Shown here: positions 1-40,696 of the stretch, piece by piece
How the letters are laid out: every line of letters starts with the position of its first letter
How positions within the stretch are numbered: the first letter of the stretch is position 1
NCBI GenBank assembly: GCA_019310245.1
Contig: JAFDER010000004.1
Span: forward strand, 1 to 40,696
Length of the DNA stretch: 40,696 nt
Direction: 5' to 3'
Source: Deltaproteobacteria bacterium
GTDB lineage: Bacteria > Myxococcota_A > Polyangia > DRWM01
Program-made: the position numbers and the translations under genes
The notes under the pieces: model-generated
The model's input: only the letters and a program-made list of their open reading frames with translations
Told to the model about the DNA's origin: nothing
Databases searched by the model: none

Positions 1-1017
1 GGAGACGCAAAGGTCGACTCGTTCTTCGGCGCAGTGATCGCCCTGGACGCCTCGACCGGGATCGTCAGCTCCAAGGTGGAGGACGCGATCGCCGACCTGA
101 GGGTCACCCTGGGCCTGCCGGCGGACGCGAGCCTCGCTGACATCCGCGCCGCGATCGACGACGCGTTCTCGACCGGGGGGGTGACCTTCAACGCGTCGTA
201 CGAGCCCGCCGAGTGCCGTGCGGACGTGGACGTGGCCGTCCAGGCCGCGGCCGAGTGCGACGTCACGGTCGACCCGGGCGAGGTGGACATCCGGTGCGAG
301 GGACGCTGCGAGGGCACATGCCAGGGAGGCTGCACGGGCGAGTGCAGGCTGCCGAGCGTGGAGGCCTACTGCGAGGGGACCTGCCACGGCGAGTGCTCCA
401 TCGAATCCACGACCGAGTGCTACGGCACGTGCTACGGCACGTGCTCGGGTACCTGCTCCTACGAGGTGAGCGGGGAGTGCCAGGGATCGTGCTCCGGAAC
501 GTGCACCGGCCGGTGCGAGACGAGGATCGAGGGCTCCTGCACGGGCGAGTGCCACGGCGAGTGCGGGGTCATCGTGGACTCGGGCGAGTGCAACGCCCAG
601 TGCGAGGCCACCTGCGAGGGACACTGCGAGGGCTCGTGCGAGGGCACCGTCAGGCCGCCCAGCATGGACGCCGATTGCGAGGCGCAGTTCGAGGCTCGCG
701 TGGAGGCGAGCGTGGAGTGCGATCCGCCCCGGATCGACTTCGGCGTGGACACCTCGGGCATCGACAACATCCTCGAGATCTCGCACCACCTGGGACGCAT
801 CCTCGCGGCCACGGCCGAGGCGGACGCCATCCTCGCGGGCGTGGACGGCTTCTCGGCCAGCTTCACCCCGGCCATGCAGGCCATGATCAACGGCGAGCTG
901 CCGGCGAACAAGACGGCCTGCGCCCTGCTCCAGATGGACGAGGCCTTCGCGATCCTCGGCGAGGCGGCCGTGACGCTCAACGCCGTGGTCGTCATCGACG
1001 CCACGTTGATCCTCTAG
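1..1017 (+). CDS. Cys-rich repeat protein (C-x3-C arrays), 5' end outside window
   Basis: Frame is open from base 1 (GDAKVDSFFGAVIALD...) to the stop at 1015-1017; 24 Cys in C-x3-C runs between codons 295 and 639. Confidence 0.8.
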   Translation, partial: GDAKVDSFFGAVIALDASTGIVSSKVEDAIADLRVTLGLPADASLADIRAAIDDAFSTGGVTFNASYEPAECRADVDVAVQAAAECDVTVDPGEVDIRCEGRCEGTCQGGCTGECRLPSVEAYCEGTCHGECSIESTTECYGTCYGTCSGTCSYEVSGECQGSCSGTCTGRCETRIEGSCTGECHGECGVIVDSGECNAQCEATCEGHCEGSCEGTVRPPSMDADCEAQFEARVEASVECDPPRIDFGVDTSGIDNILEISHHLGRILAATAEADAILAGVDGFSASFTPAMQAMINGELPANKTACALLQMDEAFAILGEAAVTLNAVVVIDATLIL

Positions 1018-1132
1018 GTTCCCCAACCCACACAGCGCATCTTCTTGCCCTCGTCCCGGGGTCAATGTACAGTATGACTGGAACTTGCAACATTCCCGGG
1101 GTCTTCGAGCACCTCGGGGGAGGGAAGAGAGC

Positions 1133-2911
1133 ATGCGCGTCGGTCGATGTGGTTCCCTGGCCGTCATCCTTGCCCTGACCGCCTGTGCGACGAGCCCGGG
1201 CGTTCCCGACGTGATCGTCCAGCACGACGTGACGGACACGGGGGATGCGGAGGCCGACGTCGGAGAGCCCGAGACGCCTCCCGGCTGCCCGGAGGGCGAG
1301 GAGATGTGCGGGGACGCGTGCGTGGACCTGTCGTCCGATCCCATGAACTGCGGCGGCTGCTCCATGGCGTGCACGCCCGAGGGCATCAACATGGTGGTCG
1401 ACTGCGTGGACGCGACGTGCGTCTCGTCCTGTGCGGACGGGTTCTGGGACATCGACGGCGAGACGGGCTGCGAGTACGCCTGCACCTTCACGTCGGGCAC
1501 CGAGGAGTGCAACGGCGTGGACGACAACTGCGACGGCAACGTGGAGGAGGGATTCCCCTGCTCGGTCGGGGCGGAGATCACGTGCACCACGCTCTGCGGC
1601 TCGCTCGGCACGGGGATCTGCGGCACCGACTGCGCGGTTCCCGGGCCCGACGACTGCACCATCCCCGAGGAGCTGTGCAACGGCCGGGACGACGACTGCG
1701 ACACGCTGATCGACGAGGGCTTCGCTCCCGGAGCCTGCGGCTCCTGCGTGCCGGACTGCACGGGCCGAGACTGCGGGCTCGATCCGGTCTGCTACGTCTC
1801 GTGCGGCGACTGCGACCCGCTCGCGGGGGAGGTGTGCAACTCGTCGGGCGTGTGCGTGTGCGTGCCCTCCTGCCTGGGCCGCGTCTGCGGGCCCGACCCC
1901 ATCTGCGGCGCGTCCTGCGGCACGTGCGGGTCGGGCGAGATCTGCGACGTCGGCGGCCGCTGCGTCCTGTCCTGCACTCCGGACTGCACGGGGCGCGCCT
2001 GCGGCAACGACGGGTGCGGGGGAAGCTGCGGCACCTGCTCGTCACCCACGCCCGACTGCGACATGTCGGGCCACTGCGTGTGCATTCCCAGCTGCTCGGG
2101 CAGGACCTGCGGCTCGGATGGATGCTCGGGTAGCTGCGGCACGTGTACATCGCCCTCGTTCTGCGACACGACCACCGGCCGGTGCGTGTGCACGCCGGAC
2201 TGCACGGGCCGCACGTGCGGCGACGACGGGTGCGGCGGGAGCTGCGGCACGTGCGGATCGGGCCTGATCTGCGACTCCACCTACCACTGCTCGAGCTGCC
2301 TCGAGACGCCCTGCGGCCTGGTGCCGAACTGCGGGTGCCTGTCCGGACAGAAGTGCAGCCTGGTGACCGGCCCCGCGCGCGCGTGCGTGACGGCCGGCAC
2401 GGGGCTCAAGGGCGCTTCGTGCACTCTCGACTCGGAATGTGCGGCCGGCCTCATCTGCGTGGAGCTGCCCTCGGACGAGGGCCGATCGGCCGGAGCCTGC
2501 TACCCGTTCTGCGACTCGGATATCGACTGCCCGGGCGACGCGTCCGTCTGCTGGGAGGCGTTCACGGGCACGACGGACTCGATCTGCTCCCTAGGCTGCA
2601 ACCTGGTGACCAGCACCGGGTGCCCGAGCGGCTCCAAGTGCATGCTCTACGAGCTCACGGGCACGGGGACCGATCTGACCGACTGCACGGCAGACTCGGG
2701 CGTGGGCGGCGCGGGCTCGTTCTGCACCCTGGAATCGCACTGCGGGCCGGGCCACTTCTGCAGCGGCACGCCCTACAACGAGTGCATCGCCTACTGCACA
2801 CTCACGCCCATGGACTCCTGCTTCCTGGGGTGCACCGAGTTCGTGGACGGCGGCACCGGCCTGCCGGTCACGATCTCGTTCGACGGCGCAACGTACGGAT
2901 ACTGCTTCTAG
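1133..2911 (+). CDS. Cys-rich lipoprotein with MopE-like CNGxDDxCD motifs and five CxPxCxGRxCGxDxxCGxSCGxC modules
   Basis: ATG at 1133 after a purine-rich SD (gggagggaagaga); lipobox LALTAC; motifs CNGVDDNCDGNVEEG and CNGRDDDCDTLIDEG; five Cys modules from about 1745 to 2260. Confidence 0.85.
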   Translation: MRVGRCGSLAVILALTACATSPGVPDVIVQHDVTDTGDAEADVGEPETPPGCPEGEEMCGDACVDLSSDPMNCGGCSMACTPEGINMVVDCVDATCVSSCADGFWDIDGETGCEYACTFTSGTEECNGVDDNCDGNVEEGFPCSVGAEITCTTLCGSLGTGICGTDCAVPGPDDCTIPEELCNGRDDDCDTLIDEGFAPGACGSCVPDCTGRDCGLDPVCYVSCGDCDPLAGEVCNSSGVCVCVPSCLGRVCGPDPICGASCGTCGSGEICDVGGRCVLSCTPDCTGRACGNDGCGGSCGTCSSPTPDCDMSGHCVCIPSCSGRTCGSDGCSGSCGTCTSPSFCDTTTGRCVCTPDCTGRTCGDDGCGGSCGTCGSGLICDSTYHCSSCLETPCGLVPNCGCLSGQKCSLVTGPARACVTAGTGLKGASCTLDSECAAGLICVELPSDEGRSAGACYPFCDSDIDCPGDASVCWEAFTGTTDSICSLGCNLVTSTGCPSGSKCMLYELTGTGTDLTDCTADSGVGGAGSFCTLESHCGPGHFCSGTPYNECIAYCTLTPMDSCFLGCTEFVDGGTGLPVTISFDGATYGYCF

Positions 2912-2934
2912 AGGGGGTCTTGCGAGGAGGGACC

Positions 2935-3669
2935 ATGAAGGACGTCAAGCTCATCACGCTCGCGGCGGCCGTGATGCTCGTCATCGGGGCATGCGGCGGA
3001 ACCGTCACCACGGGCACCGACGGAGGCACGGATGGCGCGGCAGACCCGCCTCCGGCGGACCTGGAGACGGACGGCGCGCCCGACGGGGACGGGGACCCCC
3101 TGGACGACGCCACGCCGGACGCGGAGGAGGACGCCGCCCCAGACCCCGTCTCCGACCCCGTCTCCGACCCGCCTCCGGACGGAGGCTGCGCGTTCGTTCA
3201 GATCCCGTTCGAGGCCGAGGACATGACGCTCGACAGCGGGTTCCAGACGGCCGAGAGCAGCCGGGAGTACATCGGCACGTTCATCGAGAACGTCGCGACC
3301 AGCGACGGGCAGGCGGCGATCGACATCGAGATCCCATGCGAGGACACTTACGTGCTCTGGGGCCTCGTGTGGTGGGAGAGCGGGAGCGAGGACTCGTTCT
3401 ACTGGTCGTGGGACGCGATCCCCAGCGACAGGCCGGTGTGGGACGTCATGCAGCAGTGCGGCACGAGCATCGCGCGCGACTGGTACTGGGACCAGGTCAC
3501 CTACCGGACGGACACGGGATTCTGCGACACGCCCGAGGAGGACCCCGCTCTCATGGACCTGACGGCAGGGACCCACACGTTCTACCTGACCGGCAGGGAG
3601 AGGCTCTCGGCGGTGGCCGAGTTCATCCTCACGAACGACCTGGGATACACGCCTCCCGACCCGGGCTAG
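2935..3669 (+). CDS. Lipoprotein with acidic/Pro-rich linker, unknown C-terminal domain
   Basis: ATG 2935 with SD aggaggg; MKDVKLITLAAAVMLVIGACGG lipobox; D/P-rich stretch then globular domain. Confidence 0.8.
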   Translation: MKDVKLITLAAAVMLVIGACGGTVTTGTDGGTDGAADPPPADLETDGAPDGDGDPLDDATPDAEEDAAPDPVSDPVSDPPPDGGCAFVQIPFEAEDMTLDSGFQTAESSREYIGTFIENVATSDGQAAIDIEIPCEDTYVLWGLVWWESGSEDSFYWSWDAIPSDRPVWDVMQQCGTSIARDWYWDQVTYRTDTGFCDTPEEDPALMDLTAGTHTFYLTGRERLSAVAEFILTNDLGYTPPDPG

Positions 3670-3721
3670 GCGCTTCTTGCCATGACATGGTAGATTCTGC
3701 CCCATCTTCGCGGAGGAAGGA

Positions 3722-4564
3722 ATGATCAAGAACATCCTCGTCGCACTCGACGGCTCGGAGTACTCGCAGTGCGCCACCACGCACGCGCTCGAGCTGGCCA
3801 AGGCCCACGGCGCCACCGTGACCGGCATGGGAATCGTTGACATGGAGGGCATCGAGCGCGACTCCATCTACGTCCCGCTCGGAGGCTCGTACTACAAGAA
3901 GCAGCTCGACGAGGTGCGCGAGGCCAAGGCCAGAGAGCACGTGGAGTCGCTCCTCGACGTATTCGAGTCCACCTGCGCGAAGGAAGGAGTCGACGTGGCC
4001 CGCCTCATGAAGGTGGGCACGCCCATCAAGAGGATCTACCTCGACAGCCTGTTCTCCGACATCATCATCCTGGGACTGCGGACCTACTTCATCTTCGGAT
4101 CCGGAAAGGAGGGAGGCTCGACCCTCCGCGACCTGGTGCGCGAGACGATCCGTCCCGTGCTCGCGGTCCCCAAGACCTACAGGCCGGTCAAGCAGATCCT
4201 GCTCGCCACCGACTTCTCGCCGGCCTGCTCGCGGCTGTCCTACTTCATGAGCCACGTGCCCATGTTCAAGGATGCCGAGATCAACGCCATCTCCCTCGTC
4301 AAGGACGACGACGACATCGTGCACGGCAAGGAGCTCGCCACCCAGGGACAGGAGTTCCTCAGGAGCCATGGCCTGAAAGTCGGCTCGTTCAAGGTCAAGA
4401 AGGGCGACCCGGACGACGGGATCCTCTCCTATGCCCTCGAGAGCGGGGCCGACCTGATCGCTCTGGGCATCCACTCGAAGCGCACGCTGCACGACCGCAT
4501 CTTCGGCTCCACGCTGGAGGTCCTGCTCGAGAAGTCGGGCGTGCCCCTTCTCATGTATCAGTAG
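3722..4564 (+). CDS. Universal stress protein, tandem Usp domains
   Basis: MIKNILVALDGSEYSQCATTHALELAKAHGA and second half ILLATDFSPACSRL...LGIHSKRTLHDRIFGST; SD ggaggaagga. Confidence 0.93.
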   Translation: MIKNILVALDGSEYSQCATTHALELAKAHGATVTGMGIVDMEGIERDSIYVPLGGSYYKKQLDEVREAKAREHVESLLDVFESTCAKEGVDVARLMKVGTPIKRIYLDSLFSDIIILGLRTYFIFGSGKEGGSTLRDLVRETIRPVLAVPKTYRPVKQILLATDFSPACSRLSYFMSHVPMFKDAEINAISLVKDDDDIVHGKELATQGQEFLRSHGLKVGSFKVKKGDPDDGILSYALESGADLIALGIHSKRTLHDRIFGSTLEVLLEKSGVPLLMYQ

Positions 4565-5261
4565 ACGGGCTCTCTTCCGGATGGACGGGAGGCTCGACGA
4601 CGCCCCCCGAGATGACGAGCTTGATGCCCTCCTCCACGCTCATGTCGAGCGGCACGAGCTCCTCCCGCGGGACGTAGATGAGGAACCCGGAGGTCGGATT
4701 GGGAGTGGTCGGAACGAAGATGCCCTGGACCTCCTTCTCCGTCCGCCTCTGGACCTCGCCCCTGCTCAGCGCGGTCACGAAGCCCAGCACCCACACGCCG
4801 GGCCTCGGGTACTCCACGAGCACGACGCTGCGGTACGCGCTCGAGCCCCTCATGAAGATCGTGTTCACCAGCTCCTTGACGGCGTCGTAGATGCCGCCGA
4901 TGAGGGGGATTCGCTTGAGCACCACCTCCCCGGATCGCAGGATGCGCTGACCGATGTACTGCCGCGCCAGCCAGCCGACGAAGAGGATGAAGAGGAGGAC
5001 GATGGGAAGGCCGATGGCGAACAGCAGGATGGTCTCCACGGCATCGTAGTAGGGCGAGGCCGCGAGATCCGCCCCGGCAACGAGCTTGAACAGCGCGTGA
5101 AAGGTGCCGTGGAGCGAGGAGCGCAGGTAGCCGGTGACGATGCGCAGGAGCAGGAACGTGATGAACAGGGGCAGGATCACGACGAGCCCCGTCACGAAGC
5201 TCGTGCGCAGCTTCGAGCCCAGGCTCCTCCTGCCCTTCTCCTTCGCGGGTCCGTCCGTCAT
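4551..5261 (-). CDS. DUF502 family membrane protein (start 5261 ATG, or TTG at 5282)
   Basis: SKLRTSFVTGLVVILPLFITFLLLRIV...GIPIVL...IPLIGGIYDAVKELV...VVLVEYPRPGVWVLGFVT pattern of DUF502. Confidence 0.88.
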   Translation of the reverse strand: MTDGPAKEKGRRSLGSKLRTSFVTGLVVILPLFITFLLLRIVTGYLRSSLHGTFHALFKLVAGADLAASPYYDAVETILLFAIGLPIVLLFILFVGWLARQYIGQRILRSGEVVLKRIPLIGGIYDAVKELVNTIFMRGSSAYRSVVLVEYPRPGVWVLGFVTALSRGEVQRRTEKEVQGIFVPTTPNPTSGFLIYVPREELVPLDMSVEEGIKLVISGGVVEPPVHPEESPSTDT

Positions 5262-5365
5262 GTGCCGTGCAAGGTTATCCAAGTTCCGGGATCAAGTCGA
5301 GCCGAGGCATACGCTGTCATATATTGTCTATTGACGATGGGCGGGCTTTAAGTATTGTAAAAGTC

Positions 5366-5406
5366 GGCCCGGCAGGTCCCCCCCCAACCTCGCCGGGCCA
5401 TTTTTT
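5366..5406 (+). terminator. Strong Rho-independent terminator-like hairpin
   Basis: GGCCCGGC-AGGTCCCCCCCCAACCTC-GCCGGGCC-A-TTTTTT: perfect 8-bp GC stem, extra AGG/CCT pairing, U-tract on + strand. Confidence 0.75.
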
Positions 5407-5580
5407 CTCCTCCGACACGTCCATTCTCGGCGTCGGGGAGCACGAGCAAGGTCCCACCCCTGAGACTACTCACAGTGTGTCCCGAAGAGCTGGCAGAGTC
5501 AAGCAGATCCCGGCAGACAAGGGCAGTATTCGGCCAGGACATCTTTCTATACCAGTCGAACTCGATGTGCATTCCGTGGC

Positions 5581-6099
5581 ATGTCCGGGGTGGATGTCAC
5601 GTTCTACAATCCCGTGGGCCGGACGCTCTCCTGCCTCAGGCACATGGGCGAGCCCAAGGAGGACTGGAAGTGGGACGGCGCACGCGAGGGGGTGGCCCAC
5701 CGCTGGCTGCCGTGCGGCTCGACGGTCTACATCAAGCAGGGCGACAGGATCGTCAAGTCGACGGTCGTCGATCGCGGGCCCTACATGGCCGTGGACGCAG
5801 ACGGCAAGTGGCAGCTCGCCTCGCCGCCGAGGCTCAAGAAGTGGTGGAAGAAGCACCACGCCGGCAAGGGAAAGAAGCTGACGGACGAGGAGATCGCGGT
5901 GCTCTCGCGCACCCTGCCGGAGGGGTGGCGCTGGCGATCCGTGGTCGACATCCTCTACTCGGTCAAGCCCAAGCTGGGAACCAAGGGAGGCCGCCAGCCT
6001 GGCCAGCTCCTGGTCGCCCGGGATCTCTGGGATGACGTCAAGGACATCAGGCCGGAGAACGACGTGGTGATCCTCCCCGGCCTCGACGCCAAGAAGTAG
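5581..6099 (+). CDS. RlpA-like double-psi beta-barrel domain protein
   Basis: VTFYNPVGRTLSCL...WLPCGSTVYIKQGDRIVKSTVVDRGPY resembles the RlpA DPBB core; start codon uncertain. Confidence 0.65.
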   Translation: MSGVDVTFYNPVGRTLSCLRHMGEPKEDWKWDGAREGVAHRWLPCGSTVYIKQGDRIVKSTVVDRGPYMAVDADGKWQLASPPRLKKWWKKHHAGKGKKLTDEEIAVLSRTLPEGWRWRSVVDILYSVKPKLGTKGGRQPGQLLVARDLWDDVKDIRPENDVVILPGLDAKK

Positions 6100-6103
6100 C
6101 GCG

Positions 6104-7813
6104 TTAGCGCCTGCGCTCCTCGAGGAGCCCCAGCAACGTGTTCGTCGCGACCCACGTGGCGTGGAACAGGTCGTTGATCTCGTCGAAGGCGGTCGAACGT
6201 TCGCCGTTGTCGCCGTAGATCATCACGATGGTGCGACCCTTGAGCGAGATGGGCATGAGCATGCCGTTGGCAGGCAGAGACCGGCCAACGGCCCTGATGA
6301 CCTCGGCGATCTTTCCATCCTCGTCCACGGGGCCGAGATGCGGCTGTCCGACCTTGCGAACGGACTCGGGCAGCTGATCGTATCCCATGATCCGTGTCGG
6401 GAGCCTGTCCAGCGGCCAGGCCCAGCCGCGCGAGGAGACGCCGGCGAGCTCGAAGCTGCCCCTCCTGTAGCGCATCATGAGCACGAAATCGAAGAACTGC
6501 AGGGCGTAGCGGTGCACGACGTCGGTGATGCCGCCCGCGCCGTCGGAAGTCTCGATCTCGGCGAGCACGTCCGAGAGGCTCATGATCTCGGAGACCTCGA
6601 CGGAGTACCCCTGCACCGCACCGTCCGGGGCGCTGCCGAGCTCGTCGAGGACCGCCATTCCGTGCAGCGTCTTCGTCTCGACCTTCCGCCGGGGCTTGCG
6701 GCGCGCAGGCTCCTCGGCCCTGTCCACCTTGACGGGCTCGGAAGGCTGAGGGGTCACGTTCACGGTCCGCGTGACCTTGACGTCGGCCTGCTTCTTCGCG
6801 GGCCGGGCCGGCTCGGGCGCGGACCGTGACCTGGGAACGCGTGGGGGAGGCCTGTAGCCGTCCTCCAGGTACTCCTCGACGACCTCCTTGAGGATGGCGG
6901 CCGGGACGGACTCCGGCATGGCCCTCGCCGGAGTCTTCGGCCTGGGTGGGGGAGGCACGGAGCTCGGTCGGCTCGGCCGCGTCTCCTTCGACGCCTTCAG
7001 CGAGCCGTCGGTGAAGGTGACCTCCGCGCCCATGCCATCGGGCTGCCGCTTCACCTCCTCCTCGCCGGGCTCCTCGAGCCCGGCGGGCCGGACGTTCTGC
7101 ATGGAGGGGCGTCGCTTGCGCGCACCGATGCGGTTGACGATGATGTACTTGCCGACGATGGAGTCGCGCTCTCCCTCCGGCGGTTCCTCGTCGTCCTCGT
7201 CGTCCCAGTCGTCGTCCCAGTCGTCGTCGTCGTCCTCTTCCTCCTCCACCTCCTCGGTCCCACCGGAGGGAGCTCCGGCCGAGGCCTCGTCCATGAGGGC
7301 CTCGAGATCAGCGCACACGCTCTCGTCCAGGCCTTCCGGCTCGAGAGGTCCATCCCTGCGAACGAGCGCCGCGATCCGGGGATCGAGGTCCACGCCGTGG
7401 CGCAGCGCCAGCGTGAGCGCCACGGCCACGGGAGATGCGATGACGAAGGTGAGCTTGCCCGGAGCATCCCGCTCGAGGAGCCCGAGTGCCGTGCCTGCAG
7501 GAGGCTCCACGCAGGCCACGAGAAGCCCGCCCTCCTCGCGACCCACGGAAGCCAGGCCCAGATCCTCACACCGCGTCCGGGGAAGCGAGCGGACCACGTC
7601 CGGATCGGCGGACAGGCAGTCGGAGAGGCTGACGGTGGAGAGGTGGAAGAACCTGCCCGTCATCTCGACGAGCTGCTCCCCGGAGATGGCCTCGACCTCG
7701 AGCAGGCTCAGGCTGGTGCTGCCGCCGTTGATGGCCTGGTTGAGAAGAGCCTTCTGGAGCCGGGCGGGATTCACGGCGCCCTTCTGGGCAAGGTAGGATG
7801 TCAGGGAAGACAT
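6104..7813 (-). CDS. GspE/MshEN N-terminal-domain protein lacking the ATPase domain, with acidic tract and unknown C-terminal domain
   Basis: ATG at 7813: MSSLTSYLAQKGAVNPARLQKALLNQ...LLEVEAISGEQLVEMTGRFFHL matches T2SSE_N/MshEN-like pattern; DDDDDWDDDWDDEDDEE tract; no Walker A. The ORF-track extension to 9643 is antisense to a better gene. Confidence 0.78.
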   Translation of the reverse strand: MSSLTSYLAQKGAVNPARLQKALLNQAINGGSTSLSLLEVEAISGEQLVEMTGRFFHLSTVSLSDCLSADPDVVRSLPRTRCEDLGLASVGREEGGLLVACVEPPAGTALGLLERDAPGKLTFVIASPVAVALTLALRHGVDLDPRIAALVRRDGPLEPEGLDESVCADLEALMDEASAGAPSGGTEEVEEEEDDDDDWDDDWDDEDDEEPPEGERDSIVGKYIIVNRIGARKRRPSMQNVRPAGLEEPGEEEVKRQPDGMGAEVTFTDGSLKASKETRPSRPSSVPPPPRPKTPARAMPESVPAAILKEVVEEYLEDGYRPPPRVPRSRSAPEPARPAKKQADVKVTRTVNVTPQPSEPVKVDRAEEPARRKPRRKVETKTLHGMAVLDELGSAPDGAVQGYSVEVSEIMSLSDVLAEIETSDGAGGITDVVHRYALQFFDFVLMMRYRRGSFELAGVSSRGWAWPLDRLPTRIMGYDQLPESVRKVGQPHLGPVDEDGKIAEVIRAVGRSLPANGMLMPISLKGRTIVMIYGDNGERSTAFDEINDLFHATWVATNTLLGLLEERRR

Positions 7814-8053
7814 CGAGAGCTCCTCACACGGCCAAAGTCCCTGAATGACTCGACATCCTGCGGGACTTTTCATGGCCCCGGAGCATGTGCGCTCGATATC
7901 GTATGGGATCCGACAACAGCTGTAAAGATCCCACGCGGGCCACTGAAGCCTTGCAGTCCGGGGCCCCGGGCGGTTAAATCGTTCCCGTCCTGAAATTTGG
8001 GCAGGGAGCAGCGTGGTTGCAACGAGATCCCACCCCAGAGCCGGAGGAAGATC

Positions 8054-9808
8054 ATGACGAGATGGACCTGCACCACCCTGCTTGCGGCCGCCCTCGTGGC
8101 CACCACGGCGGCCTGCAAGCCCAAGACCCAGCCGAAGGGGGAAGAGATGCCCACGCCCGAGGAGCCGGAAGTGACGCCCGAGGTGGAGAAGCCGACGAGC
8201 CAGTTCGCCGCCTGGGAGAGGATCCAGAAGCAGCTCACCAAGTTCGAGCAGTACAAGCTCGAGTGGAGCCGCGGCCCGCTCACCGACGGGCACCGGGCCA
8301 TGCTGAAGGAGCTGTTCGCAGCGGCAGACCTGATGGACGAGATGTTCCTCCGCCAGGTCTCCCGGCGCAACGTCCAGCTCAGGGTGGATCTCGAGAGGAG
8401 CGACGACCCGGGCAAGGAGGACATCGCCCACTACTTCCGGATCATGTTCGGCCCCTACGACCGTCTCGATCACAACAGGCCCTTCATCAACGTGCCGAGG
8501 AAGCTCAAGGGCGCCACCTTCTACCCGGCGAACATGGACAAGGCGGAGTTCGAGAAGTGGATCGAGGAGCACCCAGGTGACGAGCAGGCGTTCCGCGCAC
8601 CGTTCACCGTGCTGACCAGGACGAAGGAGAAGAGGCTCGCCGCGGTCCCCTACAGCGAGCACTACAAGGAGTGGCTCGAGCCGGCGGCCGCGCACCTGCG
8701 AACCGCGGCCTCGCACGCCGAGAACGAGAGCCTGAAGACGTTCCTCGAGAGCCGGGCCGAAGCCTTCGGGTCGAACGACTACTTCCGGTCGGACATGGAC
8801 TGGGTGAACGTGAAGGACCACGTCATCGACGTCACCATCGGCCCGTACGAGGTCTACGAGGACGAGCTTCTCGGGTACAAGGCGGCGTTCGAGGCCTACA
8901 TCTGCATCCGCGACCCGGAGCGGAGCGCACAGCTCGAGGAGATCAAGAACCACCTGCCCGAGATGGAGTCGAACCTGCCCATACCGGAGGAGCACCAGAA
9001 CAAGAACCGTGGCGCGAAGAGCCCCGTGGCCGTCGTCGACCTCATCTACTCCGCGGGCGACGCGAAGGCGGGCGTGCAGACGCTGGCGTTCAACCTGCCC
9101 AACGACGAGAAGGTGCGCGAGCACAAGAACGGGGGCGCAAAGAAGGTGATCCTGCGCAACATGATGCACGGCAAGTACGACGTGATCATGAAGCGCATCG
9201 CCCCCATCGTGACCGCCGAGGACCAGGCCGGGAAGGTGACGTTCGAGCAGTTCTTCAACCACACGCTGATGCACGAGATCTCGCACTCCGTCGGCCCCGG
9301 CACCATCGTCAAGGAGGGCGAGAAGACGGAGGTGAGCAAGGAGATCAAGGAGCTCTACCCGACGATCGAGGAGGCGAAGGCCGACACGCTGGGCATGTAC
9401 AACTCGATCTTCCTCATCGAGAAGGGCTACTTCCCCGAGGACGTGCGCGAGAACATCTGGGTGACGTTCATGGCGGGCACCTTCCGCTCGGTGCGCTTCG
9501 GCGCCAACGAGGCGCACGGAAAGGCGAACGTGATCATCTTCAACTACCTCGTCGAGAAGGGCGCCTACATCCGCGACGAGCAGACAGGCAAGTTCGCCGT
9601 CGAGTTCGACAAGATCGAGGCGGCCGTCAAGGACCTCGCACACGACCTGCTGATGCTCGAGGCGCTCGGCGACTACGAGGGGTCGAAGGCCTTCATCGAG
9701 AAGTACGGGACGATGAGCAAGGACATGAAGGCCCTCGTGGACCAGGTGAACGAGGCCGACATCCCCGTGGACATCGAGCCCATCTTCGACATCGACGACA
9801 TCAAGTAA
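8054..9808 (+). CDS. Lipoprotein, dipeptidyl-peptidase III-like (M49-related) zinc hydrolase
   Basis: SD ggaggaag; lipobox TTAACKPK; LMHEISHSVGPGTIV zinc motif followed by EEAKADTLGMY. Confidence 0.82.
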   Translation: MTRWTCTTLLAAALVATTAACKPKTQPKGEEMPTPEEPEVTPEVEKPTSQFAAWERIQKQLTKFEQYKLEWSRGPLTDGHRAMLKELFAAADLMDEMFLRQVSRRNVQLRVDLERSDDPGKEDIAHYFRIMFGPYDRLDHNRPFINVPRKLKGATFYPANMDKAEFEKWIEEHPGDEQAFRAPFTVLTRTKEKRLAAVPYSEHYKEWLEPAAAHLRTAASHAENESLKTFLESRAEAFGSNDYFRSDMDWVNVKDHVIDVTIGPYEVYEDELLGYKAAFEAYICIRDPERSAQLEEIKNHLPEMESNLPIPEEHQNKNRGAKSPVAVVDLIYSAGDAKAGVQTLAFNLPNDEKVREHKNGGAKKVILRNMMHGKYDVIMKRIAPIVTAEDQAGKVTFEQFFNHTLMHEISHSVGPGTIVKEGEKTEVSKEIKELYPTIEEAKADTLGMYNSIFLIEKGYFPEDVRENIWVTFMAGTFRSVRFGANEAHGKANVIIFNYLVEKGAYIRDEQTGKFAVEFDKIEAAVKDLAHDLLMLEALGDYEGSKAFIEKYGTMSKDMKALVDQVNEADIPVDIEPIFDIDDIK

Positions 9809-9814
9809 GCCGAG

Positions 9815-11452
9815 CTACATGGACAGCTTCCTGGGATCCGAGCCGCCCTCGCGGCTCTCGTTCCAGGCGATCACGCGCACCGCGGGCTGCGAGACCACGG
9901 GGCAGACGAACTCGCACGCGCCGCATCCCACGCACATCGACAGGTCCACGTGCGGCCGCTGCATCATGACGGAGCCTCCGTCGAACCCCGTCTCCTCCAC
10001 CTCATCGAGCACGATGGCCTTCGGGGCGGTGGGGCAGTGCTCCTGGCACACGATGCACGGCGTCCGGTTCGCCCAGGGCAGGCAGGCCCCCCTGTCGATG
10101 ACGGCGGCGCCGATGATCACGCCCGGAGACCGCGACTCCCACCCCTTCTGCTCCTTCGTGAGCGGGGCGATGGCGCCGCTGGGGCAGACCTCGGAGCACC
10201 GCACGCAGGGCACCTCGCAGTAGCCCGCAACGGGCACCAGCACGGGAGTGTAGATGCCCTCCAGCGCGGCCTCCGTGACGGCGGGCTGTATCACGTTCGT
10301 GGGGCAGGCCTTCATGCAGGTGCCGCACCGCAGGCAGCGCGCGAGGAACTCTTCCTCCGGCAGGGAGCCGGGAGGCCGGACGCGGCGCGGATGGGGCCGG
10401 CGTTCGCCGGGGATGCCCGCCCGCGCGACGGGCACGAAGGCCAGGCCGGCCGCGGCGCTCGCGAGCATGCTGCGCCTGCCCGGGTCCAGCGCCGCGTGGC
10501 GGCCTGTGGGAAAGAACCTGAAGCGCAGCGCACCGTCCGGACAGGATGCCTGGCAGTTGAGGCACAGGACGCACTCGTGAGGCTTCCACCTGCGTCCCCC
10601 GGCCGGTTCGGGATCGCAGCCACCCTCGCACGACTGCGAGCACTTGCCGCAGTGCGTGCACGCCTCCTCGTCGCGGTCGAGGCCGAACAGGCTGAAGCGG
10701 CCGAGCAGGCCGAGCATGGCTCCGAGAGGGCAGAGCACACGGCAGTAGAAGCGAGGCATCCAGGCCGCGGCCGCGAGCGCAGCGACGAAGACGAGGAGCG
10801 TGAACAGCGCGGCGGTCGAGACGAGCCCCTCCGGCGCGAGCCCGAGCTCGACGCCGAGGACGTGGGAGACGGCGGTGGGCGCCTGGGTGAAGGGGTAGAT
10901 GGGCACGAGGGCCAGCATCGAGGCGAACGCCTCCAGGATCCCGGCCAGCGCCGGCATGAATCCCTCCGCCATGCCGCGCACGAGAAACGCGATGGGATCG
11001 AGCAGTCCGGCGAGCGCGCTGCCCATGAGCGCCGCGGCGAGCGAAAAGGCGAGGATCCAGTACTTCACCTTCTGGTGCGGCCCGCTCCGATTGCGCTCGA
11101 CGGCGAGCGAGGCCTTCCTGCGGCGCATCCAGCCGACAACGTGCTGCAGCGTGCCCATGGGACAGAGCCAGCCGCAGAACGCGCGGCCCATGACGATGGT
11201 CAGGGCGATGACCGCGAAGCTCCAGATCAGGCCGCCGTAGATGCGTCCCGTCGAGAACAGGGTCGTGATCGAGGCAAGCGGATCCAGGTCGAAGAAGAAC
11301 TGGAGCTCCAGACCGGGGATCCTCGGACCCTCCTGGACCAGGACGAAGAACGAGGCGAAGAACAGCACGAGGAACACGGCCTGGCTCACCCGGCGCACCT
11401 GCCGCGCGGCGAGGATGCCCTCCCCGGGGGACTCAGACGAGCTCTTCGACAC
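9815..11452 (-). CDS. 4Fe-4S polyferredoxin membrane protein (NapH-like N-terminal plus NapG/MauM-like C-terminal fusion)
   Basis: CGWLCPMGTLQ and CRVLCPLGAML membrane motifs; clusters CTHCGKC, CVLCLNCQASCP, CLRCGTCMKACP, CVRCSEVCP, CIVCQEHCP, CVGCGACEFVCP. Confidence 0.88.
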   Translation of the reverse strand: MSKSSSESPGEGILAARQVRRVSQAVFLVLFFASFFVLVQEGPRIPGLELQFFFDLDPLASITTLFSTGRIYGGLIWSFAVIALTIVMGRAFCGWLCPMGTLQHVVGWMRRRKASLAVERNRSGPHQKVKYWILAFSLAAALMGSALAGLLDPIAFLVRGMAEGFMPALAGILEAFASMLALVPIYPFTQAPTAVSHVLGVELGLAPEGLVSTAALFTLLVFVAALAAAAWMPRFYCRVLCPLGAMLGLLGRFSLFGLDRDEEACTHCGKCSQSCEGGCDPEPAGGRRWKPHECVLCLNCQASCPDGALRFRFFPTGRHAALDPGRRSMLASAAAGLAFVPVARAGIPGERRPHPRRVRPPGSLPEEEFLARCLRCGTCMKACPTNVIQPAVTEAALEGIYTPVLVPVAGYCEVPCVRCSEVCPSGAIAPLTKEQKGWESRSPGVIIGAAVIDRGACLPWANRTPCIVCQEHCPTAPKAIVLDEVEETGFDGGSVMMQRPHVDLSMCVGCGACEFVCPVVSQPAVRVIAWNESREGGSDPRKLSM

Positions 11453-12434
11453 GGCGGTCCTCCCCGATCTCGAGCTCGCCCAGCCCCCGCTCGGCGCCGA
11501 GCGGGATGTACGGGATCTCGTCCGGGCTCCTGCCGATCAGGGTGCAGCCCAGCGCGTCGGCCGCCACGGGATCGGTGGAGGCGATCACGGTATCGCGGCG
11601 CACGACGTCGTCCAGGCTGCCTCCCGACGGGCCGTTGTCGAGCAGGACCCGCACGCCGTCGACGATGTTCAGGGTGGGGCGCGTCCACTCGGTCAGGTCC
11701 ACGATCGAGTCGTCGAGCCTGTGGTGGAGCTTTCCCCGGTTGCCCCCCGCGATCCCGTAGAGGTTCTTCATGGCCCCGGTGTAGCCGGCCAGGCCGTGCT
11801 GCTTGGCCACCGGGATGTTGATGAGCCTGTCCGCATCGAGGACGGCGCGCAGGATCGCCCAGCGCTCGATGGCCCGGCCGTTCACGTCGACCGTGACGAA
11901 GTCCCCGGAATCCGGGATGACCACCTTGCCGCCCGAGACAAGGGCCGCGTCCCGGATCCCGCTGCGGTTGAAGCACATGCGCGGCGCATTGCAGGTGTTG
12001 TCGGTCACCACCACCTCGCGGGCGCCGGCGTCCATGCACAGCGCCACCACCGCGCCGACGAGCTCGGGGTTCGTGTTGGCGGCCTGCTCGGGCAGGCGGT
12101 TCCAGCCCACGTTGGGCTTCACGACCACCCGGTCGCCGCGGGAGACGAAACGCTCGATGCCTCCGAGGCACTCGATGGCGCGTCTGACGAGCGCCCCTCC
12201 GTCCACCGGTCCGACGCCCGCCTCGCGGCGCTTCACCACGGCCAGCAGCGGGGCGGGCCTGTCCACCTCGACGGGCCTGAGCGGCGCGCGGATTGCACGA
12301 AAGCTGCGGACAGGAGGCCGGGAGGCCCGGCGCGTGAAGGCGAAGGTTCCGGCCGCTCCCGCCGCGGCCAGGGCCGCAGCGGTTCTCGCGGATCTGTGGA
12401 GAAAATCCCGGCGGTCGACCTTGCGATCCTTCAT
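11433..12434 (-). CDS. DUF362 domain protein with Tat signal
   Basis: ATG 12434: MKDRKVDRRDFLHRSARTAAALAAAG twin-arginine leader; VVVKPNVGWNR, VVVTDNTCNAPR, NIPVAKQHGLAGYTGAMKNLYG DUF362 signatures; overlaps the downstream gene by 20 nt. Confidence 0.85.
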   Translation of the reverse strand: MKDRKVDRRDFLHRSARTAAALAAAGAAGTFAFTRRASRPPVRSFRAIRAPLRPVEVDRPAPLLAVVKRREAGVGPVDGGALVRRAIECLGGIERFVSRGDRVVVKPNVGWNRLPEQAANTNPELVGAVVALCMDAGAREVVVTDNTCNAPRMCFNRSGIRDAALVSGGKVVIPDSGDFVTVDVNGRAIERWAILRAVLDADRLINIPVAKQHGLAGYTGAMKNLYGIAGGNRGKLHHRLDDSIVDLTEWTRPTLNIVDGVRVLLDNGPSGGSLDDVVRRDTVIASTDPVAADALGCTLIGRSPDEIPYIPLGAERGLGELEIGEDRRVEELV

Positions 12435-12652
12435 GAACAACCAGTGCCCGGAGGCCCTCTCATATATAAGAATACGTTCTACACTCGATAACGCACTTTT
12501 TACCCGACTGTGCAAAAAGTTCATAACCGGAGCGCGTCCAGCGCAGGGCAGCCACGGCCCCGCCCCCGCCCGCCCGGGAGGATGCCGCGAGATCTTCTCA
12601 ATGTTATCAGCAGGTTGCAACGATCTCCCGGATCCGGACAGACCGGAGAAGT

Positions 12653-12668
12653 AGGCACGGGCCTTGCA
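12653..12668 (+). promoter_or_regulatory. Sigma-54 (-24/-12) promoter candidate for the minor pilin cluster
   Basis: aGGCACGggccTTGCa versus TGGCAC-N5-TTGCW: one mismatch, GG-N10-GC spacing exact. Confidence 0.6.
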
Positions 12669-12684
12669 GAATAGATGACCCGTG

Positions 12685-13380
12685 ATGAAGCGAGAAGCGA
12701 AAAAGGAGCAGGCAACGGCATGGAGGCCCACGGGCTACACGCTCGTGGAGCTGATGATCGTCGTGCTGATCATCGGCATCATGTCAGCCATCGCGGCACC
12801 GGCCCTCATGGAGAGCCGCAAGAGGAGCACCCTGGGCTCCGTCCCCAGGCAGACGCTGTCGATCTTCGAGACCGCGCGCGCCCGCTCCCTCATGCGCAAC
12901 GCCGCGATGCGCATCATCATCACGAGGGGCGACACGACCGTCCCGGGCAACATCGTGCTGCACGAGTCGCTGAACACGTCCTGCAACTTCTTCCCGCGCA
13001 GCGCCACCGACATCGACCGCGGAGCCGAGACGCGCTGGGCGATCATGACGATGGACCTGAACACGTCGCGCTACACGAACGTGGGCATCCACATGAGCCT
13101 GATGGGGTTCGGGACCGTGAAGTACGACCCCTCGGCAGGCCGAACGCTCACGGGAACGCTGACCACGCCCTACCTGGATCTGTGCCTCAACCGGCGCGGG
13201 CTCCTCCTCGAGAACACGAGCACGTTCACGAACCCCGACTGGCTGCGCATCAACAGCGGGGGCCTCCTGCAGGACAACCAGGTGGTCATCGGCTTCCAGC
13301 GCCGCGAGGACGGCCTCGACGTGGGCGTCGAGCGCATCGTGCTCGTCAAGCAGGGGGCCGTGGCGAGGATCATGAGGTGA
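12685..13380 (+). CDS. Type IV pilus minor pilin, FimT/GspH-like
   Basis: Prepilin site RPTG|YTLVELMIVVLIIGIMSAIAAPALMESRKR; GspH/FimT-like length. GTG at 12682 is an alternative start. Confidence 0.85.
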   Translation: MKREAKKEQATAWRPTGYTLVELMIVVLIIGIMSAIAAPALMESRKRSTLGSVPRQTLSIFETARARSLMRNAAMRIIITRGDTTVPGNIVLHESLNTSCNFFPRSATDIDRGAETRWAIMTMDLNTSRYTNVGIHMSLMGFGTVKYDPSAGRTLTGTLTTPYLDLCLNRRGLLLENTSTFTNPDWLRINSGGLLQDNQVVIGFQRREDGLDVGVERIVLVKQGAVARIMR

Positions 13381-13385
13381 CGGGC

Positions 13386-13976
13386 ATGAGGCACCCCGCA
13401 AAGCAGGACGGGTTCACCTTCATCGAGGTCATGATGGCCCTGCTCATCTTCGGAATTGGGCTCCTGGGCATCATGGCCCTGCACGTGGTGGCGCGAAAGG
13501 GCAACAACGAGGCCCAGAACCTGAGCGCGGCCACCGCGATCTGCGAGCACTGGATGGAGCGGATGCGCACCGAATCGACGATGTGGCAGACCGGGGCATC
13601 GGACCTGATCGCGTCCGAGACGCCCATGCTCGCGCCGCTGGCGCCGGGCGTCATGACGCCGGGCGCCACCACGGGCTGGATCGCTCCGCCGCACAACCCC
13701 CTGCTCAACAAGACGCTGGAGGAGAGGACGACGGTCAGCGGAGGCTCGGCGATCCCCATCGGCGAGTACTGCACGCAGTACCGCGTCACGACCCTCATCC
13801 CCGGACAGGTGCTCAGGGCCGAGGTGAGGATCACGTGGTGGAAGGAGAACGTGAAGCGGCCGGTCAGCTGGAACACGTGCCCCGCCCACACGGGCGCGGG
13901 AGGCGATCCGGACATCACGAAGTCGCACGTCATCACGCTCTCGTCGACGCTGTGGAGGAACCCGCCGGGATCATGA
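13386..13976 (+). CDS. pilV: Type IV pilus minor pilin, PilV-like
   Basis: KQDG|FTFIEVMMALLIFGIGLLGIMALHVVARKGNNEAQNLSAA resembles PilV. Confidence 0.85.
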   Translation: MRHPAKQDGFTFIEVMMALLIFGIGLLGIMALHVVARKGNNEAQNLSAATAICEHWMERMRTESTMWQTGASDLIASETPMLAPLAPGVMTPGATTGWIAPPHNPLLNKTLEERTTVSGGSAIPIGEYCTQYRVTTLIPGQVLRAEVRITWWKENVKRPVSWNTCPAHTGAGGDPDITKSHVITLSSTLWRNPPGS

Positions 13977-15268
13977 CGATGATGAAACAGAGAGGATTCA
14001 CGCTCATCGAGCTGATGGTGGCGATCTTCGTGGGCGCCATCGTGATCGCGGGCATCTTCGTCATCTTCACCAACAGCCAGAAGATCTTCCACCAGGAAGG
14101 GCGGATCTCGCAGGCCCAGCTCGGCGCCAGGATCGGGATGGAGCTGCTCAAGAGCGACATCCGCCGCGCCGCCTACCTGTCGAGCCCGAACCCCGGGCCG
14201 CATCCCGTGATGGGCGGCCGCAACGTCGACCCGCTCGTCTGCTTCAACCAGGGGGTCACGGGCCTGGACCTCCAGCCGGTGGTGCACACGAACGGCACGG
14301 ACGGCAAGGTCTTCAACACGATGGGCGCACCGGTGGACATCCCCTACCCGGCCCAGAACATCGGCCTGCGGCCGGACTCCGTCATCCTCGTGGGCAACTA
14401 CATCAACGCCAACGCCTACCTGGCGCAGACGATCAGCGCGAGCACGGGTGCCATCCGTCTGCAGACGATCCAGACCGCTCCTCCGCCGGGCATGAACCCG
14501 GCGTCCGACTCGTGGTCCAGCCGGGACACCATCGGCGACAACGAGTTCCAGAGGATGTTCCCCAGCACCGCGTTCGTGCGCGTCGTCAACCGCCACGGGC
14601 GCATGATGTTCGCCCGGATCACCGGCGCCGACTTCGCCAACATGACCGTCAACGTGTCTGCCTCGGCCCTCAAGCAGGTCGGCGAGGCGATCCAGTGCGG
14701 GATCCCCGGGTACGGGGAGGGCAGCGAGGTCAACGTGGTCAACGCGATCCTGTACCGCGTGGAGATCGACCCGTCCCCCGAGGCCGTGGACTACGCGGAC
14801 GGCAACAAGCGCAAGAAGTCGGACCTCGTGCGCTACATGCTGGACCAGAACATGAACGTCCTGCGCGAGACGCGCGAGGTCGTGATCGAGCACGTCGTGG
14901 ACTTCCAGCTGTGGTACAGGCAGGACGACCCCATCGGCGCGCTGGGCTCCAGGCCCAACATCGACATGGACTGGCAGTCCAGCCTCCCCGACGACCGGCG
15001 GATCGTGATCGGCATCCCGATCGGCGCCTCGCCGCCGCCGCTCGACGGCTCGGTCAACGCGCATCCGGAGAACCTGCGCTCGGCCATCATCAAGATCAGC
15101 GTCAGGACGGCGGACGAGGACACGGAGTTCTCGTTCCTCATGAGGGGCCTGGGCGATCCCCTCCACCGCTTCGAGCTCAACCCCGTGACCGCGGGCGCCG
15201 CGCACATCAGGACCCTGGTCACCGAGGTCAAGCTCCCCAACATCGCCTTCAGGAACCTGAGAAACTAG
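13973..15268 (+). CDS. pilW: Type IV pilus minor pilin, PilW-like
   Basis: ATGA overlap with the upstream stop; KQRG|FTLIELMVAIFVGAIVIAGIFVIFTNSQKIF...MELLKSDIRRAAYL. Confidence 0.85.
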   Translation: MTMMKQRGFTLIELMVAIFVGAIVIAGIFVIFTNSQKIFHQEGRISQAQLGARIGMELLKSDIRRAAYLSSPNPGPHPVMGGRNVDPLVCFNQGVTGLDLQPVVHTNGTDGKVFNTMGAPVDIPYPAQNIGLRPDSVILVGNYINANAYLAQTISASTGAIRLQTIQTAPPPGMNPASDSWSSRDTIGDNEFQRMFPSTAFVRVVNRHGRMMFARITGADFANMTVNVSASALKQVGEAIQCGIPGYGEGSEVNVVNAILYRVEIDPSPEAVDYADGNKRKKSDLVRYMLDQNMNVLRETREVVIEHVVDFQLWYRQDDPIGALGSRPNIDMDWQSSLPDDRRIVIGIPIGASPPPLDGSVNAHPENLRSAIIKISVRTADEDTEFSFLMRGLGDPLHRFELNPVTAGAAHIRTLVTEVKLPNIAFRNLRN

Positions 15269-15270
15269 AG

Positions 15271-15870
15271 ATGAGACGAGAAGACACGGACGTACGGGCA
15301 AGAGAGTCGGGGGCGGTGCTCTACATCGCGCTGCTCGTCGTGGTGGCGCTCGCGGCGATCGGGACGATCGGAGTCCGATCCGTGCAGTTCGAGATCGCCA
15401 CGGCACGCAACGTCAAGCAGGGCACGCAGGCGCGCTACGTGGCCTACACGGGCAACATGGTCTCGATCAGGGAGTTCGGCCAGCGCTACTCCGCGTACCG
15501 CAAGTGGATGGCCACCCAGCACCAGGACTGGTTCGACTTCGACAACGACTACTTCGCCGCGTCGGCGACGCCCATCTTCGTCGAGTCCACCGTGGACGGG
15601 GACTGGTCGGCCCTGGGATACACGAACCTCAAGCCGGGGTTCTCCACCCGGGTCAGCCAGGGGATCGAGATGGGAGACGCCGCGGGCTACGCGGTCACGG
15701 GCACGACTCAGCAGAGCTTCTGCTTCCGCAAGTACACGTTCACCTCGCTCGGGACGATCATGCCGGATCCGACGCGCGTGGCGCCCGAGTTCATGGACAA
15801 CCTTGGAAACAGCGCGGAGACCATCAGGGCCACGAGCAACATCGGGCCGGTGGTCTGCGGCATTCAGTAG
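15271..15870 (+). CDS. pilX: PilX-like pilus assembly protein
   Basis: RESGAVLYIALLVVVALAAIGTIGVRSVQFEIATARNVKQGTQARYVAYTGN resembles the PilX N-terminal domain; genomic position between pilW and pilY1. Confidence 0.75.
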   Translation: MRREDTDVRARESGAVLYIALLVVVALAAIGTIGVRSVQFEIATARNVKQGTQARYVAYTGNMVSIREFGQRYSAYRKWMATQHQDWFDFDNDYFAASATPIFVESTVDGDWSALGYTNLKPGFSTRVSQGIEMGDAAGYAVTGTTQQSFCFRKYTFTSLGTIMPDPTRVAPEFMDNLGNSAETIRATSNIGPVVCGIQ

Positions 15871-15880
15871 AGGAAACACG

Positions 15881-18800
15881 ATGAAGGCAACGAGGCAGAT
15901 CCTGGGAGCCGCTGCACTGATGGTCATCGTCGGGCTGGCGGAGACGCCGGCGCACGCGCAGGACCCTGACATGAGGAGCATCCCGCCCAACGTGATGCTG
16001 CTCCTGGACTCGTCCGGGAGCATGGAGTACCTGCAGCACGAGCACATGGTCCCCAGATGCAAGAACGACCCGCTGCTCGACGATCCGGTCTACTCGGTCA
16101 CGGTGGGAGGCATCACGAAGGAGATGCCGAACAAGACCAGGTGGATGATGGCGATGGACGCACTCCTCGGGCCCATCTCGGACGAGAGCTTCCACTGCGA
16201 GTTCACCGTCCCGGACGGCCACATCATCCCCCACTTCATCCCCAAGGGAGACAGGGACGTGTCCTGGGGCGTGCTCGAGCGCTACCGCGAGCTCATCCGC
16301 TTCGGCTTCGCCACCTTCGACTCGTTCGAGTCCTACGACGAGGACGAGGACGGCATGTGGAGCTACGGACCCATCGCGGCGGGACGAAACGTGGGGATCA
16401 AGAGGGAGCAGTCGGTCCTCGACCTCGAGGACATCGGGGGTTCGCTGATCCCGTTCGGCTCCGACGACGCGAGCTACGAGTTCGTCAACAACATGATCCG
16501 GCTCGAACTCGAGCAGACCATCCCCTACTGCGGGAGCCCCGTGGCCGGAGCGCTCGACGACCTCGAGCACTTCTACAACCAGCACCCGGACAACATCGCC
16601 TTCGCCATGGGAGGCAACGACCACTTCGCCGCCTGCCGCCAGAAGTTCACCATCCTCATCACCGACGGCCGTCCCAACACGGGAGAGGGAACGTGGTACG
16701 GGACCAGCCCCATGGAGGCGGCCGACCTGTGGTCCCTGAGCCTCAACGAGGCGGCCTCGCCGTACGACAACGCGCCCCTGTTCGTCATCGGCTTCTCGAT
16801 CTGCCCGGAAGGCACCACGGATGGCGACGAGCTGAGGCTCATGCTCGACGAGATCGCCCACGCCGGATGCCCGCCCGAGCAGTCGCGCTGCCCGGACGGC
16901 GCCCTGTACGCCGACGACACCTACGAGCTGATGGCCGCGCTCGACAGCCTGCTCGAGGTGGCGATCCAGAACGCGAGCTCCCGTACCCTGGCCGTGACCA
17001 CGAACCTGGTGGGCGACAACGCCGGGGACGGCGTGGTGCAGTACCAGTACAACACCTCCTTCGAGGTCCTGCAGGGCCGCCCGTGGAAGGGCATCCTCGA
17101 GAGGACCAGCTACGTGTGCGACACCTCGTTCGGCGAGCCCGAGCTCAGCATGAACCCCTCGGAGTACGTGGACTACGGCAACAAGCTCGACAACCGGACA
17201 ACCAACAGGAGGATCTACGCGGGCTACGACGGCCCCGACGTGGACGTGACCCCCGACCAGAAGATCGTCTTCGAGACGACCACCCCGGAGATCACGCCCG
17301 CCGTCCTGGGACAGCCCGGGCAGGACGCGCTGTGGAAGAACGAGATCGTCAACTTCATCCACGGCCGTCCCGGCACGCCGCGCGACCCCACGCTGGGAGA
17401 GCACCGCCTGGCCGACGTGTTCCACGCCTCGGCCACGATCCTCGAGCCTCCGCTCCAGGACCTGCCCCTGGTCTCCTATTACCAGTACCAGATCGACTAC
17501 GAGGACAGGGTCCCCGTGATCTTCCTCGCCACGACCGACGGTGTGACCCACGCCTTCCGCGTGCAGGACACGGGCGACGACGCCCAGCAGGCCGAGGAGC
17601 TGTGGGGCTACATCCCGGGCATCATCCTGGACAAGATCCACAGGCAGTACCCGGACACGCACGACTGGAACCTGGACTCCACGCCCATCGTGCGCGACGT
17701 CCGCCCCTTCAAGGACGACGACGGCGTCACCACGGATGAGGAGTGGAAGGCCCTGCTCGTCGGCGGCCTCAGGCAGGGCGGCCGGGGCTACTTCGCCCTG
17801 GACGTCACCGAGCCCGACAACCAGCCCGAGTACCCCAAGTTCATGTGGGAGATCGACGAGAACACGGTGGGGTTCGAGGACCTGGGCCTGACGTACGCCA
17901 CGCCCTTCATCGGCACGGCGTTCACGACCGAGCCCGACGAGTCGTCGCACCCGCTGGGCGAGGTGGCGATCGTGATCTTCCCCGGCGGCATGGACCCCGT
18001 GGACCGCAACCACTCCACGTCCCTCTACGTGGTGTCCGCCGAGACGGGCACGCTCATCAAGAAGCTCGATCCCGAGTTCCCACCCACCCTCGGCTGTCCG
18101 GTCACCCCCGACTGCGAGGCCCATCCCGAGTGCTGCGCCCAGATGGTCTCAAACCCGGTGGGCTTCGGCGCCCTTCCCGGCGTGGTGACGACCCGCGTGT
18201 TCGTGGGCGACGACCGCGGGAGGCTCTGGCGCGCCGACCTGGCGGAGCAGGATCCCGCCGACTGGCACCTCACGCTCTTCTACCCCGATCCTTCCCCGCT
18301 CACCGGCGATCCGACGCCCACCTACCTGACGGCCGAGCCCGTCGAGAACCCGGTCGGCCTCGCCATGAGCCCGGACGGCCAGCTCGTCGTGCTCTTCGGC
18401 ACGGGCAACGTGGACGACCTGCCCGGCATGGCCCAGAACTACCTCTTCTCGCTCACGGAGGAGTACCACTGGGACTCCACGAACTCGCTGTACCTCGGCA
18501 AGGCGCGGTTCAACTGGCAGATCAACTTCGAGCCCGGCGAGAAGCTGCTGGGCCAGCCCATCGTGTTCGACGAGAACGCGTACTTCTCCACGTTCATGCC
18601 CTACACGGACGCGGAGGACTTCTGCGTCATGGGCGAGGGCCGCATCTGGGGCGTGGACTACAAGTCCAAGGACCCCAACGCGGACGGGGACGAGTCCGAC
18701 TTCGCCCAGCTCGACTCGGACGGTTCGGAGACGACCGCCGATGACAACGTCCTGTACCTGAGCTTCGACAACACGCTCATCTCGGGCCTCACCATCGTCC

Positions 18801-19009
18801 AGCGCCCCTCCTGCATGGAGGTTGACATGGGCACGGGCGTGGACTTCGGCATGGGCCAGCGCGAGGTCTTCGAGCTCGTGGCGCAGGTCTCCGGCCCCGG
18901 AGGCTCCACCGAGGGCCACCCGAGCCGCCAGACCAACACCATCAACCTGCGCATCCCCACTCCCTCCTTCCGCAACTTCGCGGACTCCTGGGGCGCACTC
19001 ATCGAGTAG
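15881..19009 (+). CDS. pilY1: PilY1-like type IV pilus tip protein with N-terminal VWA domain
   Basis: Signal peptide; NVMLLLDSSGSM MIDAS; long beta-propeller-like C-terminal region with VIFLATTDGVTHAFRVQD; located after pilVWX. Confidence 0.88.
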   Translation: MKATRQILGAAALMVIVGLAETPAHAQDPDMRSIPPNVMLLLDSSGSMEYLQHEHMVPRCKNDPLLDDPVYSVTVGGITKEMPNKTRWMMAMDALLGPISDESFHCEFTVPDGHIIPHFIPKGDRDVSWGVLERYRELIRFGFATFDSFESYDEDEDGMWSYGPIAAGRNVGIKREQSVLDLEDIGGSLIPFGSDDASYEFVNNMIRLELEQTIPYCGSPVAGALDDLEHFYNQHPDNIAFAMGGNDHFAACRQKFTILITDGRPNTGEGTWYGTSPMEAADLWSLSLNEAASPYDNAPLFVIGFSICPEGTTDGDELRLMLDEIAHAGCPPEQSRCPDGALYADDTYELMAALDSLLEVAIQNASSRTLAVTTNLVGDNAGDGVVQYQYNTSFEVLQGRPWKGILERTSYVCDTSFGEPELSMNPSEYVDYGNKLDNRTTNRRIYAGYDGPDVDVTPDQKIVFETTTPEITPAVLGQPGQDALWKNEIVNFIHGRPGTPRDPTLGEHRLADVFHASATILEPPLQDLPLVSYYQYQIDYEDRVPVIFLATTDGVTHAFRVQDTGDDAQQAEELWGYIPGIILDKIHRQYPDTHDWNLDSTPIVRDVRPFKDDDGVTTDEEWKALLVGGLRQGGRGYFALDVTEPDNQPEYPKFMWEIDENTVGFEDLGLTYATPFIGTAFTTEPDESSHPLGEVAIVIFPGGMDPVDRNHSTSLYVVSAETGTLIKKLDPEFPPTLGCPVTPDCEAHPECCAQMVSNPVGFGALPGVVTTRVFVGDDRGRLWRADLAEQDPADWHLTLFYPDPSPLTGDPTPTYLTAEPVENPVGLAMSPDGQLVVLFGTGNVDDLPGMAQNYLFSLTEEYHWDSTNSLYLGKARFNWQINFEPGEKLLGQPIVFDENAYFSTFMPYTDAEDFCVMGEGRIWGVDYKSKDPNADGDESDFAQLDSDGSETTADDNVLYLSFDNTLISGLTIVQRPSCMEVDMGTGVDFGMGQREVFELVAQVSGPGGSTEGHPSRQTNTINLRIPTPSFRNFADSWGALIE

Positions 19010-19053
19010 CCCCCTCCACTCCCGGACGCGCTCGTGTATACTCGGATCCAGCC

Positions 19054-19623
19054 ATGAATCCCCACGCGCGAACCCTCGCCTGCATCACGCTCGCCGCACT
19101 CCTCACCACCCCCTCCTGCAAGAAGCCCGAGCCCCGCCAGCAGGCCGGCACGCACGCCCCCTCCCAGACCAAGAAGGTCCGCCCCCCCAAGACCCCGATC
19201 TACGACTCCGAGGGCATCCGCCTGCCGCAAGAGGCCCTGCCCTTCGGCACGCCCATCCCCGTGGGCCTCACCGAGTCCGCCACCGGCAGGACCTGGGCCC
19301 GCTACTCCGGACCCATCAAGCCCGACGAGATCATCGACTTCTACCGCAAGTACCTCACCCTGCCCGAGGGCACGGCCCCCCACGAGGTGGGCTCGTCGAC
19401 CCGCTTCATCGACGCTCGCCCCAAGCAGCCGGGCAACCCGGGCCGCCCCGTCGAGGTGCGCGTCGTCTCCGAGCAGCGCGGCACACGCTCGGGCGTCGTC
19501 ATCTTCGACATGTCCGCCATCAACAAGGCCAAGGAGACGGACTGGGAGAAGGTGCCCCTCGTCGACCCGCGCGAGTGGAAGCCGTCCAAGCCCGGCGAGA
19601 AGGTCCCCTCGGACCTCCTCTGA
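19054..19623 (+). CDS. Hypothetical lipoprotein
   Basis: MNPHARTLACITLAALLTTPSCKKPEP lipobox; upstream TATACT box. Confidence 0.72.
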   Translation: MNPHARTLACITLAALLTTPSCKKPEPRQQAGTHAPSQTKKVRPPKTPIYDSEGIRLPQEALPFGTPIPVGLTESATGRTWARYSGPIKPDEIIDFYRKYLTLPEGTAPHEVGSSTRFIDARPKQPGNPGRPVEVRVVSEQRGTRSGVVIFDMSAINKAKETDWEKVPLVDPREWKPSKPGEKVPSDLL

Positions 19624-19738
19624 CACGCTCACCCGCCAAAGAGTCCTGCCGTCGGTTCCTTTGCCACGCCAGCAAACGACCTCAACGCAGCGGACGCTCG
19701 ATGCACAAAGGCCTGTTTCTTTCGTCAGCCAGGGAGGC

Positions 19739-19868
19739 TGCGCTTCGACGGGCTCAGCGCAACGGAATGAGGAACAGCGAGAGTGGGTAATGAAGTGGCG
19801 GGCGCTTCGACGGGCTCAGCGCAACGGGATGAGGCTCAGCGCAGCGGGATGAAGCTCAGCGCAGCGGC
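19739..19868 (+). repeat. REP-like hairpin copies followed by 20-bp tandem units
   Basis: CGCTTCGACGGGCTCAGCGCAACGG at 19741-19765 and 19803-19827; tandem GCTCAGCGCARCGGGATGAR at 19814, 19834 and (truncated) 19854. Confidence 0.85.
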
Positions 19869-20428
19869 TAGTCGCCGAGGATCTCGGTCTCCTTCTCCTT
19901 GAAGATCTCGTCCACCTTGCCCACGGCGTCGTCGGTGATCTCCTGGATCCTCTTCGTGGCCTGGCGGCATTCGTCCTCGGGAGCGTCACCCGACTTCTGC
20001 AGCTCCTTGACGAACTCGTTGGCGTCGCGGCGGGCGTTGCGGATGGAGACCTTGTGGTCCTCGCCGTACTTGCTACAGATCTTGACGAGCTCCTGGCGCC
20101 TCTCGTCGGTGAGCGTGGGGATGGCGATGCGGATGACCTCACCGTCCGAGTTCGGCGGAAGGCCGATGTCGGAAGCCTGGATCGCCTTCTCGATCTCCTT
20201 GAGAACGGACTTGTCCCAGGGTTTGATCACGATGAGCCTCGGCTCGGGCACGAGCAGGGAGGCGCACTGGTTGAGCGGGGTCGGGGTGCCGTAGTAGTCC
20301 ACGCGGATGTTGTCGAGGATGGTCGTGGAGGCGCGGCCGGTGCGGACCTTGGCCAGCTCGCGGCGCAGGGCCTCGTAGGTGGCCTCCGCTGACTGCTTCA
20401 TATCATCGATGATCTCGCTCAGATCCAT
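19868..20428 (-). CDS. frr: Ribosome recycling factor
   Basis: MDLSEIIDDMKQSAEATYEALRRELAKVRTGRAS...DEIFKEKETEILGD; operon context rpsB-tsf-pyrH-frr. Confidence 0.97.
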   Translation of the reverse strand: MDLSEIIDDMKQSAEATYEALRRELAKVRTGRASTTILDNIRVDYYGTPTPLNQCASLLVPEPRLIVIKPWDKSVLKEIEKAIQASDIGLPPNSDGEVIRIAIPTLTDERRQELVKICSKYGEDHKVSIRNARRDANEFVKELQKSGDAPEDECRQATKRIQEITDDAVGKVDEIFKEKETEILGD

Positions 20429-20440
20429 GGGGTCCTCCCT

Positions 20441-21139
20441 TCAGTCGATGACCGTCCCCAGATCCTCGCCGCGCACGGCGCGTCCGATATTACCAGACTT
20501 GCCGGCATCGAACACGGTGATCGGGATGCGCCTCTGCATGCAGAGGGTGAAGGCCGTGGGATCCATGACGCCGAGCTTGCGCTCGAGGGCCTCCTCGTAG
20601 GAGACACGGTCGAAGCGCCTGGCATCCGGGTGCGTGACGGGATCCGCGTCGTACACGCCGTCCACCTTCGTGGCCTTGAGGATGGCGTCCGCCTCGATCT
20701 CGGCCGCGCGCAGCGCCGCGGCCGTGTCGGTGGAGAAGTAGGGGTTGCCCGTGCCGGCCGAGAGGATGACCACCCGGCCCTTCTCCAGGTGGCGGATGGC
20801 GCGCAGGCGGATGAACGGCTCGCCGATGGACTGCATGGGGATGGCGGTCATGAGCCGCGCGTCGACGCCCTCGGCCGTGAGCGCGTCGAGCAGGGCCAGG
20901 CCGTTGATCACGGTGGCCATCATGCCCATGTTGTCCGCGATGACGCGGGAGATGCCCTCGCCCTCGCCGGAGACCCCGCGGAAGAAGTTGCCGCCGCCGT
21001 TGACGATGGCCAGCTGCATCCCCTCCGATGTGGCCTGCTTCAGCTCGCGGGCCAGGGAGCGCAGGAACGCGACGTCGATGCCGATCCGCGCCTTGCCGCC
21101 CATGAGCTCTCCCGAGAGCTTGAGCAGGACGCGCTTCAC
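20441..21139 (-). CDS. pyrH: UMP kinase
   Basis: RVLLKLSGELMGG...GGGNFFRG...DNMGMMATVINGLAL...ILSAGTGNPYFSTDTAAALRAAEI. Confidence 0.97.
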   Translation of the reverse strand: MKRVLLKLSGELMGGKARIGIDVAFLRSLARELKQATSEGMQLAIVNGGGNFFRGVSGEGEGISRVIADNMGMMATVINGLALLDALTAEGVDARLMTAIPMQSIGEPFIRLRAIRHLEKGRVVILSAGTGNPYFSTDTAAALRAAEIEADAILKATKVDGVYDADPVTHPDARRFDRVSYEEALERKLGVMDPTAFTLCMQRRIPITVFDAGKSGNIGRAVRGEDLGTVID

Positions 21140-21738
21140 TCGTCCTTCTCTCCCAGCTCGTAGCGGACGAAGCGGCTGACGACGATGTTCTCACCCGTCT
21201 TGGAGATGAGCGAGCCGCGCAGGGCGTCGATGGTCTGCTTGTCGTCCTGCACGTACGGCTGGTTCAGGAGGCAGACATCGGAGTACCACTTCCGGATCTT
21301 GCCCTCGACGATCTTCTCGATGACCTTCTCGGGCTTGCCGGACGCCTTGGCCTGTTCGCCGAAGATCTCCTTCTGCTTCGCCAGCGCATCATCGGGGACG
21401 GACTCGGTGTCGACCCAGAGAGGGCTCATGGCCGCGATCTGCATGGCCACGTTCTCGGAAAAATCCGTGAAGTCCTCGGTGCGCGCCACGAAGTCCGTGT
21501 TGCAGTTGACCTCCACCATCACGCCGACCCGTCCGCCGGGGTGGATGTAGGCGTGCACGATTCCCTCGCGGGCCTCCTTGCCCTTGGCCTTGGCCTTGGC
21601 GAGTCCCTTCTTCTGCAGGTACTCGATGGCCTCGGACATGCCGCCGCCCGTCTCCTCGAGGGCCTTCTTGCAGGAGCTGATGCCCGCGCCGGAGCGCTGC
21701 CTGAGCTCCTTGATCTGATCCATGCTCACGTTGGACAT
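21136..21738 (-). CDS. tsf: Elongation factor Ts (short form)
   Basis: MDQIKELRQRSGAGISSCKKALEETGG...GVMVEVNCNTDFVAR; stop overlaps pyrH start. Confidence 0.96.
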   Translation of the reverse strand: MSNVSMDQIKELRQRSGAGISSCKKALEETGGGMSEAIEYLQKKGLAKAKAKGKEAREGIVHAYIHPGGRVGVMVEVNCNTDFVARTEDFTDFSENVAMQIAAMSPLWVDTESVPDDALAKQKEIFGEQAKASGKPEKVIEKIVEGKIRKWYSDVCLLNQPYVQDDKQTIDALRGSLISKTGENIVVSRFVRYELGEKDE

Positions 21739-21764
21739 TGCGTGTCTCCTTCGAAGAGAGGGGT

Positions 21765-22835
21765 CTAGCGCCTGCGGGGGCGCCGGCCGGCATACTCGAC
21801 CTTGGGACCGCCCGCCGCTCCACGCGCGGACGGAGAGACCAGGCCTTCGGTGTCCGAGATGCCGCGGCCGAGGACCTCGCGCCTCTTGTTGAGTCCCTCG
21901 ACGCACGCGTCGGCGATCTTCATGGTCACGAGATGGATCGCCTTGAGCGCGTCGTCGTTGCCCGGGATGAGGTAGTCGATGACGTCCGGATCGCAGTTCG
22001 TGTCGGTCAGGGCGATGATCGGGATCTCGAGCTTGCGCGCCTCGCGCACGGCGATCTGCTCCTTGTTCGGGTCGATCACGTAGATGGCGGTCGGAAGGTT
22101 GTTCATGCCCTTCGTGCCACCGAGGCTCTTCTCGAGCCGCTGGCGCTCCTTGTCGAGGCGCATGATCTCCTTCTTCTTGAGATCTCCGAACCCACCCTCC
22201 TCGGCGAACCTGGCGTCCAGGTCCTTGAGCCTATCGAGCGACCGGCTCACGGTCCTGAAGTTCGTGAGCATGCCGCCGAGCCAGCGGTTGGTGACGTAGA
22301 ACATCTGGGCCCGCTTGGCCTGCTCCACCACGATGGCCTGCGCCTGTCGCTTGGTGCCGACGAACATCACATGGCCGCCGCGGGTCACCGTCTGGACGAT
22401 GAACTGGTAGGAGCGGCGGAAGAGCCGGATCGTCTGCTGGAGATCGATGATGTGCACGCCGTTGCGCGCCCCGTAGATGTACGGCTTCATCTTCGGGTTC
22501 CAGCGCGGGGTCTGGTGACCGAAGTGCAGGCCCACCTCGATGAGGTTGCGCATGGAGATGGGCGTGCCCGGCTCGAGGCCGTACGACCTGCCCTCCTTCT
22601 CCTTCACCTCTTCGGCGGGCTTCTCGGCCTCCCCGGCCTCTGGGGCGGCCTCGGCCGGTTTCTCGGCCTCCCCGGCCTCGGGGACGGCCGCCGCCGGTGT
22701 CTCGGCCTTCCCGGCCTCGGGAACGGCCGCCGCCGGTGTCCCGGCTGGCGGTGCCTCCTCGGGCTTGTTCTCGGCCGGTTTTTCGGGGGTCTCCGCGGGC
22801 TTCGCGGTCTCGGGTGCAGATGTATCCTCTGGCAT
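21765..22835 (-). CDS. rpsB: 30S ribosomal protein S2 with N-terminal A/P/E repeat extension
   Basis: MRNLIEVGLHFGHQTPRWNPKMKPYIYGARNGVHIIDLQQT; ATG at 22835 preceded by SD AAAGGAG. Confidence 0.96.
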   Translation of the reverse strand: MPEDTSAPETAKPAETPEKPAENKPEEAPPAGTPAAAVPEAGKAETPAAAVPEAGEAEKPAEAAPEAGEAEKPAEEVKEKEGRSYGLEPGTPISMRNLIEVGLHFGHQTPRWNPKMKPYIYGARNGVHIIDLQQTIRLFRRSYQFIVQTVTRGGHVMFVGTKRQAQAIVVEQAKRAQMFYVTNRWLGGMLTNFRTVSRSLDRLKDLDARFAEEGGFGDLKKKEIMRLDKERQRLEKSLGGTKGMNNLPTAIYVIDPNKEQIAVREARKLEIPIIALTDTNCDPDVIDYLIPGNDDALKAIHLVTMKIADACVEGLNKRREVLGRGISDTEGLVSPSARGAAGGPKVEYAGRRPRRR

Positions 22836-22860
22836 GGCAAACTCCTTTCGGTTGTTCCTC

Positions 22861-22919
22861 CGTCCCATCCGCCGTGCCATCCTTCCGGACACCGGGCATC
22901 GGCGGAACGCCGCGGGACG
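22861..22919 (-). promoter_or_regulatory. Structured rpsB leader hairpin candidate
   Basis: CGTCCC..CCGCC..TGCC [16-nt loop] GGCA..GGCGG..GGGACG imperfect inverted repeat, 12 nt upstream of the rpsB SD. Confidence 0.6.
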
Positions 22920-22935
22920 TGTGTGATGGAGGAAA

Positions 22936-22964
22936 CATCTAGCAAAATGGGGTGGATGCGTCAA
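22936..22964 (-). promoter_or_regulatory. rpsB promoter candidate
   Basis: Minus strand TTGACG-N17-TAGATG with TGC preceding the -10 (extended -10). Confidence 0.55.
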
Positions 22965-23031
22965 GACGCCCATTGACTCACCGCCAAAGTGCAGTACCTT
23001 CAATGCGTACAACAAATGGAGGAACCAGCAG

Positions 23032-23304
23032 ATGAGCGAGATCAAGGTCAAAAAGCCCTCTCAGGAGGAGCTCGACAGCATGGGAGTGGACGGCTGGAGC
23101 CCCTGGGAGTGCGAGCCGTCCACGTTCGACTGGGAGTACTCCACCAAGGAGACGGCGTACGTGCTCGAGGGACGGGTCCGCGTCAGGACGGACGCGGGCG
23201 AGGTGGAGTTCGGCCAGGGGGACCTGGTCACCTTCCCCAAGGGCATGAAGTGCAAGTGGAACGTGATCGAGAAGATCCGCAAGGTCTACAAGTTCGGCGA
23301 CTAG
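23032..23304 (+). CDS. Cupin domain protein
   Basis: SD ggagg; WECEPSTFDWEYSTKETAYVLEGRVRVRTDAGEVEFGQGDLVTFPKGMKCKWNV, typical small cupin. Confidence 0.9.
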   Translation: MSEIKVKKPSQEELDSMGVDGWSPWECEPSTFDWEYSTKETAYVLEGRVRVRTDAGEVEFGQGDLVTFPKGMKCKWNVIEKIRKVYKFGD

Positions 23305-23312
23305 GAGCAGAC

Positions 23313-24602
23313 ATGAAAGCGACAACACCGATGACGCTCGCGGCGTGCGCCGCCCTCGCGCTCGGCTGCGGCGGCACGCTGAAGTCCACGACCGACGCGG
23401 ACTCCTCCACGGACGGGCCGGGAGACGTCTCGACCGAGGCAGAAGCCGACGTGGACACGGACGCCCCGGACCCCTGCGAGGCGTACCCGGACGAGCCGTG
23501 CGTCGTACTCCCGCACGAGGGCGGGAGCCGGGAGGTGCTCGTCGACTACCACACGGACGTGGATCAGGCCGACTTCTACCTCCTCGTCGACACCACGGGC
23601 ACCATGGACGACTCCATCACGGACGTGGCCGCGACCTTCACCTCCGACATCCGCCCCGCGGCCGAGGCGGCGTTCGGGGACGTCCGGTTCGGCCTGGGCC
23701 ACTTCAACGACTTCCCCACCGACCCCTACGGCCAGTCCAACGACATGCCGTTCTGGCACATGCTCGACGTCTCGACCGACCTCGACTCGATCCAGACCGA
23801 GCTGGACACGCTGCCGGGCAACGACGCCTGGGGCAACGGCCAGGACCTGCCCGAGGCCAACGCCGTGGCGCTGACCATCACGGCCACGGGCCTGGGCCTG
23901 GACACGGGTGGTGCGTCGATCCCCGACCAGTCCTGCACGTCGTCGGAGGCGTTCGGCTACCCCTGCTTCCGGGCCAGTGCGCTCCCCGTGGTCATCCTGA
24001 TCTCGGACGCGGTGTGGCACAACGGCGAGGACGAAAGCGACCCGTACGACCCGTCGGACTTCACCACGCACGACTACGACGACGCGGTGGCCGCGTTCAA
24101 CGCGGCGGGCATCAAGTTCATGGGCGTGCACATCCCGGCGGGCGGCGCGGACGGCCTGACGCCCATGGAGCACTTCGCCTCGGACACCGCATCGCTCGAC
24201 GCGGCCGGGGACCCGCTCGTCTCGACCGGACCCGCGAACACCGCCGGCGAGCGCACCGCCACGCTCATCGACACGCTCCGGGCGGAGGTCCGCTTCGACG
24301 TGTCCTGCCTGGCGGTGGACGAGCCGGACGACCCGCCCGGAGACGACCGGGATGCGACCGTGTTCGTTCAGTCCATCGCGCCCGAGTCGGCCACGCCGCC
24401 CACGGGTTTGCCGGACCCGACGTCGGATGCGACCACGTTCCACGACGTCACGCAGGGCACGGACATGACCTTCCTCGTCACGCTCGAGAACACGGACCAT
24501 CCCTCCGGGAGCGCGCCCGTCGAGTCCCTCGTGTGGATCGTCGCGCTGGGCGATGGGACCACCGAGATCGGCCGCGTCTCCATCATGGTCATCGTTCCCT
24601 GA
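23313..24602 (+). CDS. Lipoprotein with VWA/integrin-like domain
   Basis: Lipobox ALALGCGG, acidic linker, FYLLVDTTGTMDDSI MIDAS-like motif. Confidence 0.82.
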   Translation: MKATTPMTLAACAALALGCGGTLKSTTDADSSTDGPGDVSTEAEADVDTDAPDPCEAYPDEPCVVLPHEGGSREVLVDYHTDVDQADFYLLVDTTGTMDDSITDVAATFTSDIRPAAEAAFGDVRFGLGHFNDFPTDPYGQSNDMPFWHMLDVSTDLDSIQTELDTLPGNDAWGNGQDLPEANAVALTITATGLGLDTGGASIPDQSCTSSEAFGYPCFRASALPVVILISDAVWHNGEDESDPYDPSDFTTHDYDDAVAAFNAAGIKFMGVHIPAGGADGLTPMEHFASDTASLDAAGDPLVSTGPANTAGERTATLIDTLRAEVRFDVSCLAVDEPDDPPGDDRDATVFVQSIAPESATPPTGLPDPTSDATTFHDVTQGTDMTFLVTLENTDHPSGSAPVESLVWIVALGDGTTEIGRVSIMVIVP

Positions 24603-24607
24603 GACTC

Positions 24608-25321
24608 CTACCGTGTGTCCCGCGGGTAGGGCTCGCCCCCCATCTCGAGATACCGCCGGTAGAGCTGGCCCTGCAGGTGCGCCGAGGCGACCATCATGAC
24701 GAAGGGCGCGAAGACGACGCCCATCCCGAACAGGAGCGTGCCGACGAGGACCGCGACGAGGTTGCCCAGGATGCTCCTGAGGTACGCGAGCCTTCCCTCG
24801 TTTCCGAGCACCTTCAGGTAGCTCCGGATCGCCCCCAGCTTCCACGCGTACTCGAGCTTGCCCGTGACCTCCACGAGCGTGTCGGCCGCGTGCCAGTGCC
24901 GCGCCATCAGGACCGTGGCGAGAACGCCGATCATGAACAGGAGGGTGGCAGGAAGTGCGCCGATCAGGATCGACGCCGTGCGGGGGAGATCCAGGGCCAT
25001 GCCCACGAACATCCCTCCCGCGCCCACGGCCAGGGCCGCGAGAACCGCCCCGTAGTAGACGAGCGTGATGGGCACGGTCCACAGGAGGGCGGCCATGAAC
25101 GGCAGCATGCCCTCCTTGAGGTAGCCCTTGACGCCCTCGAGCGGCGGGAGCCTGTCACCGTCCTCGAACGCCACGGCCTTCATGATCCTCGCCCCGTAGC
25201 CCTGGGCCACGATCTGGCCCAGGACGGGGACGATCATGCACAGGGTTCCGAGCAGGAGGGTCTTCACCCACCCCTCCTGCCTGAACAGCGCGGTGAAGGC
25301 CCGCTTCACGCTCACCTGCAT
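24608..25321 (-). CDS. DUF4013-like multi-pass membrane protein
   Basis: MQVSVKRAFTALFRQEGWVKTLLLGTLCMIVPVLGQIVAQGYGARIMKAVAFEDGDRLPP; several hydrophobic segments. Confidence 0.8.
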   Translation of the reverse strand: MQVSVKRAFTALFRQEGWVKTLLLGTLCMIVPVLGQIVAQGYGARIMKAVAFEDGDRLPPLEGVKGYLKEGMLPFMAALLWTVPITLVYYGAVLAALAVGAGGMFVGMALDLPRTASILIGALPATLLFMIGVLATVLMARHWHAADTLVEVTGKLEYAWKLGAIRSYLKVLGNEGRLAYLRSILGNLVAVLVGTLLFGMGVVFAPFVMMVASAHLQGQLYRRYLEMGGEPYPRDTR

Positions 25322-25362
25322 GCAGGCCAGTCTAGTTCCGTGGTGGACGAAATGCGAGACGG

Positions 25363-25971
25363 TCAGAGCGAGCAGGCACTCAGCGGCCCGGGGGACGTGC
25401 CCGCGCAGGGCTCGGAGAGCGAGAAATCAACGGTCACCTCGCACGTCTTGCCCGCGGGGCAGTCCGTGACGTCGCGGCACCACTTGTAGCAGATGCCGGA
25501 GTCGGAGCTGCTGCCGAGGCACGAGTGGCCGGAGGTGCAGTCGTAAGCCGAGAAGCAGGCCTGGCCGTGGGTCCCGGTGCCGGGCAGGGCGGCGTAGCAG
25601 GTCTCGACGATCATGCACGAGTCGGACTGGCTCCACCTGCAGTAGTGGGCGGGAGGACAGCCGCACTGCTCGACCAGGTTGCACTCGCCGCCGGTCGATG
25701 TGGGCGTGCAGGTGTCGGGCGGTGGTTCCTCTTCGCCACCGTCCTCGGGCTCGCTGGAGGACTCCGGGTCCGGCTCGACCTCTGGCTCGATGTCCGGCTC
25801 TGCGTCCGGAACGGATGCCGGCTCCACAACGACGTCCACCACGCCGTCCGGTCCCGACGCCTCGGGGCCGGCATCGACGGGCGTGTCGAACCACTGATCG
25901 TCCGCGATCGAGGCGCAGGAGATCGCGAGCAGCGCCGCGACCACGTACGCCGCCTTCAGGCATTTTTTCAT
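25363..25971 (-). CDS. Lipoprotein with acidic stalk and Cys-rich C-terminal
   Basis: MKKCLKAAYVVAALLAISCASI; DAEPDIEPEVEPDPESSSEPEDGG stalk; multiple Cys. Confidence 0.75.
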   Translation of the reverse strand: MKKCLKAAYVVAALLAISCASIADDQWFDTPVDAGPEASGPDGVVDVVVEPASVPDAEPDIEPEVEPDPESSSEPEDGGEEEPPPDTCTPTSTGGECNLVEQCGCPPAHYCRWSQSDSCMIVETCYAALPGTGTHGQACFSAYDCTSGHSCLGSSSDSGICYKWCRDVTDCPAGKTCEVTVDFSLSEPCAGTSPGPLSACSL

Positions 25972-26037
25972 GTCGCTCCCTCCGAGAGGCCGCGGTGGGC
26001 CTTTCAGAGGTGAGTCGACGCACGGCCTGGAAGTTGT

Positions 26038-26613
26038 TCAGTCCGCCTGCGTGAAGGTGATCGGGATGTCGTACTGGACGGTCGTCTCGACCGCATCCCC
26101 GTCCTCGTTCACGAAGCCTCTGTCGAAGGCGAAGCTCATCTTCATCACCGCGGCGAGGATGCACACCTCGAAGCCGGGGTTGCGGGGATCGCTCTCTGCG
26201 CTCGCTTCCCTGATCCGGCCGTCCGACGTGATCACGAGAACGAGGGAGACGTGGTAGTCCCTGGCGGCGGGGTCCTTCTCGAGCTGGGCGAGGTGACACT
26301 TCATCAGGGCGTCCTTCTTGGCCGAGAAGGCCTTCCACACGGCCTCGTCATCCTCGCGGCCCAGGAAGACCTTCACACCGTCGACGTCGATGAGCGGCAT
26401 GCCGAGAGGGCCGAACACGTCGGCAGGCGCGTGAGCGGCGGCCGCCTCGGGCTCGTCCGGAGCCTCCTGCTGCGGATGCTTCGTCTCGATGACGATGACC
26501 GGAGGCGCCGGTGGATTCGGGGCGGGGGCGGCCCTGGCAGGCTTCACATCCTGCAGGGCGGGGCCGCAGCACGCGAGCACGAGCGCCAGCGTGGCAGGGA
26601 CCAGCCGCTCCAC
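26038..26613 (-). CDS. Lipoprotein with AgmX/PglI- or TonB-like C-terminal domain
   Basis: MERLVPATLALVLACCGP; KKDALMKCHLAQLEKDPAARDYHVSLVLVITSDGRIREASAESDPRNPGFEVCILAAVMKMSF. Confidence 0.7.
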   Translation of the reverse strand: MERLVPATLALVLACCGPALQDVKPARAAPAPNPPAPPVIVIETKHPQQEAPDEPEAAAAHAPADVFGPLGMPLIDVDGVKVFLGREDDEAVWKAFSAKKDALMKCHLAQLEKDPAARDYHVSLVLVITSDGRIREASAESDPRNPGFEVCILAAVMKMSFAFDRGFVNEDGDAVETTVQYDIPITFTQAD

Positions 26614-26614
26614 G

Positions 26615-27403
26615 TCAGCGCCCCCTGAGCGCCAGGGTCCCGAACCTGAACCTCAACTCCTTGCCGCAGTACTCGCACTTCGCGACGCCGACGGACCGGT
26701 CAGCCTGCCAGTCGAGGTCGGCGCCGCAGTTGTCGCACACGCTCACGGGAGGCAGGTTCACGGCGGGCGGCGGAGGCGGGGCGGGCTGGCTCGGCGTCTC
26801 CACGTCGACGACGGTGCGCGCCACCATCACGAGAGTGTCCAGGACGTAGCGGAGCATGCCCTGATCTCTCTGCACACCCGTCTGGTTGTAGAACACCCTG
26901 CCCCGCGAGACGGTGACGTTCATGCCGCTGCCGCCGCTCAGGAGCGCCCCTCGGACCTGCGGCGTGAGCAGGTGCGGGACGAACTGGGGCGTGTCGCTCT
27001 TGATGATGTAGGCCGCGTCGAACGCCGGGTCGCCCAGCTGGATGTCCTGCGCGCCGAAGGCCTTGGTGATCTTGGACAGGAAGCCCTCGCGCGTGATGCG
27101 CACGTGCGAGCGGTGGTCGATGGGCAGGTAGACGATCATCGACGTGTAGGTCGTCTTGTTCTTTCCCGAGCCCTGCGAGTAGGTGTAGAGGTAGACGTTG
27201 AACCCCCCGTACGCTCCCGAGACCGTCGGGGCGCGGAACCAGCCGCCCCGGTCGAGCGACAGGCCCGCCTCCTGCGCGAACGAGCCCCAGGCCGAGACCT
27301 GCTGCCTCTTGAACACGACCGCGACCACGACGACGATGACGATGATCGCGACGGGGAAGCTGAAGGTTGCGAACAGGAAGAACAGGCCGAGGCAGGATTC
27401 CAT
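26615..27403 (-). CDS. Membrane-anchored protein with C-terminal zinc ribbon
   Basis: N-terminal TM segment; C-terminal CDNCGADLDWQADRSVGVAKCEYCGKEL. Confidence 0.75.
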   Translation of the reverse strand: MESCLGLFFLFATFSFPVAIIVIVVVVAVVFKRQQVSAWGSFAQEAGLSLDRGGWFRAPTVSGAYGGFNVYLYTYSQGSGKNKTTYTSMIVYLPIDHRSHVRITREGFLSKITKAFGAQDIQLGDPAFDAAYIIKSDTPQFVPHLLTPQVRGALLSGGSGMNVTVSRGRVFYNQTGVQRDQGMLRYVLDTLVMVARTVVDVETPSQPAPPPPPAVNLPPVSVCDNCGADLDWQADRSVGVAKCEYCGKELRFRFGTLALRGR

Positions 27404-28831
27404 CTATTCCTTCTCGAAGAGATCGAGGCGGCGGCGTTCGAGCGCCGCCGGGCGGGCGCGGCCGCGCGCCCACTCGCGCAGGGCCTTGATGCGTTCCTCG
27501 TACGTCTTGTAGAGCGGCACGGTCTCGCTCACCGCGACCTGCAGGTCTCGCGCCTCGAGCGGCCGGCCCGCCGCGAAAGCCCTGTAGAGGGCCCCCACCA
27601 CCACCTGCTCGATCTCGGAGCCTGAGTAGTGGTCCGTGGAGGAGGCCAGGGCCTCGGTGTCGAAGGTGGAGGGATCGCTTCCCCGCTGCTCGAGATGGAT
27701 CGAGAAGATCTCCGCGCGGTCCCGGCCGTCGGGCAGATCGAAGAAGAAGATCTCGTCGAACCGGCCCTTGCGGGCGAGCTCCGCGGGCAGAAGATCCACG
27801 TCGTTCGCCGTGGCCACGGTGAAGACGGGCGTCTGCTTCTCCGAGAGCCAGGTCACGAACGAGCCCAGGATGCGGCCGGCGGCGCCGCGCATGTCCACCT
27901 GCAGGACCTTCTCGATCTCGTCGATCCACAGGACGGCGGGGCTCATGGCCTCGACGACCTTGAACACCTCGTGCAGCGCGGCCTCGGGGGAGGCCAGGCC
28001 CATGAGAAGTCCCATGTCGAGCCGCGCCAGCGGCAGGGACCAGTACGAGGCGATGGCGCGCGAGGCCAGGCTCTTGCCGCAGCCCTGGACGCCGGCGAGC
28101 AGCAGGCCGCGCGGGGCGGGCAGCCCGAACTGACGCGCCTCCTCGCTGAAGGCCCGCGTCCTCTCGTCGAGCCAGCGCTTGAGCTCGTCCGCACCGCCCA
28201 GGTCGTCCAGGCTCCTGTCCGGCTCCACGATGGTCAGAGCGCCCACCGTGCGCACGAGCCTCTTCTTCTCCTCCAGCACGCGCGCGGGGGACTCGAGCGC
28301 CCCGACGCCGTGGACGACGAGCAGCTTGGCGAGCACGCGGCGCGCCTCCTCGAGCGTGAGGCCACGCAGGGCGGAGGCGACCTCGCCGACCTGCGCGTCA
28401 CCGGCCCCGGCCTTCTGCGCCGCGGCGCCTGCGAGCCTCTCGAGCATGCCCAGGTCCGGGAGCGGGACGTCCACCATGACGGCGTCGTGCACCAGCTCGG
28501 TCGGCAGCTCGGGAAGGGGAGAGAGGAGCGCGAGCAGGACCCGCCTGTCCGAGAGCAGGGGAACGAGGTCGCGGATGCGGCGGATGACCTGGTGGTTCGA
28601 GAAGTGCGGGTGCAGGTCCTTGACGAGGACGATGCAGGGGCCCTCGTGGGACTCGGCCTGGACCAGGGTCTCGAGGGGATCGGCCGTGGTGGAGGTGGAG
28701 ACGAGCTGGACGCCTGCCGCCTCCGCGGCGTCCGCGAGCTCCCGCTCGACGCGCGTCTCCTCGTACGAGACGAGCTGCACGAGGGGGAAGCCCGCACCGA
28801 GCATCGAGAGGATCTCTTCGGTCCAGCTCAT
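27404..28831 (-). CDS. AAA+ ATPase, Ycf46-like
   Basis: N-terminal LGAGFPLVQLVSYEETRVERELA; Walker A GVQGCGKSLASRAIA; Walker B AVLWIDEIEKVL. Confidence 0.88.
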   Translation of the reverse strand: MSWTEEILSMLGAGFPLVQLVSYEETRVERELADAAEAAGVQLVSTSTTADPLETLVQAESHEGPCIVLVKDLHPHFSNHQVIRRIRDLVPLLSDRRVLLALLSPLPELPTELVHDAVMVDVPLPDLGMLERLAGAAAQKAGAGDAQVGEVASALRGLTLEEARRVLAKLLVVHGVGALESPARVLEEKKRLVRTVGALTIVEPDRSLDDLGGADELKRWLDERTRAFSEEARQFGLPAPRGLLLAGVQGCGKSLASRAIASYWSLPLARLDMGLLMGLASPEAALHEVFKVVEAMSPAVLWIDEIEKVLQVDMRGAAGRILGSFVTWLSEKQTPVFTVATANDVDLLPAELARKGRFDEIFFFDLPDGRDRAEIFSIHLEQRGSDPSTFDTEALASSTDHYSGSEIEQVVVGALYRAFAAGRPLEARDLQVAVSETVPLYKTYEERIKALREWARGRARPAALERRRLDLFEKE

Positions 28832-28832
28832 G

Positions 28833-30632
28833 TCACGATTCCTGCGCCGTCATGCGCACCACCTCGCCGAACGACGTGACGCCCTGGGCGAGATTGCGCA
28901 CGGCGCACTCCCTGAGCGTCACCATGCCGTCGGCCACGGCCGCCTTCTCGATATCGACGGCGGAGGCTCCCTCGAGGATCAGACGGCGTATCGTGTCGGA
29001 GTTCTCGAGCATCTCGAACACGCCCGTGCGCCCGTACAGGCCCGTGCCCCGGCAGTGCACGCACCCCTTTCCCTGCCACACCTTCAGCCGTCGGGTCTCG
29101 TCGGGAACGGTGAGCACGTCGAGCAGGGCCATCTGATCCGGGGTGAGGAAGGTCTCCTCGCGGCACTCGGGACAGACCTTGCGCACGAGCCTCTGGGCCA
29201 GCACGCCGATCACCGTGGAAGCCACCTGGAAGGAGTCGATCCCCAGATCCACGAGCCTCGTGACCGTGGTGGAGGTGTCGTTGGTGTGCAGGGTGGTGAA
29301 GACGAGGTGGCCCGTGAGAGCCGCCTGCACCGCGAGCTCGGCGGTCTCGGCGTCCCGGACCTCCCCCACCATGATGATGTCGGGGTCCTGCCTGAGGATG
29401 TGGCGCAGGGCCACCGGAAAATTCAGGCCGATCTTCGCGTGCACGGCGAGCTGGTTGAACGATTCCATCACCATCTCGATGGGATCCTCGATGGTGCAGA
29501 TGTTGACCTCGGTGGACACGAGCGCCTCGAGGCTGGAGTAGAGCGTGGTGGTCTTGCCCGAGCCGGTGGGGCCCGTGACGAGGATGAGGCCGTAGGGGTA
29601 GCCCAGGAACCGCTCCCAGGTCTTGAGCTCCTCGGTGGAGAAGCCGAGATCCGTCAGGTCGTGCACCAGCAGGCCCGGGTCGAAGATCCTCAGCACGAGC
29701 TTCTCGCCGAACGCCGTGGGCAGGGTGGAGACGCGGACCTCCACCTCCCTCTCGTCGCGGCTCGTCTTGATGCGCCCGTCCTGCGGCAGCCTGCGCTCGG
29801 CGATGTCGAGCCGGGCCATCGTCTTGATGCGCGAGACCACGGCGGAGTGCACGGCGCGGGGCATCTTGTAGATGTCGTGCAGGACGCCGTCGATGCGGAA
29901 GCGCACGAGGCTCTTGTCGCGCTTGGGCTCGACGTGGATGTCCGAGGCGCGCTGGTCGAACGCGTAGTGGAAGATGTACTCCACGGCGTTGATGATGTGC
30001 CGGTCGTCGGCCTCGATGTCCTCGACGCGCTTGAGCTTGACGAACTGCTCGAGGTTGCCCAGGTCCACGCCCGTGGTGATCTGAGCCTGCGCGGCGTTGA
30101 CGGACTTCGAGAAGCCGTACGTCTCGGTGATCACCTTCTGGATGTCCGTCTGCGCCGAGGCGACGGGGACCACCTTCAGGCCGGAGACCTGCTTGATCTG
30201 CTCGATGAGTCCCACGTCGGTGGGGTCGGACATGGCCACGCGCAGGACGCCGTCCGCCAGGCTGAGCACGACCACGGAGTTCCTCCGTGCAAACGGCATG
30301 CTCATGGTGTTCGTGACGAGCTTCGGATCCAGCTTCAGGGGGTCGACCTTCTCGTACTCCCAGCCCATGCGCGCGGCGAGCGCCTCGACGATGCGGTCCT
30401 CGGTCAGCGGCTTGCCCGAGCCGTCGGCCATCTCGAACCTGAGCGAGGCGACGACCTGTGCCGGCGTGATCACGGGCCGGACCCGGCGCCTCCCGACGCC
30501 GATGGACGGCGCCTGCTCGACGAGCCGGTGGTGCTGCAGGTCGCCCCGCTCGATCGCAATGGACTGCTGCTCGGCCGTCATCATGCCGGTGTCGACGAGG
30601 ACGCGGCACAGGTGCTCGAGGGTCACGCTCAC
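28833..30632 (-). CDS. pilB: Type IV pilus/type II secretion assembly ATPase (PilB/GspE family)
   Basis: GPTGSGKTTTLYSSL; DPDIIMVGEVRDAETAELAVQAALTGHLVFTTLHTND; CPEC...CVHC tetracysteine. Confidence 0.93.
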   Translation of the reverse strand: MSVTLEHLCRVLVDTGMMTAEQQSIAIERGDLQHHRLVEQAPSIGVGRRRVRPVITPAQVVASLRFEMADGSGKPLTEDRIVEALAARMGWEYEKVDPLKLDPKLVTNTMSMPFARRNSVVVLSLADGVLRVAMSDPTDVGLIEQIKQVSGLKVVPVASAQTDIQKVITETYGFSKSVNAAQAQITTGVDLGNLEQFVKLKRVEDIEADDRHIINAVEYIFHYAFDQRASDIHVEPKRDKSLVRFRIDGVLHDIYKMPRAVHSAVVSRIKTMARLDIAERRLPQDGRIKTSRDEREVEVRVSTLPTAFGEKLVLRIFDPGLLVHDLTDLGFSTEELKTWERFLGYPYGLILVTGPTGSGKTTTLYSSLEALVSTEVNICTIEDPIEMVMESFNQLAVHAKIGLNFPVALRHILRQDPDIIMVGEVRDAETAELAVQAALTGHLVFTTLHTNDTSTTVTRLVDLGIDSFQVASTVIGVLAQRLVRKVCPECREETFLTPDQMALLDVLTVPDETRRLKVWQGKGCVHCRGTGLYGRTGVFEMLENSDTIRRLILEGASAVDIEKAAVADGMVTLRECAVRNLAQGVTSFGEVVRMTAQES

Positions 30633-30680
30633 GGGTGAAACTATATCAGATCGCCGGAGCCGCCGTCGAGGAAGGCCGGA

Positions 30681-31442
30681 TCAGTCCTGGGTGCAGAGGC
30701 CGGTGACGCAGGACCAGCCCATGGGGCAGTCGTGCTCCACCTCGCACATCGACGTGCACACCGAGCCCTCGCACACGACCGCGTCACCCGAGCCGCACTC
30801 GTCGTCGCGCGCGCACGTCACGCCCACCAGCGCGAGCGCCTCGCAGGACCCGGACCATGGCAGGCACATCTGGGTGCCGCCGCTCTCGATGCACCGGAAG
30901 GCCTTCGGGCAATCGAAATCGCCGGCGCAGTCCTTGGTGCACTCGCCCGGCGGCCACCATCCGATCAGGCAGAAGTCGCGGTTGGGGTCGTCCCCCGTCA
31001 CGCCGTCGCCACAGTCCTCGCTGCTCCGGCACTCGGCGCACAGCTCGCCCCGGGGCGGGTCGTAGCACGTGCCCGTGCTCCGGTCGCACTCCTCCCAGCC
31101 CGCCGCGCAGTGGTTGTCGATGGAGCACTCGCCCTCGAGCGGCCCCTCGGGATCGTCGCCGGGGTTCGCACAGTCGAAGTCCTCCATGTCGATGAGGTCG
31201 TCGCCGTCGTTGTCGATCCCGTCCGAGCACTCGGGGCCCGCCGCGTCGGGCCCCACGTCCGGTGCGATCTCCGGATCCACATCCGGTGCGCCGTCCGGCT
31301 CCGGCTCGACCGCGGGATCCAGCACCCCGTCCGATCCATTGTCGCCGGGCGCGTCCGTCCCTCCCGTGTCGCCCGTGGCCCTGAGCGCGCCGCCACAACC
31401 GAGGACGGCCATCAGGGCGCAGGTCAGTGCCGCGGCTCTCAT
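30681..31442 (-). CDS. Lipoprotein with acidic stalk and Cys-rich domain
   Basis: MRAAALTCALMAVLGCGG; D/P/E linker; CSDGIDNDGDDLIDMEDFDC calcium-binding-like motif. Confidence 0.8.
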   Translation of the reverse strand: MRAAALTCALMAVLGCGGALRATGDTGGTDAPGDNGSDGVLDPAVEPEPDGAPDVDPEIAPDVGPDAAGPECSDGIDNDGDDLIDMEDFDCANPGDDPEGPLEGECSIDNHCAAGWEECDRSTGTCYDPPRGELCAECRSSEDCGDGVTGDDPNRDFCLIGWWPPGECTKDCAGDFDCPKAFRCIESGGTQMCLPWSGSCEALALVGVTCARDDECGSGDAVVCEGSVCTSMCEVEHDCPMGWSCVTGLCTQD

Positions 31443-31444
31443 GG

Positions 31445-31876
31445 TCAGCCTTCCTGGAAGCCCTGCACGGCGTAGAAGATGGCCCGGTCGAAGAAGAGCA
31501 CGACCCGGTTGTTCAGCTCCAGTGCCGCGTACATGTCGAGGGCCGTGTCGAGCATCCCGCTGGAGAGCACCTTGAGCCACAGGTGCCGCTTGGTGAGGAT
31601 GAGGGCATAGACCACCTCGGAGAGCTCGAACCCCTCCTCGCGCCTCTCCCGGCCCAGGGCCTTGTAGTACTTCGCGATGTCCTCCTTCGTGGTCTCGCGC
31701 GAAACCCACTTGCCGATGTGGCTGTAGACGGCGTACGCCCTGTCGTAGAGCTTCTTCTCGTCGAAGCGGTGGTACGTCAGCGTGTCCCCGTGCTGCCTGA
31801 CGTCGTGCAGCCAGCTCCTGGTCAACATGTCGGCGTTCTTCTCGATGAGGTCGATCAGATTCTGCGATAGAGGCAT
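31445..31876 (-). CDS. RsbRD N-terminal-like sensor domain protein
   Basis: MPLSQNLIDLIEKNADMLTRSWLHDVRQH...LYDRAYAVYSHIGKWV...ELSEVVYALILTKRHLW. Confidence 0.7.
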   Translation of the reverse strand: MPLSQNLIDLIEKNADMLTRSWLHDVRQHGDTLTYHRFDEKKLYDRAYAVYSHIGKWVSRETTKEDIAKYYKALGRERREEGFELSEVVYALILTKRHLWLKVLSSGMLDTALDMYAALELNNRVVLFFDRAIFYAVQGFQEG

Positions 31877-32011
31877 GCTCGTTCCTCCTTCTCCCCGATG
31901 TTCTTCAGGATACCACCGCGCCTCCGGAAGTGTAAACCCGGGCCGCGGCCGCGCGGTTGCGCAGCCCGGATCGTGGTGTAGACTCATGGGCGGAACAGCA
32001 GGGAGACAGCC

Positions 32012-32815
32012 ATGGCGATCACCAGGATGAGGGTACTCGTGGCCCTGGGCCTCGCCTTCTCGGCCGGGTGCGGAGGCAAGGGTGGGACCACCGGAGACGC
32101 GGACGCCGACGTGATCACCACGGACCCGGTGCAGGACCAGATCGTCGAAGCGGACGCCGAGCCGGATCCCACGGAGGATCCGGACGCCGATCCCGCCCCG
32201 GACCCCCTGACGGATTCCACGGAGGATCCGAGCGACGATCCCGCCCCGGATCCCGCTCCGGACCCGGAGGAAGATCCCGTGACGGATCCCGTCGACGACC
32301 CGACCGATCCCGCTCCGGACCCCTCCGTCGAACCGTCCTGCACGGCCCGGGGCTGCCCGGCGAGCTCCATGGGCCTGGCCTGCTGCACGGGCCTCACCCT
32401 CCACACGGGCTGCGAGCCCGGGGTCACCTGCCCCACCACCTACTGCGTCGACTGCGGCGACGGCGTGTGCCGATCGCACGAGACCGCCTGGGACTGCTCC
32501 AGCGACTGCCCCGCGGGCTGCACGCCCGGGACGGTCGAGACGACGGTCTGCCCCGGGACGGGCACCCTGCAGTGCACGTGCGTCGAGGACCCCTGCAAGC
32601 CCTACTGCGACCTGGACGGCACCGCGCCCGACGGGTGGATCGACGCGTGCTCGGGACTCTCCATCGCCACGTGCTCGGACACCACGATGACGCCCCGGTG
32701 CCTGTACATCGGCACACGGTCCGAGGGATGGTACGAGCCGCCCGGCTCCGGGGGCTCGCCCGTGCTCATCGACTGGGACTTCTGCGCCCCGCGCTGGTCC
32801 TGTGTCGTTATCTGA
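32012..32815 (+). CDS. Lipoprotein with DPAPDP-type stalk
   Basis: Lipobox LAFSAGCGGKGG; repeated DPxPDP stalk, Cys-rich C-terminal. Confidence 0.8.
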   Translation: MAITRMRVLVALGLAFSAGCGGKGGTTGDADADVITTDPVQDQIVEADAEPDPTEDPDADPAPDPLTDSTEDPSDDPAPDPAPDPEEDPVTDPVDDPTDPAPDPSVEPSCTARGCPASSMGLACCTGLTLHTGCEPGVTCPTTYCVDCGDGVCRSHETAWDCSSDCPAGCTPGTVETTVCPGTGTLQCTCVEDPCKPYCDLDGTAPDGWIDACSGLSIATCSDTTMTPRCLYIGTRSEGWYEPPGSGGSPVLIDWDFCAPRWSCVVI

Positions 32816-32873
32816 ACAGGACGCATCCGGCACACGCTTGAGTTTGCGTCCGCCTGTGGTATCACCACGAACG

Positions 32874-35489
32874 ATGGCGAAGAAGCGCAAGGCCACCTCC
32901 AGCCACGACACCCCGGTGATGAGGCAGTTCAGGGAGGTCAAGGGCCGCTACCCGGACGCCCTGCTCTTCTTCCGCATGGGCGACTTCTACGAGATGTTCT
33001 ACGACGACGCGGTGGTGTCCGCGAAGGAGCTGGGGCTCGCTCTGACGAGCCGCGACAAGGGCCGCGACGACGCCGTGCCCATGTGCGGGGTGCCGCACCA
33101 CTCGGTCAAGACGTACGTGCACAGGCTGCTCGAACGCGGCCACAAGGTGGCCGTGTGCGAGCAGCTCGAGGACCCCTCGAAGGCCAAGGGCATCGTGGCG
33201 CGCGACGTGGTGCGGGTCATCACGCCGGGCTCGAACGTGGACACGGAGCTCCTCGAGGCGGGCCAGGCAAACTACCTGGCCTGCGTGGTCCCCGAGGACC
33301 CGGACGCGGAGGGAGGCGCCTGCGGCCTCGCCGCGGCCGACATCTCGACCGGGGAGATGATCGTGGTCGAGGCCGCGGACGCGACAGAGCTCGCGGGCGA
33401 GCTGGCCCGCCTGGATCCGCGCGAGATTCTCGTCCCCCCGTCCTGGAGCAGGCTCGAGGCGTGGATCACCGAGCACGTCCCGCGCGCATCAAGGACCCCA
33501 TATCCCGACACGCGCGACTTCATGGGCGCGGGCCGCGCCGCCGCGCGCATCAAGGACGTGCTCGTGGACGTGCCGTTCGACGGCCTGAGCTCCCGCGGCC
33601 TGGCCGCGGCCGCCTCGGTGCTCGACTACCTGGCCCGCACGCAGCCCGGGCTCGAGATCCCGATCCGCCGGCTCGTGCCGTTGAGCACCTCGGATCACCT
33701 CGTGCTCGACGACAACACGATCCGCCACCTGGAGCTCGTCACGTCGGTGAGCGGAGAGAAGCGCGCATCTCTCGTGGGCTGGATGGACCGCACCTGCACG
33801 GCCATGGGCAGCCGCCTGCTGCGCGGCTGGGTGCTCGCGCCGCTCCTCGACGTGGCGGCCATCCGCCGCCGCCAGGACGGGGTCGAGGCCTTCGTGAACG
33901 ACGCCCGCGCACGGGAGGAGATCCAGAGACTGCTGGGCGGCGCCTGCGACGTGGAGCGCGTGCTGAGCCGCGTGGTTCTCGAGGCCGCATCGCCCCGCGA
34001 GCTGGGCGCGCTGCGCAACACCATGCGCCTCGTGCCGAGGCTCGACGAGGCCCTGGCCTCCCTCGCAGACCCGGGTGCCGAGCCTCCGGTGGTCCTGCCT
34101 CCCGCCCCGGCGGACGTCCAGGACGTGCTCGAGCGTGCCCTCGTCGACGAGCCTCCCCTCCAGTCGAAGGAGGGTGGGATCTTCCGCAGGAGCTGGAACG
34201 AGGAGCTGGACCGCCTCGTCGAGCTCTCCACGTCGGGCAAGGACGCCATCACCCGCATGGAGGCCGAAGAGCGCGAGACCACCGGCATCGGCTCGCTCAA
34301 GATCAAGTACAACAGGGTCTTCGGCTACTTCATCGAGGTCACGAAGCCGAACCTGAACCTGGTTCCCGAGGACCGCTACATCCGCAAGCAGACGCTCGCC
34401 ACGGGCGAGCGCTACCTCACGCCCGAGCTCAAGGACCTGGAGGCGCAGATCCTCACGGCGGACGAGAGGCGCAAGGCCCTGGAAGTCGAGATGTTCCGCG
34501 ACCTCCTGACGGCCGTCTCGGAGCACGAGGCCGGCCTGAGGGCCTGCGGCGAGAGCCTGGCGCGGCTCGACGTGCTCACGGCGTTCGCCGCCCTGGCCGC
34601 GCGGCACGGCTACGTGCGCCCGCGGGTGGTGAGCTCCGGCCGCACCATGATCCGGTCGGGCCGCCACCCCGTGGTGGAGGCCTTCGGCGCGCCGGACGGC
34701 TTCGTGCCCAATGACGTGGATCTCGACGTCGAGCACAAGAGGCTCTGGATCATCACCGGTCCGAACATGAGCGGAAAGAGCACGTTCATGCGGCAGGTGG
34801 CCCTCTCGGCGATCATGGCCCAGGCCGGGTCCTTCATCCCAGTCGCCGAGGCCGAGATCGGCCTCTCGGACAGGATCTTCACCCGCGTGGGCGCCTCGGA
34901 CAACCTCGCCTGGGGCCAGTCCACCTTCATGGTGGAGATGACCGAGACGGCCTCGATCCTCAAGCACGCCACCCGCCGCTCGCTCGTCGTGCTCGACGAG
35001 GTGGGACGCGGCACGTCCACCTTCGACGGGATGAGCATCGCCTGGGCAGTGGCCGAGCACCTGCACGACGCCGTGGGCGCGCGCACGCTCTTCGCCACTC
35101 ACTACCACGAGCTCACCGAGCTCGCCTCCACTCACGCGCACGTGGCCAACTACAACGTCACGGCCGCGGAGTACGGCGGAGGCGTCGTGTTCCTGCGCAA
35201 GGTCGAGCCCGGAAGCGCCAGCCGCTCGTACGGCATCCAGGTGGCCCGGCTGGCCGGCGTGCCCGAGCCGGTCCTGGGCCGCGCCCAGTCGATCCTCGAC
35301 GACCTCGAGTCCGGCAGGGCCGTCACCACGACGCCGCCCGGCCCGCCGCCGCAGGACCAGCTCTCGCTCTTCGCGGCCCCTCCCCGGGTGCCCGGACCGA
35401 TCCGCAACGCCCTCGAGGACGTGGACGTGGACAACCTCACACCCGTCGAGGCCCTGAACCTCCTGGCGAAGCTCAAGGAGATGGTCTGA
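32874..35489 (+). CDS. mutS: DNA mismatch repair protein MutS
   Basis: TPVMRQFREVKGRYPDALLFFRMGDFYEMFYDDA; GPNMSGKSTFMRQVAL; DEVGRGTSTFDGMSIAWAVAEHL. Confidence 0.97.
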   Translation: MAKKRKATSSHDTPVMRQFREVKGRYPDALLFFRMGDFYEMFYDDAVVSAKELGLALTSRDKGRDDAVPMCGVPHHSVKTYVHRLLERGHKVAVCEQLEDPSKAKGIVARDVVRVITPGSNVDTELLEAGQANYLACVVPEDPDAEGGACGLAAADISTGEMIVVEAADATELAGELARLDPREILVPPSWSRLEAWITEHVPRASRTPYPDTRDFMGAGRAAARIKDVLVDVPFDGLSSRGLAAAASVLDYLARTQPGLEIPIRRLVPLSTSDHLVLDDNTIRHLELVTSVSGEKRASLVGWMDRTCTAMGSRLLRGWVLAPLLDVAAIRRRQDGVEAFVNDARAREEIQRLLGGACDVERVLSRVVLEAASPRELGALRNTMRLVPRLDEALASLADPGAEPPVVLPPAPADVQDVLERALVDEPPLQSKEGGIFRRSWNEELDRLVELSTSGKDAITRMEAEERETTGIGSLKIKYNRVFGYFIEVTKPNLNLVPEDRYIRKQTLATGERYLTPELKDLEAQILTADERRKALEVEMFRDLLTAVSEHEAGLRACGESLARLDVLTAFAALAARHGYVRPRVVSSGRTMIRSGRHPVVEAFGAPDGFVPNDVDLDVEHKRLWIITGPNMSGKSTFMRQVALSAIMAQAGSFIPVAEAEIGLSDRIFTRVGASDNLAWGQSTFMVEMTETASILKHATRRSLVVLDEVGRGTSTFDGMSIAWAVAEHLHDAVGARTLFATHYHELTELASTHAHVANYNVTAAEYGGGVVFLRKVEPGSASRSYGIQVARLAGVPEPVLGRAQSILDDLESGRAVTTTPPGPPPQDQLSLFAAPPRVPGPIRNALEDVDVDNLTPVEALNLLAKLKEMV

Positions 35490-36135
35490 GGGTCGTGACC
35501 CGGAACCTGCGGCTCTCGTCCTCGAGGTGCACCGTGTCCACCACCTGCGAGACCGTGAAGCCAGCCCGGTCGCACATCCTCTGGAAGTCGGCCACCTGGG
35601 GCCGACCCTGATCCGACAGCATCACCTTCCCCCCAGGCTCCACGTAGAGGGCGAGCACGGCGAGCAGCGCGGGAAAGTGCTTCTCGAAATAGACCACCTC
35701 GGAGCCGATGATCAGATCGAACCTGCCCTTGAGGTCCGGCCGGAACCAGTCCAGCGCCCTGACCTCGATCCCCGCGCACCCGTTGAGCTCCACGTTGTGC
35801 CGCGCCACCTCGAGCGCCACGGCGTCGTAGTCCGTGAGCACAACATGGGCCCCGGCCAGCGAGGCCGCGATCCCGGGCGCCGCCGTGCCGCACCCGAGCT
35901 CGAGCACCCGCCTGCCCTCCACACCGCCGCGCACCACGTGCTCGGCGAGACCCAGCGCCGCGGGCCAGGTGATCATCCAGACAGGCGCGTCGCCGTGCAG
36001 GGCGACCGCGTCCGGGTAGATCGCCTCGACCATCTCGTCCACCCGCTCCACCTCGGCGATGCGCATGCGGATCGTGCCCAGCGCGTGCGAGCGCTCCTTC
36101 AGCCCGAAGCGCCGCTCCACGTCCTCGACGCCCAT
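35473..36135 (-). CDS. Class I SAM-dependent methyltransferase (Methyltransf_16/METTL21-like)
   Basis: GRRVLELGCGTAAPGIAASLAGAHVVLTDYDAVALEVARHNVELNG...DLIIGSEVVYFEKHF. Confidence 0.85.
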   Translation of the reverse strand: MGVEDVERRFGLKERSHALGTIRMRIAEVERVDEMVEAIYPDAVALHGDAPVWMITWPAALGLAEHVVRGGVEGRRVLELGCGTAAPGIAASLAGAHVVLTDYDAVALEVARHNVELNGCAGIEVRALDWFRPDLKGRFDLIIGSEVVYFEKHFPALLAVLALYVEPGGKVMLSDQGRPQVADFQRMCDRAGFTVSQVVDTVHLEDESRRFRVTTLRPSP

Positions 36136-36161
36136 CCTCCCCCGCTCGCCCACATGATCCG

Positions 36162-36611
36162 TCACGAGCCGAGCGCCGCCCTCAGCCCCTCGAGCGCGCC
36201 CCACCAGTAGGGCTCGAACCGGCGCCTCACCCACAGCGCGTCGGCACTCTCGCCGAATCCCGAGTGCACGATCTCGAGCCGCGTGCCCCCGAGCGAGGGA
36301 TACAGCGTCACGTCCAGCCGCGTCCCCGCCGCCTCCCGCTCCCTCCTGCCTCCGGTCACCCCGGCCGCGCCCTCGCAGCCGAGCACGAGCAGCCTGGGGC
36401 TGTCGATCGTCATCACCCGCAGGTCGAGCGCGGGCTCGCTGCCCGAGTCGGCGCCGTCCGCGTCGCCCCACAGCACGAACCGGCCGCCCACCACGGGATC
36501 CACCGACGCGTGCGCGCACCACCAGGACGCGACGCCCTCGCGCGTGGTCCACGCGTCCCACACCTCGTCCCTGGCGAGCTCCAGGTCCATCTCGTATCGC
36601 AACGGCCTCAT
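36162..36611 (-). CDS. SRPBCC/AHSA1-like protein
   Basis: ELARDEVWDAWTTREGVASWWCAHASVDPVVGGRFVLWGDA...HSGF. Confidence 0.82.
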   Translation of the reverse strand: MRPLRYEMDLELARDEVWDAWTTREGVASWWCAHASVDPVVGGRFVLWGDADGADSGSEPALDLRVMTIDSPRLLVLGCEGAAGVTGGRREREAAGTRLDVTLYPSLGGTRLEIVHSGFGESADALWVRRRFEPYWWGALEGLRAALGS

Positions 36612-36694
36612 GATCCTGACAGGTTACCCGGGTTTCGAGCAAGGGCAAGCCCCCGGCTTGCCGGCCCGCCGGTTCTCTCCTACCATGAGGGATC

Positions 36695-36766
36695 ATGAAG
36701 ACGATCCTGCGAAGCACCCTCCTCGCGGCGGCCGCGTGCCTGGCGGCCTGTTTCACCAGCCCCTGA
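36695..36766 (+). other. Lipoprotein signal peptide of the GH114 gene ending in an in-frame TGA
   Basis: MKTILRSTLLAAAACLAACFTSP-TGA; same frame as the downstream ORF. Confidence 0.85.
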
Positions 36767-36787
36767 GGCGGAACCGACACGCGTGAC

Positions 36788-37624
36788 GTGTCCGAGGATC
36801 CCGATGCGCGGGTGGACGGAGGGGATGAAGTGCTCGAGGACCCCGCCGTGGATCCGGCGCCCGAGACCGTGGAGGACGCCGACGACGCGCCGGACGAGGA
36901 CGGCGCACCGACGCCCGTCTGGAGGCCCGTGCCGGGCACCTCCTGGCAGTGGCAGCTCACGGACCTGCCGATCGACCGCAGCTTCGACGCGCAGATGTAC
37001 GACATCGATCTCTTCGACGCGCCGCAGGCGACCATCGACGCCCTGCACGCCGAGGGCCGGATCGTGATCTGCTACTTCAGCGCGGGCAGCTACGAGGAGT
37101 GGAGGGACGATGCGGACAGGTTCCCGTCCACCGCACTGGGCAACGACCTCGACGGCTGGGCCGGGGAGCGCTGGCTCGACGTGCGCAACGCCACGGTGCG
37201 CACGATCATGACGGACAGGCTGGATCTGGCCGTGGCCAAGCAGTGCGACGGCGTGGAGCCGGACAACGTGGACGGCTACACGAACGACCCGGGGTTCGAT
37301 TTCGACGGCACGGATCAGCTCGACTACAACCGGTTCCTGGCGAGCGAGGCGCACGCCAGGGGCCTGAGCATCGGGCTGAAGAACGACCTGGACCAGATAG
37401 GCGACCTCATCGACACGTTCGACTGGGCGCTCAACGAGGAGTGCTTCAGCTACGGCGAGTGCGACCTGCTCGCGCCGTTCATCGACGCGGGCAAGGCGGT
37501 CTTCCAGGTGGAGTACGGCGGAGCGGGGCTGGAGTCCACGATCTGCCCTCAGGCGAATGCCAGGAACTTCGACACGCTGATCAAGAGGTGGGACCTCGAT
37601 GCGTGGAGGATCTCCTGCAGGTAG
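36788..37624 (+). CDS. Endo alpha-1,4 polygalactosaminidase-like (GH114) domain; 5' portion separated by in-frame TGA (possible pseudogene)
   Basis: WQWQLTDLPIDRSFDAQMYDIDLFDAPQATIDALHAEGRIVICYFSAGSYEEWR...CDGVEPDNVDGYTNDPGFDFDGTDQLDYNRFLASEAHARGLSIGLKNDLDQ. Confidence 0.82.
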   Translation: MSEDPDARVDGGDEVLEDPAVDPAPETVEDADDAPDEDGAPTPVWRPVPGTSWQWQLTDLPIDRSFDAQMYDIDLFDAPQATIDALHAEGRIVICYFSAGSYEEWRDDADRFPSTALGNDLDGWAGERWLDVRNATVRTIMTDRLDLAVAKQCDGVEPDNVDGYTNDPGFDFDGTDQLDYNRFLASEAHARGLSIGLKNDLDQIGDLIDTFDWALNEECFSYGECDLLAPFIDAGKAVFQVEYGGAGLESTICPQANARNFDTLIKRWDLDAWRISCR

Positions 37625-37759
37625 GAGCTACGGAATCGAGGGCGCCCGTATAATTCCGGAAAACTATGTATTTTCAGCATGTTGATCATCTGGCATTGCA
37701 TGCAAATCTTACATGAAATATTAATTTATCTAGCCTGAGTCGAATTCGAGGAGGAGACC

Positions 37760-39136
37760 ATGCGCTCGACCACCCACATCTGGCTTCCGATGATGCTCTG
37801 CGTCGCACTCGCCGCATCGTGCGGCGGCAAGGACGGGACCGACGAGGACACGGACGAGGACGTGCAGGACGAGGACGTGGGCGCGGAGGCCCTGGAGGAC
37901 CCCGCCCCGGAGCCCACCGACGACCCGGCGCCCGAGCCCGTCGACGACCTGATGCCGGATCCCGTCGACGACCCGATGCCGGATCCCGCCGACGACCCGG
38001 ACGAGGAGGACGGCGCAGCCGCCGACGCGGAGGACGATGTGGCAGACGACGATGCCGCCTCCGACGCCGAGGATGACGACGCGGCGAGCACGGACGTCAT
38101 GGGCGAGGATTCGGAGGACGACGCGTCCGACGCGGTGGATGAGGACGACGCGTCCGACGCGGTGGATGAGGACGCCGGCCCGACGGGCCCGTCGGGGACC
38201 TCGTGCACGGACCCGGCCATCACGCCCATCAACGTGCCGGCCGACCTCCCGTTCGAGGATCTGGCGGCCACGACCTGCGGCGCGGGCGACACCTACAGGA
38301 TCACGTGCCTGGGCAGCTACGACGGCGGCGAGGACGTGATCTACCGGCTCGACGTCGCCTCCTCGACCGAGGTCAACGTGTGGATCGACCCGAAATCGTC
38401 GGGATGGACGGGCCTCGCCCTGGACTCGGCCTGCCCGATCGACGCCACCACCTGCATGAGCACGTCCACGCTCTCGGCCGCGACCCCGCACGACATCGGA
38501 TGCCAGACGCTCGCCGCCGGCACGTACCACGTGATGGTGGACGTCTGGCCGAGCCCGTCCTGCATCCCGGACTTCGACCTGCACGTGCACGAGTGCGTGT
38601 GCACGCCCGGATCGACGTCGTGCCTGGATTCGACGACGCTCCGGGTCTGCAACGGCCTGCACACGTGGGACCCGGTCACCTGCATCAACTCGTGCGGCGA
38701 CACGGGAGGCGGCGTGGACGGGTGCCTCGCCACGTCCACCGAGACAGAGCCGAACGGCGACGCCACCGAGGCGCTCACGAACAACCTCATCACGGTGCCG
38801 TGGGACGGCTGGGGCGAGATCACCACGGGCACGGACGAGGACTACTACGCCTTCACGCTCACGTCCCCGACCATCGTCACGATCCAGACGGACGCGCACG
38901 GCTCGAGCGCCGTCGGCGACACGAAGCTGTGGCTCTACGAGGACACCTTCACCACGCAGACGCCTCCCGCCTGCTCGGGCACGAGCGGCTGCGTCGAGTT
39001 CGACGAGGACGGCGGTCCGGGGCTCTACAGCCTGATCGAGAACAGGGGACTGCCGGCGGGCACCTACTACGTGCGCGTCGCGGGCTACTCCAGCACGTAC
39101 ACCGGAACGTACAGGTTGACGATCTGGTTCATGTAG
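37760..39136 (+). CDS. Lipoprotein with long acidic stalk and pre-peptidase C-terminal-like domains
   Basis: SD gaggaggaga; lipobox LAASCGGKDG; C-terminal DEDYYAFTLTSPTIVTIQTDAHG...LPAGTYYVRVAGYSSTYTGTYRLTI. Confidence 0.85.
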   Translation: MRSTTHIWLPMMLCVALAASCGGKDGTDEDTDEDVQDEDVGAEALEDPAPEPTDDPAPEPVDDLMPDPVDDPMPDPADDPDEEDGAAADAEDDVADDDAASDAEDDDAASTDVMGEDSEDDASDAVDEDDASDAVDEDAGPTGPSGTSCTDPAITPINVPADLPFEDLAATTCGAGDTYRITCLGSYDGGEDVIYRLDVASSTEVNVWIDPKSSGWTGLALDSACPIDATTCMSTSTLSAATPHDIGCQTLAAGTYHVMVDVWPSPSCIPDFDLHVHECVCTPGSTSCLDSTTLRVCNGLHTWDPVTCINSCGDTGGGVDGCLATSTETEPNGDATEALTNNLITVPWDGWGEITTGTDEDYYAFTLTSPTIVTIQTDAHGSSAVGDTKLWLYEDTFTTQTPPACSGTSGCVEFDEDGGPGLYSLIENRGLPAGTYYVRVAGYSSTYTGTYRLTIWFM

Positions 39137-39190
39137 AAAGCCATCAGGCGCGTTCCACGCGGCCATGTTCTGGAAAAGATGGCATCAATC

Positions 39191-39220
39191 TAGACGCGCG
39201 CTCCCCGGGCGATGTATAAT
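39191..39220 (+). promoter_or_regulatory. Sigma-70-like promoter candidate
   Basis: TAGACG-N18-TATAAT, followed by the inverted repeat GCGAGA-AA-TCTCGC at 39227-39240. Confidence 0.5.
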
Positions 39221-39317
39221 GAAAATGCGAGAAATCTCGCCACGTTCGATTGATTCGGTTCTGCTCGTCACAGCGACCGGAGAGGTGATCCGGGGCTGAG
39301 CCCGGACAGGGAGCCAG

Positions 39318-40696
39318 ATGGCGCAGGAGTCGGACAGGGCGGCATTTTGCCCGTCATGCCTCAACCCGGTGGACCCGGATGCGGAAGTCTGCCCCTGCTG
39401 CAGCGCCGGAGCGGAGTCCGGAGGCTGGCCAGAGGATCCCCACGTGGGCCGCTCCATCGAGGACCGGTACCGCATCGCGCAGCGCGTGAGCGCGGACGGC
39501 ATGGCGATCACGTTCCTGGCCAGCTCGCTCGAGGACGAAAGCGCCGTGGCCCTGAAGATGCTGCACCCCGATCAGGCCGCCGATCCGGCCGTGTGGCAGA
39601 CGTTCGTGGAGCAGATCCAGTCCGCGCAGGAGCTGGACGCGCGGGGATTCGTGAAGATCCTCTACGTGGGCATGGACATGGACAGCGGCGACATCCCGTT
39701 CCTCGTCCACGAGATCGTCAAGGGAGAGACGCTCGCCGAGTTCCTGACCCGCGACCTGGCCTTCGACATCCCCGAGGCGATCGAGATCGGACGCCACGTG
39801 GCCAAGGCGATCGTCGAGGCGCACGAGCGCCAGATCGTGCACCGCCACCTCAGGCCCGAGAAGGTGATCGTGCTGGGCGTGAGGCAGGCCGATCCGGTCA
39901 AGATCCTGGACCTGGGCTTCGGCTGTGTGAGCCCGCAGGACGAGGTCACGACTCCGGACCTGATCGACGCCCTGCGGTACATGCCGCCCGAGCAAGAGGA
40001 GGGTGCCGACGACCCGCGCACGGACATCTACGCCCTGGGCGTCATGCTCTACGAGATGATCGCGGGCCAGCCTCCTCCCACGAGCAAGGGGTTGAGCACG
40101 TCGGCGGGCGACCTCATCCGCATGAAGGATCTCGCGCCCAGCGCCCCCGACGAGCTGGACCTGCTCGTGCACGACATGATGGCAAGGGACCCGAAGAAGC
40201 GGCCCCGGTCAATGGCAATGGTCGTGAGCAAGCTCGAGCACATTGACGGGGAGCTGTCCACCCTCACCATCGACTCGATCATCCCCGAGGGCGCGATGCA
40301 CGTGGAGGACCCGCCCTCCGTGGTCCACAAGCTGTCCGCCGTGGGCAAGCCGAGCCCGGTGGCCAAGTCCCCCGCGGTCACGAGCGACCTGTCGCCGCGC
40401 AGGATCATCGGCGGCGTGCGCTACAGCGCCGAGGTCTTCTCGCGGCCCACGAAACCGCCCGCCGGCGGCAAGACCGTAACGCCCGCCGCGGCCCGGCGGC
40501 CTCCCTCGCCCGTGAAGTCCCCCGAAGAGGTCAAGCCACCAGAGGAAACCGGGCCCAAGAAGAGCCTGGCCGCCATCTTCCTCGACAAGGACAAGGATGT
40601 TCCGGACAAGGCAGCGTCCAAGCCCGGACCGAAGAAGAGCGCGAAGCCGGTGCCGGCCCCGCCGGTGAATCCCGAGGAGGTCCTGCCCCACCTCAT
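39318..40696 (+). CDS. Ser/Thr protein kinase-like protein with N-terminal zinc ribbon, probable pseudokinase, 3' end outside window
   Basis: ATG 39318: FCPSCLNPVDPDAEVCPCC; VALKMLH; IVHRHLRPEKVIVL; VKILDLGFG; RYMPPEQ; frame open to the window end. Confidence 0.87.
   Translation, partial: MAQESDRAAFCPSCLNPVDPDAEVCPCCSAGAESGGWPEDPHVGRSIEDRYRIAQRVSADGMAITFLASSLEDESAVALKMLHPDQAADPAVWQTFVEQIQSAQELDARGFVKILYVGMDMDSGDIPFLVHEIVKGETLAEFLTRDLAFDIPEAIEIGRHVAKAIVEAHERQIVHRHLRPEKVIVLGVRQADPVKILDLGFGCVSPQDEVTTPDLIDALRYMPPEQEEGADDPRTDIYALGVMLYEMIAGQPPPTSKGLSTSAGDLIRMKDLAPSAPDELDLLVHDMMARDPKKRPRSMAMVVSKLEHIDGELSTLTIDSIIPEGAMHVEDPPSVVHKLSAVGKPSPVAKSPAVTSDLSPRRIIGGVRYSAEVFSRPTKPPAGGKTVTPAAARRPPSPVKSPEEVKPPEETGPKKSLAAIFLDKDKDVPDKAASKPGPKKSAKPVPAPPVNPEEVLPHL

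Follow-up and report, generated by a model that had tools for sequence, protein, structure and literature searches.

The rpsB leader and its surroundings

The window, by which we mean the whole 40,696-nucleotide stretch of DNA analysed here, contains an operon with the gene order rpsB-tsf-pyrH-frr. The start codon of rpsB lies at 22835 (-) and is preceded by a leader of about 94 nt, in and around which the following features were located.

21136 to 21906, minus strand: tsf (EF-Ts), second gene of the operon (Pfam PF00889); the open frame is given, and the real start codon lies inside it
21765 to 22835, minus strand: rpsB, ribosomal protein S2 (Pfam PF00318 at residues 98-314, E 6e-93)
22842 to 22848, minus strand: Shine-Dalgarno sequence of rpsB, AAAGGAG (from the sequence)
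22843 to 22941, minus strand: the whole element (Rfam t44 match 22941-22851; match to covariance model R2 22928-22843)
22849 to 22852, minus strand: pseudoknot 3' arm ACCG, abutting the Shine-Dalgarno sequence on its 5' side (covariation; E. coli equivalent ACCCC)
22857 to 22861, minus strand: conserved GGAGG, 3' of P1, its first G closing P1 (t44 consensus and relatives)
22861 to 22919, minus strand: P1 lower helix, CGTCCC 22919-22914 with GGGACG 22866-22861 (sequence and covariation)
22869 to 22905, minus strand: P1 upper helix, CCGCC/GGCGG (22905-22901 with 22873-22869) and TGCC/GGCA (22898-22895 with 22878-22875) (sequence and covariation)
22879 to 22890, minus strand: P3 apical hairpin, GUCC-GGAA-GGAU (minimum-free-energy fold and covariation)
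22891 to 22894, minus strand: pseudoknot 5' arm CGGU in J2-3 (covaries with the 3' arm in 83 leaders from 21 families; E. coli GGGGU)
22918 to 22925, minus strand: CACACACG, unpaired and conserved at the 5' foot of P1, its final two bases opening P1 (near-invariant among relatives; also in E. coli and in the t44 consensus)
22936 to 22964, minus strand: predicted promoter, TTGACG (22964-22959), a 17-nt spacer and TAGATG (22941-22936) with a TGC extended -10 (sequence)

The intergenic region is shared by rpsB and a divergent small cupin gene (23032-23304, plus strand; EutQ-like, Pfam Cupin_3 E 6e-24). In the S2 protein itself, the Ribosomal_S2 domain (residues 98-314) is preceded by an N-terminal extension, about 90 residues long, with a high content of Ala, Pro, Glu and Lys. 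The extension derives in part from a 39-bp tandem repeat at 22612-22745 (rpsB codons ~30-75; 3.4 copies, 89% matches), and most of the listed relatives also have extra S2 residues, between 8 and 47.

The sequence-only reading of this locus had described the promoter-like TTGACG-N17-TAGATG with its TGC extension, and a leader of about 94 nt holding 15 base pairs in three helices; the former is indeed present at 22964-22936 and the helices at 22919-22861 (-). The minimum-free-energy fold of the leader consists of these three helices together with a fourth, GUCC/GGAU, capped by a GGAA loop. Two further features went beyond that description, namely a pseudoknot, CGGU/ACCG, and unpaired sequence conserved as the motifs ACACACG and GGAGG..AAC.

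The same reading had placed a transcription start near 22929. A simple promoter scan did not detect the window promoter at its threshold, whereas 60 of the 89 leaders of the class carry a TGNTA extended -10 on the 5' side of the motif (14.4 expected from shuffles). This enrichment supports the predicted promoter and the probable start near 22929, short of proof. A 2014 title by Aseev reportedly describes an extended -10 promoter for E. coli rpsB.

Conservation of the helices

The stability of the leader is not above chance for its composition (folding energy -47.9 kcal/mol against -45.6 +/- 3.7 for shuffles; z -0.62), and the hairpin by itself therefore proves nothing. What does rise above chance is its conservation. 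In alignment A2, which comprises 41 related leaders and was fitted to the helices, so that its helix counts are biased towards the structure, standard pairs occupy 86.8% of cells compared with 65.1% after shuffling. The helix covariation score is 0.443 against 0.154 for shuffles, none of 500 of which scored as high, and it fell to 0.07-0.11 when the partners were displaced by 1 to 3 columns. All 18 helix pairs in this fitted alignment show compensatory changes: 8/8 in the lower P1 helix (93% of cells paired), 6/6 in the upper P1 helix (77.5%) and all 4 in P3 (91%).

An ordinary folding energy is what would be expected of a chance hairpin in GC-rich DNA, but such a hairpin would account neither for a structure conserved and covarying in relatives nor for a match to a known RNA family at E 1e-5 (see below), and we regard this explanation as exceedingly improbable. 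The earlier proposal of a structured, conserved leader is thus borne out, both by that match and by a helix covariation exceeding 500/500 shuffles and every slid control. Alignment of the relatives' rpsB upstream regions, the check suggested at the time, gave strong covariation in the helices (41 leaders) and covariation in the pseudoknot (83 leaders). The leader is a real feature and in all likelihood functional.

The leader is a divergent member of the t44 family

At a permissive threshold the Rfam family t44 RNA (RF00127) matched the window at 22941-22851 (-) with 34.2 bits and E 1e-5, over the full model (1-95/95). The curated gathering cut-off of RF00127 is 44 bits, and Rfam itself would consequently not list the window leader; searching the window and 14 relatives at the gathering score returned zero matches, and wider t44 scans used stricter filters that drop weak matches, the window's own included. 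In a t44 scan of the whole genome (a 4.58-Mb assembly, 70% complete) the window leader was nonetheless the sole match at E <= 10, with E 2.8e-5. Sub-threshold t44 matches were also seen in the Thermotoga maritima, Caulobacter and Synechococcus controls in permissive scans.

The relationship can also be traced in the opposite direction. A covariance model, R1, built from the window and six other leaders of the same class (seven in all), recovers the rpsB leader of E. coli K-12 at E 7e-7, and finds leaders before rpsB in many named deltaproteobacterial genomes, those of Desulfobulbaceae, Desulfobacterales and Syntrophaceae among them. Model R2 matches the window at 63.9 bits and E 2e-13, the window being itself part of its training set. 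Under stricter filters the class covariance model gives matches in only 21/96 genomes because the inner helices and inserts vary; an anchor-based count yields many more class leaders with the same frame than the class model detects. In the window, as in the relatives, the element sits in the rpsB 5' UTR and reaches the Shine-Dalgarno sequence.

From these comparisons of sequence and structure we conclude that the leader is a divergent, lineage-variant member of the known rpsB motif, or t44 family, homologous to the enterobacterial S2 leader. The sequence-only reading had suggested an analogous, possibly undescribed, S2 autoregulation element. Its regulatory side remains likely, the leader being conserved and related to the S2 leader of enterobacteria; 'analogous', however, is not supported, and the novelty does not survive the full-length t44 match that the proposed Rfam search produced at its permissive threshold, the retrieval of the leader of E. 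coli with a class-trained model, or the pseudoknot already described by Meyer et al. 2009 (PMC2704228).

Could the resemblance to t44 instead be convergent, with an S2 leader having arisen independently in this lineage? The score under the Rfam cut-off and the great differences in helix length and inner junctions among relatives would fit such an origin. Against it, the order of the parts, the unpaired motifs (CACACAC, GGUG, GGAGG..AAC) and the pseudoknot are all as in E. coli, and intermediates occur in named deltaproteobacterial genomes, Desulfobulbaceae among them; we consider convergence very unlikely. Less probable still, to the point of being nearly negligible, is that the element is a small RNA with a gene of its own 5' of rpsB, as would be suggested by the Rfam type 'Gene; sRNA' and by the annotation 'putative small RNA T44' in E. 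coli. Yet it continues into the rpsB Shine-Dalgarno sequence, with its last pairing arm directly 5' of that sequence; no terminator-like site was found on the minus strand between the element and rpsB, as a small RNA gene with its own terminator would have; and the class-model matches at genome scale are located at rpsB. RF00127 carries the type 'Gene; sRNA' despite its position in an mRNA leader.

A pseudoknot beside the Shine-Dalgarno sequence

When the leaders were set side by side, bases ending in GU before the apical hairpin were seen to complement bases starting with AC after the conserved 3' AA. The arms are CGGU/ACCG in the window and GGCGU/ACGCC, CGCGU/ACGCG, CCGU/ACGG or GGGU/ACCC in relatives, and the E. 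coli equivalent is GGGGU/ACCCC. This pairing was used neither in R1 nor in the anchor rule by which the leaders were aligned. As the positions of AAC and GU are ambiguous in repeats such as AACAAC, the anchor rule was refined, again without reference to pairing; the initial rule had already given 144 pairs, where shuffles reached 119 at most. In the 83 leaders of the class, 197 of the 249 variable positions are paired; 10,000 shuffles averaged 114 and never exceeded 142. Taking one leader from each of the 21 families leaves a mean of 48.9 of 63 pairs against 27.3 when shuffled, and no shuffle equalled the observed value.

The covariation signal comes from this wider class set rather than from A2, where the inner pseudoknot pairs vary solely by loss and the outermost pair forms in just 57% of cells. 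Under the initial anchor rule, 34 leaders from many phyla beyond the class, with crude anchors, gave 51 pairs against a shuffled mean of 44 and maximum of 54, which is no clear excess, and the evidence for the pseudoknot is therefore limited to the class and E. coli. RF00127 ends at the conserved AAC, leaving the pseudoknot 3' arm out of the model.

Two families depart from the common layout. In family f2, of the same order as the window genome, the rpsB leaders (L003, L005, L006, L010) are compact and give no class-model match; CCGU/ACGG complementarity is kept in three of the four, as judged by eye, and the element may be shrinking in this sister family. In family f9 (L082, L096, L100, L106, L123, L125-L127) an extra, often hairpin-like insert separates the GGAGG box from the pseudoknot 3' arm, and this arm is in contact with the Shine-Dalgarno sequence or overlaps it (AACCCGGAGG).

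A model for regulation of rpsB by its leader

The leader is most likely an S2 translational operator, and possibly an S2-S1 operator; that it belongs to t44 and also functions as an S2 operator we judge, jointly, to be highly probable. According to the model, transcription would start near 22929, and the RNA would fold into a long P1 stem with the apical P3 hairpin and a bulge, CGGU, pairing with ACCG just 5' of the Shine-Dalgarno sequence. The helices, the t44 homology and the location in the rpsB leader are observed. S2 in excess of 16S rRNA would then bind the folded leader, perhaps together with S1, and stabilise its pseudoknotted form, whose covariation in relatives and whose arm adjoining the Shine-Dalgarno sequence are likewise observed. 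The stabilised pseudoknot would sterically block entry of the 30S subunit at that site and so lower rpsB translation, and tsf expression would fall as well, through lost coupling to rpsB translation.

It is also possible to imagine a constitutive leader without any ligand, its stable 5' structure serving to protect the mRNA or position the ribosome. Stable 5' hairpins can stabilise an mRNA. The conserved unpaired bases and the covarying pseudoknot beside the Shine-Dalgarno sequence nevertheless exceed what a protective hairpin needs, and the E. coli homologue has been shown to be regulated by S2 (PMC10931766); we give a ligand-free role very little credence.

Within the S2 operator model, it is the occlusion step that is most tentative. 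Direct occlusion of the ribosome-binding site is plausible in the class because the median gap between the pseudoknot 3' arm and the Shine-Dalgarno core is 1 nt, and the median AAC-to-ATG distance is 18 nt. However, the ribosome-binding site of E. coli is said to lie outside the operator (PMC10931766), and occlusion is therefore not established even there. That the leader of this class, unlike that of E. coli, acts as a direct ribosome blocker through an S2-stabilised pseudoknot is thus a proposal we regard as reasonable but somewhat doubtful.

The new points are modest: the wide presence of the leader in the class, and a pseudoknot that abuts the Shine-Dalgarno sequence, as it does not in E. 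coli. They extend a known ribosomal protein leader to a class that is poorly sampled and probably belongs to the Myxococcota, in which the Rfam cut-off misses the S2 leader, and provide many covarying examples of the pseudoknot, which lacks its 3' arm in the present t44 model. An Rfam family rebuilt with this arm and with members from the class would annotate rpsB leaders more widely.

Comparison with known systems

In E. coli, S2 represses rpsB-tsf via the rpsB leader, and a small deletion in the conserved bulge of that leader may abolish regulation (PMC10931766, a 2024 review). The K-12 gene tff, annotated as 'putative small RNA T44', lies immediately 5' of rpsB. The window leader resembles t44/tff (RF00127) in its full-length alignment, its helices, its CACACAC and GGAGG..AAC motifs, its location before rpsB-tsf and its pseudoknot arms, and differs in its score of 34.2 bits (< 44), its GC-rich helices and a P3 closed by GGAA. 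The spacing at the 3' end also differs, the class having its pseudoknot arm against the Shine-Dalgarno sequence and 18 nt between AAC and ATG where E. coli has 30.

As described by Meyer et al. 2009, the rpsB motif comprises P1, variable P2 and P3, with J2-3 and a 3' extension paired in a pseudoknot, and its reported range takes in a few Deltaproteobacteria (PMC2704228). The window shares with it P1 with P3, the J2-3/3'-extension pseudoknot and the position before rpsB; it is without P2, as are most Gammaproteobacteria, and its pseudoknot has 4 bp where that of the motif has 5. More distantly, autogenous control by a 5'-UTR structure is a likeness to the rpsF S6:S18 leader (PMC4647458) and other broad-range ribosomal protein leaders, although the S6:S18 leader is unrelated in sequence, structure and gene.
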